Source: Candidatus Abyssobacteria bacterium SURF_5
GTDB taxonomy: Bacteria > Abyssobacteria > SURF-5
NCBI GenBank assembly: GCA_003598085.1
Contig: QZKU01000076.1
Coordinates: 1-41,438 of the forward strand
Length of the DNA: 41,438 nucleotides
Direction: 5' to 3'
The notes under the pieces are model-generated. The model was not told where the DNA came from, made no database searches, and saw nothing but the letters and a program-made list of their open reading frames with translations. Below are positions 1 through 41,438 of this stretch, one piece after another. How positions within the stretch are numbered: position 1 is the stretch's first letter; every line of letters begins with the position of its first letter. The position numbers and the translations under genes are program-made.

Positions 1-10
1 GCGGTTTCAT
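1..10 (-). CDS. Start of an unidentified gene, probably the major pseudopilin (partial)
   Basis: Only the first three codons (ATG AAA CCG, Met-Lys-Pro) lie in the window, read leftwards from position 10. The start is well supported: a long Shine-Dalgarno (15-25) precedes it and a perfect consensus promoter lies at 42-70. It follows pseudopilin, ATPase and gspF genes on the same strand. From the usual T2SS order, gspG (major pseudopilin) is the best guess, and a strong private promoter would suit a major subunit. The protein itself cannot be seen, so the identity is inference. Confidence 0.6.
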
Positions 11-14
11 AAAA

Positions 15-25
15 GATCACCTCCT
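15..25 (-). promoter_or_regulatory. Very strong ribosome binding site
   Basis: On the minus strand this reads AGGAGGTGATC, an eleven-base match to the complement of the usual 3' end of bacterial 16S rRNA. It ends four bases before the ATG at 10. This fixes the start of the partial gene and implies high translation. Confidence 0.85.
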
Positions 26-41
26 CTCATACTGTATTATT

Positions 42-70
42 ATTATATAACAGATTCGGAGAAATGTCAA
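42..70 (-). promoter_or_regulatory. Perfect consensus sigma-70 promoter
   Basis: On the minus strand, TTGACA (65-70) and TATAAT (42-47) are separated by exactly 17 bases. Both hexamers match consensus fully. Transcription should start near 35, giving a leader of about 25 bases before the ATG at 10. The promoter lies between gspF and the partial gene, so that gene can be expressed independently of the rest of the operon. Confidence 0.88.
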
Positions 71-363
71 GTGCTTTTTTTGATCGCGACTTTGCTCAAC
101 AAATCTGCTGGTGGGATTACTTAAGGCAACTCAAGAACTTATGTGGGAATTCCCCACCCGGTTTGCGGAATCGCTGGCGCGGTGCGGAAGGCGTTATCGG
201 TCGCGCAAGGATTGAAGAACCATGGGGGAATAAGCTCTGCGTGCCCGGCTCGCCGCGGCGGAATTCGTCGCTTCCTCTGGCGCCTCCAACACAAGAGGCC
301 CCAATAATACGGGTCTCCCGGCCCGTTCCCCCTCCTTTGGGGTCGCTCAGTCGAGCACGCTCT
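71..363. other. Intergenic stretch without a supported gene
   Basis: About 290 bases between the gspF stop codon and the promoter of the next gene. I see no convincing coding frame, tRNA or classical terminator with a T-run. Several short G/C runs could pair around 290-345, but no single clean hairpin stands out. Confidence 0.5.
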
Positions 364-1545
364 TCAACCGGCGATGGAGGTTATCTGGTCGATCAGCGAA
401 ACGTACGGCCAGAAGAAGGAGAGCGTCAGGAACAGAACCACAATACCAAGACCGAGGATCATGACAGGCTCGATCAGCGAGCGCAAGGTATTTACCGCCG
501 TTTCGACCTCTTTTTCGAAGATCTGCGACATTTGCCGGGAAACTTTCTCAAGGGAGCCCGACTCTTCTCCCGTTGCAAGCATGTCGGTGACGAGGGCCGG
601 CACCACCTTTGAGCGGCGCAACGGCTTTTCCAGGCCCTCGCCACGCTCGATGGACTCGCGCACCTGCTGGAGGTCTTTGGCGAATGCGGTGTTTCCCACT
701 GCCTCTTTCGTCAAGTCCAGCGTTTCGAGGATGGAGATGCCGGCGTTCAGCAGCGTGGCGAATGTTTGGGTGAAGTCGGCAACCACTTTTTTCGTCATCA
801 CCTCTCCGAAAACCGGCGCGCGCAGCTTGAAGTAATCGATCTGGAACCTTCCGGCCGGCGTTTTTCCGTACGAGATCACCAGCGCCGTCACGCCGACGAC
901 AAGGATCAGCCACAGCCACCACAGGTTCACCAGCCCATGTGAGAACGCAAGCGCCACTCTGGTAATAGCGGGAAGCTGAATGTCGAAAGAGCTGAACATG
1001 GACTCGAATTCCGGTATCACGACCACCAGGAAGAGAGTCAGAATCGCAAGACTCGCAATCAAGATAACAAAAGGATAAGCCACCGCCGATTGCACTTGTT
1101 TCCGCATGAAAGCCTTTTTTTCTCGATACTCGGCCAGATGCGTCATGATTTCGGTCAGCGTTCCCGATGTTTCGCCGGCCCGAATTATGCTGACAAACAA
1201 GTGGTTGAAATATCTCGGATGATGGGAGAGGGATTGCCAAAGCGTGTTTCCGGCTTCTATGTTATCGGCTACATCTTTTAGTACGGCGCCAAGGTTCTTA
1301 TTGGAGGTCCGCATGGCGAGCGTGTTCATCGCGCGGAGCAGCGGGACCCCCGCCTCGAGCAGCATGACCAACTGGCGCAGGAACGACGTTATCTGCTCTT
1401 CAGGAACGCGCCGCCCGGCAAGCGAGATGCTTCCGATCCGCGCTAAAACGGATGGCGGAGCCGCTGCTTTGGCTGGCTCGCCCTCAAGTTTGAGGCCGAC
1501 ATCGTCGCTCTGAGTTCTTCCGAGATTGACTTTTTGTTCTGACAT
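364..1545 (-). CDS. gspF: Type II secretion / type IV pilus inner-membrane platform protein, GspF/PilC family
   Basis: The 393-residue product has the length and two-repeat layout of GspF/PilC. This polytopic inner-membrane platform couples the cytoplasmic assembly ATPase to pseudopilin polymerisation. Two T2SSF repeats are visible: the first begins near residue 53 (FLRQLVMLLEAGVPLLRAM) and the second near residue 255 (FTQTFATLLNAGISILETL). Hydrophobic segments lie near residues 158-182 and 208-228 and at the C-terminus (IEPVMILGLGIVVLFLTLSF), as expected. The ATG is preceded by a G-rich stretch but only a weak Shine-Dalgarno. It lies 67 bases downstream of the second ATPase gene on the same strand. 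Neighbouring pseudopilins favour T2SS over type IV pili, but a hybrid filament system cannot be excluded. Confidence 0.93.
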   Translation of the reverse strand: MSEQKVNLGRTQSDDVGLKLEGEPAKAAAPPSVLARIGSISLAGRRVPEEQITSFLRQLVMLLEAGVPLLRAMNTLAMRTSNKNLGAVLKDVADNIEAGNTLWQSLSHHPRYFNHLFVSIIRAGETSGTLTEIMTHLAEYREKKAFMRKQVQSAVAYPFVILIASLAILTLFLVVVIPEFESMFSSFDIQLPAITRVALAFSHGLVNLWWLWLILVVGVTALVISYGKTPAGRFQIDYFKLRAPVFGEVMTKKVVADFTQTFATLLNAGISILETLDLTKEAVGNTAFAKDLQQVRESIERGEGLEKPLRRSKVVPALVTDMLATGEESGSLEKVSRQMSQIFEKEVETAVNTLRSLIEPVMILGLGIVVLFLTLSFFWPYVSLIDQITSIAG

Positions 1546-1612
1546 CGCTGAATTTCCCCCCTCACGGTAACGTTTACTAAATCTCTACACCAGCGAATGG
1601 GATACCTCGCCG

Positions 1613-3166
1613 TCAGGCGCCGAGTGCCCGCAGCACTTCTTCCACGGTGGTTACCCCTGCGGCTACTTTTTGGGCGCCGCGATCTCTCATGAATTTTACC
1701 TTTTCGTCCGCGCTTGTTCGCGCAATTTCATCCACGGAGGCGCCAGCCACTATTTTCGCCTTTATTTCGTCGTCAATTTTCAGCACTTCGAAAAGTCCGA
1801 CCCGGCCATAAAAGCCGGTATGGTTGCAATGCGGACAGCCTTTTCCTCGGTAAAACGGACCGGCCGCCTCGAGCAGTTGTAATTCCGACAGCAGTTCCCG
1901 CGGCGGCTCATAGACCTCTTTACAGTGCACGCAGTTGGTGCGCACCAGTCGCTGTGCGATAACCACGTTCAGAGCGCTGGCAATCATGAACGACTTGATC
2001 CCCATGTGCCGCATCGCGGTGATGGTCTCCAGCGCGTTGTTCGTGTGCATGGTACTGAGCACCCGGTGTCCGGTAACGGCGGCGCGAACGGCGATATGCG
2101 CCGAATCATCGTCACGTATTTCTCCGATCATCAGCGTATCGATGTCCAACCGCAAAGCTCCGCGCAGCACGCGTTCGTACGACAGATCAGACGCTTTGCT
2201 GACCTGCACCTGGTTGACCCCTTTCAACTGAAACTCGACGGGGTCTTCGATCGTCACGATATTCTCGCTGAAATTGTTAAGGCTATTCAGAACCGCATAC
2301 AACGTAGTCGTTTTGCCCGAGCCCATCGGACCGGTAACCAGCAGCATTCCGCCCTTTCGCTTTACGAATCGGTCGATGACGCGTTGATCGGCCGGATCCA
2401 TTCCCAGTTCCTCGAGCTTTTTGCCGATGTTCGCCGACCCGATGAAACGGAGTACTAATTTCTCACCGAAATAGGTGGGTACAGTCGCGACGCGCAGGTC
2501 GTAATCGCGGGTGCCGATGCGAATCATGAAATGTCCGTCCTGCGGCGAGCGCGTATTGGTGATGTCCATGTTGCACAGTATCTTCAGCCGGCTGACGATC
2601 GCCGGTTCTATTCGCCGCGGCAAACCCAGAATATCGTAGAGCACTCCGTCGATTCGAAAGCGCACCCGCAGGATATCTTCCTGAGGATCGAAATGAATAT
2701 CGGTCGCTCGTGTGTTTACGGCTCCTCCAATGATTACGTTTATTGTTGTCACCGCCGAACTGCCGGCCGATTTCTCTTGAATCTGCTCGATCTCCTGCGC
2801 GAGCGACGCCTGCTGCGTCCCGGAAGCGCTCTGCCCGGCGGCGGGCGGGAAATACTGATCGATCATCTCCCGGATCTCTTCGGCGGGAACAAGAACTGGA
2901 ACAATCTCCATGGAACTGATGACGCGAAACTTTTCCAGGTTGCTGACCAGGGCGGGGTCGCCGAACGCGAGCCGCAGGATATTATTTGACCGGTTCAGCG
3001 GGAACACGCGGAAGTCGCGGATCACCTGTTCGGGTACGGCTTCGAGGGCGTCCGGATCCAGTTGATCCGATGCAGCTTCGATATATTCGATTTCCGGTTT
3101 CTCCGCAAGCCGCGAAACTTGTTTCTCGGCCAGTGCGTATCCTTTTTGAATAAGAATCTTTTTCAC
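1613..3166 (-). CDS. Second GspE/PilB-type assembly ATPase with N-terminal MshEN-like domain
   Basis: The product has 517 residues. The N-terminal ~150 residues resemble the T2SSE_N/MshEN domain. The hexameric ATPase domain follows, with Walker A GPMGSGKTTT near residue 275, an Asp box (EDPVEFQLKGVNQVQV) and Walker B DTLMIGEIRD near 342. A zinc-binding tetracysteine (CVHC near 410, CPHC near 440) completes it. It is the second of two ATPase genes in tandem. The family signature R-x-x-P-D before Walker B is altered here: it reads RLDID, with Ile in place of the invariant Pro. It could be a functional second motor, a heteromeric partner or a regulatory paralogue. The start is GTG with AGGGGA seven bases upstream. 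It powers or regulates pseudopilus assembly at the cytoplasmic face. Confidence 0.9.
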   Translation of the reverse strand: MKKILIQKGYALAEKQVSRLAEKPEIEYIEAASDQLDPDALEAVPEQVIRDFRVFPLNRSNNILRLAFGDPALVSNLEKFRVISSMEIVPVLVPAEEIREMIDQYFPPAAGQSASGTQQASLAQEIEQIQEKSAGSSAVTTINVIIGGAVNTRATDIHFDPQEDILRVRFRIDGVLYDILGLPRRIEPAIVSRLKILCNMDITNTRSPQDGHFMIRIGTRDYDLRVATVPTYFGEKLVLRFIGSANIGKKLEELGMDPADQRVIDRFVKRKGGMLLVTGPMGSGKTTTLYAVLNSLNNFSENIVTIEDPVEFQLKGVNQVQVSKASDLSYERVLRGALRLDIDTLMIGEIRDDDSAHIAVRAAVTGHRVLSTMHTNNALETITAMRHMGIKSFMIASALNVVIAQRLVRTNCVHCKEVYEPPRELLSELQLLEAAGPFYRGKGCPHCNHTGFYGRVGLFEVLKIDDEIKAKIVAGASVDEIARTSADEKVKFMRDRGAQKVAAGVTTVEEVLRALGA

Positions 3167-3194
3167 GTGCTTCCCCTGAAAAGACGGCGAATCC

Positions 3195-4505
3195 TTAGAA
3201 CCTCAACACCCTGAAAACCTCATCCACGCTGGTGGTTCCCTCAAGAATTTTATTTACGCCTTTCTCGAACAGGCTCTTCATCCCTTCGGAATGTGCTGTT
3301 TTGACAATCTGTTCTATCGATCTTCCGTCGATAATCGCCCTCTTGATTGATGGAGTGAGCCGGAGGAGCTCATAGACGGCCGTGCGCCCGAGATAGCCCG
3401 TCTTATTGCAGGCATCGCATCCGCTTGCCCGGTAGAGCTTCTCGGGCTTCTCCTTCACTTCCAGTTCCTTCACCAATTCGGGTTCAGGCTCATATGGCTC
3501 CCGGCACTGGGTGCACAGCTTTCGAACCAGCCTCTGAGCGAGGATACACAGCAGCGAACTGGTGATGAGGAACGGGCGAACATTCATATTGACAAGCGTA
3601 TTGATTGCATCCGGGGCAGTATTGGCGTGAATTGTGCTGAAGACACGGTGCCCTGTCATAGCGGCCCTGATGGCGATTGCGGCTGTTTCCAGGTCGCGAA
3701 CTTCGCCCACAAGGATCGTATCGGGATCCTGTCGCAGAGAGGCGCGCAAGGTGCTGGCGAAAGTAAGATCGATGGCGGGATTGATCTGAACCTGGTTAAC
3801 CCCCTTCAGTTGATACTCGACCGGGTCCTCGAGGGTGATGATATTATAAGTGCGGTAATTGATGCGCTCGAGCGCCGCATAGAGCGTGGTTGTTTTCCCC
3901 GAGCCGGTAGGGCCGGTAACCAGCGTCATTCCCTGCGGCTTCGTGATAATATCTTCGAAAATCACTCGATCGGAATACTCCATTCCCAATTCCTCGAGCT
4001 TTGGGATTCCGCTGGTCGAATCCAGGAGGCGCAGCGTCAGTTTTTCGCCGCGAAACGTTGGAAGCGCGGACACTCGCAGATCAAAGCGGTTGTTTCCGCT
4101 GGTCATCGAGATATGGCCGTCTTGCGGTCTTCGCGTCTCGGAGATATCCATCTCGCCGAGCACTTTGACGCGGGCCACGATATTGGGCTGGATTCGCTTG
4201 GGGATAGTCAGCACGTCGTGCAGCATCCCGTCGATTCGAAGCCGGGCGACCATCCCGCTCTCGCTGGGGTCGAAGTGGATGTCGGTTGCTCGAGAGGTAA
4301 CGGCCAGATCGAAAATAGCCGAAACCAGAACCACCGGCTGAATATTCTCCACGGAGCCCCCGATTTGCTTGAGAAGCTTCTGCCGCAGCGTCTCGCCGGC
4401 GGCGGAAGCGCGCTGTTCCAGCAAGAGCTCCTTTTCCAGCCGCTGCTGAATGGTATCCTCGACTTTTTCCGCCAATGCTGCGCCTTTTTCTGCTGATTCA
4501 TTCAT
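3195..4505 (-). CDS. gspE: Type II secretion assembly ATPase GspE, short N-terminus
   Basis: This is the canonical motor ATPase: Walker A GPTGSGKTTT near residue 200, Asp box EDPVEYQLKGVNQVQI, signature LRQDPDTILVGEVRD near 255, a His box (STIHANTA) and a CxxC pair (CTQC, CDAC). From the chosen ATG at 4505 it has 436 residues. It has only about 60 residues before the ATPase core, so the N-terminal MshEN domain that binds GspL in classical GspE is missing. The ATG at 4505 is preceded by GAGGAG at a nine-base spacing. The longer reading from 4610 would overlap gspK by 62 bases and lacks such a site. It lies 28 bases upstream of the second ATPase gene, so the two are co-transcribed. Confidence 0.92.
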   Translation of the reverse strand: MNESAEKGAALAEKVEDTIQQRLEKELLLEQRASAAGETLRQKLLKQIGGSVENIQPVVLVSAIFDLAVTSRATDIHFDPSESGMVARLRIDGMLHDVLTIPKRIQPNIVARVKVLGEMDISETRRPQDGHISMTSGNNRFDLRVSALPTFRGEKLTLRLLDSTSGIPKLEELGMEYSDRVIFEDIITKPQGMTLVTGPTGSGKTTTLYAALERINYRTYNIITLEDPVEYQLKGVNQVQINPAIDLTFASTLRASLRQDPDTILVGEVRDLETAAIAIRAAMTGHRVFSTIHANTAPDAINTLVNMNVRPFLITSSLLCILAQRLVRKLCTQCREPYEPEPELVKELEVKEKPEKLYRASGCDACNKTGYLGRTAVYELLRLTPSIKRAIIDGRSIEQIVKTAHSEGMKSLFEKGVNKILEGTTSVDEVFRVLRF

Positions 4506-4548
4506 ACCCTGTAACTCCTCGTCATTTTGGGAAGGAGCCGAAAAAACC

Positions 4549-5397
4549 TTAAATGTTTTCCCAGGACTCAATATGAATCCGTCCATCCTGATGGCGTTTG
4601 ATGACGGCATTAATCTTTCTGTTGCTCACAGTCCGGACTCCTTGCAGCACCGACCCAACCGATTCAACCCGAAAGACGCTGCTGTTGACAGTTATCAGCG
4701 GCAGGGCCGGAGCGACTCTGACCGGCGTCAGGCCTGGCGTCTTCACGAGATCAGCAGGTGCGGCAAAAACGAAATCGTCCGCAGTTCCATCGATTCCATC
4801 CACTCCCTTGCGGAATTCAACGATAATCTGACCCGCCTCTGCGTCCATTCCCGGCAGCGCCGCAAGAACATCGGCGCCGGCTGTATTGATATTGACTTTA
4901 TCCGTTCCGGCGACAGTCCCAAGACTTAACAGCTTCGAGAGCACGTCGGCCTTCAAGTCGGCGGCCACAAAATCGTCGATCGCATGCAGTTTTCTGGAAC
5001 TGCGAAAACTCAGAACAGCCGCGAGCGCCTCAGTATCGGCTCCCACCAGAGTTCCCAGGGTCTGCGGCGAGGCAGTCAGAACATTGATGCGCGAAGATTC
5101 GTCCGTAACGATCAGCCGGTATCCGCCATCGCCGAGCCGCGTCATTTCCGGCGAGGTCCCTGTCCACCAGGGGTCTACGGAAGAATCGGTGAGGGGAGAA
5201 TCAAGGCTCAGCCGCGAGACTGCATCCTGAACCCCCGCCATCGCGAGATAATGCGCCTGCAACTGCTGGGCGTCGCGAACGGCATATGCGGCTTCCAATC
5301 TCATATGAGCAAGGAAGACGCTGCCGAGCAGGCCGAGAATCACCAATACGCCGAGAGCCGTGAGTAATGCTACGCCTTCGCGTCCTCGAACCTTCAC
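4549..5397 (-). CDS. gspK: Minor pseudopilin GspK-like (tip of the T2SS pseudopilus)
   Basis: A short basic N-terminus precedes REGVALLTALGVLVILGLLG, a prepilin-type hydrophobic helix. The residue five places after the likely cleavage site is Thr, not Glu. Loss of Glu5 is characteristic of GspK, which caps the pseudopilus. Two helical regions follow, the second with an HhH/SAM-like motif (VNINTAGADVLAALPG). At 282 residues it is slightly shorter than usual. I chose GTG at 5397 because GGGAGGGG lies five bases upstream. A TTG at 5415 in the same frame is possible and would add six residues. It follows gspJ by 18 bases. Confidence 0.85.
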   Translation of the reverse strand: MKVRGREGVALLTALGVLVILGLLGSVFLAHMRLEAAYAVRDAQQLQAHYLAMAGVQDAVSRLSLDSPLTDSSVDPWWTGTSPEMTRLGDGGYRLIVTDESSRINVLTASPQTLGTLVGADTEALAAVLSFRSSRKLHAIDDFVAADLKADVLSKLLSLGTVAGTDKVNINTAGADVLAALPGMDAEAGQIIVEFRKGVDGIDGTADDFVFAAPADLVKTPGLTPVRVAPALPLITVNSSVFRVESVGSVLQGVRTVSNRKINAVIKRHQDGRIHIESWENI

Positions 5398-5415
5398 GCC
5401 GTCCCCTCCCTTCAA

Positions 5416-6132
5416 TCAAATCGCCTGCGCCGCCGGCACATTGACGCTTATCCGAAACGGCGTCGGCTGAGCCGATATGCCTCGAAGGATATACACGGTT
5501 ATCTCAAGAGCCGCCGGTAACGATGCCGAAGCTGTCGTTCCCTCCTCACCGGGAGTCGCCGGCTTGTTTTCGGGCGGCCACTCCTGGACCCATTCCGGCG
5601 GGTTCTGCGAGCTGTCCAGATATTTCACGTCGAGCCCGACGGCATCGGAAAGCAAAGACTCGCACAGTCCGCTCTCGGGCGGCGCGCCAATCGGCGATCG
5701 GGTCTGCAGCAGACCTCGCGGCGAGTCATCCCCATCCGGCGACAGCTCCAGTCGGTACTCCATTTTCTGTATCGATCCCAATCCGGCATATCGGCTATCG
5801 AAAATCGGAAATCTCAGTTCGTCGGCCGGAAAAACGATGCCGCCTGCTTCATATGAGCCATTCTTCCCCCTGAATTTGACGGCGTCGATCGGGGAGGGAT
5901 GGGTTTGTCGAACCATATCGGAAATTGTTCCGAGCGCCCGCCTGGTTTCCGGATATTGCGCTGTGGATTTTTTGGCGCGGGCCATCGAGCCAAATGATTT
6001 GAAGACACTCGGGATCGCCACGGACATGAAGATGCCAAAAATGGCTATTACAACCAGCAACTCGAGAATTGTCATTCCGGATTTCAACTTCGCTAATCGC
6101 ATCACCATTCTCTGTTTTCTCCCGCCGTTCAT
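5416..6132 (-). CDS. gspJ: Minor pseudopilin GspJ-like
   Basis: This prepilin-like protein of 238 residues has the cleavage/methylation motif SG-MTILELLVVIAIFGI near residue 20, with Glu at +5. The C-terminal half carries a GspJ-type pattern: LLSDAVGLDVKYLDSSQ, then a Trp-rich segment, then LPAALEITVYI. GspJ joins GspI and GspK in the tip complex that primes pseudopilus assembly. The start shares TGATG with the stop of gspI, suggesting translational coupling. ATG codons at 6108 and 6102 are alternatives, since GGGAG lies ten bases before the former. Assignment to J rather than H rests on the pattern and on the I-J-K order. Confidence 0.8.
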   Translation of the reverse strand: MNGGRKQRMVMRLAKLKSGMTILELLVVIAIFGIFMSVAIPSVFKSFGSMARAKKSTAQYPETRRALGTISDMVRQTHPSPIDAVKFRGKNGSYEAGGIVFPADELRFPIFDSRYAGLGSIQKMEYRLELSPDGDDSPRGLLQTRSPIGAPPESGLCESLLSDAVGLDVKYLDSSQNPPEWVQEWPPENKPATPGEEGTTASASLPAALEITVYILRGISAQPTPFRISVNVPAAQAI

Positions 6133-6710
6133 CAGCGAACCGCCAATGCGGTAACTATATGAAGCGCCTCTTTCCCCTGAACGATCTCACTCGAGCCGTC
6201 TTCGCCAGGTTGGATCAGGGAAAATCGTTTCCGGTCGTCAGAAAGGAAAAACTCTGGTTCCGATGAAACAGCGCCCCCTTTCACCTCTCTGCTGGTAATC
6301 GCGTAAACGTGCAGTGTGATTGTCGCCAACTTCGGGTTATGCGAGGCCGGCAAGATTTCGGCTATCCATCGAAAAGAGCTCACTTCAGAAGAATCCAGCG
6401 AGAAGTCGCGGAATCTGCCGGGAAAATCCTGGAGGAGACGCGGCCCGCCAGTTTGGGCGAGGGCCGTCTGCGCCGGGAAATTTCGCAGGATTTCTTCCAT
6501 TTGATTTTGCGCCAGGATCTGCGCCAATTCGCTTCCTCGAGCCTTTTTCGACAGGTCGAGGCCCCCCATGAAAAACTGGGCAAACCCGGTGACGGCTATC
6601 TGGAGGATCAGGAGCGCGATGATGAGCTCAAGGATTGAGAGGCCGCTTGACTCGGAGAGGGGGGCAAAGGAAAAGCGATTACGCGAGGCGGATCGTTCTG
6701 TCTTTATCAT
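6132..6710 (-). CDS. gspI: Minor pseudopilin GspI-like
   Basis: The product has 192 residues with a long N-terminal leader of about 23 residues before the prepilin motif SG-LSILELIIALLILQIAV (Glu at +5). Next comes ELAQILAQNQMEEILRNF, a pattern typical of the GspI/PilV group. It is expected in the inner membrane and, after peptidase cleavage, in the pseudopilus tip with J and K. The ATG is preceded by AAGGAG at an eight-base spacing. It lies 46 bases after the GAF-PAS gene on the same strand, so the secretion genes are probably transcribed from the promoter upstream of that gene. A PilV-like role in a pilus is the alternative. Confidence 0.78.
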   Translation of the reverse strand: MIKTERSASRNRFSFAPLSESSGLSILELIIALLILQIAVTGFAQFFMGGLDLSKKARGSELAQILAQNQMEEILRNFPAQTALAQTGGPRLLQDFPGRFRDFSLDSSEVSSFRWIAEILPASHNPKLATITLHVYAITSREVKGGAVSSEPEFFLSDDRKRFSLIQPGEDGSSEIVQGKEALHIVTALAVR

Positions 6711-6756
6711 AAAAGGGACTCCTTAGAAGGGCCGCCGCCCGATCCGGTTCGGCGAC

Positions 6757-7746
6757 TCAGACCTCATTGAGGACGGCGACCGTCCCTATTTTCATTCCGT
6801 TTGGATCGATGACGGGGGCGACATCAACTTGTACTTTCTTTCCCCCATCTTGTCCCAATTGTACAACCTCTTTCACCGGCTTCGCTTGATCAAAGGCAGC
6901 CTGGAGCAGAGACGAGATGCTTTTGTCCGCTTTCAGTTCCGCTATATCCCGAGTTGTCACTGCATCGCCATTCGAAAAACCGAGCAATTCCCTCGCGATA
7001 GTATTGATCATGACCAGCTCGCCGCTCTCGTCCGTCATGAGCGCTCCCGACTTGAGCAGGTCGCAGATGTGTTCCAATGAATATTGAATGGCAGCGAACA
7101 GGCGCGCATTTTGCAGCGCAATTGCGGCCGTATTGGCGAATGCGGAGAATATATCCAAATCTTCCTCCGACAGCGGACCGCTATAGCCGGCATTCAGGAC
7201 CTCGATAACGCCCACGATTTTGTCACGCAGCTTTATGGGCACGCACATAATGGATTTTGTCTCGAATCCGGTAGCCAGATCGATCGCCCTTTCCCACCGC
7301 TGATCTCTCTCCGCATCCGATACCACGATCGGTTGACCGGTCAGGGCTACTTGCCCCGCGATTCCCTGCCCCATTTTCAGGCGAAACTCCTGCACCTGCT
7401 TTCCTTTTTCACCGAGGGCAATCTTAAAAACCAGCTCGTTTGTGCGGTCGTCCACGAGCATCAAGCTGCTGTCTTTGGCTTTCATTACTTTTGTTGCGCA
7501 TGCCATCAGATACGTGAGTAATTGATCGAGATCGAGGGTTGAATTGATGCTGCTGCCGACGCCGATCAAGGTTGACAGCCGCTCGATCTTCTCCTCAAGC
7601 TTTCTGCGAGTCTGCTGCAGCTCCTGCTTGAGTATCTTGAGCTGATCCTCCCGCTGCGAGATCTCGCGTTTGCAGACTTGAATCTCCTCCTCCCGACTGC
7701 GAAGAGTATCTGTGAGGAGTTTGAATTCTTCGTGATCAACGGTCAT
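6757..7746 (-). CDS. Coiled-coil GAF-PAS signalling protein without output domain
   Basis: This 329-residue soluble protein has an N-terminal coiled coil (about 5-60, rich in Glu, Gln and Lys). A GAF domain follows (about 60-215; IAGQVALTGQPIVVSDA and SIMCVPIKLRDKIVGVIEVLN are typical). A PAS-like domain completes it (about 225-325; GALMTDESGELVMINTIARELLG). There is no histidine kinase, GGDEF, HD or DNA-binding domain. The start at 7746 has GGAGG eight bases upstream; an in-frame TTG at 7761 is less likely. As first gene before the pseudopilins it may sense a small ligand and act through protein contacts on secretion or on a partner kinase. That role is inference. Confidence 0.85.
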   Translation of the reverse strand: MTVDHEEFKLLTDTLRSREEEIQVCKREISQREDQLKILKQELQQTRRKLEEKIERLSTLIGVGSSINSTLDLDQLLTYLMACATKVMKAKDSSLMLVDDRTNELVFKIALGEKGKQVQEFRLKMGQGIAGQVALTGQPIVVSDAERDQRWERAIDLATGFETKSIMCVPIKLRDKIVGVIEVLNAGYSGPLSEEDLDIFSAFANTAAIALQNARLFAAIQYSLEHICDLLKSGALMTDESGELVMINTIARELLGFSNGDAVTTRDIAELKADKSISSLLQAAFDQAKPVKEVVQLGQDGGKKVQVDVAPVIDPNGMKIGTVAVLNEV

Positions 7747-7876
7747 CAGAGTTTCCTCCAATGGTAGAGGGGCATTCTTTCGGACGCATCCACGAGAGAC
7801 GCGCCCCGGATGGATGTGATAGGATTGTTACTCGTTAAAGATATGTTCAAACTAATTGCACCAGCCGCGTGCCGGG

Positions 7877-7906
7877 AGTATATCACAAGGAGAATCAGTA
7901 AGTCAA
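7877..7906 (-). promoter_or_regulatory. Candidate sigma-70 promoter for the GAF-PAS/T2SS operon
   Basis: On the minus strand TTGACT (7901-7906) is followed after 18 bases by TATACT (7877-7882). TG one base before the -10 box forms an extended -10 element. It would give a leader of about 125 bases before the GAF-PAS start. Confidence 0.6.
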
Positions 7907-8056
7907 ATCCAAGTAACAGGTAGTTCTGCGCATTAATTCCCCCCCCTTGCATTGTACAAAATATGACATTTCTGAACGAGATGCGCAAGCTCCGGACAGC
8001 CCTTCCTTGAGCAGGTAATAGCCCCTCGTAACGCGTTCCCGGCGCGAGATCTATTC
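7907..8056. other. Spacer between divergent promoters
   Basis: The full gap from 7747 to 8144 (398 bases) contains no supported gene. It holds the leftward promoter at 7877-7906 and the rightward promoter at 8057-8086. This middle portion has a C-run near 7940 but no clear hairpin or operator. Confidence 0.5.
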
Positions 8057-8086
8057 TTGACAACGAAAAGCTCCACTCGCTATACT
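8057..8086 (+). promoter_or_regulatory. Sigma-70 promoter for the aroF operon
   Basis: TTGACA (8057-8062) and TATACT (8081-8086) are spaced by 18 bases. The start point should be near 8093, about 50 bases before the aroF ATG. No attenuator-like leader peptide is apparent in the short leader. Confidence 0.75.
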
Positions 8087-8144
8087 AGGCCGAGTGTTCG
8101 CAGGTTGGCTTAAGTCATGATATTTCCGAAGGATACGTTTTTTC

Positions 8145-9164
8145 ATGATTATTATAATGAAGCATGAAGCGTCCGAGCGGGATTTGGAGCACGTCATCGA
8201 GGTGATTGAGAAGCTTGGATACAAGGCCCACCTGATTCGTGGAGTGGAGCGGACCGTTGTAGGGGCGGTCGGCGATGAACGAGGTAAGGCCCGCCTTGAA
8301 TCATTGCGAACGCTTTCCGGAGTCGAGAACGTTGTGCCGATTTTGAAGCCCTTCAAGCTCGTTGGCCGCCAGTTGAAACAGGAGAAAACTGAAATCGATG
8401 TATCGGGAGTCGTTATCGGAGGCAATGAGATTCAAGTCATGGCCGGCCCGTGCAGTGTCGAATCGCGAGAGCAGATTCTCGAGATAGCGAACGCGATAAG
8501 ACAGGGAGGCGCCAAAATCCTGCGCGGCGGCGCATTTAAGCCACGCACCTCACCGTACAGTTTCCAGGGCCTCGAGGAGAGGGGGCTCGAAATGCTGGCC
8601 GAGGCGCGCGAGCGGACCGGATTGAAAATTGTGACCGAAGTAATGGATCCACACAACGTGGATTTGGTGGCGCGGTATGCTGACATCCTGCAGGTGGGCG
8701 CTCGAAACATGCAGAACTTTGCCCTGCTGAAATGTCTCGGAAAGATAGATAAGCCGGTCCTCCTCAAGCGCGGCATGATGTCAACCATTGAGGAGTTTCT
8801 GATGTCGGCCGAATACATTCTGTCGGAGGGCAATTATAAGGTGATCCTGTGCGAGCGAGGCATACGGACCTTTGAGACCGCCACAAGGAGCACGTTGGAT
8901 CTGAACGCAATACCCGTGATCAAGAGTCTGAGTCATCTGCCCGTCATCGTCGACCCGAGTCATGCGACCGGCCGATGGGATCTCGTACTGCCGATGTCGA
9001 AGGCTTCGATAGCCGCCGGAGCCGACGGGTTAATGATTGAAGTGCATCCGCATCCGGAAGAAGCGTATTCCGACGGATTCCAGTCGCTCTTGCCCGAGCG
9101 CTACTTCGCACTGATGAAGGAAATCAAACCGCTGGTTTCAGCTATGGCCAGAACAATGGGGTGA
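8145..9164 (+). CDS. aroF: 3-deoxy-7-phosphoheptulonate (DAHP) synthase, type I-beta
   Basis: This enzyme condenses phosphoenolpyruvate and erythrose 4-phosphate, the first step of the shikimate pathway. The 339-residue product has an N-terminal ferredoxin-like/ACT-type regulatory domain (about 1-70; [20 protein letters not shown] is the characteristic start). A TIM barrel follows, with [14 protein letters not shown], the PEP-binding [11 protein letters not shown], metal-binding His in DPSHATGR and the C-terminal [14 protein letters not shown]. The regulatory domain makes feedback inhibition by an aromatic amino acid likely. The ATG at 8145 has GAAGGA upstream. An ATG four codons later would remove the first beta strand. 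scpB follows seven bases later. Confidence 0.96.
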
Positions 9165-9171
9165 AAACCGA

Positions 9172-9825
9172 ATGGAAGAACCCGTTACTCCAGAGCCTAT
9201 TCCTGAAGATGCAGCCGCTCGACCGGAAGAGGAGGCTCCGTCCGCTGAGAAGGAGGATGTTTTACAGACTCCGTCCGCTTCCGAACTGACGGATGACCAG
9301 ATTCGCTCGATCATGGAGGTGCTCCTGCTTGTCAGCGACCGGCCTTTGTCGGTAACAAAAATCCAGGAAGTCATGGACGGGCTGCAGAAACCAAAGATAT
9401 ATGAAGTCATCGAGCAGGTGCGCCGCCATCTTACGGAGAATGGCTTTCCCTTTCAGGTGAGAGAGGTGGCAAACGGATACCTGCTGTCCACGATGCCGGA
9501 ATTTGCCCCTTGGGTCAGAAAATTTTATGCGCCAAAGCTGAAAACTTCAAAGCTGTCGCAGGCGGCCTTGGAGACGCTGGCTGTGATCGCGTATAAACAA
9601 CCTATCACGCGCGCCGAAATCGAGGCCATCAGGGGCGTCAACATTGACAGCACCTTACGGACGCTCGTCGAGAAACGCCTTGTCGAAATCGTCGGTTATA
9701 AAGATGTCATCGGCAAACCCGCCACCTACGGCACCACCAATGATTTTCTCCTGCAGTTTGGCCTGAAAGCGCTGAGCGATCTGCCCACAATCGAGGAATT
9801 ACGCTCCCTCAATTCCGGCCCATGA
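9172..9825 (+). CDS. scpB: Segregation and condensation protein B
   Basis: ScpB is the winged-helix kleisin-interacting subunit of the SMC-ScpAB condensin that organises the chromosome. The 217-residue product has an acidic, low-complexity N-terminal ~40 residues. Two winged-helix domains follow, with typical stretches LSQAALETLAVIAYKQPITR and EIEAIRGVNIDSTLRTLVEK, and GKPATYGTTNDFLLQFGL near the end. The start has only a weak GGGGTG upstream and is probably coupled to aroF. scpA, the usual neighbour, is absent from the window. The stop overlaps the rluB start by four bases (ATGA). Confidence 0.95.
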   Translation: MEEPVTPEPIPEDAAARPEEEAPSAEKEDVLQTPSASELTDDQIRSIMEVLLLVSDRPLSVTKIQEVMDGLQKPKIYEVIEQVRRHLTENGFPFQVREVANGYLLSTMPEFAPWVRKFYAPKLKTSKLSQAALETLAVIAYKQPITRAEIEAIRGVNIDSTLRTLVEKRLVEIVGYKDVIGKPATYGTTNDFLLQFGLKALSDLPTIEELRSLNSGP

Positions 9826-10541
9826 GACTACAACGGTTCCTTGCGCTCTCCGGTGTCGCCTCTCGCCGGGCAAGCGAAGCCCTTATCACCTCCGGCCGGG
9901 TCAGTGTCAACGGCCGGATAGTCACTCGCCTCGGGACAAACGTGGACCCTCAGCGTGATACCGTCGAGGTCGACGGCAAGAGCGTTCAAGAAGAACGCAA
10001 ACTGTACGTGCTGCTCAACAAGCCGGCAGGATACTTGACCGCCGTCGCCGACGCGAGAGGACGCTCGACGGTTTCAGACCTGGTCGCGGGCCTGCCCGCA
10101 CGTCTGTATCCCGTCGGCCGGCTGGATATGGATACAGAAGGCGTTCTCCTGCTCACCAATGACGGCGACTTCTCATTCCGGCTTGCGCATCCCCGGTTCG
10201 GTGTTGAGAAGGTGTATCATGCGACAGTCGCCGGCAAGCCCGGTGCGGCCGATATCGAGGCGCTCAAGCGTGGAGTGGATATCGGCGGAGTGGTAACCTC
10301 ACCGGCGAAAGTCCGCATGTTCAAAGCCGGAAGCCGGCATTCGACAATAGAGATCACCATTCACGAAGGGCGAAAGCGACAGGTGAAGCGAATGTGCAAG
10401 GCGATCGGTCACCCTGTGATCCGCCTGCGGCGGATCGAGTATGGCGGGATTCGCCTCGGCAACCTCAAGCCCGGACAACATCGACTTCTCACTCACGCCG
10501 AAATCGAAAGTCTCCGTCGAAAGACGGAATTGAATGTGTGA
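9822..10541 (+). CDS. rluB: 23S rRNA pseudouridine synthase, RluB/RsuA family
   Basis: The 239-residue product has an N-terminal S4 RNA-binding domain (about 1-60; LQRFLALSGVASRRASEALI). The pseudouridine synthase fold follows, with the catalytic Asp in VGRLDMDTEGVLLLTNDG near residue 106 and a C-terminal HEGRKRQVKRMCKAIGHPV motif. The scpB-rluB pairing is common in bacteria and favours RluB over RsuA, as does the length. The target would be a helix-90 region uridine of 23S rRNA by family analogy. Start and scpB stop overlap as ATGA. Confidence 0.93.
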   Translation: MRLQRFLALSGVASRRASEALITSGRVSVNGRIVTRLGTNVDPQRDTVEVDGKSVQEERKLYVLLNKPAGYLTAVADARGRSTVSDLVAGLPARLYPVGRLDMDTEGVLLLTNDGDFSFRLAHPRFGVEKVYHATVAGKPGAADIEALKRGVDIGGVVTSPAKVRMFKAGSRHSTIEITIHEGRKRQVKRMCKAIGHPVIRLRRIEYGGIRLGNLKPGQHRLLTHAEIESLRRKTELNV

Positions 10542-10658
10542 CCACTCCCGGCAATTTCTTGATTCATATTTCCCAATCCCAGTAGCCGGCTCTCCACAAA
10601 GTTGCCACGATTAAGCTAAGGAAAATGAAGTTGAATTGGGATATGTCGGGAGACAAAA

Positions 10659-10931
10659 ATGCTGGATGAAAACCAGCCGAAATCGGACAACTTGAAGACG
10701 CAGGGGCTGTTTCTCCTGATCAGGCTGCTATTGTTCTTGATAATTGTTCTCATGGCGATGCTTATTATGTTCCTTCTACTGCGCAATACCGCCTATTCAG
10801 TCGGGTTATCCGCAGTTGCGCCAGGAGATGGCGCCTCTCTATCGCATTTTTCCCGATTGCAATTTGGGAGCCAGAGGGAATCAAAAGTTCGGCTCTATCC
10901 GGACCGAAACTTCGGTTCTATCCGGACCTAA
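10659..10931 (+). CDS. Small single-pass membrane protein, unknown
   Basis: The frame encodes 90 residues and is preceded by GGGAG at a six-base spacing from its ATG, which supports translation. Residues ~14-42 are very hydrophobic (LFLLIRLLLFLIIVLMAML) and would form one membrane helix after a charged N-terminus. The remainder is low-information and ends inside an imperfect 18-bp tandem repeat, so the C-terminus may not be conserved. It stands alone between rluB and the tRNAs. I recognise no family. It could be a real small protein or a chance frame behind a good ribosome binding site. Confidence 0.4.
   Translation: MLDENQPKSDNLKTQGLFLLIRLLLFLIIVLMAMLIMFLLLRNTAYSVGLSAVAPGDGASLSHFSRLQFGSQRESKVRLYPDRNFGSIRT
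10888..10928. repeat. Two tandem 18-bp repeats at the end of the small membrane ORF
   Basis: Copies at 10888-10905 and 10911-10928 differ at one position (ggC versus ggT) and are separated by gaaac, a 23-base period. They code LYPDRNFGSIRT-type residues at the end of the small ORF. Two copies are too few for a CRISPR or satellite call. Confidence 0.75.
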
Positions 10932-10993
10932 GATTCAGATGATTACCCGATTTCTCGCGTCACCTCCCCCGGCGCCACAAGTTTTGAACAGTG

Positions 10994-11022
10994 TTGACAA
11001 TACCTGTATTTTCTGGTATAGT
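10994..11022 (+). promoter_or_regulatory. Promoter of tRNA-Gln
   Basis: TTGACA (10994-10999), a 17-base spacer and TATAGT (11017-11022) lie about 35 bases before the mature 5' end of the tRNA, as expected for a stable-RNA promoter. Confidence 0.8.
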
Positions 11023-11057
11023 TGAGCGTTAGGCGGGTAGTCTCGCCTCGGCCTTAC

Positions 11058-11130
11058 TGGGGAGTCGTCGAATTGGCAAGACGCCTGACTCTGGATCAGG
11101 AAGCTGTAGGTTCGAGTCCTACCTCCCCAG
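11058..11130 (+). tRNA. tRNA-Gln (anticodon CUG)
   Basis: A full cloverleaf is visible: acceptor TGGGGAG/CTCCCCA, D-stem GTC/GAC, anticodon stem CCTGA/TCAGG with loop CTCTGGA (anticodon CTG, reading CAG), and T-stem GTAGG/CCTAC with TTCGAGT. The discriminator is G, the glutamine identity base. The terminal CCA is not encoded (CCC follows), so it must be added after transcription. Confidence 0.95.
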
Positions 11131-11138
11131 CCCCAGAG

Positions 11139-11167
11139 AGCGCTCGTAAAAGCGGGCGCTTTACTTT
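11139..11167 (+). terminator. Intrinsic terminator between the two tRNA genes
   Basis: An eight-base-pair stem (AGCGCTCG with CGGGCGCT, one G-T pair) with a six-base loop is followed at once by the T-rich TTTACTTT. It should end the tRNA-Gln transcript before tRNA-Glu. The run of T is interrupted, so termination may be partial. Confidence 0.6.
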
Positions 11168-11177
11168 CTGAGGCAGC

Positions 11178-11253
11178 GGCCCCTTCGTCTAGTGGCCTAG
11201 GACGGGTGGTTCTCAGCCATCAAACGGGGGTTCGATTCCCCCAGGGGCTACCA
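11178..11253 (+). tRNA. tRNA-Glu (anticodon CUC)
   Basis: The cloverleaf is complete: acceptor GGCCCCT/AGGGGCT with a G-T pair at the end, D-loop region TCGTCTAGTGGCCTAGGA characteristic of tRNA-Glu, anticodon stem GGTGG/CCATC with loop TTCTCAG (anticodon CTC, reading GAG), and T-stem CGGGG-type with TTCGATT. Unlike the neighbouring tRNA-Gln, the 3' CCA is encoded. Eight T residues follow directly at 11254-11261 and may end the transcript. Confidence 0.95.
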
Positions 11254-11359
11254 TTTTTTTTGTGCATCCGCTAAAATAGAAGAGAATAAGAAGCTGAAGC
11301 TTGATGATACTTCGGGGATAGTCCCCCTCGCGGAACGCATCTGAAAGGAGCTAATTGGC

Positions 11360-11671
11360 ATGTATGCCATCGTGAAGACCGGCGGCAAACAGTATCGGGT
11401 TGCCGAAGGCGACATCATTAAAGTGGAGAAGCTCAGTGCCGATATCGGCGAGACGGTTACATTTAGAGATATAGCCTTGCTCGAGAAGGAAGGAACCGCG
11501 GTCGCCGACCCGAAGCAACTGGAGGCGGTGACTGTCGAGGGAAAGGTGCTCGGCCTGGAAAAGGCGAAAAAGATCACTACTATGAAGGCGAAGCGCCGCA
11601 AGGGCTACAAGAAAAAGATCGGGCATCGGCAGACTCATACCCGGCTTCAGATTACAAAGATTACTGGATAG
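11360..11671 (+). CDS. rplU: 50S ribosomal protein L21
   Basis: The 103-residue protein has the full L21 pattern: MYAIVKTGGKQYRVAEGD at the start, a beta-barrel core and the basic KAKRRKGYKKKIGHRQTHTR rRNA-binding tail. AAGGAG lies eleven bases before the ATG. It heads the conserved rplU-rpmA-obg cluster. The 106-base leader contains a small GGGGA/TCCCC hairpin (11314-11326). I could not identify a convincing promoter there, although the region just after the tRNA-Glu T-run is AT-rich. Confidence 0.98.
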   Translation: MYAIVKTGGKQYRVAEGDIIKVEKLSADIGETVTFRDIALLEKEGTAVADPKQLEAVTVEGKVLGLEKAKKITTMKAKRRKGYKKKIGHRQTHTRLQITKITG

Positions 11672-11692
11672 AAAAGAATCCCCAGGGGGATG

Positions 11693-11709
11693 GTCCTCTT
11701 CGGGAGGAC
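11693..11709 (+). other. Intercistronic hairpin between rplU and rpmA
   Basis: GTCCTC pairs with GAGGAC around a TTCGG loop. A second G/C-rich inverted sequence (11678-11691) lies just before it. There is no T-run, so this is more likely an mRNA-stability or translational element than a terminator. Confidence 0.5.
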
Positions 11710-11742
11710 GGCCCTGCGGAATAACCGAGGAGGTGACTTCCA

Positions 11743-12003
11743 TTGGCACATAAGAAAGCCGGCGGCAGCTCGCGCAATGGGCGCGACAGTAATTCACAGC
11801 GACTTGGGGTGAAACGATACGGCGGACAAGTGGTGAAAGCGGGCAATATTCTCGTGCGCCAGCGCGGCACGGTGTTTCTTCCGGGAACAAACGTCGGTCT
11901 CGGCCGCGATCACACCCTATTTGCAAAAATCGACGGTTGCGTCAGCTTTATTCGAGCAGGCAAGAACAAGCAGAAAATCTGCGTCTACCCCGTGCAAACT
12001 TAA
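11743..12003 (+). CDS. rpmA: 50S ribosomal protein L27
   Basis: The 86-residue protein starts [20 protein letters not shown] and contains [20 protein letters not shown] and [14 protein letters not shown], all diagnostic of L27. Its N-terminus reaches the peptidyl-transferase centre. The start codon is TTG, supported by GAGGAGGTGA at 11727-11736, six bases upstream, and by the conserved AHKK start. There is no N-terminal Firmicutes-type cleavage extension. Confidence 0.97.
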
Positions 12004-12058
12004 TCTCCCCCCGGCGCCTCCTCCACGATATCTTCTCAGAGGAACAGGTCGAGGGCGG

Positions 12059-13348
12059 ATGAAGGCCAGCGCCTCGCCTATGTTCATCGACAGAGTAAAA
12101 ATCAAGGTACAGGCCGGCGACGGCGGCAATGGGTGCGTAAGCTTCAGGCGCGAGAAGTACGTCCCGCGCGGCGGTCCCGACGGCGGCAATGGCGGCGACG
12201 GCGGCAGCGTCATCTTGAAGGTGGACCCATCCGTTGCCACGCTGGTCGACCTGAAGTATAACCCCCTCCAACGCGCACAGCGCGGCGAACACGGTAAAGG
12301 GAAAAACAAGGACGGCAGGCGCGGAGAGGATATTTTTGTTTCCGTTCCACCCGGCACAGTCGTCCATGACGAGGAGACCGGGGAGGTACTGGCCGACCTC
12401 ATTCGCGAAGGCCAAACATGTATTGCCGCACGCGGCGGACAGGGAGGCAGAGGCAATCGCAGCCTGGCCAACTTCCACAACCGCCTCCCCCGCTTTGCCG
12501 AACTGGGCGAGCCGGGCGAGGAAAGGTCGCTGCGGCTCGAACTGAAGATACTTGCGGATATCGCGATTATCGGGCTCCCCAATTCCGGCAAATCAACTCT
12601 TCTTTCAAAAATCACCGAGGCTCACCCCCGAATTGCGAATTATCCATTTACCACGCTTTCGCCGAACCTGGGAGTGGTGGACGCCGAAGACTACAAACGC
12701 TTTGTTGTCGCCGATATCCCGGGCCTGATCGAGGGCGCACATAAAGGCGTCGGCCTCGGCCACGATTTCCTCAGGCACATCGAGCGGACAAAGGTGCTGG
12801 TTGTCCTTCTTGACGGCGCCGAATCCGATCCGGTCACAGATTACCAAATCCTCACGAACGAACTCCGGCTGCACAACGAGACCCTCACCAGAAAGCCGCA
12901 GATTATAACCATCAACAAAATGGACCGCGAAGGCTCCAAGAAAAAATGGACTGCGGCAAGGAAAAAATTGGTAAAATATAAATTCCCGCTGGCGGCGGTT
13001 TCCGCTTTAACCGGCGAAGGACTCGATGAATTGGTGCGCCTGATGACCGCCGCTGTCGAGCACGAGAGGGAACAGCGACCCGAGCCGGCGCCTTTGCTGG
13101 AAATGAGCAAACGCTACACGTTTCGCCCCGAGATCGGCGTGCGCAAGCGCGGCCGCGTTTTCGAGGTCTCAGGTGATAAGCCGGAAAAATGGGTCATGAT
13201 GACCGACTTTGAGAACGATGAGGCGGTGAACCACTTGCGGCGCAGACTATCGCACCTGGATCTCGATGCCGCCCTGAAGCGAGAAGGAGCCGAGGGAAAA
13301 ACTGTCCTGAGAATAAAGGACCACGAATTTGAATATCAACTTGAATGA
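12059..13348 (+). CDS. obg: GTPase Obg/CgtA, 50S assembly factor
   Basis: The 429-residue product has the glycine-rich Obg fold (about 8-165; VSFRREKYVPRGGPDGGNGG). The G domain follows (G1 GLPNSGKSTLLS, G3 DIPGLIEGAHKGVGLGHDFL, G4 NKMD, G5 SALTGEG). A C-terminal OCT domain ends the protein. It acts in late 50S assembly and links growth to (p)ppGpp. I chose ATG 12059, with GAGGG a few bases upstream; ATG 12080 (MFIDRVKI) is a close alternative. A longer frame to 11921 would overlap rpmA and adds a non-homologous proline-rich tail, so it is rejected. The gene overlaps proB by 20 bases. Confidence 0.96.
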   Translation: MKASASPMFIDRVKIKVQAGDGGNGCVSFRREKYVPRGGPDGGNGGDGGSVILKVDPSVATLVDLKYNPLQRAQRGEHGKGKNKDGRRGEDIFVSVPPGTVVHDEETGEVLADLIREGQTCIAARGGQGGRGNRSLANFHNRLPRFAELGEPGEERSLRLELKILADIAIIGLPNSGKSTLLSKITEAHPRIANYPFTTLSPNLGVVDAEDYKRFVVADIPGLIEGAHKGVGLGHDFLRHIERTKVLVVLLDGAESDPVTDYQILTNELRLHNETLTRKPQIITINKMDREGSKKKWTAARKKLVKYKFPLAAVSALTGEGLDELVRLMTAAVEHEREQRPEPAPLLEMSKRYTFRPEIGVRKRGRVFEVSGDKPEKWVMMTDFENDEAVNHLRRRLSHLDLDAALKREGAEGKTVLRIKDHEFEYQLE

Positions 13349-14486
13349 CATCGATCTGCTTGTGGTGAAGATCGGCACCACGCTCATCTCGTCTCCGACC
13401 GAATTTCTCGATCGAAACAAGATGCGTCCGATCGTGGAGGACTTGGCGCATCTGCGAAAGCGCGGCGTTAAGATCATTCTGGTCTCATCCGGTGCAATTG
13501 GAGCCGGAATGGCCATTCTCGGGCTGAAAAGCCGTCCGAAGCTGCTCCCGCAAAAACAAGCCGCCGCCGCCATCGGGCAAAGCAAGCTCATGCATTTCTA
13601 TAAGGAACTGTTTAATGAGTGCGACCTGCACGTAGCACAGGTCCTGCTCACGAGAGACGACCTCGACGACAGGCGAAAATACCTGAATGCGCGCAACACC
13701 CTGTCGACACTGCTCGGGTATGAATCGATTATCCCGATAATCAATGAAAACGATACGGTCGCCGTAGACGAAATCAAGTTCGGCGATAACGATACGCTGG
13801 CGGCCGTCGTCGCCTCCAAGATGGAGGCCGACCTGCTCGTCATCCTCTCGAACGTAGACGGCCTCTATGATTGCGACCCGCGCAAATCGAAAAGCCCAAA
13901 ACTGATTGAAGAAGTAACGGACCTCTCGGACGACATCCGCAGAATTTGCGGGGCGGCATCGGCGGAAACCTCGGTTGGAGGAATGAAATCCAAAGTGGAA
14001 GCCGCCAGGATCGCCTCGTTTTCCGGCATTGCAATGATCCTGGCCAACGGCGAGCGAAGCCATATTCTAAAACAGATATTTGAGAATGACGTCAAGTGCA
14101 CGTATTTCCGTCCGAAGAACGAGTGGGTCAACGGGCGCAAGCGCTGGATCGCCTTTGGCGCCGCACCGCACGGGAACATCAAAATCGATGAAGGGGCATG
14201 CAGCGCCTTGCTTCGGAAGTGCCGCAGCCTGCTCCCTTCGGGAATCATCGACGTGAGCGGCAAATTCGCGCGTGGCGATACCATCAGTATCGTCGACGCC
14301 GGGAGCCGCGAGATAGCGCGAGGATTGACGAATTATTCGGCGGACGAAATTCTTCAGATAAAGGGGAGCCACACAAGCAAGATAGCGGAGATTTTGGGCC
14401 ATAAGGATTACGACGAAGTGGTGCACCGGGATAACCTGGTGGTCTTGGAGGGAAACCGGCCGCAGTCGCAGGAGAAAGAAAAATGA
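13329..14486 (+). CDS. proB: Glutamate 5-kinase
   Basis: ProB phosphorylates glutamate in the first step of proline synthesis. The 385-residue protein has an amino-acid kinase domain (about 1-260; VVKIGTT, ILVSSGAIGAGM, NENDTVAVDEIKFGDNDTL, ETSVGGMKSKVEAA). A C-terminal PUA domain follows (about 280-370). Feedback inhibition by proline is expected for the family. The TTG start at 13329 has AAAGGA eight bases upstream and lies inside the end of obg. The stop overlaps proA as ATGA, so kinase and reductase are translationally coupled. Confidence 0.96.
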   Translation: MNINLNDIDLLVVKIGTTLISSPTEFLDRNKMRPIVEDLAHLRKRGVKIILVSSGAIGAGMAILGLKSRPKLLPQKQAAAAIGQSKLMHFYKELFNECDLHVAQVLLTRDDLDDRRKYLNARNTLSTLLGYESIIPIINENDTVAVDEIKFGDNDTLAAVVASKMEADLLVILSNVDGLYDCDPRKSKSPKLIEEVTDLSDDIRRICGAASAETSVGGMKSKVEAARIASFSGIAMILANGERSHILKQIFENDVKCTYFRPKNEWVNGRKRWIAFGAAPHGNIKIDEGACSALLRKCRSLLPSGIIDVSGKFARGDTISIVDAGSREIARGLTNYSADEILQIKGSHTSKIAEILGHKDYDEVVHRDNLVVLEGNRPQSQEKEK

Positions 14487-15748
14487 AACAGGATCCACTC
14501 GAACAATCGGTGCTCGATACCGCGCTTGCCTCGCGTTCGGCCGCGCGGAAACTCGCCGGCCTCTCCTCACAGGCGAAAAATGAGGGACTGAGCGCGATCG
14601 CGAAAAACCTGCGGGCGCGAACAAAAGACATCCAGAAAAAAAATGGGGCCGATATCGAGCGCGCGAAACAGGCGGGGCTGTCGGCCGCTCTCATAGACAG
14701 GCTCACCTTGACGGAGAGTCGCATCGAAGCGATGGCCGCAGGGGTGGAAGAAGTCGCCATGCTGCCCGATCCCGTCGGCGAGGTTCTCCGGATGTGGAAA
14801 CGCCCGAACGGGCTGCGCATTGGAAAGGTTCGGGTTCCCATCGGGGTCATCGGATTCATTTACGAGTCGCGCCCGAATGTCACCGTCGACGCTGCGGCGC
14901 TCTGCATAAAAAGCGGCAACGCGATCATACTTCGTGGAGGCTCCGAGGCGATCGAGTCCAATTCAATTATAGCCGACGTCATCGCCGAAGGACTCGGACG
15001 CGCCCGTCTGCCGGAAGCGGCCGTCCAATTGATTAGAACAACCGACCGGTCCGCCGTCGGAATCATGCTGAAACTCGACAGATACATTGACCTGATTATT
15101 CCGCGCGGGGGGAAATCGCTTATCAAGCGCGTGGTGGAGAACTCGACCATCCCGGTCATCATGCATTACGACGGCATTTGTCACACCTATGTCGACGAGT
15201 TTGCCGATCTCGCCATGGCCGACAGCATCTGCATGAATGCAAAGGTGCAGCGGCCCGGCGTCTGCAACGCAATGGAGACTCTGTTGGTGCACGCGGCCGT
15301 TTCCGAGAATTTCATCCCGCAGATTGTGGAACGAATGAGGGCAGCCGGAGTGGAGATCCGCGGGTGCGAGAGAACCCGCCATCTGGTTCCCGGCGTGATT
15401 GCTGCAACCGAAGAGGATTGGCGGACCGAATATCTGGACCTGATTCTATCTGTGAAGGTAGTCAATTCCATCGAAGAGGCCATCGACCATATTTCCCGCT
15501 ATGGGTCCGCTCACTCAGATGCAATCGTGACGGAGAATTACTCTCGGGCCCAGCAGTTTCTGGAAGAAGTCGACTCGTCCGCAGTTTTCGTGAATGCATC
15601 CACCCGCTTCAATGACGGGTTTGAATTCGGTCTCGGAGCGGAAATCGGCATCAGCACCAATCGGCTTCACTGCCGCGGCCCAATGGGGCTGGAGGAGCTT
15701 ACTACCACCAAATACATCGTCTACGGAAACGGTCAGGTCCGGCAGTAA
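14483..15748 (+). CDS. proA: Gamma-glutamyl phosphate reductase
   Basis: ProA reduces gamma-glutamyl phosphate with NADPH to the semialdehyde that cyclises towards proline. The 421-residue protein has the aldehyde-dehydrogenase fold with VPIGVIGFIYESRPNVTVDA, SGNAIILRGGSEAIESN and the catalytic Cys in VQRPGVCNAMETLLVH. The C-terminal LGAEIGISTNRLHCRGPMGL is a ProA hallmark. Length is normal. No proC is in the window. Confidence 0.97.
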   Translation: MKQDPLEQSVLDTALASRSAARKLAGLSSQAKNEGLSAIAKNLRARTKDIQKKNGADIERAKQAGLSAALIDRLTLTESRIEAMAAGVEEVAMLPDPVGEVLRMWKRPNGLRIGKVRVPIGVIGFIYESRPNVTVDAAALCIKSGNAIILRGGSEAIESNSIIADVIAEGLGRARLPEAAVQLIRTTDRSAVGIMLKLDRYIDLIIPRGGKSLIKRVVENSTIPVIMHYDGICHTYVDEFADLAMADSICMNAKVQRPGVCNAMETLLVHAAVSENFIPQIVERMRAAGVEIRGCERTRHLVPGVIAATEEDWRTEYLDLILSVKVVNSIEEAIDHISRYGSAHSDAIVTENYSRAQQFLEEVDSSAVFVNASTRFNDGFEFGLGAEIGISTNRLHCRGPMGLEELTTTKYIVYGNGQVRQ

Positions 15749-15766
15749 TAAAACGAGGACGGCACC

Positions 15767-15853
15767 ATGTTTCCTTTGTACGCAGGGCAGAGCAAAAGAA
15801 ATAACTGCAATCCCATGGCCTTGAGGCGGGATACGGGGGCTATCCGCATTTAA
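15767..15853 (+). CDS. Possible 28-residue leader ORF before the acetyltransferase
   Basis: An ATG preceded by GAGGA opens a 28-codon frame (MFPLYAGQSKRNNCNPMALR and eight more residues). It stops two bases before the acetyltransferase ATG, which itself lacks a clear ribosome binding site. It could serve translational coupling. There is no homology evidence and it may be chance. Confidence 0.25.
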   Translation: MFPLYAGQSKRNNCNPMALRRDTGAIRI

Positions 15854-15855
15854 TA

Positions 15856-16872
15856 ATGCCAGCATTCATAGTTGAACCGATTGAGCTGGGCAGACATGAT
15901 CTCGCACAAATTCTTGCCGAGATTGTGCAGGAAGCGTCAAATCAATTGGGGACAAGACAGGCGCGGGCACTGGCGAAGATCTGGAAAGCCCTGATTGAAA
16001 AAGGTTCAGGCTTCATTCTGATCAATGATGGCAAGTGTACGGGCATAATCCTCTATACCGCCGAATACGAGCTGCGTTTTTCTTCTTTTTTAAGCGAGTC
16101 GAGCGCGCGAAAACTTCCGCAAAACATAACCATTTGCCTCTGCTGCACGATCCGGGGAAAAACCAGTTGGAAACGTGAGCAGGAGACTCTCCTGCTGAAA
16201 ACGGCAATCTCTCGCCTTCGGATGGAGCCTTCCGTTGAAACGATTGCCGTGCAATGCCCGCCGCTCTACCGCGCCGACATCGAAGGCATTCTCTCTGCAA
16301 TCGGTTTCATGAATTGTCATCGGATTCGAATGCAGCGTTCGCTTTCGGGCAGGATTTCGGCCGGCGGCGGACCGCCAGGATCCAGATTCGAAGTACCCAC
16401 CGAGAACGACGCCGATCAATTGGGTGGAATCATATATCATGGGTATTTCTCGGAGATTGATGGCTATCTTTTTCCCGACATTTCCGCAGTCTGTTCCGAC
16501 AGCGACCTGTTCAAGGAATTTATCACCAATAGGTCCATTCACCTGCCCGCCTCGATTCTTGCGCGCGTGCAGGGACATCCGAGCGGGTGCGTTATCTCGC
16601 TTGCAGGAGATGCTCCTTCGAGCGGTTTGATCGGGATAGTGGCCGTTGTTCCGGAGATGAGGCGCCGCGGTGTCGGGAAGGCAATGCTCCTTCGAGTTTT
16701 GCGGAACTACCAAGAGATCGGATACGAGCGTGCTTCCCTCGCGGTTACGGTTGAGAACACGCCGGCGGTCTCCCTCTACGAGTCCATCGGTTTTCAGGAA
16801 GCCAGCCGGCGCACAAACATCTCCGTTTGGCGGCGCAGCGTGTCGCGCCCTCTGATGAACTTCCGGCGCTGA
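15856..16872 (+). CDS. GNAT-family N-acetyltransferase with degenerate N-terminal half
   Basis: The 338-residue protein carries a recognisable GNAT domain in its C-terminal half. Motif A is GIVAVVPEMRRRGVGKAML (acetyl-CoA pyrophosphate loop) near residue 258 and motif B is VTVENTPAVSLYESIGF near residue 297. The N-terminal ~175 residues look like a second, degenerate GNAT-like fold without the R/Q-x-x-G-x-G/A loop. Tandem GNATs of this type are common, with only one active half. The substrate is unknown. The start lacks a strong Shine-Dalgarno and may depend on the small frame upstream. It is convergent with the SDR gene, 29 bases apart. Confidence 0.8.
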   Translation: MPAFIVEPIELGRHDLAQILAEIVQEASNQLGTRQARALAKIWKALIEKGSGFILINDGKCTGIILYTAEYELRFSSFLSESSARKLPQNITICLCCTIRGKTSWKREQETLLLKTAISRLRMEPSVETIAVQCPPLYRADIEGILSAIGFMNCHRIRMQRSLSGRISAGGGPPGSRFEVPTENDADQLGGIIYHGYFSEIDGYLFPDISAVCSDSDLFKEFITNRSIHLPASILARVQGHPSGCVISLAGDAPSSGLIGIVAVVPEMRRRGVGKAMLLRVLRNYQEIGYERASLAVTVENTPAVSLYESIGFQEASRRTNISVWRRSVSRPLMNFRR

Positions 16873-16901
16873 TCAATATCGACCGAGGCGTTTCCCGCTT
16901 T

Positions 16902-17678
16902 TCAGACGCCTTCAAAAGCTCTCGGGCCGCCATCGACGCTGATCATCTCACCGGTCATGTAGCTGGAGGCATCGGAGGCAAGAAACACGGCCGGCCACGC
17001 TATCTCTTCAGGATTTCCCCACCGCTTCAAGGGCAGCGATTGAAAATGCTCCTGTGTGGATTCGGGCGTGATGCCCATTTGTTGTTGCACGGCCTCGGTG
17101 ATGATCATTCCCGGAGCAATGCAGTTTACGCGGATATTGTATTGAGCGAATTCGACCGCGAGTGCTCTGGTCAGATTGATTACCGCCGCTTTGGCGGCTC
17201 CGTATGGCGCCATCATGGGGGCGCCATCGCGGCCGGCGATTGAAGCGATATTCACGATGACGCCGCGGTTTTGCTTCTTCATCTCCTGACAGGCAACCTT
17301 CGAGAAAAGAAAGACGCCGGTCGAGTTGATGCCGAAAATCGCGTTCCATCCGTTGAGGCTGACATCTTCAATCGGGCAAACGAAACTGGCGCCGGCGTTA
17401 TTGACAAGGATATCAAGCTTTCCGAATTTCTTAACGGTTTGTTCAACGACGTTCCTTACTTCCTCCTCTTTTCGCACGTCGCACGTCAACGCCAAAGATT
17501 TCCTGCCCAATTCCTCGATCTTCTTCGCCGTGTCGCGCAGGTGTTCGGCCTTTCGACTGCAGATTACGACGTTGGCGCCGGAGAGGGCGAGCGCTTCGGA
17601 TATCGCCCTGCCGATGCCGGTCCCTCCGCCGGTTACAATTGCGACTCGGCCCTCTACGCTGAATGGATTGTTCTTCAT
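16902..17678 (-). CDS. Short-chain dehydrogenase/reductase (SDR)
   Basis: This 258-residue classical SDR has the cofactor loop TGGGTGIG near residue 17 and an Arg near residue 42 (ICSRKAEHL) that suggests NADPH preference. It also has NNAG, the catalytic Ser in NIASIAG, the YGAAK Tyr/Lys pair and a C-terminal GEMISVDGGPRA. It resembles FabG-like or 2,4-dienoyl-CoA reductase-like enzymes, but the substrate cannot be read from the sequence. AGGAG lies seven bases before the ATG. It is monocistronic, with its own good promoter and an adjacent palindrome. Confidence 0.92.
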   Translation of the reverse strand: MKNNPFSVEGRVAIVTGGGTGIGRAISEALALSGANVVICSRKAEHLRDTAKKIEELGRKSLALTCDVRKEEEVRNVVEQTVKKFGKLDILVNNAGASFVCPIEDVSLNGWNAIFGINSTGVFLFSKVACQEMKKQNRGVIVNIASIAGRDGAPMMAPYGAAKAAVINLTRALAVEFAQYNIRVNCIAPGMIITEAVQQQMGITPESTQEHFQSLPLKRWGNPEEIAWPAVFLASDASSYMTGEMISVDGGPRAFEGV

Positions 17679-17800
17679 AAATTCTCCTGTCTTCTCGACC
17701 GCTGAAAAGGCTGAAATGGCGTGTAATGGCGGTCGCGCCAGAACTGTGGTTGGACTGTTTATGGAGGGGACTTGGTACTCCCACCCGCCGGCCGTCCCTC

Positions 17801-17829
17801 ATCATAGTAAAGGATACTGTGCGTGTCAA
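17801..17829 (-). promoter_or_regulatory. Sigma-70 promoter of the SDR gene
   Basis: On the minus strand TTGACA (17824-17829), a 17-base spacer and TATGAT (17801-17806) form a strong promoter about 115 bases before the SDR start. Confidence 0.75.
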
Positions 17830-17843
17830 GTCCAAAATTGGAC
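17830..17843. promoter_or_regulatory. Palindrome abutting the SDR -35 box, possible operator
   Basis: GTCCAA and TTGGAC form a 6-2-6 inverted repeat directly upstream of the -35 hexamer, a position suited to an activator or repressor site. No regulator gene is adjacent, so the binding protein is unknown. Confidence 0.45.
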
Positions 17844-18074
17844 ACCCGCGAACAACTCCTGTCCCAGCAATCGCCGCTTAATTTTCGAGATTAACAGAGC
17901 ATAAATCCTGCGCGCGAGCGGCGATCAGGCTTTCTGAAAGGGCTCGAGGATAAAAGTGATCCGTCAGGAAGTCGAAATTTGGGGGGATTTATGTGCCACA
18001 GGGGCCACATCGCAATGGAGAACGTTGACGCCGCGGGAAGGCTTGGGCAGTGCACGGTTTTATCATTCGGGGGA

Positions 18075-18090
18075 TGGCATACTCTTTGCA
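18075..18090 (+). promoter_or_regulatory. -24/-12 (sigma-54) promoter for the histidine kinase
   Basis: TGGCAT, five bases, then TTGCA match the sigma-54 consensus (TGGCAC-N5-TTGCA) with the essential GG and GC at correct spacing. The start point would be near 18102, some 48 bases before the chosen kinase ATG at 18150. The gap from 17844 to 18074 holds no supported gene. Confidence 0.6.
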
Positions 18091-18149
18091 TAAGTCCTGA
18101 TCGAGACAGCTATATCCACAGGTCTGTAAGGGGCGAGCATGAGGGCGGA

Positions 18150-21100
18150 ATGCAGATAATCAGCAGCCAAAGAAAAATCTTGTTCTTTCTCGCGCTTTTC
18201 ATGCTTGGCTCCATGGCCGTGATTGCCCTCGCCACGAAAGAGACACTCGAGCGCAGCCAAAACAAAGCGCTCGAACGCTTCGGCCGCGACCAGTCTGATC
18301 TGGCTCGGGCGGCAGCCGCCTCGCTGGAAGACGCTCTTTTACTGCGCATCCGGCTACTTGGCGAAGTCATCCGACAACTTCCTTCGGATCTACCGGCTGA
18401 GAAGCTCCCGGCATTCCTGCAGGGGATATTCGATCGAGGGGAGGGATTCTTCTCCGTCGTCTATCTCCTGAACAATGACGGCGGTGTCAGATATGCATAT
18501 CCGGCCGGCGCCCCCGTAAAGGCCCCGGATGTATTCGCGCGGACTAAAGCGCGCGGCGTCGATTTGGGAATCGAAATCACTGAGACGGGTGACCTGCTCG
18601 TGTCGGCGCGGCTCGTGAAGGATACGAACTCAATTCTCATTGCAGTACTTAATAAAGAAAACCTGAGAGAGAATTGCCTCGAAAAACTGAGCAGCCGCCT
18701 CGCCCGTGATCTATTCATTTTGTCGGCCGACGGGAGGATCGTTGTCCGTCAGTCGCACCGGCAGGCATCTCCTGATACGACACACAAACATGAAGAGGTC
18801 ATTTCTCTTGCAGGCATCCACGACGAGGGCGGAATGGTTAGAATAAAACAGGAGGATGATTCAGATTTTGTTGCATACGCGCCGGCTCACCTGCCGGGAA
18901 GCCGGCTCTTTCTTGGATTACGGACGCCCCCGGCCATGGTGAAGGGATACCTTGTGGAAGGCTCGCGCTTCATCATTGCTATGGCCGGATCGAGATTGAT
19001 AGCTCTCACGGGATGTATGTTTCTTTTCTATTTTTTCAACAAGCAGCGCCTCCAGGCGAAACAAGAGACGCTTCAGCTCCGTGAAGAGCAGAAGCTCTTG
19101 AGCCGGCTGGAGGAGTCGGAAGAACGGTATAAGACGCTCGTGGAAAACCTGCTGAGCCCGGTTGTCATCTTTCAGGATGACAGAATCCGATTCACCAACC
19201 GCATGTTCACCAAGCTCACCCACTACTCATCCGAGGAGGTGACCGCCGAGGGATTCGACCTCCTCTGCCTGGTCCACGAGGATGATCGCGCGCTCGTGCA
19301 AGAGAATGTGGCGCGCCTTCTGGACGAAGAGCGCTTGGAATTGCCGCAGGAGATCAGATACGTGAAGAAGAACGGCGAGATCGTCGTTGGCTTGACGCTT
19401 TCATCGCTCGTTCATTTCGAGGGCAGGCGCGCCGTCGAAACGGTGGTTATAGATATCACGCGAATGAAGAGGATTGAACAAGAGCTGTTTGAAATGAGGA
19501 AGCGGTTGCAGTACCTCCTTGATAACGCGCCGATCATGATCTTTTCACTCGACCACGAGGGGAAATTTTCATACGCTAACAAGGAAACGCTCCGAATCAC
19601 CGGTTACAAATTGGACGACTGGCTGAACAGATCGTTCGCCCCCATTATTCATCCGGACGACCTCGCGCTGGCTGTGGCGAAATTCGAAGAGGGCCGCAGG
19701 GGCATCCCGCGGCGCGACTACAAGCTGCGGATCGTGAATGCAGCGGGGAACCTGCGGGTTCTTCATATTGTCGCCGATGCCATCTGGGAAGACAATCAGT
19801 TCAAAGGATCGCTGATTATTGCAAGCGACATAACCGAGCAGCAACGCCTCCAGCAGGCGATTAAAGAGACTCGCGATCATCTCGCAAATATTATCGAGAA
19901 TGCAGGCGACGCCATCATCACCGTAGACATCATCGGAAACATCGTTTCCTGGAACAAGACGGCCGAACAAATGTTCCATTTCGTTGAGCCGTTCGCCTTC
20001 CACAAGCCGCTCTCCTCGCTCTTGAACACCAATTCCGCACGGATGACAAAGCTGATCGACCGCGTGACGCAAGGAGAGACCATTCGGGATGAGGAAATCG
20101 AGTGCGTTTGCGAGAGAACCCGGGTGGATACGCTGTTTACATTCTCTCCCATCAGGGATGCGCCGGGCAAGGTTATCGGGATCTCTTGTTTTGCAAAGGA
20201 TATAACCGAGCGGAGAAACCTTGAAAACCAGCTGGAGCGCGACAAGGAATTCATCCACCAACTCATTGAAAATGCTAACGCCCTTATTGCCGCCGCTGAC
20301 GAAAAAGGGAAAATTGTCATCTTCAACAGACTGTTCGAAGAGGTATCCGGTTATACCAAAGAGGAGGCGCTGGGGCAGGATCCGCTCGAACTGCTCATCC
20401 CGAAGGAATATCGAGAATCGGTTGCTCAGAAGGTGGGCAAGATCCGCGGAAACAAACCGCTCTTGGAAATAGAGATCCCCATTCTCTCAAAGGATGGCCG
20501 CATGCTCACGGTCACCTGGAACGCCGCGGCTGTGAATTTGCCCTCGGGGCATGCTGCGGTTGTGGTGGTTGGCCAGGACGTGAGCGAACAGAAGAAGATG
20601 CAGGAGGAACTTATCCAGTCGAAGAAGCTGATTTCAATCGGCGAACTCGTTTCCGGGGTGGCTCATGAGCTGAATAATCCGCTCACTATCATTATGGGAT
20701 ATTCGCAACTCCTGATCTCCGAACGGGAACTCCTGGAAAAACATCGCGTAATGGCCAACAAGGTACTGGACGCCGCCACACGAAGCAAGCGGATAGTGGA
20801 GAACCTGCTGGCATTTGCGCGGAAAAAGAAGCTTCAGAAAGAGCAAATCAACATCAACGAAATCCTCGAAAGCACGCTGTTGCTGCGGGAGCACAACCTC
20901 GCGGTCAACAACATCACCCTTGTCAGGTCTTACGAGGAAAACCTCCCGCAGGTGTTTGCCGACGCCCACCAACTGCAGCAAGTGTTCTTGAATCTCATCA
21001 ATAACGCTTTCGATGCCATGTTTGAGGCGCACCGGGGTGGAACGCTCGAGGTGAAAACCTTCAGAAAGAATGAAACGCTCTTCATCGAAATGACGGATAC

Positions 21101-21332
21101 CGGACCCGGAGTACCGGAGTCTATTCAGGAGAAGATTTTCGACCCCTTCTTTACTACGAAGGAAGTCGGCAAGGGAACCGGATTGGGAATGAGCCTCAGC
21201 TACGGAATCATCAAGGAACACGGTGGCAGGATCTACCTTGACAAAACCCACCAGCCGGGCGCGCGGTTCATCATCGAACTCCCTTTCACCCAGCATGCGC
21301 AGGTACTCGAGGCGCAGGCTTCATATATGTAG
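18150..21332 (+). CDS. Membrane-bound multi-PAS sensor histidine kinase
   Basis: From ATG 18150 (GAGGG upstream) the protein has 1060 residues. A first membrane helix (about 9-28, ILFFLALFMLGSMAVIALA) is followed by an extracytoplasmic sensor of about 240 residues and a second helix (about 275-297). Four PAS domains follow (near 325, 455, 580 and 700). The kinase core has the H-box VAHELNNPL near 838, N-box NLINNAFDAM, G1 DTGPGVPE and G2 GKGTGLGMS. The NtrB-like core and -24/-12 promoter fit a two-component system with an NtrC-type partner, but no response regulator is in the window. A longer start near 17979 would bury the promoter and put about 57 extra residues before the signal-anchor. 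Its 3' end overlaps the convergent GTPase by 12 bases. Confidence 0.93.
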   Translation: MQIISSQRKILFFLALFMLGSMAVIALATKETLERSQNKALERFGRDQSDLARAAAASLEDALLLRIRLLGEVIRQLPSDLPAEKLPAFLQGIFDRGEGFFSVVYLLNNDGGVRYAYPAGAPVKAPDVFARTKARGVDLGIEITETGDLLVSARLVKDTNSILIAVLNKENLRENCLEKLSSRLARDLFILSADGRIVVRQSHRQASPDTTHKHEEVISLAGIHDEGGMVRIKQEDDSDFVAYAPAHLPGSRLFLGLRTPPAMVKGYLVEGSRFIIAMAGSRLIALTGCMFLFYFFNKQRLQAKQETLQLREEQKLLSRLEESEERYKTLVENLLSPVVIFQDDRIRFTNRMFTKLTHYSSEEVTAEGFDLLCLVHEDDRALVQENVARLLDEERLELPQEIRYVKKNGEIVVGLTLSSLVHFEGRRAVETVVIDITRMKRIEQELFEMRKRLQYLLDNAPIMIFSLDHEGKFSYANKETLRITGYKLDDWLNRSFAPIIHPDDLALAVAKFEEGRRGIPRRDYKLRIVNAAGNLRVLHIVADAIWEDNQFKGSLIIASDITEQQRLQQAIKETRDHLANIIENAGDAIITVDIIGNIVSWNKTAEQMFHFVEPFAFHKPLSSLLNTNSARMTKLIDRVTQGETIRDEEIECVCERTRVDTLFTFSPIRDAPGKVIGISCFAKDITERRNLENQLERDKEFIHQLIENANALIAAADEKGKIVIFNRLFEEVSGYTKEEALGQDPLELLIPKEYRESVAQKVGKIRGNKPLLEIEIPILSKDGRMLTVTWNAAAVNLPSGHAAVVVVGQDVSEQKKMQEELIQSKKLISIGELVSGVAHELNNPLTIIMGYSQLLISERELLEKHRVMANKVLDAATRSKRIVENLLAFARKKKLQKEQININEILESTLLLREHNLAVNNITLVRSYEENLPQVFADAHQLQQVFLNLINNAFDAMFEAHRGGTLEVKTFRKNETLFIEMTDTGPGVPESIQEKIFDPFFTTKEVGKGTGLGMSLSYGIIKEHGGRIYLDKTHQPGARFIIELPFTQHAQVLEAQASYM

Positions 21333-22310
21333 TTCAACAATGTCGCCATCAGCCAGAACATAATCGACGGAAACACTCTGCCCGGGGAATTCGGAGCTTC
21401 CCCACACTTTGGCCATCTTCAGATTCTGCGCAAAATCCTTATGGACGTGCGCGGCGAATTCGAGAAGCGTACTTCCGGCTGTCATAGTGAACGGAGGCGA
21501 GGTTGTCTTTGGTTTGCCCGGTTCCTTTGAATAGATGCGGACGATGCCAAGCCGCTTGAAGATTTCGGATTTGAGACGTTCCAGATTCTCTCCCGTCTCG
21601 GCAGATACATTCAGCAGCTCGATATCGGAATCCCACATCTCCTTCATGAGCGAAAAAATGATTTCGTCTTCATCAAGATCGCTCTTATTGGCGACGGCAA
21701 GAGTTTTCTTGTCGACCCAACCGAATTCCAGCGTTCCGCCGGAACCCTCCCTTGAAAGCCTGATCTTGATTCTTTCCATTATGTGGCGCGTGATATGGAA
21801 CTGATCGAGAGGATCCTGCGATGCGAGATCAAGGATAACCAGTACCAAATCGGCGGTTCTCACATTATCGCCCGTGGCCGTATCGTAATGTTCCTCGGAG
21901 AGAGCAGGCAATTCAACCAGTTGAATAAATATGTCCTCGTACGGCATCATCGCCGGGACCGGCATTCGTGTTGTGTAAGGATATGGCGCGACCTCGGGCC
22001 TCGCATTGGTCAGCGAACATAATAACTGCGATTTACCGGTATTCGGCGGGCCGACCAGCGCCACTTTGCCTGCGCCCTCCCGCTTGACGACGAGCGAAAC
22101 GCCTCCCTTTTTGCGGGCACGCTCGGTTTCCATCCGGTCCTTGAGTTGGGCGATCCGGCGCTTGATATCCGCCTGCATTTTCTCGGTTCCCTTATGCTTT
22201 GGAATCGTGCTGAGCATTCGCTCCAGGCATTCCATCTTCTCACTCGATGTTTTAGCCTGTTTATATGCCCGTTCCGCTTCCAAAAATTCGGGGGTTAGAT
22301 TTGCAGGCAC
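21321..22310 (-). CDS. DRG/Obg-related GTPase with C-terminal TGS domain
   Basis: The 329-residue protein has a helical N-terminal region (about 1-80), then a G domain with G1 GPPNTGKSQL and switch-I-like PYPYTTR. The G4 motif is NKSD and G5 is SAETG. A TGS domain (about 265-329) ends DYVLADGDIVELHI. The layout is that of DRG/COG1163-type GTPases, which are implicated in translation. The G3 box reads VELPAL rather than DxPG, so the residue that usually positions the hydrolytic water is changed. GTG start with GGAGGAAGGAGG just upstream. It is transcribed towards the kinase. Confidence 0.87.
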   Translation of the reverse strand: MPANLTPEFLEAERAYKQAKTSSEKMECLERMLSTIPKHKGTEKMQADIKRRIAQLKDRMETERARKKGGVSLVVKREGAGKVALVGPPNTGKSQLLCSLTNARPEVAPYPYTTRMPVPAMMPYEDIFIQLVELPALSEEHYDTATGDNVRTADLVLVILDLASQDPLDQFHITRHIMERIKIRLSREGSGGTLEFGWVDKKTLAVANKSDLDEDEIIFSLMKEMWDSDIELLNVSAETGENLERLKSEIFKRLGIVRIYSKEPGKPKTTSPPFTMTAGSTLLEFAAHVHKDFAQNLKMAKVWGSSEFPGQSVSVDYVLADGDIVELHI

Positions 22311-22410
22311 TTGTCCCTCCTTCCTCCTGCTGAATTAATTTTATCACAGATGGGAGGGATTGATGCAGCCGGCAAGGAATGCTGAATTCGGCAGGATTCG
22401 GCAGCCGTTT

Positions 22411-24534
22411 TTAACGACGAAAGATTTCGCGCTTGAGCTTTCTGTAGACTCGCAGGGGGAACCTCGCAAGACCTTTCACCAAGGCAACGTCCCTGAGTTC
22501 TTGCCGTACGGCGGAGAGTTCTGCACTAGTTTTCTCAAGGCTATCCAGCATTTTCAATTGAGCGAGCGCTTCGAATACCCGCGTAAAATCTTCAGCGGAT
22601 TGCGGTTCAAATTCGGCATAGATGTCGGAAGGATTAAGCGATAGATCTTGGCGGGTAGCGACAACGATACGGCGGTAACAAGGCTCTCTATTGTCGGCGG
22701 CGTAACAGGAGGAGTTGTACAGCCTGTTCAGCCTTTTCAAGATGTCGGTCCCGGCGGGAAACCGTTCCAGGAAAACGGTGAGCCCCATCATTGTGACCCA
22801 TCTCGGGAGGTAACCGTTCGGCAGAACCGACACGTGAAAGCCCAGCGCCTCCAGACGGCTCCTCGCTTGTTCAAGAGAGGGAAGCCGATTGGCGATGTGC
22901 TCAATCAGCCACGGATTCTCATTGCCATGAAGGCCCTTATAAAATTCATTCACAAAGTTTTCCGCCTCGCTTATCAGCGGCGCTTCGAACGGCGCCGCCA
23001 AGATGATTCCATCGCGCGACACCCGCTCCATCTCGTTCAGGAACGCCTCTCGCCGCTCCGACGGGATGTGTTCAAGAACGTCAAAACTGACCGCATAGTC
23101 GAACGCTTTCCCCTTGAAAGGAAGCCGCATGCCGTTCCCGAAGACGAAGTCCTCGATCAGGCGGTACCGTTCATTATCGACGGTAACAACAAAATCCTGG
23201 ATCAGAAATTGTTGGAGGATTCCGTGGCCGCCAATGTCCAGGATCGTGAATTCTTGATCATCTGCCCTTGTGCGGTTAATGAGATCGGCTGCAAGCTGGT
23301 GCCTTTGAAAGACGTCAAAATTCAGATCGAGCCGCTCCTTTTCAAGGTTACATTGCCGCTTCGATCTCAGCTCGCCTGTCCGCTCTTCGATAAAGCGAAT
23401 CAACTTATCCTCGACAACCGCTGGAATGCAGGTCCGCTTGATAAAAGCGATACCGTTTTGGCGAAGCCTCTCACGTAATTCAGCATCCGAGAGCAGCGTA
23501 TCGATGCATTGCGCAAACTCCTGTGGTGAGTCCGCAATGAAAATATCTTCACCGTTTCTGAGGGCCAGACCCTGCACCCCGATGCTGGTCGTAACTACCG
23601 GAAGCCCATACGCGAGAGCCTCGCCTATCTTTCCCTTCATCCCGGCCCCGAATCGGAGCGGAGCGATCGAGATATCACTTGATCGGAGCAAATGTTTGAG
23701 GTCCGGGACGTGCCCGAGGATTTTCACATTTTTCGATGCAAGCGCTGCCACGTCTTCGGGAGGGGACGCGCCCGCAATCAGTACCTTCAGAGCAGGCCTT
23801 TTCCTGACCACCAGCGGCAGGATCTCAGAGCAAAAGTATTTGACCGCGTCGACATTAGGAAGGTGCTTGAAGCCGCCCACAAAGAGAAGAGTGGACTTGT
23901 CTGGCCTCATTTCGCCGTCATGTTGGCATTCGACCGTGTGAATAGTGGGAATCACCTCAATGCTCAGCTCGCTCTCTTCGTTCAATAAGACGTCACGATC
24001 AAGCGGCGTCACGGTGAAGACCGCCTCGACGCTTCGACAGACCGCCAATTCCGCCTCTTTTGTCTGAAGCGCCCGTGTTCGCGCCTCCTGAGTCCCCGCA
24101 AGATCGGCCCATGTCTGCTCACGCAGAAAGCCGACATCAACCGCATCGTAGACGACATTGAGAAAGGGTTGCACTTCTCGAATGACTCGAAGATTCCGCT
24201 CGACCGTATCGAAGAACTCGAGTATCGCGAGCTTGAACCGATGGTTTCTGAGAATCTGTCGGAGGTCGTAATCATGGAGGAAGAGCTTTGCTCCGGCCTC
24301 CGTCAACGAGCGCGTATATTTGTCCTTCCGCCACCTCGAATAGAGTTCATGAAAATTCTCGGCCAGAAAAAATACTTCGTAGTGGCGAGCGAGTATCTCG
24401 ACCATACGATGCAGGCGCGCCCAGCCTGCCTGCTTGTCGAACTCCGGCGCCTGAGGAGAGATAATCAGAATTTTCTCTCTGGCGGCGGCTTTCCGAAAAT
24501 TTGACGCATTCCGGCTGCCAATTCCATCTTGCAT
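22411..24534 (-). CDS. Fusion of a GT4-type glycosyltransferase and a SAM-dependent methyltransferase
   Basis: This 707-residue protein has a GT-B glycosyltransferase in its first ~390 residues (ILIISPQAPEFDKQAGWARL; LLFVGGFKHLPNVDAV; PLRFGAGMKGKIGEALAYGL, the acidic donor-binding motif). A class I methyltransferase follows, with motif I ILDIGGHG near 426, DNERYRLIEDF, and YAVSFDVLEHIPSERR. The tail is basic and helical. It probably adds and then methylates a sugar on the surface glycan. ATG 24534 has AGGAG eight bases upstream, while an in-frame GTG at 24552 is weaker. The N-terminus overlaps the preceding glycosyltransferase gene by 70 bases. It is the last gene of the locus. Confidence 0.88.
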   Translation of the reverse strand: MQDGIGSRNASNFRKAAAREKILIISPQAPEFDKQAGWARLHRMVEILARHYEVFFLAENFHELYSRWRKDKYTRSLTEAGAKLFLHDYDLRQILRNHRFKLAILEFFDTVERNLRVIREVQPFLNVVYDAVDVGFLREQTWADLAGTQEARTRALQTKEAELAVCRSVEAVFTVTPLDRDVLLNEESELSIEVIPTIHTVECQHDGEMRPDKSTLLFVGGFKHLPNVDAVKYFCSEILPLVVRKRPALKVLIAGASPPEDVAALASKNVKILGHVPDLKHLLRSSDISIAPLRFGAGMKGKIGEALAYGLPVVTTSIGVQGLALRNGEDIFIADSPQEFAQCIDTLLSDAELRERLRQNGIAFIKRTCIPAVVEDKLIRFIEERTGELRSKRQCNLEKERLDLNFDVFQRHQLAADLINRTRADDQEFTILDIGGHGILQQFLIQDFVVTVDNERYRLIEDFVFGNGMRLPFKGKAFDYAVSFDVLEHIPSERREAFLNEMERVSRDGIILAAPFEAPLISEAENFVNEFYKGLHGNENPWLIEHIANRLPSLEQARSRLEALGFHVSVLPNGYLPRWVTMMGLTVFLERFPAGTDILKRLNRLYNSSCYAADNREPCYRRIVVATRQDLSLNPSDIYAEFEPQSAEDFTRVFEALAQLKMLDSLEKTSAELSAVRQELRDVALVKGLARFPLRVYRKLKREIFRR

Positions 24535-25445
24535 TTGCCGATCTCCTGACACAGAATGAGCACTCCGTCAAGACGCGAACGCTTTCGAACGAGCGTGCGG
24601 TCTTTGAGCAATTTCCACGCCAGCAGGACGATGCGCCAGGCGCGCGTTACGCCCAGCCCCAATAATTGCCTGCGGGTTTTCGCGCCGGTGAGTTGCTCGA
24701 AGAGAGACTCGGATACGCCCTGCCAATAGAAGCGTTTCAGGACATAACTCCTGGTCATTTTCTCACCATAACTCTTGTGATAGACCACCGCGGCCGGAGC
24801 GTACAGAGTGCGAAACCCGGTCAACCTCGAAAGGCGATAATAGAATTCCTTCTCCTCGTTTGAAAGCAGTCCCTGCTTCTTCCTCCCCAGCATCTGGCTG
24901 AATCCGCCCAGAGAAAGCAGGACATCCCTTCGCGCCGACAGATTTCCTCCAAATGGATGCTCCGGAAAAACAAATTCCTTGATTTGATCTCCCCTATCGA
25001 GCCGATTGATATTTTCGGCAATTCCATTGAACCACTCAGGCTTGGCGCCGATCCAGACGGGCAGTATCTTGCCGCCCACGCTCGCCGCCTGCGGGAAAGC
25101 CCGATACACGCTCCATAACTCGTGAAGCCATTGCGAATCGGCTTCGGAATCATCATCCATGAACGCCACTATCTCTCCGCACGCGGCGCGCGCGCCGGCA
25201 TTTCGGGCCGCCGAGAGCCCTTGCTCGCGCTCCTGGATGTACACTATGGAATGCCTGTTGTACTGATCGATTAGTTGTCGAACGACCTCCGGCGTCGAAT
25301 CCACGCAATTGTTGTCGACGATCACGAGTTCATACTCTTGCGGGTCGAACTCCTGTTCCAGCACGCTGCGTCCCGCATCGCGCAACAGATCCGCACGATT
25401 AAAGGTGCTGATGATGACGGAAATCGATTTCTTCGAATTCGGCAT
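24465..25445 (-). CDS. Family 2 glycosyltransferase
   Basis: The 326-residue protein has the GT-A nucleotide-sugar fold: ISVIISTFNRADLL at the start, ELVIVDNNCVDST, the DxD-equivalent VAFMDDDSE near residue 100, and HPFGGNLSARRDVLLSLGGF. The later NEEKEFYYRL supplies the ED-like catalytic acid. A basic, partly amphipathic C-terminus may bind the membrane. It probably extends a glycan chain; donor and acceptor are unknown. The ATG has AAGGGCGG just upstream. Its 3' end overlaps the fusion gene by 70 bases. Confidence 0.9.
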   Translation of the reverse strand: MPNSKKSISVIISTFNRADLLRDAGRSVLEQEFDPQEYELVIVDNNCVDSTPEVVRQLIDQYNRHSIVYIQEREQGLSAARNAGARAACGEIVAFMDDDSEADSQWLHELWSVYRAFPQAASVGGKILPVWIGAKPEWFNGIAENINRLDRGDQIKEFVFPEHPFGGNLSARRDVLLSLGGFSQMLGRKKQGLLSNEEKEFYYRLSRLTGFRTLYAPAAVVYHKSYGEKMTRSYVLKRFYWQGVSESLFEQLTGAKTRRQLLGLGVTRAWRIVLLAWKLLKDRTLVRKRSRLDGVLILCQEIGKCKMELAAGMRQIFGKPPPERKF

Positions 25446-25540
25446 TACCGCCCTTATTTGTCATTCCCACGCAGGCACAAGTCCATCTTCATCGTGTGTC
25501 GAGCCCTGCCCCCCGGAGCCGCTGTCTTCAACGTCCTTTC

Positions 25541-26356
25541 TTATCCTTTCCTCAGGACAACCAACGCCGCGTTTGCGGTCTTTCCGCATAACTGCGCCGA
25601 CTGCGCCACCGATGCTGCGGCCAGCAGGGGCATAAGGAATCCCAGGTTCCGCTGGAGCCGGAGAGGAAGCCGGAGCCAGAGCCGCTTTTCGCAATCGAAC
25701 CACCGATTCGTGAAATACAGCTTCTTCACGAGTTGGAGTCCGCTCGGACGCACGATGCGCTCCTCAATCGCGGGATCGTCATAAAGCCGATGCCCCGCGG
25801 GTAAATCAAACGGCTCGCGCGCCTCCCTGAACGATTCATCATAGGGAAACGTGAAAACAAGAATGCCGCCGGGCCTCAGAACCCGCCCCAGTTCGGAGAC
25901 CGCTCTGACGTCGTGGGGCGCGGGGACATGCTCAATCATCGAAATGCAGCTTATCCTGTCAAACGTCCCCCCGGCATAGCTCAGCGAACAGGCGTCCCCT
26001 CTTGAAAACGTTATCTTTTCAAGCGCCGATTCCATTCGGAGTTGGGCCGCCATCTCCCATTGATGACGCTCAACATCCACACTCTCGAACGTATCAAGGC
26101 ATTCGACCTGATATCCGGCGTTCGCGAGGGAAAAAGGGAATATCGAGGCGCCGGAACCCACATCGAGCACCCGTTCACAGTCTTCCAATTGAAGTTCTGC
26201 GGCAACAGCCGGATATTCGACATACCGATAGAAGTCTATTCCCGAGAGAAACCTTGGCCTGTTCCCCGCAGCATAAAACAGGTGGAACTCCCATGCCGTC
26301 GGGCGGAACGGTCGCCGCTTTGAGGGCAGATTCGGAGTTTCACCTTTCATCTGCAA
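25541..26356 (-). CDS. SAM-dependent methyltransferase
   Basis: The 271-residue class I methyltransferase has motif I VLDVGSGASIFPFSLANAGY near residue 64, acidic motif II LDTFES, and ISCISMIEHVPAPHD. The LRPGGILVFTFPYDES motif follows. The C-terminal third is specific to this protein and basic. It likely acts on a sugar or lipid-linked intermediate of the locus. The start is TTG with GGAG seven bases upstream; an ATG two codons later is possible. It follows the next glycosyltransferase by three bases. The 95 bases after it hold no gene. Confidence 0.87.
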   Translation of the reverse strand: MQMKGETPNLPSKRRPFRPTAWEFHLFYAAGNRPRFLSGIDFYRYVEYPAVAAELQLEDCERVLDVGSGASIFPFSLANAGYQVECLDTFESVDVERHQWEMAAQLRMESALEKITFSRGDACSLSYAGGTFDRISCISMIEHVPAPHDVRAVSELGRVLRPGGILVFTFPYDESFREAREPFDLPAGHRLYDDPAIEERIVRPSGLQLVKKLYFTNRWFDCEKRLWLRLPLRLQRNLGFLMPLLAAASVAQSAQLCGKTANAALVVLRKG

Positions 26357-26359
26357 TCG

Positions 26360-27394
26360 TCAGCTCCTTCCGGTGAAGCTTTCGTGGTTCGCATTCCGGG
26401 AACGGCGCTTGAGTCTGCCGCGCGCCGTCCGCGCAAGGCGCGAGCGGAAACGGCGGGATGCCAAAAATTTCCAGACATCCTTGTTCGCCGGATCATTGAT
26501 CGCCGCCAATACCCAAAGCCTGAAGATGTCTGACAACCTCACCCAGTCCACCCAGACCTCTGCAAGGCGCAATGCAGTTTCGGATCGCATCCTGCTCGCC
26601 TGGATGAAGCCTTCGGGTTTCCATGATTCTATTTCTGCGCGCACGCTCTCGATATCTCCGCGCATTAAAGGGTCAAGCCCGTTCTCGGCGCGCATCTTCG
26701 CAAACCGGCGCGCCATTTCGACAAACCGGCATTGCAGATAATAATGCCGCCTCGTCGCGGACAACCCATGGAATCGAAGACCGTACAGTATCTCCGGCAG
26801 GTTGGTGATCCGGTACCGTTCCAGCACGCGGAGCCAGAGGTCGAAGTCTTGCGCATACCGAAACATTTCGCGATACCCGCCGCATCCGAGTATGCGCTCC
26901 CGAACAAACATTGCCGAACCGTGTGCGACGGGCGAATGCGCCCGCTCGATGGCTTCCCTGACTTCTTCCTCGAGACGCGGCATGCTTGAAACCTGGCGCT
27001 TCCTTCCAAAGGCATCAATGAAGTGGAACTGCGTGCCGGCGACCGTGTACTCCGGATTCTCTTCGAGAAACTCGACCTGCATGGAGAATCGGTCCAGATG
27101 GCTGATATCGTCGGCGTCCATTCGCGCAACGTATTTTCCGCGAGCCTCGCTACAGCCCCTGATCAGGCTCCGCGTCAACCCCTCATTCTTTTCATGTGTT
27201 AGAATCCGTACGCGCGGGTCGGAAAATCCATGCAGTATTTCCGCGGTTTCATCCGTCGAGCCATCATCTATAATAATAAATTCAAAGTCGCCGAAGGTCT
27301 GGTCGAGCACGCTATGAATGGCCTCGCGCAGGAACCTCGCTCCGTTATACACTCCCATGACAACACTGACTGTGGGCGCAAATTTTTGTGACAT
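26360..27394 (-). CDS. Family 2 glycosyltransferase
   Basis: The 344-residue protein has a GT-A core with VSVVMGVYNGARFLREAIHS, FEFIIIDDGSTDETAEIL, the DxD motif ARMDADDISH near residue 95 and YAQDFDLWLRVLERY near 185, containing the catalytic acid. The C-terminus is rich in Arg and Lys. This is the common Glyco_transf_2 type used for hexose or deoxyhexose addition in surface glycans; the exact donor is not predictable. Confidence 0.92.
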   Translation of the reverse strand: MSQKFAPTVSVVMGVYNGARFLREAIHSVLDQTFGDFEFIIIDDGSTDETAEILHGFSDPRVRILTHEKNEGLTRSLIRGCSEARGKYVARMDADDISHLDRFSMQVEFLEENPEYTVAGTQFHFIDAFGRKRQVSSMPRLEEEVREAIERAHSPVAHGSAMFVRERILGCGGYREMFRYAQDFDLWLRVLERYRITNLPEILYGLRFHGLSATRRHYYLQCRFVEMARRFAKMRAENGLDPLMRGDIESVRAEIESWKPEGFIQASRMRSETALRLAEVWVDWVRLSDIFRLWVLAAINDPANKDVWKFLASRRFRSRLARTARGRLKRRSRNANHESFTGRS

Positions 27395-27439
27395 CAGTTT
27401 TTTCCGTTACGGGCAAATCTAAATCATCTCTCCGGACAT

Positions 27440-28462
27440 TCAGGCGGAGGTCGCTTTTCTCTTATAGAGAATCGCCTTCATATGGAGCAGATCGAGATAC
27501 CTGGCTTTCTTTTTTTCTTCGCATGTCGTCTCATGCGTTCTTCTGCAGAATTCATAATATCGCTCGGATACTTCCTGTAAGTGCACCGGCTTGATATTCT
27601 TTCTGAATGTCTCCAGATTCTGTGCAACTGCTTCAATCGCTTCAATGACGTCCGTTTGATCCGTAAAAAGAATGCCGCCTTCGCCCACCAGCTCCCTGTC
27701 GGCTCCTCCGATTCGTGCGACCGCCGGAATGCCGCAATGAAGCGCCTCGAGCAGCGAATTTGAGCATGCCTCATAGACACTGGTAGCAAGATAAATATCC
27801 TGGCTTCTTAATATGTCTGCCAACTCCCTGCTGGAGACGGAGCTAAACATTTTAATGTTACGAAATTGGACGGGAGAGTTGCCGTAAAAAGAAAGTATGT
27901 ACTTTTGGAAATCCAGATTATCATCAAGAAATTGGAGGATATCGAACCCTTTCCTCATATTCGGCGACCAACTGGTGGTAATCAGTCGAATCCTTTCATT
28001 CTGGCGCGGCAGCCGGGAAGTCGCCGGATGAAAGATTGCGGGATCAGGCGCATTCGGTATAACGACGACCTGAGGCTTTGGCCTCATGCCCAGCTTCAGG
28101 TTTTCTTGCATGCTCCGGCTCGACTGGAAAATTGTTCCGTCACAAAAACTGGAATTGAACAGGTAAATCGCCTTGTCCATAAGAAAATCGGATCCGCGCG
28201 CAAGAAGGATCGGCCCGCCAACCCGATTAATAATCGTCTTCTTGAAAAATCTTCGATACTTGAAGCATTCAGTCCCCCGTGCCTCGCAATTGGCCGGATT
28301 GCTGTTGAAAATGATGATATCCGCTTCTTGTGGGTCTTCCTCATACACTTCCATTCTGCGAAGCCGTTCTCTCAACGCCCGCAAGAATTGGTTTGCGCCG
28401 CCCCATGGGCCATCCACAAACTCGTATAGAATATGAACGGTCGGCTTCCGCGCAGACTTCAT
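27440..28462 (-). CDS. Family 4-like glycosyltransferase
   Basis: The 340-residue GT-B protein begins TVHILYEFVDGPWGGANQFL (Gly-rich N-domain loop). The C-domain shows PNAPDPAIFHPATS, ITTSWSPNMRKGFDILQFLD and the donor-site stretch VYEACSNSLLEALHCGIPAV (E-x7-E type). The start overlaps the stop of the gene upstream as ATGA. It probably uses a nucleotide-activated sugar; the specificity is unknown. Confidence 0.87.
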   Translation of the reverse strand: MKSARKPTVHILYEFVDGPWGGANQFLRALRERLRRMEVYEEDPQEADIIIFNSNPANCEARGTECFKYRRFFKKTIINRVGGPILLARGSDFLMDKAIYLFNSSFCDGTIFQSSRSMQENLKLGMRPKPQVVVIPNAPDPAIFHPATSRLPRQNERIRLITTSWSPNMRKGFDILQFLDDNLDFQKYILSFYGNSPVQFRNIKMFSSVSSRELADILRSQDIYLATSVYEACSNSLLEALHCGIPAVARIGGADRELVGEGGILFTDQTDVIEAIEAVAQNLETFRKNIKPVHLQEVSERYYEFCRRTHETTCEEKKKARYLDLLHMKAILYKRKATSA

Positions 28463-29526
28463 TTCGTTGTGCGCCTTTCCTTCGGCCAGCCACGCCTTTC
28501 CGATTGAGCTTCGTTCCGAATTCTCTCATACATCTGTTCATACCGGCGCACCGTTTCCGCAATCGAGAACTTTTCTTCCACGTCTTTCCTCCCCTGCCGG
28601 CCCATCCGCTCGCGCAGGAGGTCATCATCGAGTAGCCGCAGAGCAAGTTGGCTGAAGTCTTCGGCATCGTTGAATCTCGTCAGAAATCCCGTACGCCCAT
28701 GTGTGACAATTTCTCCCAGACCGCCAGTATCATTCGCAATCACCGGAACTTCGCACGCAAGCGCCTCGGCCGCCATCCTGCCAAAGCTTTCCGAAGGCGA
28801 AGTCACGAGGAGGACCCGCGCCTGATTGAGCAGAAGAGGAATCTTTTCATGTTCGACAAAACCCGTGACGTGGATATCGATTCCCGCATCCTGCAACTCG
28901 GATATTTTGCGCCGCACCTCCGCCGAATAATCATCGTCCCAGGGATAACCGCCGATCATCATCGCCCTCAGCGGTCGTATCCGAGCCACACGCGAGCAGA
29001 TATCCAGGAAGAGCAGATGGTTTTTTGCAGGATGAATCCGGCCGAGGATCGCCAGGTCCCACTCTTTTTTGCAAGGGATGGGCGCAAATGCGGCGGTATC
29101 GAATCCGTTATAGATAACCTCGCACGACAGCGGAATTTTCTTCTGTAATGCAAATGAGACCGCAACCCGGTTCGGCGCATATACGGGGGCCGATGTCCGA
29201 AATGAAAATTCGGAATGGTAGGTCTCAATGCATTTGAAGAGATACTTTCCAAAGTTTTTCTTGTGCTGCGGCGTGTGATAGCCATCAAGGTGCAGGACGT
29301 CGCACCGAACGAGGTCGCGGATGGAGGCAGCCGACGCGCGACGATTCAATCGCAGGTAGAGCCTCTTATCACAAAGAGACTCGTTTTCCCGTTCGGCAAA
29401 AAGGTGGTAGTGAACACTGTGCCCCCGCTGAGAAAGGCGCTCCGCCAAATCCACATAGAATATTTGGGCGCCGCCCAAGGCCAAATCCATGAGCGAAAAC
29501 CCTATTTTTATGGTATCTCCCGGCAC
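28459..29526 (-). CDS. Family 4 glycosyltransferase
   Basis: The 355-residue GT-B enzyme has GFSLMDLALGGAQIFYVDLA at the N-terminus, then VIYNGFDTAAFAP and LAILGRIHPAKNHLLFLDI. The retaining-GT4 motif SPSESFGRMAAEALACEVPV is present with both Glu residues. GTG is taken as the start because a later ATG would remove the first beta strand; no strong ribosome binding site is visible, so coupling to the gene four bases upstream is likely. The last ~20 residues are highly basic. Confidence 0.9.
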   Translation of the reverse strand: MPGDTIKIGFSLMDLALGGAQIFYVDLAERLSQRGHSVHYHLFAERENESLCDKRLYLRLNRRASAASIRDLVRCDVLHLDGYHTPQHKKNFGKYLFKCIETYHSEFSFRTSAPVYAPNRVAVSFALQKKIPLSCEVIYNGFDTAAFAPIPCKKEWDLAILGRIHPAKNHLLFLDICSRVARIRPLRAMMIGGYPWDDDYSAEVRRKISELQDAGIDIHVTGFVEHEKIPLLLNQARVLLVTSPSESFGRMAAEALACEVPVIANDTGGLGEIVTHGRTGFLTRFNDAEDFSQLALRLLDDDLLRERMGRQGRKDVEEKFSIAETVRRYEQMYERIRNEAQSERRGWPKERRTTK

Positions 29527-29530
29527 TGTT

Positions 29531-30586
29531 CTATTTTTTCGGCCTTAAGTGATCTTTTACCTTCGCAATTGCCACCTTGCTCTTTTTCATGATGCCCGGA
29601 ACAATTCGTTTTGGAAGATTCAATTCCTGCAGATATGCGTCCACCATTTGCTGCAGGTCAAGTAAATGTTCCGCCCGGAGGCGGGCTTCCCGCCTATAAT
29701 GCGCCCGTTCGGCCAACACATTTCTGCATGCGTCAACGGCATTTTTCGTATACGTCGGGCTGAAATAGTCCCACGGTTCGCATTCGAACAGGATTCCACC
29801 CCTTCCGACGAGTTCGGCGGTTCCGCCGAATCGCGGAGCAACAATCGCTACGCCACTCATGAGGGCTTCGACTACCACGTTTGGACACGAGTCGCCGCAT
29901 ACCGGATGGAAAAGCACGTCACATCTCTTCAGCGCCTCCGCCCAATCGGGCTCTGCCAGGTCGCCGGCATAGCGCACCTTGACGTCGCTCTGACCGGCTT
30001 GAAGGCGCTCGTGAAGCACGACTTCGTTCTCGGAGTCAAGCGCGCCCGCTATCAGAATCTGGTGCGGCAGAGCCAGCTCATCCGAAAGCCGGAACAGAGT
30101 CTTCAGTCGATATCGGTATCTCAAGCTGCCGGCGGCGGCGATAACCGGAACGTCATGCGAAGGCCCGGGCATGAAGAAATCTTTGGAAACTCCGTTGTAG
30201 ACCACGGCAAAATGATTCTCGCGTTTGTACAGCAGGCGGTCAAGCTGAGCCTTGGCCCACTGCGATTGGTAGATCACTTTCGGAGATATCTCGAGCGCGT
30301 GCCGGATCAAGTCATTCTGTTGGCGGTGAGCATCGTCCATGAGCTTCCCCATCACGGGAAACCATTCGGGGATATTGCAGCCCGCCACCCGATAGAGGAA
30401 CGGAATACGTCGTTCAACCAGTTTTTCGATGCCTGCTGTCGCAATGTTGAGATAGGCTGCGTCAAACCGGGTGTTTACATCATGCGTCACGACGTAACCG
30501 CGCTCCCGCAGCTCTTGAATGAATCTGGCCGCCCATCGGTTTGGGCCGCCCCTGCCTGTTCCGTCGGTGTTCAGATAAATTTTCAT
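29531..30586 (-). CDS. Family 4-like glycosyltransferase
   Basis: From ATG 30586 the protein has 351 residues and begins MKIYLNTDGTGRGGPNRWAA, a GT-B N-terminal loop. It continues with VVYNGVSKDFFMPGPS, VIAAAGSLRYRYRLKTLFRL and CGDSCPNVVVEALMSGVAIV (donor-binding helix). The start forms ATGA with the stop of the methyltransferase gene. The frame stays open to 30700, but the extra 38 residues lie inside that gene and resemble nothing. It belongs to the middle of the polysaccharide locus. Confidence 0.88.
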   Translation of the reverse strand: MKIYLNTDGTGRGGPNRWAARFIQELRERGYVVTHDVNTRFDAAYLNIATAGIEKLVERRIPFLYRVAGCNIPEWFPVMGKLMDDAHRQQNDLIRHALEISPKVIYQSQWAKAQLDRLLYKRENHFAVVYNGVSKDFFMPGPSHDVPVIAAAGSLRYRYRLKTLFRLSDELALPHQILIAGALDSENEVVLHERLQAGQSDVKVRYAGDLAEPDWAEALKRCDVLFHPVCGDSCPNVVVEALMSGVAIVAPRFGGTAELVGRGGILFECEPWDYFSPTYTKNAVDACRNVLAERAHYRREARLRAEHLLDLQQMVDAYLQELNLPKRIVPGIMKKSKVAIAKVKDHLRPKK

Positions 30587-31197
30587 TTGGTCGCCACCAC
30601 GAGATAAGACCGTGGAAACTGCGCCGGGCCCTTCGACTCGATGAGAACTTCCGCGAAATCCGACAGAACATGCCTCAGCCCCTGATCCGTAATCCTCCAT
30701 AAATCCGGGACGGTTACCGTCGAATGCAGATAATAATTGAACGGAATCGTCAGCAGCAGCTTCCCGCGCGGCTTGAGAATGGCATGCATTTGACGCGCTG
30801 CGCGAATTGGATCGGCCACGTGCTCCAAGACATCAAAACAAAGCAAAAAATCAAAGCGAGCCGTTTCAAAAGTATCGGTCAGCCGGTGAATATCCGCGAC
30901 AACGTCCACCTGAGGGCTTTTCACACAATCCATCAGCAAATAATTGCATCGATTTGAGAGAATGGTTCTGGGATAATCCCAACAGCCGCCGCCGACATCC
31001 AGAACATCCCCGTGAATTTCAGATGCCCACGCGTCGACAAAGCGTATGATGTCGGCTCGAACCAGCGTCTCCCATCTGCCGTTGACTTTCGTGACGGGTG
31101 GCCGGATGATAATCGGTAGAAACAATTTGGAGAACACGGAACTCAATTTCCGCAGCGTAAGATCAGATGGTTTGAAAATGGCCCGCATGAAATTCAT
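30583..31197 (-). CDS. SAM-dependent methyltransferase
   Basis: The 204-residue class I methyltransferase has VLDVGGGCWDYPRTIL near residue 67, the acidic MDCVKSP, FDFLLCFDVLEHVADPIRAA and LKPRGKLLLTIPFNYYLHS. The N-terminal 40 residues are basic and hydrophobic and could contact membrane. It is coupled through ATGA to the glycosyltransferase downstream, so it may methylate the sugar that enzyme adds or uses. The ribosome binding site is weak. Confidence 0.85.
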   Translation of the reverse strand: MNFMRAIFKPSDLTLRKLSSVFSKLFLPIIIRPPVTKVNGRWETLVRADIIRFVDAWASEIHGDVLDVGGGCWDYPRTILSNRCNYLLMDCVKSPQVDVVADIHRLTDTFETARFDFLLCFDVLEHVADPIRAARQMHAILKPRGKLLLTIPFNYYLHSTVTVPDLWRITDQGLRHVLSDFAEVLIESKGPAQFPRSYLVVATK

Positions 31198-31247
31198 TGT
31201 CTCTCACAATTAATCAAGGCGTTAAGCGATCCGTTATGGCGCCTGAG

Positions 31248-32180
31248 TCAGTCTCGGTTGTCCTTACCTGATTTAAGCTGCTTTCCCAGCTTTAGGAAAA
31301 GCTCATACGCTCCTGGATGTTGCTTGAGAGCGCGCTTGTCATTCATAATCGCGCACCGTTTGAGCAACTCCCCCAGCTTTTCCTTTGGCATCGAATCCAA
31401 ATCCAAGAAGGTCAAGGGCAACGAAAAAGTGATCTCTTCCGTCTTCTTTGCGATGACCAGCAACTCATTGGTGACAAATGATTTTAGCCATGATGTGCCC
31501 TGATATCTTCCTGAAAAATCATACGCTTTCTCAAGCATTTTCCTCAGCCGCTGTCCGATAAGGTATCGAAGCCGACCCGTGGTATAGCGTTCTGGATAAT
31601 ACCGGCTTTCATCGTGGATATCAGTGAATCCATAACTCAGCATGTAAATGAAAAGGGACTTGTAATTCCAGAACGTAATGTGGTGATTGTTCGCGCTCAG
31701 AGGAACCCCGCCTCGCAATTCACTGTAGATGCGGTTTCCAATAAAAGAGATATTGGGGGTGGTAATCAACAAATAGCCGCCTTTTTTGAGCACGCTGTGG
31801 CAAAAAAAGAAAAATCCATTCGTATCAAAGATGTGCTCGATGGCGTCGGTGCAAACCACCAGATCAAATTGCTCGCGGTGCTTTTCCATTGCTTGTGCAC
31901 GTGAATCCGGCTTGTCAAGATCAACAAGAAATGCGTCGAACCCGCAGGAGGCTGCATGCTCGACCGACCGCGGCACGACGTCGGCCGCGGTGACGGTCGC
32001 CTGAAAATGATCTCTCAGAATGGTCGATAGCTCGTTGTTTCCGCAACACAGATTCAAGGCACGGCCGCCGCGCCAACTCATCTCGTCGAGCACCTCACAC
32101 GCGGCCTGGAACCAGGGCTTGCTGAAATTGACAGGTCTCAGTTCCGCTATCCTGCGATCATATTCTTGTTTTGCATCCAT
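31248..32180 (-). CDS. SAM-dependent methyltransferase
   Basis: The 310-residue protein has a Methyltransf_23-like core: ALNLCCGNNELSTIL (a Cys-rich variant of motif I) near residue 41, TAADVVPRS and FDLVVCTDAIEHIFDTNGFF. The next motif is LKKGGYLLITTPNISFIGNR. The C-terminal ~130 residues, including NNHHITFWNYKSLFIYMLS, occur in many polysaccharide-locus methyltransferases. The likely target is a sugar hydroxyl or a lipid-linked intermediate. Confidence 0.87.
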   Translation of the reverse strand: MDAKQEYDRRIAELRPVNFSKPWFQAACEVLDEMSWRGGRALNLCCGNNELSTILRDHFQATVTAADVVPRSVEHAASCGFDAFLVDLDKPDSRAQAMEKHREQFDLVVCTDAIEHIFDTNGFFFFCHSVLKKGGYLLITTPNISFIGNRIYSELRGGVPLSANNHHITFWNYKSLFIYMLSYGFTDIHDESRYYPERYTTGRLRYLIGQRLRKMLEKAYDFSGRYQGTSWLKSFVTNELLVIAKKTEEITFSLPLTFLDLDSMPKEKLGELLKRCAIMNDKRALKQHPGAYELFLKLGKQLKSGKDNRD

Positions 32181-32229
32181 CTTTCAGTTACCGGAAATTG
32201 CGGCTGCCGATGCCTCCTTAAAGATCAGG

Positions 32230-32922
32230 TTATTGGTTTATCGCCCCTTTTCGAGCAAGGGCAACCAACCCGAGCCCGAACAGAGGAAGCCTCCTGTTCC
32301 ACCGACTTTTTGGTTGAGAATACACTATCGGCCTTGTGCCGGCGCGAACCTTGATTTCGCGAAAGCCCGCGTCCCGCAGCACCCTCGCCAGCTTCAGCGA
32401 ATGAAAATAGCCGACATGCGTCTTGTCAGCATTCGCATACCATTGTTTTCCCCGTAACGGATCAAGCACCCGCCAGAGGTCCCAGGCATTGGGTGTCTTG
32501 ATTAACAATGAACCCCCGGCTTTGAGCACCCGGTAAGCCTCCCGAAGGAACGCTTTCGGATTCCGCAGGTGCTCGATGACTTCGTATGCCGCAATCAGAT
32601 GGAAGCTGGCATCGACGAACGGGAGCGCCTCATCCAGATCCGATATGCAGAAATGCGCTTCCTTGATGATTTCATGTGCGCGTTCTATGGAATACTTGGA
32701 CCTATCCAGCGCCACAACCTGCCCGCATCGGCTCAGTAGAAAACGCGTCACCGAGCCCGCGCCGCAACCGGCATCGAGCGCGATCGATTCACGCGAAAAT
32801 CGGAACTCAACAAGGTCCGCCCACTGCTGCAGTTTCTGCTCAAAGCCTGACGAAAAGACTCTCGCCTGTTCGACAAGGTCATCATAATAATTCGGATCGT
32901 ACCGCAGTTTCCGAGCCGTCAT
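32230..32922 (-). CDS. SAM-dependent methyltransferase
   Basis: The 230-residue class I methyltransferase has ALDAGCGAGSVTRFLLSR near residue 50, ALDRSKYSIERA, FHLIAAYEVIEHLRNPKAFL and LKAGGSLLIKTPNAWDLWR. HVGYFHSLKLARVLRDAGF is typical of the Methyltransf_11/23 group found in surface-glycan loci. The start is ATGA-coupled to the preceding glycosyltransferase. The target is unknown. Confidence 0.9.
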   Translation of the reverse strand: MTARKLRYDPNYYDDLVEQARVFSSGFEQKLQQWADLVEFRFSRESIALDAGCGAGSVTRFLLSRCGQVVALDRSKYSIERAHEIIKEAHFCISDLDEALPFVDASFHLIAAYEVIEHLRNPKAFLREAYRVLKAGGSLLIKTPNAWDLWRVLDPLRGKQWYANADKTHVGYFHSLKLARVLRDAGFREIKVRAGTRPIVYSQPKSRWNRRLPLFGLGLVALARKGAINQ

Positions 32923-34163
32923 TTCTCAATCACGCTCTCATAAAGACGCTCAAACTCTTCAATATGAACGATAACATCGTGAGTCTTCACATACTCGCTG
33001 CCGTTGCGCACCAGCCGCTCGCGCAAGTTTTCATCCTTGATAATCCGCGCAACCTGAACAGTCATTGCGTCAATGTCTTCAATGGGGAAAAGCAGTCCGT
33101 TATGCTCGTGGCTTACCAGCTCCGTCAGGGCCACTACGTCGGCCGCCACAATCGGGCATTCCACCAGCATCGCCTCGAGCAGCGGGAGTCCGAATCCCTC
33201 ATACCGGGAGGGGGCGACAAATACGTCCGCGGATTCAAGCAGCGTCCATTTTTCGGATTCGGAAACGCTGCCAAGAAACCGGAAATGCGGTGATATTCCC
33301 AGTTCCTCGACCTTCTTCATAACCCAGTCGTAGTGACGATTGTTTTTCCAGTTATGGCAGATGAAAAAAAATGTGGCGCCTGGAAATTCCCGGAGGAGGC
33401 GAGGCATCGCTTCAATAAAAAGATCGAATCCTTTGCGTAATTTCAACTGCCCGATGAACAGAATCCATGGTCGTGATGCGGTTCGCCATTCGGCTTCTCT
33501 CTCCCGCGCGACCTCCGCCAACGACAGATCGAACGGATTTCTGAGAAAGGCGATTTTGTCATCGGGCACATTCAGACTTCGCAGGTACGGATAATTGTGC
33601 GCCGAAAGGAAAAGCAGTTTGTCGCTCTTGTAAAGGACGCGATGCCGGCAATAGTTTCTCAGCCTGCCTTTCCAAGTGTCTCCGTACCTGTTGTTCCGAA
33701 TTAAGAGTTGAGCTGCCCCCTTGATGACCCGCCCATATGTCGGTTCAGCCTTCAGAGGATTGTCCGTAGTCGCCGCCAAGAAATCGTTATGGAGGATTCC
33801 CCACTCGGAAAGCACGACCGGAATTTTCATCCAATGCGCCGCCTTGAAAAAATGATAATTGTATGGAGAACTCAGATGAAACAGATGCACCACATCGGGC
33901 TTGTCGCTCCTCAGATTCTTCCACGCGAGCGGCCAGAACCGTAAAAAATCTTTCTTTTTCGCGAGCGGATCCATCTGTATCAGCTCCGGGAAGCGGCGGA
34001 TCGTTACGGAATCAATCGTTTCAGTGGAAGCGTCGTCGTCCAGCTTTGCCGCATAGGCGATTACTTTATGCCCGCGCCTGGCCATCGCCCGGGCGAGCAC
34101 ATAATTTGTGAATGAGCGAGTATGCTCGCGAAAACCGTGCGGCGAAACGTATAATATCTTCAT
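32919..34163 (-). CDS. Family 4 glycosyltransferase
   Basis: The 414-residue GT-B enzyme has MKILYVSPHGFREHTRSFTN, KPDVVHLFHLSSPYNYHFFK, and LRNPFDLSLAEV. The C-domain contains ILFIGQLKLRKGFDLFIEAM and the full GT4 donor motif VAPSRYEGFGLPLLEAMLVE, then PIVAADVVALTELVSHEHNG. Length is typical. The start overlaps the preceding stop as ATGA and its own stop overlaps the next methyltransferase start in the same way, forming a coupled trio. Confidence 0.93.
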   Translation of the reverse strand: MKILYVSPHGFREHTRSFTNYVLARAMARRGHKVIAYAAKLDDDASTETIDSVTIRRFPELIQMDPLAKKKDFLRFWPLAWKNLRSDKPDVVHLFHLSSPYNYHFFKAAHWMKIPVVLSEWGILHNDFLAATTDNPLKAEPTYGRVIKGAAQLLIRNNRYGDTWKGRLRNYCRHRVLYKSDKLLFLSAHNYPYLRSLNVPDDKIAFLRNPFDLSLAEVAREREAEWRTASRPWILFIGQLKLRKGFDLFIEAMPRLLREFPGATFFFICHNWKNNRHYDWVMKKVEELGISPHFRFLGSVSESEKWTLLESADVFVAPSRYEGFGLPLLEAMLVECPIVAADVVALTELVSHEHNGLLFPIEDIDAMTVQVARIIKDENLRERLVRNGSEYVKTHDVIVHIEEFERLYESVIEK

Positions 34164-35332
34164 GAAGGAATCGCTTCCTTAAAGATAACGCTGCGGTAGC
34201 ATCGCGCCACTTTCTTCCCCCAATCCTTTATATCGAAATATTCAGCCGCTCGGTCCGCCGCCCTGGCGCCCATTTGACGCCTGAATTCGTCATCCTTCAA
34301 CATCCTGGCAACTGCGTCTGCTACAGCCTGCGGCTGCGGCGGCACGATGAAGCCGGTGTCTCCATTCGCGGGAACATATAATTCGCTGTCCAGCTCATCG
34401 GAGATGACAATTGGAACACCGAAGCTCATCGCTTCCAGCGTCGAGAGGCTGGGAACAACCAACTCGGCCACGTTTACCAGCACGTCGCTGATCGCGTACA
34501 GTTCGTCCATCTCCCAACCGCTCACCCGCCGGTCCACCCAGCGGACATCGGGCCGAAGTCCGTATTCGTCAAGCCGCTTCTGTATCTCGCGACCCAGATT
34601 CGAAGCCTCGTTTTTCGGCCCGACAAACAGGAAACAGATATTTGGAAACCGCTCTTTTATCAGCTTCAGGGCGTCAACGTATACCAGCGGCCGCTTGAAC
34701 GCCATGATGCGGTGGTTGAACAGAATGACTTTTGCATTTTCAGGAATATCGTATTTTGATCGCACCTCATGTCTGTCAATCGTGCGCTGCGCCCTGGCGG
34801 GATCGATCGCATTGTAAAGCAGATACGTGTTCCTCTTTTTTCCCGTCGCTTTCTCGGCAGCCTCGAGCAGAGTTTTATCGTGGCAAAGCAGGAGCTTTGC
34901 CGAGCGCAGCACGCGCTCCAGCCAGCGCCTGTCGTCGGGCGTGATTGCGCCATCCTTCAGGTAATTCCGTTCGCCGCCGTACATGCTCACAATATACGGC
35001 AAGCGGTTGATTCGGGTTGCGAGATATGTGGCTCTGCTTTCCGGCGATTGCCCCATGTGACTGTCGATAAGACGAATGTTATAGTTCCAGCAGATGCGCA
35101 ACAGTTGCAACGCAAACTTCTGCAGCGACCAGCGCGAGGATTCCAGCACGGGCCGAACACAATGGATTCGCGATTCGTATTCGTTCAGATTCGATTCATT
35201 CCACTGAGTCTCGTCAATCCCGTTCCGAGGCGCAAGCACGATCTCGATCTCGTCATCGGCCTGCAGAATTGCCTTGACCTGATCGTGAAGTTGGTTCTCG
35301 ATGACATTTACAAAAAAAAGCGCTCTATACAT
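34160..35332 (-). CDS. Family 4 glycosyltransferase
   Basis: The 390-residue protein begins MYRALFFVNVIENQLHDQVK and shows RLIDSHMGQSPESRATYLA, LLYNAIDPARAQR and VILFNHRIMAFKRPLVYVDA. The donor-site region is AELVVPSLSTLEAMSFGVPI, followed by SDELDSELYVPANGDTGFIV. I chose ATG 35332, four bases after the asnB stop. The open frame continues 25 codons into asnB, but those residues are unrelated. It probably transfers a hexose in the surface glycan. Confidence 0.9.
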   Translation of the reverse strand: MYRALFFVNVIENQLHDQVKAILQADDEIEIVLAPRNGIDETQWNESNLNEYESRIHCVRPVLESSRWSLQKFALQLLRICWNYNIRLIDSHMGQSPESRATYLATRINRLPYIVSMYGGERNYLKDGAITPDDRRWLERVLRSAKLLLCHDKTLLEAAEKATGKKRNTYLLYNAIDPARAQRTIDRHEVRSKYDIPENAKVILFNHRIMAFKRPLVYVDALKLIKERFPNICFLFVGPKNEASNLGREIQKRLDEYGLRPDVRWVDRRVSGWEMDELYAISDVLVNVAELVVPSLSTLEAMSFGVPIVISDELDSELYVPANGDTGFIVPPQPQAVADAVARMLKDDEFRRQMGARAADRAAEYFDIKDWGKKVARCYRSVIFKEAIPS

Positions 35333-35336
35333 TGCA

Positions 35337-37271
35337 TTATTCCGAAGAAGGAAATGGTATGCCGCTTTCCACAGTCCGGGCAAGCGGATTGTTATGCATG
35401 AAGGCATCCAGCCACCACTCGAAACAGAGCAGCGACCAAATCAAGAGCCGATGATTCCTCTTGCCCGCGACGTGCTCATTGATAATCTTTGAAATATATG
35501 CATAATTCAGGAAATCATAGAGATGAGCCTTTTTCTTCAACAGAACATTTTTGACGTACTCGACGCTTTCGCCGCGGTACCAGGATTCGTCGGGTGGGCT
35601 GAATCCCTGTTTCTGGCGCTCGGTTACTTTCGGAGGAAGAAAGTCGGCCATCGCTTTTCGCAAAATCGCTTTCCCATCCCCGGTTTGCAGGTAATAGCGC
35701 TGCTTCTTCGCGAACTCATTCTCATCGACCGCCGCCAGATGATCGAAATTCTGCAGCTTGTAGCGCGCGGGAACTTTCATCGCAAAATCAACCAGATCAT
35801 TGTCAAGGAAAGGAACGCGCACTTCGAGCCCGTGCGCCATCGCGAGCTTGTCCTCGAGCAGGAACAGGCCGTGGAGAAATGTTTTCGCCTCGAAATACAG
35901 AGAGGCATCCACGCAACGCTCCGGCTTGTCCAGTGTCATCGGCAGATCCTTGAAAACATCGCAGAAGCCGCCAAACGCATCGTAGCTCGATACCTTCCTC
36001 CATGTTTCCGCATTGAACAGCGCCTCATGCTCGCCCGAGGGTACCAGCCGCTGCCAATAGTTGTAATATGAATTCAAATACTGCTGTTTCCCGAATCCCT
36101 GTGAGACGGCGCAGTAATAGCGCCAGGGATAGCCTCCGAAAAGCTCGTCGCCGCCCGTCCCCGACAGCGCAACCTTCACGAAGCGCGAAGCCAGCTCCGC
36201 AACGTAATAGTTCGGATAACACATCCCGAGACGCAAGTCCTCGAGGTGCCATACCAGCCGCGGCATCACCCACTGCATGTCGCGCGAATTCAGCACCAGC
36301 TCAAAGTGGCGAGTCTTGAACTGGCTGGACATATACTCGGAGGCGGCGCGCTCATCAAAACCAAGTTCAAACCCGCTCGCCATCGAGAGGTCGAACCCGC
36401 AGGTGAACGTCATCAGGCGCGGCACGTGCCGGCTCGCCAGCGCGACAACTGAGCCGGAATCTATCCCCCCACTAAGATAACTCCCGACCGGCACGTCGCT
36501 CACCAACTGCCGTTTGACCGCCGTGCTGATGTGACCGCACAAGCAATCGGCAACATCCTCCTCGGATCCGACTGAATCATCCGACTCGAAATGATAGTCC
36601 CAATACTTTTCCATGCGGACGCGGGGGCTGCCCTGGATGTCCGAGATCAGCAAACGGCTCGCGCTGGGCATCAGGCGGATTCCCTCGAACAACGTCAAAT
36701 CCGAAAGAACGTTCTGAAACGTGAAGTATTCCGAAAGAGCATCATAGGACAGTTCCGGCCGGACCGCCGGATTGGCGAGTAGCGCCTTGATCTCGGATGC
36801 AAAAAGAAAATACGGTTGGCGATGGTAATAGTAAAGCGGCTTGATCCCGTAACGATCTCTCGCCAGCATCAAAAGCCGCTTTTTCTGATCGACCAGGGCA
36901 AAAGCAAACATCCCATTGAGTTGCATCACGCACTCAGGCCCCATATCTTCGTATAGATGAAGGATGACTTCTACATCGGATTTCGTTCGAAAAACGTGTC
37001 CGGCTTTCTCCAGTTCGCTCCTCAACTCCCGAAAGTTGTAGATTTCGCCGTTACAGGAGATATGGACGCTGCCGTCCTCATTCGCCATCGGCTGTCCGCC
37101 GGTGGCAAGGTCGATAATACTCAACCGCCGGTGGCCAAGGCCGATATTTCCGAGAACGATACTGCTCCCCCCGTCTGGCCCCCGATGCGTGAGCGTGTCA
37201 GTCATTCGTGCGAGTACGCCGGCATCAACCGGCGACTGATCAAGTGTTGCATATCCGACTATTCCACACAT
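35337..37271 (-). CDS. asnB: Asparagine synthase (glutamine-hydrolysing) / AsnB-type amidotransferase
   Basis: The 644-residue protein has an N-terminal class II glutaminase domain with catalytic Cys2 (MCGIVGYATLDQ), GHRRLSIIDLATGGQPM and a C-terminal synthetase domain. The synthetase PP-loop is VGSYLSGGIDSGSVVALASR, and SGTGGDELFGGYPWRYY and VRVPFLDNDLVDFA follow. Classical enzymes convert aspartate to asparagine. Homologues inside surface-polysaccharide loci are often proposed to amidate uronic-acid residues of the glycan. The position, tightly packed between wzt and a glycosyltransferase, fits that second role, but sequence alone cannot separate them. Confidence 0.93.
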   Translation of the reverse strand: MCGIVGYATLDQSPVDAGVLARMTDTLTHRGPDGGSSIVLGNIGLGHRRLSIIDLATGGQPMANEDGSVHISCNGEIYNFRELRSELEKAGHVFRTKSDVEVILHLYEDMGPECVMQLNGMFAFALVDQKKRLLMLARDRYGIKPLYYYHRQPYFLFASEIKALLANPAVRPELSYDALSEYFTFQNVLSDLTLFEGIRLMPSASRLLISDIQGSPRVRMEKYWDYHFESDDSVGSEEDVADCLCGHISTAVKRQLVSDVPVGSYLSGGIDSGSVVALASRHVPRLMTFTCGFDLSMASGFELGFDERAASEYMSSQFKTRHFELVLNSRDMQWVMPRLVWHLEDLRLGMCYPNYYVAELASRFVKVALSGTGGDELFGGYPWRYYCAVSQGFGKQQYLNSYYNYWQRLVPSGEHEALFNAETWRKVSSYDAFGGFCDVFKDLPMTLDKPERCVDASLYFEAKTFLHGLFLLEDKLAMAHGLEVRVPFLDNDLVDFAMKVPARYKLQNFDHLAAVDENEFAKKQRYYLQTGDGKAILRKAMADFLPPKVTERQKQGFSPPDESWYRGESVEYVKNVLLKKKAHLYDFLNYAYISKIINEHVAGKRNHRLLIWSLLCFEWWLDAFMHNNPLARTVESGIPFPSSE

Positions 37272-37301
37272 ATTTTAGTCCGCCCCTGCCATAGGCCGGC
37301 A

Positions 37302-38585
37302 TCATCCTTTACCGGGTTCATCAACCTTTGTCGGTTCCCCGACTCTCTGTAAACTCCAATTCGAATCGCAACTTAAAATGGCTCGCGCGAATTTGCGCCC
37401 ATGAATCCTGAACGAGGTGAATCTCCTTACTTTGACGAGCATCTCACATGTTTCTATTTCTCGAATGCCGAAATCCAGTCGATAGATGCCCGCCACGAGC
37501 GGAGGCTTCCTGATGATGACCTTCAACTGATATTCGCCCGCCTCGAGCTTGTCGAACTCGATATGATCGTCATGGCTGATCAGCCAGATGATCGGCGTGT
37601 TCCGGTCGTCCAGCACCGTGAGAGCAAACTGGGGCTTCCTGATCTCGCGCCACGTCTTGAAATGAAACTTCAAAACGATGTCGTCGCCCGTGCAGATTTC
37701 GGAAGCGCTCCCGTCTTCCCGGCTGCTGATCTCGATTTTTTCGAGCTGCGCATGGTCTCCGAGCGAGAGCGCACCCGGAAGCGCTGGCCGGCCGCTCTCC
37801 CTCTCGCGGCTCCGCTGCTTGATCTCATCGGCCAGAGATTGATAGCAGACGACGCCCTCCTCGACGTCACCATGAAAATAAATCTTCCCGCCATTCAGGA
37901 TGATCAGGTCCGAGCAGATGTTTCGTACATGGTCCAGATGATGACTCACAAACAACACACCTTCGACGGATTCCCGTAGTTCCTTCAACTTCCGGAGACA
38001 TTTGTTCTGAAACGTGAGGTCGCCGACAGACAACACCTCGTCGATCAGCAGGATGCGCGGGCGGATGTTGACCGCTATCGAAAAGCCCAATCGAACGTAC
38101 ATGCCTGACGAGTAGAACCGCACCGGCGTATCGATGAACTCGCCGATCTCGGCGAACTCGATGATCTCATCGAGCTTGCGGTCGATCTCCTTCTTCTTCA
38201 GCCCCACAATCGTGCCGTTCAAATAAATGTTTTCGCGGCCCGTCATGTCCGGATGAAAACCGGCGCCCGCCGAGATCAATGCGCCAATCGGGCCCTTGAT
38301 GTAAACCGCGCCGGCATCGGGAGGATAGATGCCGCCGAGCACCCGAAGCAGCGTCGATTTGCCGGCGCCGTTCACTCCGATGATGCCGAGCGTGTCGCCC
38401 CTCTTGACCTCAAAATTGAGATCGCGCAGCGCCCAGATTTCGTGCTTCCTCAGAATGTCGCGCCGCCGCGGAAACCCCAGCATGCTGAACAGCACATCGG
38501 CGCCGCCATACAGCATGCTCTTGCGCTGATTGATGCAGAATTTCTTCGAGAGACCTTCGCACTTGATGAGTATATCGCCGTCCAC
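37302..38585 (-). CDS. wzt: Polysaccharide ABC exporter ATP-binding subunit with C-terminal glycan-binding extension
   Basis: The 427-residue protein has an ABC domain of the CPS/O-antigen type: Walker A IGVNGAGKSTLLRVLGG near 73, signature FYSSGMYVRLGFSIAV, Walker B PRILLIDEVLSVGD and a switch His (LFVSHHLDHV). Residues ~260-427 form a beta-rich extension like the Wzt C-terminal carbohydrate-binding domain, which in E. coli O8/O9a recognises the capped non-reducing end. It should power export through Wzm. GTG start, with GGAG eight bases upstream inside the 26-bp repeat. In the ancestral arrangement the wzm stop TAG would have overlapped this GTG. Confidence 0.93.
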   Translation of the reverse strand: MDGDILIKCEGLSKKFCINQRKSMLYGGADVLFSMLGFPRRRDILRKHEIWALRDLNFEVKRGDTLGIIGVNGAGKSTLLRVLGGIYPPDAGAVYIKGPIGALISAGAGFHPDMTGRENIYLNGTIVGLKKKEIDRKLDEIIEFAEIGEFIDTPVRFYSSGMYVRLGFSIAVNIRPRILLIDEVLSVGDLTFQNKCLRKLKELRESVEGVLFVSHHLDHVRNICSDLIILNGGKIYFHGDVEEGVVCYQSLADEIKQRSRERESGRPALPGALSLGDHAQLEKIEISSREDGSASEICTGDDIVLKFHFKTWREIRKPQFALTVLDDRNTPIIWLISHDDHIEFDKLEAGEYQLKVIIRKPPLVAGIYRLDFGIREIETCEMLVKVRRFTSFRIHGRKFARAILSCDSNWSLQRVGEPTKVDEPGKG

Positions 38586-38586
38586 T

Positions 38587-38612
38587 ATATCTTCTCCGCC
38601 ACGAGCGGCTCC
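38587..38612. repeat. 26-bp direct repeat, copy 1 (next to wzt)
   Basis: This segment is identical to 39357-39382. On the minus strand it spells the last codons of wzm (EPLVAEKI), followed here by TAG. It also contains the GGAG that serves as ribosome binding site of wzt. It is an orphan wzm tail cut off from its gene by the HEPN-MNT pair. Confidence 0.95.
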
Positions 38613-38628
38613 AATCTAAACATGAATG

Positions 38629-39030
38629 TCAAAGCCTTCCGCGAGCCCATGCAAGAGTTAATTCAGCTATGCGGATAGCTTCTTGCATATCTTCTTGAGT
38701 TATTTCCGACCAATTTCCCGGATACCGAGTTGCCACCGCGTATGGAGTCAGGGAGCCTGCTTCCCTGACAACCTCTGGTAGTTCTATGCCGTTGCTTTCA
38801 GCGATCTCTAGTAGCTCTTCGAGGTCATGGGTCAGAGGAAATTCGATGTTCTCCGACAAGAGAACTGCCTTTATCGCTTTTTCGGCCGATTGCTGGGCGT
38901 GAAAACACACCTGTTCGCGTCGAATGGAACAATCGTCGGCCGCCAGGCGCGCCAGTTTTAAGTCGCTCTCTGCATGATCCATCCATTCCTCCGGCAAGCC
39001 CGGCGCCTTCCCCGGCTCTTTAGGATTCAT
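38629..39030 (-). CDS. HEPN-domain protein of a HEPN-MNT pair (probable toxin)
   Basis: The 133-residue all-helical protein matches the HEPN family: WMDHAESDLKLARLAADD, then REQVCFHAQQSAEKAIKAVL, then LTHDLEELLEIAE, then TPYAVATRYPGN. Arg and His in RREQVCFH have R-x5-H spacing, but this lies in an early helix, so it may not be the RNase motif (R-x4-6-H). HEPN partners of MNT proteins act as RNase-like toxins that the nucleotidyltransferase silences by adding AMP. It overlaps the MNT gene by 11 bases. The pair interrupts wzm-wzt. Confidence 0.85.
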   Translation of the reverse strand: MNPKEPGKAPGLPEEWMDHAESDLKLARLAADDCSIRREQVCFHAQQSAEKAIKAVLLSENIEFPLTHDLEELLEIAESNGIELPEVVREAGSLTPYAVATRYPGNWSEITQEDMQEAIRIAELTLAWARGRL

Positions 39031-39358
39031 ATACCACTTCTCCTTTGCGCAGTGCTTCGCGGTAAATCATGCCCGGCTGGTCCTTCAGTTGCTCCCACTG
39101 TGTCCGGGAGACAACAAGTATATCCATGGGCATCGATATGCCGCGCAACGCCCGGCGGATGCGCACACTCTCTTTCCGTGGGTCCTGAACGTCATCGTCG
39201 GTGATTATCAGGATATCCAGGTCGCTGTTGATGGTGACAGCGCCCCTGACGTAAGAGCCGAACAGGATGATTTTGAGCGGTCGTACCACCTCGATAATCT
39301 TCCGAACAGCCAGCTCGACTTTCTCGGGGGTTATCTTCCAATCATAGGCTTCCATCAT
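39020..39358 (-). CDS. Minimal nucleotidyltransferase (MNT), probable antitoxin
   Basis: The 112-residue protein has the nucleotidyltransferase signature LFGSYVRGAVTINSDLDILI (GS-x10-D-x-D) near residue 33 and a third acidic residue in MPMDILVVSRTQ. MNT proteins pair with HEPN proteins and can transfer AMP to a tyrosine of the partner. The start ATG overlaps the wzm stop (ATGA), and GGAG five bases upstream is inside the 26-bp repeat. The unit therefore borrows the ribosome binding site of wzt. It is co-transcribed with the exporter. Confidence 0.9.
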   Translation of the reverse strand: MMEAYDWKITPEKVELAVRKIIEVVRPLKIILFGSYVRGAVTINSDLDILIITDDDVQDPRKESVRIRRALRGISMPMDILVVSRTQWEQLKDQPGMIYREALRKGEVVYES

Positions 39359-40209
39359 ATCTTCTCCGCCACGAGCGGCTCCGACACGTAAAACAGCCGC
39401 AGCGCCACCAGGAACAGCACAAGCGTCAGCGCCGAAACCAGCAGATAGCTGCCGAAATTCTCAATCGAGCCCCTGGTCAATATGTCGCGGCACGCGCTGA
39501 TCAAATAACTGAGCGGGTTGTACCTGACGAGGAACTTCAGGAACGGATGACTGAAATCGGTCGTGTAGATCACCGGCGTTATGTACATGACCAGCCCGAT
39601 CACCTTGGCTGCAATGTTACCGGCGTCCGTAAAAATGGCCGAAAAAACCGAAATGATCAGCCCCATCGCGGCCCCAAGGAAAAAGAGAGGAAGCATCACC
39701 AGCGGGAAAAAGACCGCCTGCCACGGCGGCGCCACCTCGAACACCAGCATCACGATCACCACAATCGCCAGCGTCATCACGAAATTGGCGAAAACCAGGG
39801 CCACCTGCTTGACCAGCAGCACCTCGTGCTCAAAACGTATCTGTTGCATTAACGTGCCGACAGAACCGAGCGTCTTGCTCGAAGAATCGAAAAACGCCAT
39901 GAACAGGCCCCACATCTGGCTGCCCAGCAGCACGAAAACCGGGTACGGCATGCCGGTATCTCCCGGGTTCAGGATGCCAATATAGTTCATGAAAACCCAC
40001 GTGATGATGCCCAGGATCGGGCCAAGCAGAATCCAGACGTAGCCTAAAATCGAACGCCGGTAGACGATGAAGAAGTCGCGCCGGAACATCTGCCAGATAA
40101 GCTCGCGCCCCTCAACCACATTCCGAAACATCACAAGGCAGGTTCTCACGAAACTCGCTTTCGCCCTCTGATTCGGGTAATACACATCGTGTCCAGTATC
40201 CTGATTCAT
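39355..40209 (-). CDS. wzm: Polysaccharide ABC exporter permease (ABC-2 type)
   Basis: The 284-residue protein has the Wzm/KpsM ABC-2 layout. The cytoplasmic N-terminus contains RDFFIVYRRSILGYVWILLG, the amphipathic/gate segment. Six hydrophobic segments follow, and the conserved VRYNPLSYLISACRDILTRG is present. It forms the transmembrane channel that exports the lipid-linked glycan with Wzt. Its last codons are duplicated next to wzt. ATG 40209 is taken as start; a GTG two codons earlier is possible, and the Shine-Dalgarno is weak in both cases. Confidence 0.92.
   Translation of the reverse strand: MNQDTGHDVYYPNQRAKASFVRTCLVMFRNVVEGRELIWQMFRRDFFIVYRRSILGYVWILLGPILGIITWVFMNYIGILNPGDTGMPYPVFVLLGSQMWGLFMAFFDSSSKTLGSVGTLMQQIRFEHEVLLVKQVALVFANFVMTLAIVVIVMLVFEVAPPWQAVFFPLVMLPLFFLGAAMGLIISVFSAIFTDAGNIAAKVIGLVMYITPVIYTTDFSHPFLKFLVRYNPLSYLISACRDILTRGSIENFGSYLLVSALTLVLFLVALRLFYVSEPLVAEKI
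39357..39382. repeat. 26-bp direct repeat, copy 2 (authentic wzm 3' end)
   Basis: Identical to 38587-38612. Here it is fused to the wzm reading frame, supplies its last eight codons and leads into a TGA stop that overlaps the MNT ATG. The two copies bound a unit of 770 bp counted from repeat to repeat. Confidence 0.95.
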
Positions 40210-40216
40210 TCCCACA

Positions 40217-40245
40217 CACCCCGAAATATAAGGACAGTCCCCATA
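40217..40245. repeat. Degenerate REP-like sequence
   Basis: On the minus strand this reads TATGGGGACTGTCC followed by TTATATTTC. It shares the TATGGGGAC core and the AT-rich flank with the arms of the inverted repeat at 40312-40446. It may be a decayed third copy. Confidence 0.4.
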
Positions 40246-40273
40246 CTTATATCCATAACCATAATTGAATCAA
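40246..40273 (-). promoter_or_regulatory. Weak candidate promoter for wzm
   Basis: On the minus strand TTGATT (40268-40273), 16 bases, then TATAAG (40246-40251). The match is modest in a generally AT-rich gap, so this is tentative. Read-through from the regulator gene is the alternative. Confidence 0.3.
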
Positions 40274-40311
40274 TAACTTATATTAATGGACCTTTTTCAA
40301 CCAGCACAGCT

Positions 40312-40446
40312 AGAAAATATGGGGACAGAGACCATATTTTCACCGTTAATATATGAGTTCTCGTAAATATTTACCAACTTCTTGTTAATCATGAGGCATC
40401 TTAATATAATAACAATAAAAATATGGTCTCTGTCCCCATATTTTCT
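40312..40446. repeat. Pair of 29-bp inverted REP-like repeats around an AT-rich core
   Basis: The arms at 40312-40340 and 40418-40446 are perfect reverse complements, 77 bases apart. Each arm is also a hairpin by itself: AAAATATGG and CCATATTTT flank a nine-base loop. The AT-rich core encodes nothing. The structure lies three bases after the regulator's stop codon. It resembles a REP/REPIN-type element rather than a full insertion sequence, since there is no transposase frame. Confidence 0.85.
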
Positions 40447-40449
40447 CGT

Positions 40450-41037
40450 TTATGCGTCGAGCAGCCAGCAAAGCTTTTCGGCGCCGACGCCGACCTCGGC
40501 CAGTAACGCCGCTATCTCTTCGTGCCCATCCAATTGAGCTACCAGCACCTTATCGAACCTGAGATTTCGCAGGACAATCCGCGGGACAACCGGATGCTCC
40601 TGGAAACGCGGAGCTTCGAAATCGTCGTCCACAACTGCAACTATATTGATATCAAACTCTTCCATTAGCAGCAGGCACAGTTCCGCCAGCTCTCCCGTCC
40701 CGTAAACAACGACATTTCGCTCGCCCGACTGCTCCAAGTGCTTGAGTTTATTCTTGATATCGTCGGTCGCGCTCTTGAAGTACTTGTAGGAGATAAGCGC
40801 AAATTCATAGGTGAGCCTCGTCTTTTCCGCGACCCCGCGCGGAGTGATCAGATACTTGAGGCGGCGCGGCTTGATGCCGCCGATCTTGATGTAGCCTTTT
40901 CGGGCGAGGCGTCTCATATACAGGTTGACCAGACCCGCGGCCATCCCCAATTTATTGCTCAAATGTCGCTGGTTGATATGCTCACTTTTTGAAAGTTCAT
41001 GCAGCAGTTCCAGCTCTTTTATCGATTTTTGGTCCAT
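40450..41037 (-). CDS. Winged-helix (MarR-type EPS-associated) regulator with Rossmann-like C-terminal domain
   Basis: Residues ~1-70 form a winged helix (ELLHELSKSEHINQRHLSNK; a basic GYIKIGGIKPRRLKYLITPR wing) like the MarR-type regulators that head exopolysaccharide loci. After a helical linker, residues ~105-195 resemble a nucleotide-binding Rossmann fold: RNVVVYGTGELAELCLLLME, then NIVAVVDDDFE. This resembles the N-domain of PglD-type sugar acetyltransferases. It may sense a nucleotide or sugar nucleotide and control the locus. It is the first gene of the locus and has its own promoter. The Shine-Dalgarno is poor. Confidence 0.85.
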   Translation of the reverse strand: MDQKSIKELELLHELSKSEHINQRHLSNKLGMAAGLVNLYMRRLARKGYIKIGGIKPRRLKYLITPRGVAEKTRLTYEFALISYKYFKSATDDIKNKLKHLEQSGERNVVVYGTGELAELCLLLMEEFDINIVAVVDDDFEAPRFQEHPVVPRIVLRNLRFDKVLVAQLDGHEEIAALLAEVGVGAEKLCWLLDA

Positions 41038-41075
41038 ATTTCAAGGCGATTTTACGAGTTCAATTTTTAAACCAA

Positions 41076-41104
41076 ATGATAGCATTAAAATGCGGAGAAG
41101 TCAA
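41076..41104 (-). promoter_or_regulatory. Promoter with internal palindrome upstream of the regulator
   Basis: On the minus strand TTGACT (41099-41104), 17 bases, then TATCAT (41076-41081). Between the boxes a GCATT-AA-AATGC inverted repeat (41082-41093) could be an operator, for example for autorepression by the winged-helix protein. The start point would be near 41069. Confidence 0.6.
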
Positions 41105-41386
41105 GAAGGAGGGGACGGAGGAGATGGAGCCTATTTCTCAACAAACATCTCGCAGTTCTCGGGAGGTACAGGATCAATCCCGTGGCGGAAGAGGACGCGG
41201 AGCGGATAGACACAACAGTTTCTTCAAAGGTATGCGAACGTGCGAGCTGGTGCTCACCTATCAATCCACGCAAAATAATTGAAATTATTTTGATGATGAG
41301 TGATATGATGCGTGGGACGCATCAGAAGAAAACCAGAGATAAGAGACTGTCCCGTAATTATTACAAAAAATATTTAGTAAAATATA
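41105..41386. other. Intergenic region with two hairpins
   Basis: No supported gene. A 9-2-9 inverted repeat of AAAATAATT lies at 41272-41291, and an 8-3-8 hairpin (TGATGCGT/ACGCATCA) at 41306-41324. Neither has a clean T-run on either strand. They may be operators or folded leader elements for the genes on either side. GAGACTGTCCC at 41344-41354 faintly recalls the REP-like core. Confidence 0.5.
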
Positions 41387-41415
41387 TTGATATTCACTTG
41401 ATTCTCTGATATACT
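41387..41415 (+). promoter_or_regulatory. Promoter for a plus-strand gene beyond the right edge
   Basis: TTGATA (41387-41392), 17 bases, then TATACT (41410-41415). Transcription should begin near 41422, only a few bases before the ribosome binding site that follows, giving a very short leader. Confidence 0.65.
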
Positions 41416-41426
41416 ACTTCCAACTT

Positions 41427-41433
41427 AGGGAGG
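41427..41433 (+). promoter_or_regulatory. Ribosome binding site at the right edge
   Basis: AGGGAGG lies five bases before the window end, so a start codon is expected within a few bases outside. Nothing of the protein is visible. Confidence 0.6.
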
Positions 41434-41438
41434 CAAGC

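Follow-up and report, generated by a model that had tools for sequence, protein, structure and literature searches.

A conserved tandem pair of assembly-type ATPases in a single-platform pseudopilus operon of Candidatus Abyssubacteria

The motors that assemble type IV filaments are normally described as rings of a single protein. In the genome of the deep-subsurface Candidatus Abyssobacteria bacterium SURF_5 (G000; 5,103,455 bases in 145 contigs) an operon with one platform gene carries two adjacent genes for assembly-type ATPases, here called E1 and E2, and this raises the question of how two motor proteins and one platform protein (F) belong together. The operon lies in what we call the window, the whole stretch of 41,438 nucleotides that we analysed, which is the entire contig C76. 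On the minus strand the genes are ordered GAF/PAS, I-like, J-like, K-like, E1, E2, F (Table 1), with gaps, taken from the coordinates, of 43 bases between K and E1 and 28 bases between E1 and E2. An initial annotation, made from the sequence alone, had described two tandem GspE-type ATPases followed by only one gspF, and this is borne out: the two reading frames are there, and each has a Pfam T2SSE match (E1 with E 5.3e-120, E2 with 8e-124). The contig ends 363 bases beyond F, which limits the downstream view in this genome; in the other family genomes the gene downstream of F is HU-like and on the same strand (G002) or lies on the opposite strand (G001). At the contig edge, on the minus strand of window positions 1-65, a perfect-looking TTGACA-17-TATAAT promoter is found together with AGGAGG and an ATG, and the gene begun there reads off the contig.

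Table 1. Genes of the window operon and the main evidence for each
Feature	Coordinates	Strand	Evidence
GAF-PAS protein, first gene in the conserved order, possible sensor/regulator	6757..7761	-	74-75% identity in both other family genomes
I/PilV-like minor pseudopilin	6132..6710	-	TIGR02523 32.6 bits, below cut-off; blast matches to I-type pseudopilins
J-like minor pseudopilin	5416..6132	-	N-methylation motif
K-like minor pseudopilin	4549..5415	-	T2SSK match; prepilin helix without Glu5
E1, assembly-type ATPase without N-terminal MshEN/GspE_N domain	3195..4505	-	436 aa, RQDPD, STIHANT His box
E2, assembly-type ATPase with one partial MshEN module	1613..3166	-	517 aa, GTG start, GPMGSGKT, RLDID
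F, GspF/PilC-type platform protein, the only one in the operon	364..1545	-	domain/family matches

Both E1 and E2 carry the features of the GspE/PilB superfamily, namely the T2SSE domain, Walker A, the Asp box, the Walker B Glu, the His box and four zinc cysteines. E1 has canonical motifs, as first annotated, and no N-terminal domain: its RQDPD was confirmed and the Pfam search returned no MshEN match. Starting at 4610 would make E1 overlap the K-like gene; the start at 4505 does not, and orthologues of E1 begin at the equivalent position. In E2 the MshEN match is confined to residues 26-110, and a longer N-terminus is impossible because the stop-to-stop frame has only 529 codons. Of the MshEN-like N-terminus ascribed to E2, what stands is a partial module; the 24-residue c-di-GMP-binding MshEN motif, even in a relaxed form taken from the accessible part of PMC5013675, is absent from all three E2 sequences, as it is from all three E1 sequences. 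The AlphaFold2 model of E1 (mean pLDDT 83) has a low-confidence helix at residues 4-48, and that of E2 (mean pLDDT 79) has an N-terminal module at about residues 26-105 with a poorly predicted linker after it. The cores of the two models match 5tsh_E with TMt values of 0.91 and 0.92, their best matches being PilB/GspE structures. Searches of solved structures and folds confirmed the PilB/GspE fold and gave nothing further, and a plasmid search returned general GspE matches only. Since each protein has a complete ATPase core, we rejected the idea that E1 and E2 are one split or frameshifted gene.

The curated family models place neither protein in a named subfamily. Against the T2SS GspE equivalog TIGR02533 (cut-off 630.25 bits) E1 scored 494.7 and E2 471.9, these two being the proteins scored, with E. 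coli GspE and the GspE of contig C25 from the same genome outside the comparison. The scores were likewise below the cut-off for T4P PilB (TIGR02538, 675.65 bits; E1 476.4, E2 480.0) and for TfpB (NF053534, 850 bits; E1 422.4, E2 388.1). For PilT/PilU (TIGR01420, 319.1 bits) they were far below it (E1 187.0, E2 136.3), in agreement with the annotated view that neither protein is PilT-like, and on these family scores a pair of the PilB + PilT type was rejected.

A quick tree of 100 rows placed E1 and E2 in a clade with ATPases of G278, G130, G267, G365 and G014 (support 99). In a careful tree of 51 rows the E1/E2 clade comprised 14 rows (support 100/98) and was separate from E. coli GspE, from the C25 GspE and from the genome's own PilB. 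Grouping E1 with the GspE clade was rejected (p-AU 0.007), for E1 only and with a group that had been picked after viewing the tree. The initial annotation had called for this phylogeny and named placement in separate, well-known subfamilies as the outcome that would speak against its reading; that outcome did not occur, as the two ATPases fall into one clade. The best tree makes E1 and E2 sisters with support of just 60/27, at which sisterhood is neither shown nor rejected, so that duplication inside the operon and acquisition from within the clade are not separable.

We inspected the gene surroundings of eight members of this clade that have a single ATPase. In four of them (G130, G267, G337 and G014) a lone ATPase of 720-751 residues sits in a unit made of three minor-pseudopilin-like genes, the ATPase and a platform, I-J-K-E-F, with no secretin; G130 and G267 belong to the same phylum, which is represented by two genomes. 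The pseudopilin calls in these units combine weak family matches, mostly below curated cut-offs, with a prepilin helix recognised by eye; one of ten proteins from the relatives' units was without any match in the family search, and for G014 the I- and K-like assignments were made by eye alone. Three other members (G099, G365 and G237) have the order E-F with a PilT-type gene close by and no adjoining pilin, and in G278 the ATPase is solitary. The long single ATPases have about 300-370 residues ahead of the core, with one MshEN match each. Among the clade members examined, two ATPases are found in Abyssubacteria only. Because four of the eight single-ATPase members sit in a one-motor I-J-K-E-F unit, the E1/E2 pair is, on this comparison of sequences, a lineage-specific doubling of the motor of that unit, by duplication or by acquisition within the clade. 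The units at loci L171, L174, L176 and L209 come from four genomes and have different flanking genes.

The order GAF/PAS-I-J-K-E1-E2-F is kept in all three genomes of the family, each a different genus. Identity between orthologues is 77-79% for E1, 73% for F and 68% for E2, and 61% for K (one comparison), 49-57% for J and 44% for I (one comparison). All three genera share GPMGSGKT and RLDID in E2 and RQDPD in E1, and 81 of 431 aligned columns are constant inside each set of three sequences and differ between the E1 and E2 sets; both copies have therefore been retained as different proteins over three genera. Surveyed across genomes, as the initial annotation had proposed, the pair is present in 3/3 family genomes, and no E1 orthologue was found outside the family in a search of 386 genomes with E1 (34 genomes matched at the 1e-117 limit; among the matches listed, those outside the family had identities of at most 52%). 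The part of the Ca. Abyssubacteria paper that is accessible (PMC6121073) contains no mention of pili or a pilus.

The contrast between RLDID in E2 and RQDPD in E1, to which attention had been drawn at the outset, is thus real and fixed, but the altered signature is less special than was first assumed, and reading it as a functional defect is not supported. Leucine replaces the Gln of RQDPD in 25 of 156 rows, of which seven are copies of the three E2 orthologues and the other 18 retain the proline. The proline, which is I in E2, is replaced in four of eight single-ATPase relatives (V in G337, A in G130 and G267, I in G278), and the residue following the Walker A proline, M in E2, is I or V in five of seven. 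Since RL and the lost proline both recur in relatives, they do not signal a loss of activity, and RLDID as a unique lesion was rejected. In both proteins the residues of Walker A, Walker B and the His box are intact, as are the arginine and zinc-cysteine residues. Measured on columns invariant among seven clade relatives, E1 lost 14 of 114 and E2 13 of 114, and leaving out one relative at a time gave losses of 3-17 of 117-131 for the relative omitted; on a looser set, with the same residue in at least six of the seven, E1 lost 35 and E2 26 of 175. Other lists of invariant columns, which E1 and E2 keep by construction, were excluded from the evidence. With the catalytic residues kept and invariant-residue loss no greater than in relatives, we also rejected the view of E2 as a decayed pseudo-ATPase. 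In its motifs E2 follows the manner of its clade and E1 is the canonical form; neither looks decayed, and both are predicted to bind and hydrolyse ATP.

The operon had also been discussed with the T2SS in mind, and here a correction is needed: no secretin, GspC, GspL, GspM or major pseudopilin was seen in the operon in the three family genomes, and the window operon is not a complete T2SS. Nor is there a PilT-type retraction ATPase within the window operon. Elsewhere in this genome, a secretin-bearing cluster of T2SS type on C25 includes a gspE, a gspF and pseudopilin genes of its own, and C68 holds a cluster for a type IV pilus; the gene names in both come from reading the ORF sequences, with Pfam matches backing E, F and the secretin only.

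We propose, with confidence evenly balanced for and against, that in a minimal I-J-K-E-F pseudopilus unit E1 and E2 serve as two kinds of motor subunit, acting jointly on one platform and, in the simplest case, forming a mixed ring. The initial annotation had offered a mixed hexamer or a motor with a regulatory partner, of which the mixed hexamer is plausible. An I-J-K tip complex would prime the filament, which would be drawn from the inner membrane by the single GspF-type platform F. In the distant relatives one long ATPase would drive the platform; in the family the motor gene would have been doubled. E2 would have retained the clade's motif features together with a docking module, now shortened, at its N-terminus, and E1 the motor core and a predicted N-terminal helix only. 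The two would most likely cooperate on F, the simplest arrangement being a mixed ring anchored through its E2 subunits only, and other loci would supply a shared major pilin and, where there is one, a shared secretin. Since two intact-looking motors replace one, and E1 is without a docking domain, the pair may be a natural two-part motor. We count in favour of a joint motor the 3/3 conservation, the common clade, the single motor of the relatives, the fixed differences between E1 and E2, the one F, the intact residues, a loss of invariant residues in the range of other clade members and the PilB/GspE fold of both model cores. Against it we count the 60/27 support for E1-E2 sisterhood, the sample of three genomes only, the low confidence of the E1 helix and the nearest experimentally tested precedent, PilT and PilU, which were found as two separate homohexamers (accessible text of PMC6821130).

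That same precedent speaks for a rival in which E1 and E2 form two separate homohexamers, alternating or working in series on one platform, so that one starts filaments and the other extends or retracts them. A division of labour has been proposed for PilB and TfpB as well (PMC11656802, in the part of the text available), and to judge from their sequences E1 and E2 each look self-sufficient. However, E1 lacks the N-terminal docking domain, which makes recruitment of an E1 ring a difficulty, and a PilT-type partner for retraction is missing from the operon; we take this possibility seriously and lean against it. It is unlikely that E2 is chiefly a regulator of E1 and itself a weak ATPase, even though E2 evolves faster (68% against 77-79% identity), has the altered GPMGSGKT and RLDID and alone retains an N-terminal module of sensory type, since its core catalytic residues are retained, its invariant-residue loss is not above that of E1 (13 against 14 of 114), similar motif changes occur in single-motor relatives and the c-di-GMP motif is absent. 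Very improbable is a neutral recent duplicate without special function, which confinement to one family might suggest (nothing above 52% identity outside the three genomes among the matches listed for 386 genomes) but which conservation of both copies, with fixed differences, in three genera contradicts.

The pair and its operon are real, conserved and unusual in detail, and are made of known parts. With the GspE of T2SS, whose N-domain binds GspL, E1 and E2 share the ATPase core, the tetracysteine zinc motif and I-J-K-F-type neighbours, but they lie below the equivalog cut-off and outside the GspE clade (by the p-AU value, for E1), the window operon has no GspC, D, L, M or G, and E1 has no N-domain. 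The ComG operon is likewise a compact set of ATPase, platform and pilin genes with no secretin; unlike the window operon, it includes a major pilin and has a single ATPase. PilT and PilU are likewise two related ATPases on one platform, but of the retraction type, whereas E1 and E2 are of the assembly type by score and by their C-terminal zinc motif. The nearest published case is the PilB and TfpB pair of Acinetobacter baylyi, for which PMC8213720 is the primary paper. The two proteins of that pair, which are phylogenetically distinct, are both extension motors of one T4P (PMC11656802, in part) and resemble E1 and E2 as two assembly-type ATPases serving one filament system; E1 and E2 differ in being adjacent, in one clade, in a pseudopilus operon and far below the TfpB model. 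A literature search on tandem or second PilB/GspE genes, made mostly on records short of full texts, found neither the E1/E2 pair nor the I-J-K-E-F unit. Duplicated subunits have been argued to mix initially in one ring (PMC6711533), and whether related ATPases mix in this way is a question raised in print (PMC6711533 and PMC11656802, both in the parts available). Because they have a shared platform, complementary N-termini, fixed divergence and single-motor relatives, E1 and E2 are a clean natural system for testing ring mixing in assembly motors. The I-J-K-E-F unit, repeated in unrelated neighbourhoods, would itself be a very small version of a pseudopilus machine.

Adjacent assembly-ATPase pairs, tallied by eye in 60 genomes, occur in eight of them: the three family members (two pairs each), G020, G027, G030, G031 and G039. 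One further adjacent pair is at L086. In six of eight pair lineages, the window pair and that of G039 being the other two, the first Asp of RQDPD is replaced in one partner (by S in the own C25 pair, G020 and G030; by A in G031 and G027; by N in L086), whereas among 116 ATPases that have no adjacent partner this loss was counted in 4 (Fisher p ~1e-6, shared ancestry not corrected for). The lineage tally omits some of the 29 rows marked as tandem: L006, L131, L132 and L133, in which E2 appears again, truncated at the end of a locus, and L004, a repeat of the C25 partner from the same genome. As to the four exceptions, G130 and G267, examined post hoc, have an operon of S-type ATPase, PilT, canonical ATPase and PilC, whereas neither L107 nor L123 (Patescibacteria) has another assembly ATPase within 4 kb. 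A second ATPase within 4 kb was found for none of 65 non-paired ATPases with at least 4 kb visible on both sides.

The pair of an RQSPD and a canonical ATPase occurs in all three members of the family and in four other genomes (G000:C25:22480-26030, which is L042 14481-18028, and L161, L162, L211, L212, L215 and L216). In a separate quick tree the five S-type proteins group together (98), as do their canonical partners (84), and the pair has the look of an old two-ATPase pilus system whose members were inherited jointly. The E1/E2 pair is a case separate from it. A stronger form of the joint motor would have E1 and E2 as an obligate mixed hexamer with one docking-bearing subunit type, one of several independent origins of two-subunit motors that include the RQSPD + canonical pair; we offer this tentatively and rather doubt it.

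In L086 (9544-11226, an Omnitrophica MAG) the second ATPase is without the Walker B GExRD, reading ISQIND, and is likely an inactive partner. A solitary assembly-type ATPase of about 420-433 aa with no N-terminal domain and with RQDPE is conserved in the three family genomes (G000:C73:14138-15292, which is L008; L048 9263-10564; L167 1184-2452), and no pilus gene was recognised beside it in the two neighbourhoods L045 and L048. Tandem pairs with RHAPD and RQAPN partners, in L213 (G031) and L214 (G027), lie outside the RQSPD clade.
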